Below the pieces are notes generated by a model, which did no database searches, was not told the DNA's origin, and saw nothing but the letters and a program-made list of their open reading frames with translations. A DNA stretch of 10,765 bases from Solobacterium sp. (lineage in GTDB: Bacteria > Bacillota_I > Bacilli_A > Erysipelotrichales > Erysipelotrichaceae): assembly GCA_016284975.1 (NCBI GenBank), contig JAEEPV010000031.1:1-10765 (forward strand), written 5' to 3'. Position 1 is the first letter of the stretch, and every line of letters starts with the position of its first letter. Below, piece after piece: positions 1-10,765 of this stretch. The translations under genes and the position numbers were made by a program.

Positions 1-1362
1 ATTGTAACAGGGGTTTGTGCCTATACGAACCATACGATTCTTGCAGAAGCACTCGAAAAATGGCCGATGGATTACCTCAGTCAGGTCGTTCCTCAGCTGA
101 TGCCGATCATCAGTGGACTGGATTTCGGTGCCGTCTGTGCATATTACGATAATCAGAACCTGAATATCATTGATCGTGACGGCAAGGTTCACATGGCCCG
201 CATGGACATGCATTACAGCCACAGTGTCAACGGTGTTGCGGCACTTCATACTGAAATTCTCAAAAATCAGGAACTTCGTCCATTCTTTGAAATCTATGCC
301 GGAAAGTTCAATAACAAGACCAACGGTATTACATTCCGCAGATGGCTGATGCACAGCAATCCGGAGCTGACTGCGTTTATTACCGAACTGATCGGCGAAG
401 ACTGGAAGACCCGGGAAGGTGAACTGGAGCGGCTGATGTACTTCCACAATGATGAAGGGGCCCTGAATGCGCTCGCTGATATCAAGAGAACAAAGAAGAT
501 CCAGGCCGCAAAGTATATTAAGGATAAAGAAGGAATCGAAATCGATCCGGAAAGTGTCTACTGCATTCAGGTCAAGCGCATGCACGAATATAAGCGCCAG
601 CAGATGAATGCATTAGGCATCATCTATCAGTACCAGCGCATCAAGGCTGGCATCCTACCGCCGGTACCGATGACAATGATATTCGGCGGAAAAGCGGCTC
701 CTGCCTATATCATGGCAAAGAATGTGATTCACCTGATCCTGTGCCTGCAGCAGATGATCAACAATGATCCGGTAGTATCGAAGTATCTGAAGGTCGTTAT
801 GCTGCAGAACTACAACGTTGCCAAGGCGGAAATGATTATTCCGGCCGCGAATATCTCTGAACAGATTTCGCTGGCATCCAAGGAAGCCAGTGGAACCGGC
901 AACATGAAGTTTATGCTCAACGGTGCGGTTACGCTTGGAACCAATGATGGTGCGAATGTTGAGATCCGCGATCTTGTCGGTATTGAAAACATCTATACCT
1001 TCGGCCGCAGTTCCGATGAGGTCATTCATCTTTACAACACAAACGGATACCATCCGATTGATTTCTACAACCGCAGCGAAAGCATCCGCAAGGCAGTGGA
1101 TTTCATCACTTCCGAAGAAATGCTGAAGATCGGGGATGAATCAATGCTGAGAGCATTGCAGGACAATCTTAAGAACAAGGACTGGTTCATGACGCTCCTT
1201 GATCTGGAAAATTATTGCAGTGTTAAGGAAACCGCTGTGTATGATTATATGAACCGCGGCAAATGGACCCGTATGATGATGGTCAACGTTGCCCGTTCCG
1301 GTTTCTTCTCCAGTGACCGTACGATCAACGACTATAACCGCGATATCTGGCATCTGAAATAA
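1..1362 (+). CDS. glgP: Glycogen/maltodextrin phosphorylase, C-terminal part (5' end outside window)
   Basis: This PLP-dependent enzyme of the cytoplasm splits alpha-1,4-glucan with phosphate to release glucose-1-phosphate. The frame is open from base 1, before the first ATG at 67, so the gene enters from the left and the N-terminal half (roughly 350-370 residues by family length) is missing. The visible 453 codons hold family hallmarks: YTNHT near codons 8-12 in the active site, KRMHEYKRQ near codons 192-200, and [15 protein letters not shown], whose lysine (codon 303, bases 907-909) is the residue that forms the Schiff base with [18 protein letters not shown] follows, and the C-terminus has the normal length, ending at TAA 1360-1362. 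No frameshift is seen in the visible part. It is followed by a terminator, so it is the last gene of its transcript. The family is certain; the choice between glycogen and maltodextrin as substrate is not settled by the sequence. Confidence 0.96.
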
Positions 1363-1370
1363 GTAAAAAG

Positions 1371-1418
1371 AACTTCTGAGCAAAACAGGATTACCTATCT
1401 GCTTCAGAAGTTTTTTTT
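1371..1418. terminator. Rho-independent terminator, probably bidirectional
   Basis: The arms AACTTCTGA (1371-1379) and TCAGAAGTT (1404-1412) are perfect complements, extended by GC/GC with one bulged T. On the plus strand the stem runs into eight T (1411-1418), which suits termination of the phosphorylase. On the minus strand it is followed by CTTTTT (complement of 1366-1370), so it can also end the regulator transcript arriving from 1447. Confidence 0.85.
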
Positions 1419-1446
1419 CGTTTTGTTATTCCAGGCGAGAAGTCTC

Positions 1447-2268
1447 TTATTTCCGTTTCCGGTTTTTGATCAGGGGATCACGGATATTGTTCTGCTGCAC
1501 GCAGGCCCGGATACGGAAATGGAATACCGGTTTCTGATCAATGATTTCGATTCGCATGAGATAGCCGGTCGTATCACTCTGGAAGGTCAGACCGTTCGCC
1601 TTGGCATAGGTCATCATCGGAGCAAGTTCCTCGACGGAGATTTCGGTGAAGTTTCGCAGGATCAGAAGCTGCGTGATATTCAGACCGTTTGGTACGACAA
1701 CCGCATCTTTTGGGCGTTGAATGCCACGCTCATCCAGGATGTACTGGTAGGTGCCGATTCCGATCTTAACCGGGATTCTGTACCTGCTGATTGGCCCGTT
1801 CAGTACTTCTTTTGGAATAAATACGGTTGGAGTAAGACTGAACTGGAGTTTTTTAAACCGTTCAGAACGGTTTTCCAGGGAATAAACATCGATCTTATCA
1901 TCGATGGACTGGAACATCTGTGCCCCCAGATTTCCTTTCGCCGTTTCCCGAATATGCCGTGTTTCCAGATCAATATAGCGTACGGCAAGCTGTCGTTCGA
2001 TGATCTCACTTTCAATGTACTCTTTTCTCTGGTTCAGAATCGTAATGAGCTCTTCAGGATCCTGAGAGAAAAAATAATTGTAGATCTCATTCAGGGACAT
2101 CGTATAGCCTCGGAGTTTTCGGATCCAGATCAGGGTGATCAGAGATTCCATATCGTAGTCATAATATCCGTTGGATTTTTGAACAGGCCGAAGATAGCCC
2201 GCTTTTCGGTAGGAACGAATGGTTTCAATATTGACACCTGTAATATCAGATAGTTCTTTCACTTGCAT
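1447..2268 (-). CDS. MerR-family transcriptional regulator with large C-terminal effector domain
   Basis: This 273-residue protein is probably a ligand-responsive DNA-binding activator. The N-terminus (residues 1-70) is a typical MerR winged helix: VKELSDITGVNIETIRSYR is the recognition helix-turn-helix, and a wing with NGYYDYD follows before a second helical pair. Residues about 71-105 form a charged helix of the type that makes the antiparallel dimer coiled coil. Residues about 120-260 form a separate domain, and the VFHFRIRAC strand near its end recalls GyrI-like drug-binding domains of BmrR/TipA-type regulators. That assignment is tentative. There is no cysteine cluster of the metal-sensing type. 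Start ATG (2268-2266) is preceded by an AAAGGGA-like site. The gene is divergent from the reductase at 2360 with a 91-bp shared control region, so it most likely regulates that gene and itself. It ends near the bidirectional hairpin at 1371-1418. Confidence 0.9.
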   Translation of the reverse strand: MQVKELSDITGVNIETIRSYRKAGYLRPVQKSNGYYDYDMESLITLIWIRKLRGYTMSLNEIYNYFFSQDPEELITILNQRKEYIESEIIERQLAVRYIDLETRHIRETAKGNLGAQMFQSIDDKIDVYSLENRSERFKKLQFSLTPTVFIPKEVLNGPISRYRIPVKIGIGTYQYILDERGIQRPKDAVVVPNGLNITQLLILRNFTEISVEELAPMMTYAKANGLTFQSDTTGYLMRIEIIDQKPVFHFRIRACVQQNNIRDPLIKNRKRK

Positions 2269-2305
2269 AGACAGATCCCTTTTTAGTTTAAATTCAATAT
2301 ACTTG

Positions 2306-2336
2306 TTGACCCTGTATAAGATACAGAGTTTATAAC
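2306..2336 (+). promoter_or_regulatory. MerR-type promoter and operator of the flavinylated reductase gene
   Basis: The -35 box TTGACC (2306-2311) and -10 box TATAAC (2331-2336) are separated by exactly 19 bp, longer than the usual 17 and typical of MerR-controlled promoters. The spacer holds a perfect dyad, CTGTAT-AAG-ATACAG (2312-2317 and 2321-2326). Counting outward gives one mismatch and then two more matching pairs (2309-2329). In the MerR family the bound dimer distorts such a spacer so that RNA polymerase can use it. The regulator gene starts 38 bp upstream in the opposite direction. The ribosome binding site AAGGAAGGG (2345-2353) lies just before the reductase start. Confidence 0.85.
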
Positions 2337-2359
2337 AAAATTATAAGGAAGGGATACTT

Positions 2360-4921
2360 ATGAAAACAAGCAAATTAAGTATTGTTGGCCTGTTTTGCAT
2401 TTCCGCACTGCTGGGGCTCGCGAACTGCGCTCCTGCCGGTGGCAATGCTGGGGAAGGCAAGTTTAAAGCTGGTACCTATACAGGCAAGGCTCCGGGTAAA
2501 AACGGAGACGTGACCGTCGAAGTTACTCTGACTTCTGATGCAATCAAGGAAGTTAAGGTAACGGATCATCAGGAGACAGCAGGAATTGCTGATCCGGCAA
2601 TCGAAAAGGTTCCGGGAGAGATCGTTGAAGCACAGTCGCTCAATGTTGATCTGGTTTCCGGAGCGACCATCACATCTCAGGCAATCGTCGATGCTTCTAA
2701 AGCAGCCCTCGAGTCTGCAGGTGTAGATGTCAACACACTGGGCGATGGAGCAGCAGCTGCTTCTTCCGGGGAAAATGTTCCGGTTACTTATACAGCCGGC
2801 ACTTATACCGGAGAGAGCACTGGTTACAACGGACCGGTTAAGCTTGATGTCACATTCACAGAAGACGGCATCTCTGAAATCGCAGTTAATGAGTCTGTTG
2901 AGACAGATCATGTCGGAACAGTTGCTTATGACATTCTGTTTGATGAAATCAAGCAGGCAAACGGAAGCGGCGTTGATGTAGTTTCCGGCGCAACATTCAC
3001 TTCTCTGGCAGTTAAGAATGCTGTAAACGCTGCAGCAGAGCAGGCAAAGGCTTCTGATCTTGACGGCTTCAAGAAGAACACGGTTAAGCATGAAGCTGGT
3101 GCTCCGATCGATGAGACATTCGATGTCGTCGTAGTCGGCGCAGGCGGAGCTGGTATGGCTGCAGCAGCACAGGCAGCACAGCTTGGCAACACAGTATGTG
3201 TTATTGAGAAGAACGCTGAGATCGGCGGAAACACACTGGTTTCCGGCGGACAGTATCAGTCCGTTATGCCGTATCTCGTATGGGATCCGAAAGATCCGGA
3301 TGCAGAAACAGGTGTCGGTTATGATGGCAATACCTATAACAAGGTAAAAGAAAACATCAACACACTTGATGAGCTGCGTCTGATCGCAAACTGGTCTGAA
3401 GAACCATTTGATGAAGCTTATTACAAGGATCATGAATTTGTCGCAGGTGACACAGCTGAACTCTCCAAGCATGGTGTTCACGAAGAATATCTGCAGACAC
3501 TTAAGGATCTGAAGAAGGAGATCAATGAGTACCTCAAGTGGGCGGATGCCAAGATTAAGGCAGGCGCTAATGATGTAACACTGTTCTCCACACTCAACCT
3601 GCATATCTTCCAGACATACTATGGAGGACTTCGTCCGACAGCTGACATGTCTGAGTGGATCTATGGTGACTATGATCTCGTCAGCCAGTTCATTACAGAC
3701 GGCCAGGATCTCAAGCCTTGGCTCGAGGAACAGGGTGCGAAGTTCATCGAAGACACACAGCCGACTCTGATCGGTGCGCTCTGGTATCGTGAAAACGAAT
3801 TCGCCGGTGCTGAAATCGACGGTGTTGAATATCCGGGCCGTTGGGGAACCTACTTCATGGCTCCGTACACCACACTGACAAAGACAAGTTCCACCGCTTC
3901 TGACAACAAGGTTATGCTCCGTACAACCGCAGAGAGCCTGATCGTAGACGGCGGCAAGGTAACTGGTGTTTCCGGTAAGATGTATGACGGTACAGAAGTA
4001 ACCGTTCACGCAAACAAGGGTGTCATCCTGACAACCGGTGGATTTGCAGCAAACATTGATATGGTTCTCGAAAACAACCAGTACTGGGACAGCGCGTACC
4101 TGACCAAGAGCACCAAGACAACAAACCGTTCCTCCATGCAGGGTGATGGTATCAAGATGGGTGAAGGCGCAGGCGCTGACACAACTGGTCTGAATTTCAC
4201 ACAGCTCATGCCGATCTCCTGGGTCGACAACGGTAACCTGGCATTTGGTGCAGGAAACTATGCAGTATGGATCAACCCGACAACCGGTAAGCGTTTCGTT
4301 GATGAAACTTCTGAGCGTGACGTTCTGTCTCTGGCAGAGTTCCGCAATGGTATGGAAGTCAACGGCACAAAGGGTGTCTTTGTTGAAATCTATAACAAAG
4401 AACAGCTGATGCCTGCTCCGATGCAGCTGGCTGAAGGCGACTATGAAGGCAGATACTACAGAGTCAAGATTGCTGAACTGGGTGACCTCTTCAAGAAGAT
4501 CGGTGTTGAAGCTGATCCGGAAGTTGTCCGCAAGACAATCGAAGATTATGACGCTGCAGTTATTGCCGGCGCAAAGATTGAAGAGTTCCCGGACGTCAAG
4601 AAGACAGCTGCGAACCGTACAATCGGTAACTGTGAGAAGGATGAAAACGGTAAGTACATCGCTGATACTTATGATCTCGATGGTGCTGAGCTGACTGTTC
4701 GTCTCATGGCTCCGTCTACCCACCACACCATGGGTGGTCTCAAGGTCGATGTCGACAGACACGTTCTTGATGAAAAGGGCAATAAGATTGAAGGCCTCTA
4801 TGCGGCAGGTGAAGTTACTGGTGGTATCCACGGTGGTAACCGTCTGGGTGGTAACGCGATCGTTGAGATCTTCGTTTCCGGCCGTACCGCAGCTAAGGCT
4901 GTAACAGAAGACAACAAGTAA
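2360..4921 (+). CDS. Secreted flavinylated lipoprotein reductase (two FMN-binding domains plus fumarate-reductase-type FAD domain)
   Basis: This 853-residue lipoprotein probably acts outside the membrane, reducing an organic electron acceptor with electrons passed through covalent FMN. Residues 1-22 are a signal peptide with lipobox LANC (Cys23; Asn at -1 is unusual). Two FMN-binding domains follow, about 34-118 and 144-229, each with a flavinylation motif, DLVSGAT (97-103) and DVVSGAT (206-212), whose Thr is the FMN attachment site for an ApbE-type transferase. Residues 255-847 are a FAD_binding_2 domain: GAGGAG (260-265), Glu283 for the ribose, and a flavin-contacting C-terminus around GLYAAGEVTGG. 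Catalytic equivalents of fumarate/urocanate reductases are visible as Arg653 (SERD), His789 (HTMGG) and Arg828 (GNRLGGNA). The carboxylate-binding QxHPT motif is replaced by QLMPI (Met617), so the substrate may not be fumarate. No ApbE, NADH dehydrogenase or quinone partner lies in the window. The MerR gene and operator just upstream imply induction by a ligand. Confidence 0.92.
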   Translation: MKTSKLSIVGLFCISALLGLANCAPAGGNAGEGKFKAGTYTGKAPGKNGDVTVEVTLTSDAIKEVKVTDHQETAGIADPAIEKVPGEIVEAQSLNVDLVSGATITSQAIVDASKAALESAGVDVNTLGDGAAAASSGENVPVTYTAGTYTGESTGYNGPVKLDVTFTEDGISEIAVNESVETDHVGTVAYDILFDEIKQANGSGVDVVSGATFTSLAVKNAVNAAAEQAKASDLDGFKKNTVKHEAGAPIDETFDVVVVGAGGAGMAAAAQAAQLGNTVCVIEKNAEIGGNTLVSGGQYQSVMPYLVWDPKDPDAETGVGYDGNTYNKVKENINTLDELRLIANWSEEPFDEAYYKDHEFVAGDTAELSKHGVHEEYLQTLKDLKKEINEYLKWADAKIKAGANDVTLFSTLNLHIFQTYYGGLRPTADMSEWIYGDYDLVSQFITDGQDLKPWLEEQGAKFIEDTQPTLIGALWYRENEFAGAEIDGVEYPGRWGTYFMAPYTTLTKTSSTASDNKVMLRTTAESLIVDGGKVTGVSGKMYDGTEVTVHANKGVILTTGGFAANIDMVLENNQYWDSAYLTKSTKTTNRSSMQGDGIKMGEGAGADTTGLNFTQLMPISWVDNGNLAFGAGNYAVWINPTTGKRFVDETSERDVLSLAEFRNGMEVNGTKGVFVEIYNKEQLMPAPMQLAEGDYEGRYYRVKIAELGDLFKKIGVEADPEVVRKTIEDYDAAVIAGAKIEEFPDVKKTAANRTIGNCEKDENGKYIADTYDLDGAELTVRLMAPSTHHTMGGLKVDVDRHVLDEKGNKIEGLYAAGEVTGGIHGGNRLGGNAIVEIFVSGRTAAKAVTEDNK
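2459..3046 (+). repeat. Tandem duplication of FMN-binding domains inside the reductase gene
   Basis: Residues 34-118 and 144-229 of the reductase are two copies of the same domain. Shared landmarks occur in the same order: AGTYTG, a stretch of alternating beta residues ending in an acidic segment, then D-x-V-SGAT followed by a helix. The copies are clearly diverged at the residue level, so this is an old duplication, not a recent DNA repeat. A Ser/Ala/Gly-rich linker (about 129-141) separates them. Each copy can carry one covalent FMN. Confidence 0.8.
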
Positions 4922-4944
4922 TCCAATCTCGTAATGGATTCAAC

Positions 4945-4988
4945 AGGGCATATAAGCAGGGCATGCTTATATGCCTTTTCTTTTTTTT
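4945..4988 (+). terminator. Strong Rho-independent terminator after the reductase gene
   Basis: The perfect 12-bp arms GGCATATAAGCA (4947-4958) and TGCTTATATGCC (4964-4975) enclose a 5-base loop, followed by TTTT, C and eight T (4976-4988). It starts about 25 bases after the stop codon, so the reductase is transcribed alone. Confidence 0.93.
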
Positions 4989-5024
4989 GGGCATTCGGAA
5001 GCAGCACAGAAAAGAATACAGATT

Positions 5025-5033
5025 TGTTAGAAT
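5025..5033 (+). promoter_or_regulatory. Candidate extended -10 promoter of the kinase-lipoprotein operon
   Basis: TGT followed by TAGAAT (5028-5033) matches an extended -10 element. The -35 region about 17 bp upstream (around 5005-5010, CACAGA) is poor. Transcription would start near 5040, leaving room for the AAGAGG ribosome binding site (5046-5051) before ATG 5060. A promoter is needed here because a strong terminator lies just upstream. Confidence 0.45.
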
Positions 5034-5059
5034 AAATACGTTGATAAGAGGCAGAAACA

Positions 5060-6031
5060 ATGGTTGAACAGAAACGATTTGATGTGGTCTGTGTCGGTAC
5101 AGCCGCATGGGATGTTCTATTGACGGGAATTGATCGGAATGTGATGAATCTGGATGGCCAGTATGCGAAAGGATACTTTGCCTCTTCCGGAGGAGCGGCA
5201 GTAAATGCGGCGATCAGTATGTCACGTCTGGGAATCAATACTGCGGTATGTGTGCTGGTCGGGGAAGACAGCCCTGCAGGGCTGGTGCTGCATGATCTGG
5301 AACTCGCCGGTGTCAATACCGACTATGTAATCACCCGAAAAGATGTTCATACGGCTTCTCCGGTGATTCTTGTAGATGAGAGCGGAGACCGTCATATTCT
5401 CCGTGTTCCGGATAACGGGAATCAGTTTCTTTGCAGAGAAATGATCAGTGATGAAATGATGATAAAGTCCAGACATCTTCATCTTGCCAGCGCCAATGTA
5501 TTAAACCGGCTGGACGGGGCACCGCTGGGCGATCTGTTTCAAAGAGCGAAGGAACTCGGGCTGACGACTTCTATGGATGCCTCTCATGATAAAGATGGAA
5601 GATGGATTCATAATATTGAGGCGGCGTTGAATCATTGTGATATCTTCTTTCCGAGTCTTCAGGAAGCGTCGGAATTTGCAAAGAGCACGGATATTGATGA
5701 GATTTTCCGGTTCTTCTCAGCCTATCCGATCCGGATCTTTGGAATCAAGATGGGAGAAACGGGCGCGATGGTAACAGATTTCAAAAATATCTGGGAGCGG
5801 CCGACCCTGTTCAAAGAGAAACCGACGGATACGACTGGTGCCGGAGATGCCTTCCTTGCGGCATTTGTGGCGGCATGGCTGAAGGGCTATGCACTGCCTT
5901 CATGTCTTGATATCGGAAGTGCACATGTCTGTTCCGTTCTGCGGCGGCCGGGTGCCAATCGTTCTGCCGGGACGTGGGAAGACATGGAGCAGGTTCTCTG
6001 GTTGAATGGGATATCTCTGGAAAAGCTGTGA
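5060..6031 (+). CDS. PfkB-family carbohydrate kinase (ribokinase-like)
   Basis: This is a cytoplasmic ATP-dependent kinase of the ribokinase/PfkB family, 323 residues, the usual length. The N-terminal beta strand FDVVCVGTAAWDV leads to the sugar-binding signature GGAAVNAA (44-51). GIKMGETGA (228-236) belongs to the nucleotide-binding region. The C-terminal PfkB signature DTTGAGDAF (257-265) contains the anion-hole GAG and the catalytic base Asp263. Start ATG 5060 is supported by AAGAGG (5046-5051) and by the alignment of the first strand close to the N-terminus. The lipoprotein gene follows 28 bases later with its own AAGGAG site, so the two are probably co-transcribed. The phosphorylated sugar or nucleoside cannot be read from the sequence. 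The neighbouring sugar-binding-type lipoprotein is consistent with a carbohydrate role but is only weak evidence. Confidence 0.93.
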   Translation: MVEQKRFDVVCVGTAAWDVLLTGIDRNVMNLDGQYAKGYFASSGGAAVNAAISMSRLGINTAVCVLVGEDSPAGLVLHDLELAGVNTDYVITRKDVHTASPVILVDESGDRHILRVPDNGNQFLCREMISDEMMIKSRHLHLASANVLNRLDGAPLGDLFQRAKELGLTTSMDASHDKDGRWIHNIEAALNHCDIFFPSLQEASEFAKSTDIDEIFRFFSAYPIRIFGIKMGETGAMVTDFKNIWERPTLFKEKPTDTTGAGDAFLAAFVAAWLKGYALPSCLDIGSAHVCSVLRRPGANRSAGTWEDMEQVLWLNGISLEKL

Positions 6032-6059
6032 TATATATTTCTGATAAGGAGCTGACCAA

Positions 6060-6506
6060 ATGATAAAACGGATACTGATATTGATGACTGCTGCAGTTTT
6101 GCTTTGCGGCTGCGGCGGGAAAGCAAACGAAGAGCAGAATGAAGTGGAAGAAAAAACAATCCTTCTGGAAGTCTGGGGCCCGCAGGAGAAACAGGCGTTT
6201 CTGAATGATAAAATTACACAGTTTCAGAATCAGAATACCGATCAGCAGTTTGAGATTCGTCTGACGGTTGAAGCACTGGAAACCGTCCGGGATACTGTAT
6301 TGACTGACCCGGCTGCAGCAGCAGATGTGTTTCTGATTCAAAGAGCGGATGCGGATACGCTTGCAGAAGCAAAGGTTCTGAGTGCACTGCCGGAAGGATA
6401 TTATGTTTCGCTGCAGGGTGCGGAAGGCGATCTTGTCGCAGCGGTGAACGCGCATTCCGAAAACGCAGAACAGGCACTGAAGCTTGTTCAGATCATCGCA
6501 GAATGA
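6060..6506 (+). CDS. Short lipoprotein resembling an internally deleted ABC sugar-binding protein
   Basis: This 148-residue protein begins with a lipoprotein signal peptide, with lipobox LCGC and lipidated Cys18. Residues about 33-111 match the first lobe of family 1 (MalE-type) solute-binding proteins: strand ILLEVWGPQE, helix KITQFQNQN, strand FEIRLTVE, then AAAADVFLIQ and a helix ending LSALPE. Residues about 113-148 (LVAAVNAHSENAEQALKLVQIIAE) read like a segment normally found far downstream, where such proteins have a VN-x-x-S-x-N-x-E-x-A pattern. Complete family members have about 400 residues, so the middle and the extreme C-terminus are missing, yet the frame is open and the AAGGAG site (6046-6051) is good. 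It is probably a deletion remnant or a domesticated small lipoprotein; no permease genes are nearby. The family assignment is by eye. Confidence 0.7.
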   Translation: MIKRILILMTAAVLLCGCGGKANEEQNEVEEKTILLEVWGPQEKQAFLNDKITQFQNQNTDQQFEIRLTVEALETVRDTVLTDPAAAADVFLIQRADADTLAEAKVLSALPEGYYVSLQGAEGDLVAAVNAHSENAEQALKLVQIIAE

Positions 6507-6572
6507 AAGAGAATCCGGTGATCTGCTTTCCCGATGTTTTCAGAAAGGCTGTAAGTTTCCTTTCCCAGAAAC

Positions 6573-6578
6573 TATAAT
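6573..6578 (+). promoter_or_regulatory. Candidate -10 element of the VanZ-like gene
   Basis: A perfect TATAAT lies 50 bases before the preferred start at 6628. The -35 region 17 bp upstream (TGTAAG, 6550-6555) is poor. If used, transcription starts near 6585. This excludes the in-frame ATG at 6577 and leaves only a one- or two-base leader for the one at 6586, which is why 6628 was chosen as start. Confidence 0.4.
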
Positions 6579-6627
6579 GATATGCATGACAGTCACAAAG
6601 CATGACACCATTCGTAAAGAACCGTGC

Positions 6628-7053
6628 ATGCGGGTAAAGCGGATCGAAAAGAACCGGTTTCTGTTTTGCATTTATTTGATCGTTCTGATTGTGATCACTC
6701 TGAGACCTTTGATTCGTCCGATTCATCTGTTTGGAGGCAAAGTAAATGCAGTTTTGTTTGAGGAGTATCTTCCAATTCTGTATAACGGACACCTGCTCAG
6801 AGTGCTGTACCTGTTTCTTGGCAATGTAATCTGGTTTATACCGATGGGCTACTATTTCGTTCAAAGAAAAAAACTGCCTGTTCTGCAGACAGTGCTGATT
6901 GGCTTTCTGGTTTCTCTTCTGATTGAAACCCTGCAGTATGTACTTGGAACAGGCGTTTCTGAACTGGATGATCTGATTCTGAACACCTTTGGATGTATGA
7001 CGGGCGCACTGCTTGCGTGGGCTGCGAACCGACAGCCTGTAACCGAAATCTGA
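6628..7053 (+). CDS. VanZ-like family membrane protein
   Basis: This is a 141-residue integral membrane protein of the VanZ-like family. The best-known member raises teicoplanin resistance, but most relatives have no defined role, so resistance should not be assumed. Four membrane segments are visible, about 11-26, 57-78, 84-101 and 116-132. Family landmarks are GNVIWFIPMGYYF, the E100-x-x-Q103 pair in IETLQY, and ELDDLILNTFGCMTG with conserved acidic residues before an N-T-x-G helix. Upstream in-frame starts exist (ATG 6577 and 6586; TTG 6484 overlapping the lipoprotein), but none has a good ribosome binding site and the added residues are not family-like. ATG 6628 itself has only a weak AAAGAA before it. 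The gene is followed at once by a terminator and converges on the MATE gene. Confidence 0.85.
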   Translation: MRVKRIEKNRFLFCIYLIVLIVITLRPLIRPIHLFGGKVNAVLFEEYLPILYNGHLLRVLYLFLGNVIWFIPMGYYFVQRKKLPVLQTVLIGFLVSLLIETLQYVLGTGVSELDDLILNTFGCMTGALLAWAANRQPVTEI

Positions 7054-7080
7054 CTCTTCCGGAAACAGAGGAGTTTTTTT
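7053..7080 (+). terminator. Rho-independent terminator of the VanZ-like gene
   Basis: ACTCTTC (7053-7059) pairs with GAGGAGT (7068-7074), including one G-T pair, around an 8-base loop, then runs into seven T (7074-7080). The stem begins inside the stop codon. The minus-strand exporter gene ends three bases further on, but the hairpin lacks a T-run in that direction. Confidence 0.7.
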
Positions 7081-7082
7081 CT

Positions 7083-8432
7083 TCAGCGGATTTCCATTTT
7101 TCGTTCAAGATCGCTGCGAACTACAACAAAATATCCAATACAGAGAACACACTGTACAAACGAGGAAGCAGGGGTGGCCAGCCCGACATGAAACAGGGAG
7201 ATCGGAACTTCCTTTGACATGATCCAGGAAACCGGAATACGAACCAGAAAAGCTCCGATAATGCCCTGGATCATAACAAATCTTGTATAGCCGCATCCAT
7301 TAAAGAAACCGGTCATGGAGAAGAATATGGCAGTCAGGATGCAGTCGATGGCATAGGCTTTCAGATAATCCCATCCGAGCTGAATGACCTGCGGGTCATG
7401 AGAAAAGATCCTGCAGAGAAGATCTCCATGGAAAAAGGACAGCCAGAAGAGAAACGTTCCAAAGCAGAGTCCGGTAACTATTCCGTAGCGAAGTCCACGA
7501 TATGCCCGATCGATTTTTCTGGCTCCATAGTTCTGAGCAGTAAAAGAAGCAATCGACTGACCAAAGGCAGATGGAATCAGAAGGATAAAGGCACAGACTT
7601 TTTCTGCGACACCGACACCGGCACTTGCCAGAAGACCAAGAGAATTGACGATGGAAAGGATCACCAGAAAGCTGATACTTACAAGAAAATCCATCAGCGC
7701 AATCGGAACGCCGAAGTTGAGAATTTTCATGGTGATTTCTTTGTTAAAGCGGATATCGCCTCGTTGAAGAAGAAACGGCAAGTCAATTCGCTTAAGAAAC
7801 AAGAGAGACAGCAGTACGCTGATGCATTGGGAACCGATGGTCGCATAAGCAGCTCCAGCAGCACCCATACGCAGGCCTTTGACCATGATGAGATCACCGA
7901 TGATATTTACGGCTGCGGCAATCGCTACCGACAACAATGGAAGCCTGGAGTTCCCGATCCCGCGGAACAGGCTTCCAAGAACGTTATATGCGACGATGAA
8001 CAGCAGTCCTCCCGAACAGATCCGGATATAAGAACAGGTTTTGGAGAAAGCCTCTTCCGGTGCATTCATCAGGTGGGTCAGAAGCGGTGTATTTACGAAC
8101 ATTAAAACAGAGAAAACAATCGCAAAGATTGTGAAGAAAACAATCGCTGCACCAATGGTTTTCCCTGCCTGATCCGGTTTCTTCTGACCAATCTGCTGCC
8201 CCAGCAGAATCGTAGTGCCCATGGATAATCCAGCCGTAAGAGCCATGATCGTATGCATTAACATGGTTCCGGAAGAAACAGCGGAAATATCTTCGTTTGC
8301 TGCGTACTGTCCGACGACGAGCAGATCCACTGCTCCATACAGAGACTGAAGAAACAGTGCCATCATGACCGGCAGGGTAAACCGGATCAGCGGTCCGAAT
8401 ATTCTGCCTTCTGTAAAATCATAGTTTTCCAT
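7083..8432 (-). CDS. MATE-family multidrug/metabolite efflux transporter
   Basis: This 449-residue polytopic membrane protein is of normal family length and should have twelve helices. MATE exporters expel cationic drugs or metabolites in exchange for Na+ or H+. The N-terminus EGRIFGPLIRFTLPVMMALFLQ, followed by YGAVDLLVVGQYA, is the classic first helix pair. TAGLSMGTTILLGQQIGQKK forms the following conserved loop. FRGIGNSRLPLL and GAAGAAYATIGSQ close the first bundle. The second half repeats the plan with GVPIALMDFLVSISF, SIASFTAQNYGARK and GFFNGCGYTRFVMIQ. The C-terminus ends in a short basic tail. The frame is uninterrupted. The ribosome binding site is modest (GAAAG about 8 bases before the ATG). 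It stands alone with its own promoter at 8454-8481. The substrate cannot be predicted. Confidence 0.94.
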   Translation of the reverse strand: MENYDFTEGRIFGPLIRFTLPVMMALFLQSLYGAVDLLVVGQYAANEDISAVSSGTMLMHTIMALTAGLSMGTTILLGQQIGQKKPDQAGKTIGAAIVFFTIFAIVFSVLMFVNTPLLTHLMNAPEEAFSKTCSYIRICSGGLLFIVAYNVLGSLFRGIGNSRLPLLSVAIAAAVNIIGDLIMVKGLRMGAAGAAYATIGSQCISVLLSLLFLKRIDLPFLLQRGDIRFNKEITMKILNFGVPIALMDFLVSISFLVILSIVNSLGLLASAGVGVAEKVCAFILLIPSAFGQSIASFTAQNYGARKIDRAYRGLRYGIVTGLCFGTFLFWLSFFHGDLLCRIFSHDPQVIQLGWDYLKAYAIDCILTAIFFSMTGFFNGCGYTRFVMIQGIIGAFLVRIPVSWIMSKEVPISLFHVGLATPASSFVQCVLCIGYFVVVRSDLERKMEIR

Positions 8433-8453
8433 AAATGACTTTCAACCAGAGCA

Positions 8454-8481
8454 ATCTTAACAGAAGCCATTCGATAGTCAA
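8454..8481 (-). promoter_or_regulatory. Promoter of the MATE gene
   Basis: Read on the minus strand, TTGACT (8481-8476) and TAAGAT (8459-8454) are separated by 16 bp, with a TGT extension just before the -10. Transcription would begin near 8447, giving a leader of about 15 bases before the ATG at 8432. Confidence 0.65.
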
Positions 8482-8539
8482 TGCAAAATGGAGGAATCGT
8501 TCTCTCCTTTGGCCAGCGCATAGGGGAAGGTTCATCCAG

Positions 8540-8569
8540 GGCACGTACGGTGCCTCAGACGTTCGTCTG
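8540..8569 (-). other. Two adjacent perfect hairpins in the 3' flank of the redoxin gene
   Basis: On the minus strand CAGAC-GAAC-GTCTG (8569-8556) is followed one base later by GGCAC-CGTAC-GTGCC (8554-8540). They start about 15 bases after the redoxin stop codon. No T-run follows either hairpin, so they are not standard intrinsic terminators. They may stabilise the transcript end or terminate by another route. The rest of 8433-8584 holds the MATE promoter and no gene. Confidence 0.4.
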
Positions 8570-8584
8570 TATGCAGAAGAGAGA

Positions 8585-9910
8585 TTATTTCTTAACAATT
8601 GAAATGGTGAGGGAACCGCCGTCCGTATCCATGGTGTCACTGTAGTTCTCGTCACAGAAATATCCATCCGGCAGTTTGATAATCGTGATATGATAGGGAT
8701 ATTCGGGGCCGGTGAAGACCGCAGATCCATTCGCGTCGGACTTGGCGATATTGCAGTTCATATCGGTACAGAAACCGATAACCGCATCGGCGACAGGATT
8801 GCTGTTCTGATCAGCAACCAGAACAGTATACGTATGTTCCTCGCTGGCAGACGGTGTATCAAACCCGGATACGATCGGCTCATGACTGAGAAGCTTGTCG
8901 AGATACTCGGGATACATTTCGGGGGCGGCACCTTTGATCGGATAGCAGAGAATCGTTCCGTTCTGATCCACAAAGTAAGTTGTCGGCGTGCTGGGCCATG
9001 GCAGTGCATTGTCAAGGGATTCGGTATAGGCAAGATTCCTTGCGAAACCGTCATACTCTTTGATAATGTCGATCGCCTTACTGGTCAGTTCCGCATTTTC
9101 TGCATCTGCGCAGTAAGTTACGACACTGACGTTTTTGCCCGCGTACTTCTTTGCGAGCTCGTTCATTTCCGGGAATTCACTGATGCAGGCACTGCACCAG
9201 GTTCTCCAGATATTGACCATCGTGATGTCGCTCTCTGCAAAGAGCTTCTTTGAGGAAACCGGATTGCCGTCAAGATCCGTTCCTTCGAACGAAACAACGG
9301 ATCCGATTTCCGGTGCTGTAAAAGTCGGCTGACGCTTTTTGAGTACGATGTACTCCGGGTGCATCTCCACCATTTCCATAAGCTTTCTGTACTTTTCAAG
9401 CGCCTCCGGATTCATCTTACTGAGGTTTTCCCTGATGGAGGGATACTCCAGATTGACAATACAGCTGTAGTAGTGATAACCGTCGTATTCCCCGAGATCA
9501 ATTACAGTCTTGATCGTTCCGGTATCCTGAGCCATGTGCTCGATATCCTTGTAGGTTCTGCCGCCGTTGACACCCAGAACCGAGTAGACCTGTACGATGC
9601 CTTCATTGTATTTTCTGTTCTTTTCCAGGATTTCTTCTGTCATATCCGCCTCGGTTTTGACTGAGGCGATCATCGCATCATATTCTGCTTTTTCCTCCGG
9701 GGTATGAAGGTATAGATTCAGAGATCCGTACACAACACCGGATCCGATTTCGAGCTCTCCGTAATCGCTCGGTTCATCATAATATCCGATGATATCGGTG
9801 AAGGATTCCGGCAGTTCCAGACGGAATCCGCTCTCGGGATAATCGAATTCAAGCGCTGCTTTCACAGCGGCTTCGTTCCCGGCTGTCATAATCTTTTGTT
9901 TTTCCTTCAT
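8585..9910 (-). CDS. Thioredoxin-like (TlpA/AhpC-type) protein with Cna-B-like C-terminal domain
   Basis: This 441-residue protein has three parts. Residues 1-195 are an unrecognised region rich in acidic and aromatic residues. Residues about 198-345 form a thioredoxin-fold domain of the TlpA/AhpC-TSA type: entry APEIGSVVSFEGTDLDG, active site WCSAC (Cys239 and Cys242), then cis-Pro309 in STPTTYFVDQNG. Residues about 358-441 look like a Cna-B or transthyretin-type beta domain (TYTVLVADQNSNPVADA, then DANGSAVFTG) and carry a Cys pair at 381 and 386. With CxxC and cis-Pro intact it should act as a thiol-disulfide oxidoreductase. TlpA relatives are normally exported, yet the start at 9910 has a strong GAAAGGAAGG site and the N-terminus MKEKQKIMTAGNEAAVKAAL has no hydrophobic segment. 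An ATG 61 bases upstream is out of frame. It may therefore be cytoplasmic or exported by another route. It is divergent from the leader-peptide gene. Confidence 0.85.
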   Translation of the reverse strand: MKEKQKIMTAGNEAAVKAALEFDYPESGFRLELPESFTDIIGYYDEPSDYGELEIGSGVVYGSLNLYLHTPEEKAEYDAMIASVKTEADMTEEILEKNRKYNEGIVQVYSVLGVNGGRTYKDIEHMAQDTGTIKTVIDLGEYDGYHYYSCIVNLEYPSIRENLSKMNPEALEKYRKLMEMVEMHPEYIVLKKRQPTFTAPEIGSVVSFEGTDLDGNPVSSKKLFAESDITMVNIWRTWCSACISEFPEMNELAKKYAGKNVSVVTYCADAENAELTSKAIDIIKEYDGFARNLAYTESLDNALPWPSTPTTYFVDQNGTILCYPIKGAAPEMYPEYLDKLLSHEPIVSGFDTPSASEEHTYTVLVADQNSNPVADAVIGFCTDMNCNIAKSDANGSAVFTGPEYPYHITIIKLPDGYFCDENYSDTMDTDGGSLTISIVKK

Positions 9911-9975
9911 AAATACCTTCCTTTCTTCTGTATCTGCTCCCCGCCAATCCGGCAGAAAGATGCATTTTCATAAAG

Positions 9976-9981
9976 ATTATA
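9976..9981 (-). promoter_or_regulatory. Candidate -10 element of the redoxin gene
   Basis: On the minus strand a perfect TATAAT (9981-9976) lies about 65 bases before the redoxin start, and the ribosome binding site GAAAGGAAGG lies between them. No good -35 is seen at 16-18 bp. The stretch 9911-10207 contains this element, a small dyad AAGGG-AAC-CCCTT (10001-10013) and the palindromes described at 10149-10172, but no convincing gene. Confidence 0.45.
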
Positions 9982-10148
9982 CATACTCATTGCCAATCAG
10001 AAGGGAACCCCTTTATGGAATTCCGAGCCTTTGAATCCGGGAATCTCCTCTCTGTGCTGCGCTGGATTATCGGATAAGGGACTTTTGCAAACGTGGAGCT
10101 CTATTATTCACTTCGCACGAAATAATGTAAGGGTACTGATTGCTGCTG

Positions 10149-10172
10149 GACAGAGCATCTGTCTCTGCAGAG
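10149..10172 (+). promoter_or_regulatory. Two overlapping palindromes upstream of the leader-peptide gene
   Basis: GACAGA-GCA-TCTGTC (10149-10163) is a perfect 6-bp inverted repeat. It shares its last base with the perfect palindrome CTCTGCAGAG (10163-10172). They end 22 bases before the AGAAGGAG ribosome binding site at 10195-10202. They could be an operator or a hairpin in the 5' leader. No clear -35/-10 pair was found nearby. Confidence 0.35.
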
Positions 10173-10207
10173 TCAGCGCATCAGATGTTTTAACAGAAGG
10201 AGATTAT

Positions 10208-10474
10208 ATAGCAGACGAGAATAAGAATTCAGAAGTAAAAGAATTAAAAGATGAGACGGTGGAACAGGTATCAGGAGGCGGTCTTTTCGGTTACGATGAA
10301 GAAGTCTATTGGGAAGCAGGAATCAAACCTTCCCCAATCTGGTACAATTACGAAATCCTTGCATCACACGAATGTATCACGAAGGGCCAGGCAAATGCGG
10401 CTGTTAGTTTCTATCGAGAATATGGCAGACCTGTGAGTTCCCTGGCTGAACTCGAGGAACATTGTATTTTCTGA
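10208..10474 (+). CDS. Double-glycine leader peptide (bacteriocin-like precursor) with ATA at the start position
   Basis: This is a small peptide of 88 residues if read from ATA 10208. The first 24 residues look like a Gly-Gly leader cut by the peptidase domain of an ABC exporter: hydrophilic start ADENKNSEVK, then ELKDETVEQVSGG, matching the L-x-x-E-(L/V)-x-x-(V/I)-x-GG pattern of class II bacteriocin and related precursors. The following 64-residue core begins GLFGYDEEVYWEAGIKP, has two cysteines (residues 56 and 86), and a segment QANAAVSFYREYGRPVSSLAEL. The core does not resemble a known bacteriocin I can name. An excellent ribosome binding site, AGAAGGAG (10195-10202), sits 5 bases before ATA, which directly precedes GCA GAC GAG. 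The frame contains no ATG at all; upstream TTG codons at 10031 and 10085 are poorly placed. Either ATA initiates or the start codon was lost. No transporter or immunity gene is visible within the window. Confidence 0.6.
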   Translation: MADENKNSEVKELKDETVEQVSGGGLFGYDEEVYWEAGIKPSPIWYNYEILASHECITKGQANAAVSFYREYGRPVSSLAELEEHCIF

Positions 10475-10735
10475 CGCATCTGAATTGGTTTTCTGTCTCG
10501 CGGCATTCAGTCCTGTTGGGCGGATTATTTGCAGATGGGAAGCCGCTTTATTTGTGGCTTAATAACACTATCGCAATCGGGCTTAAAGATAGAACCTGTC
10601 GTTTTATCTTGGATGAAGGCTCTTCCAGAATCAGAAAGAAAACTTCTTTTGTTGGTTCCTTCTCATTCCATTGTCAAAAGCTGAGAAAAACCGCAAAAGA
10701 AGTGCTGCCTTAAGAAGCGGAACAGTTGTATCACT
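10475..10735. other. Unassigned stretch between leader-peptide gene and terminator
   Basis: I see no supportable gene here. One plus frame stays open from about 10462 to TAA 10711-10713 (around 80 residues) but begins with TTG inside the preceding gene, lacks a ribosome binding site and matches no family I recognise. A second plus frame opens with ATG 10535 for about 48 residues, also without a site. It may be a 3' untranslated region or decayed coding sequence. Confidence 0.4.
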
Positions 10736-10760
10736 AGGAAGTCAGAGAACTTCCTTTTTT
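10736..10760 (+). terminator. Rho-independent terminator at the right edge
   Basis: The perfect 7-bp arms AGGAAGT (10736-10742) and ACTTCCT (10749-10755) enclose a CAGAGA loop and are followed by T through 10760. It probably ends the transcript carrying the leader-peptide gene, because no other plus-strand terminator lies between 10474 and here. Confidence 0.8.
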
Positions 10761-10765
10761 GATTC

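Follow-up and report, generated by a model that had tools for sequence, protein, structure and literature searches.

A double-glycine leader peptide gene with ATA at the position of its start codon in Solobacterium sp.: a probably crippled allele of an undescribed family

Does a peptide gene whose Shine-Dalgarno sequence faces ATA still have a working start, or has that start been damaged? The question is raised by a short open frame near the end of the 10,765-nt stretch of Solobacterium sp. DNA analyzed here (hereafter the window). On the forward strand, the Shine-Dalgarno sequence AGAAGGAG (10195..10202) is followed by the five-base spacer ATTAT (10203-10207), by ATA (10208..10210), and by a frame that stays open until a TGA stop (10472..10474). 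Counted from ATA, the product has 88 residues and consists of IADENKNSEVKELKDETVEQVSGG and a 64-residue core. The first 24 codons (10208..10279) form a double-glycine leader that ends in ELKDETVEQVSGG, with the GG motif SGG, V at −4 and −7, and L at −12. The core (10280..10471) is predicted to comprise a helix, two strands, and two helices. ATG is absent from the whole open frame ending at TGA 10474, and re-reading confirmed every element of the layout given in the preliminary description: AGAAGGAG, five bases, ATA, a Gly-Gly leader, and no ATG. Besides its start, the frame is free of any damage.

Three other in-frame codons are candidate starts: TTG 10031, TTG 10085, and GTG 10259. By eye, TTG 10031 has no clear Shine-Dalgarno sequence, and it would add 59 residues that are absent from P0002, the sister protein described below. 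No protein called from this codon was listed, though the length limits of the search admitted one. GTG 10259 lies within the leader, and starting there would lose residue −12.

The lack of an ordinary start codon at the expected place might be taken to mean that no gene is present and the frame is open by chance, a reading to which we give almost no credence. The motif L..V[SAN]GG occurs twice in the window, in one case preceded by AAGGAG and joined to it by an open frame. This combination of AAGGAG, open frame, and GG-leader motif, found once in the window, was seen in 0 of 20 dinucleotide shuffles. Moreover, a homologue search, proposed in the preliminary description, recovered relatives that share its leader and core from the window's own genome, genus, and family; judged from these sequences, the frame is not a chance one. 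Among 60 genomes including the own one, two gave matches: G021 (E 4.1e-7) and the own genome, where the search found the window itself and a paralogue (G000:C334; E 4.0e-5). A profile search, with the own genome included, identified members in 5 of 70 genomes of the genus and in at least 14 of 272 genomes of the bacterial family, belonging to at least 2 of 59 genera; across the 315 genomes of the order, the matches lay in the same at least 14 genomes. At most 19 (family) and 16 (order) candidates per genome were scored. Protein-database searches retrieved 31 clusters (E ≤ 0.01) with a 7-sequence profile and 56 clusters (E ≤ 0.001) with a 32-sequence profile. The source names of these clusters are Solobacterium sp., Quinella sp., and an Erysipelotrichaceae bacterium; P0003 (Solobacterium sp.) has the sequence of the G021 family member.

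This family is unnamed: it lies outside Pfam and NCBIfam and is not among the known bacteriocin families there. The window peptide matched no Pfam family at E ≤ 0.001 and had a single NCBIfam match, at 16.3 of 33 bits. Across 32 members the best E-values were 0.007 (Pfam) and 0.0072 (NCBIfam), which, judged as E-values, point to no convincing family. The earlier suggestion that the core is not a recognizable bacteriocin and that its family may be undescribed was thus borne out. In the literature, the titles and abstract openings of the papers listed gave no description of the family, and there was no pairing of "double-glycine" with "Solobacterium".

The state of the start codon in a close relative is indicated by P0002, the sole match to the 87-residue query among 5.8 billion proteins (98% identical) in a search that relied on shared five-residue words and so retrieves close relatives only. 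Its cluster comprises 22 member sequences and one contig of 1075 bases, and its source columns are blank, as for window-encoded proteins, which hides its origin. The comparison concerns the protein of the cluster representative, one of the 22 members. This protein begins MADENKNSEV..., with its initiator M aligned exactly with ATA 10208..10210, and its core differs from that of the window at two positions. Since ATG, GTG, and TTG are all rendered as M by gene callers, the codon behind this M may be any of the three; P0002 thus has a recognized start at the ATA position, with ATG the likeliest by parsimony. Because P0002 has M at this position, the window gene is most likely real and ATA a variant of its own genome. 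Scans of genome and viral contigs with P0002 alone found no relative, in collections that may omit records close to the genome of the window. Among the other cluster sequences read, M comes first in 37 of 38: in 29 of 30 from the 31-cluster search, the exception being P0026, a short piece that starts with V, and in 8 of 8 among the 37 new clusters of the 56-cluster search.

The intact genomic relatives have ordinary starts as well. The 29 match rows in 14 genomes correspond to 27 loci among the matches listed, which we sorted from the printed frames into 13 intact, 8 broken, and 5 atypical loci and the window. The intact loci (G007:C4, G007:C3, G093:C46, G093:C1, G154:C33, G154:C317, G000:C334, G000:C17, G021:C1, G134:C11, G001:C51, G135:C129, and G155:C80) start with ATG in 12 cases, the start of G007:C4 being ambiguous between GTG and ATG; ATA is used in 0 of the 13. 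At one of the broken loci (G093:C6; L017/L024), whose leader and core frames differ, ACG stands at the expected start, six bases after GGAG. We also compared the spacing with 29 other GG-peptide names (31 names minus the window and G093:C6), a set that includes other cores and some broken loci: (R)GGAG lies 6-12 nt before the start in 17 of them, and none occurs within the last 25 nt in 12. In the window, the spacing is 5 if ATA is an altered start and would have been 8 had a start codon behind ATTATATA been deleted. The spacing is in keeping with both a substitution and a three-base loss.

AUA starts are reported for infC, ccpN, and, in one lineage, citZ of Staphylococcus aureus, another species of the Bacillota, where, as in the window, AUA is faced by a good Shine-Dalgarno sequence (PMC13009471). 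According to the same report, AUA or AUU starts give about 10% of AUG reporter output, as measured for ccpN and citZ, and ccpN up to 30% (PMC13009471). The lineage limit of the citZ start is a further parallel to the window, where ATA is a candidate start; infC of the window's own genome is a contig-edge fragment. Given these values, together with AGAAGGAG at close spacing and a frame undamaged across 88 codons, AUA could be a working weak start that yields perhaps a tenth to a third of the normal output, the peptide being low but present. We regard this as unlikely, since ATA is not the start of any intact relative and the M of P0002 makes a conserved regulation improbable. As AUA gives about 10-30% of AUG in S. 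aureus, full function of the ATA allele is, by this analogy, less likely than a greatly lowered output or silence. The preliminary description had left the choice between a rare AUA start that keeps expression low and a precursor inactivated at its start. The evidence leans to the second, and the first keeps the small share of probability just given to it.

A different origin of ATA would be a base-call, assembly, or strain-mixing error, the living strain having an ordinary start. The genome is indeed a draft (378 contigs, about 70% complete), but single errors in assembled drafts are rare, and a distinct natural haplotype would be in keeping with the two other residues at which the window peptide differs from P0002. 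We consider such an error quite improbable.

Damage is frequent among the relatives. Four of the eight broken loci carry an internal stop (G133:C4, G135:C2, G135:C13, and G135:C35), three have leader and core in different frames (G093:C75, G093:C6, and G032:C217), and one has no in-frame start before the leader (G135:C20). The atypical loci show GA (G135:C85) or GE (G140:C6) in place of GG, no in-frame GG leader (G137:C44), a cut core (G134:C27), or a leader only (G124:C21). GA was not scored as damage because the peptidase LahT is reported to have cleaved two other precursors after GA and GS (PMC6363468). Stops are present in 6 of the 29 family rows; those of G093:C46 and G140:C6 are terminal, which leaves four internal ones. 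As a control, PP-binding domains from the same 14 genomes (12 of which had a match) showed an internal stop in 0 of 30 matches, a generous comparison as these domains are partly essential, many matches lie in long proteins, and stops were counted while frame breaks went unseen. The broken loci are clustered, 4 of the 8 being in the draft genome G135 and 2 in G093. The proportion of broken copies suggests that the family turns over quickly, as competition genes do. Since a form with a normal start is known and members of the family often decay, a damaged start is the favored reading: we think it probable that the window holds a GG-leader precursor allele whose start is crippled and whose expression is strongly reduced or abolished, and that it belongs to an undescribed family that decays fast.

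The leader is, by its sequence, of the double-glycine type served by C39 peptidases of ABC transporters, as the preliminary description had recognized: it has GG and hydrophobic residues at −4, −7, and −12. LahT is reported to require suitable hydrophobic residues at −4 and −7 and to tolerate little change at −12 (PMC6363468); V −4, V −7, and L −12 of the window leader fit these recognition positions. No C39 transporter is visible beside the peptide gene, where the window contig stops at 10765; the own genome has two C39 domains, both on other contigs. On one of them (G000:C300), genes for a sigma factor and for a small protein weakly matching the HlyD type precede the C39 gene, of which 166 residues are present before the contig ends, the transporter part being outside the sequence. 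The C300 peptidase is a close relative of LahT150: it matches LahT (6mpz) at E 2.3e-71 and 242 bits, with the catalytic Cys, His, and Asp aligned. Compared with NHLM transporter models, the exporter pieces gave matches below the cut-offs, for C300 over its 166 residues. The other C39 gene (G000:C17) is accompanied by a further ABC gene and by a family member. In two NHLM-type ABC proteins, L020 (G000:C17; 2174-4357) and L120 (G021:C12; 8020-10203), Asn by eye replaces the catalytic C39 Cys.

Of the 14 genomes that have family members, 10 also contain C39 domains. Among the contigs compared, G000:C17 is the only one with both. By eye, neither a family member nor a modification enzyme is present in the exporter operons of G021 (C45) and G007 (C49); that of G007 has one other GG-containing small frame (L121 10327-10656). 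Because no modification enzyme was seen in these two operons, the family cores are probably unmodified. The leaders of the LahT/AMS-PCAT system (Lachnospiraceae lah cluster) likewise have GG and hydrophobic residues at −4, −7, and −12. Unlike them, the window leader is short, with 24 residues and no Pfam or NCBIfam match to a Nif11- or nitrile hydratase-like long leader, and its core is predicted to be a folded domain. In contrast to the lah cluster, no family member or modification enzyme stands by eye beside the exporter in the two genomes. Class II bacteriocins (Bacteriocin_IIc PF10439, ComC PF03047) share the leader type, but the models match only 1 and 2 of 32 members weakly (E 0.048 and 0.035, respectively), and the core of the window family is conserved and predicted to be folded.

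In the predicted structure (mean 73.3, pTM 0.61), the leader is loose and the core folded, with block pLDDT values of 75-95 from residue 31 on. The fold has no PDB match at E ≤ 0.001. The best one, a BIR domain (E 0.65), was judged to be due to chance. Searched with a profile, the solved chains yielded four matches, the best at E 0.12.

These data suggest the following course. The gene is a real precursor gene of an undescribed double-glycine-leader miniprotein family of Solobacterium-type Erysipelotrichaceae and some other bacteria, and ATA in place of the sister's start would much reduce or abolish initiation in the own genome. When made, the precursor would bind through its leader to the C39 peptidase of a LahT-like exporter, whose gene lies on another contig of the genome, and a cut after Gly-Gly would release a folded 64-residue protein outside the cell, probably for dealings with neighboring bacteria. 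We infer for the core a role as secreted competition or signaling protein, which the many unlike, scattered, often broken copies fit. The otherwise intact gene would be as expected for a young damaged allele; its clean frame may mean that the start was altered recently or that even a low output still serves a purpose. The family would add exported, probably folded small proteins under no existing name to the double-glycine peptides of gut- and rumen-type bacteria, and the window gene exemplifies one that ordinary gene finders would miss, its start codon apparently having changed.

The relatives read lie in unlike surroundings, and by eye we observed no conserved neighborhood. In the window, a gene for a 441-residue redoxin-domain protein (8585-9910, minus strand), which by eye lacks a signal peptide, adjoins the peptide gene and points away from it. 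Farther upstream, an 818-codon open frame (2375-4831, minus strand) lies antisense to a flavoprotein gene (2360-4921) and is probably a codon-usage effect.

The sequence CGTATA occurs in 14 of 31 stretches upstream of GG-peptide genes (for instance those of G000:C334, G134:C11, and G135:C129), against a shuffle mean of 0.47 and a maximum of 3 in 500 shuffles, in a set of our own choice in which some loci are broken, some GG peptides have different cores, and one of two G093:C46b copies is uncounted. It is absent from the window's own 110 upstream bases. The pattern matched 12 times in G000, against 3 for the reversed control; of the 11 sites read, 5 stand before GG peptides and 6 before other genes. 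As the element also precedes other genes, and in G093 matched 6 times against 6 for the reversed control, it was rejected as a specific GG-peptide promoter. A broader and speculative picture is that Solobacterium-type bacteria keep a scattered arsenal of double-glycine miniproteins with one LahT-like exporter and, in part, a CGTATA-type promoter element possibly answering the exporter-side sigma factor; members would be gained and decay fast, and ATA-like start alleles would tune or silence some of them.

Other small GG-leader frames were seen in the same genomes. Three with other cores lie near one another on the minus strand of L086 (G000:C160:2500-5718), at 1968-2270, 1420-1731, and 900-1145. 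L022 (G093:C46) has, near 13496 and 13997, tandem near-identical GG-leader peptides with CxxC in the core. Small peptides with GG or GG-like leaders are also present in L021 (14149-14427 and 14573-14815) and L026 (14311-14565), and by eye their cores, with two CxxC pairs, look like zinc ribbons.
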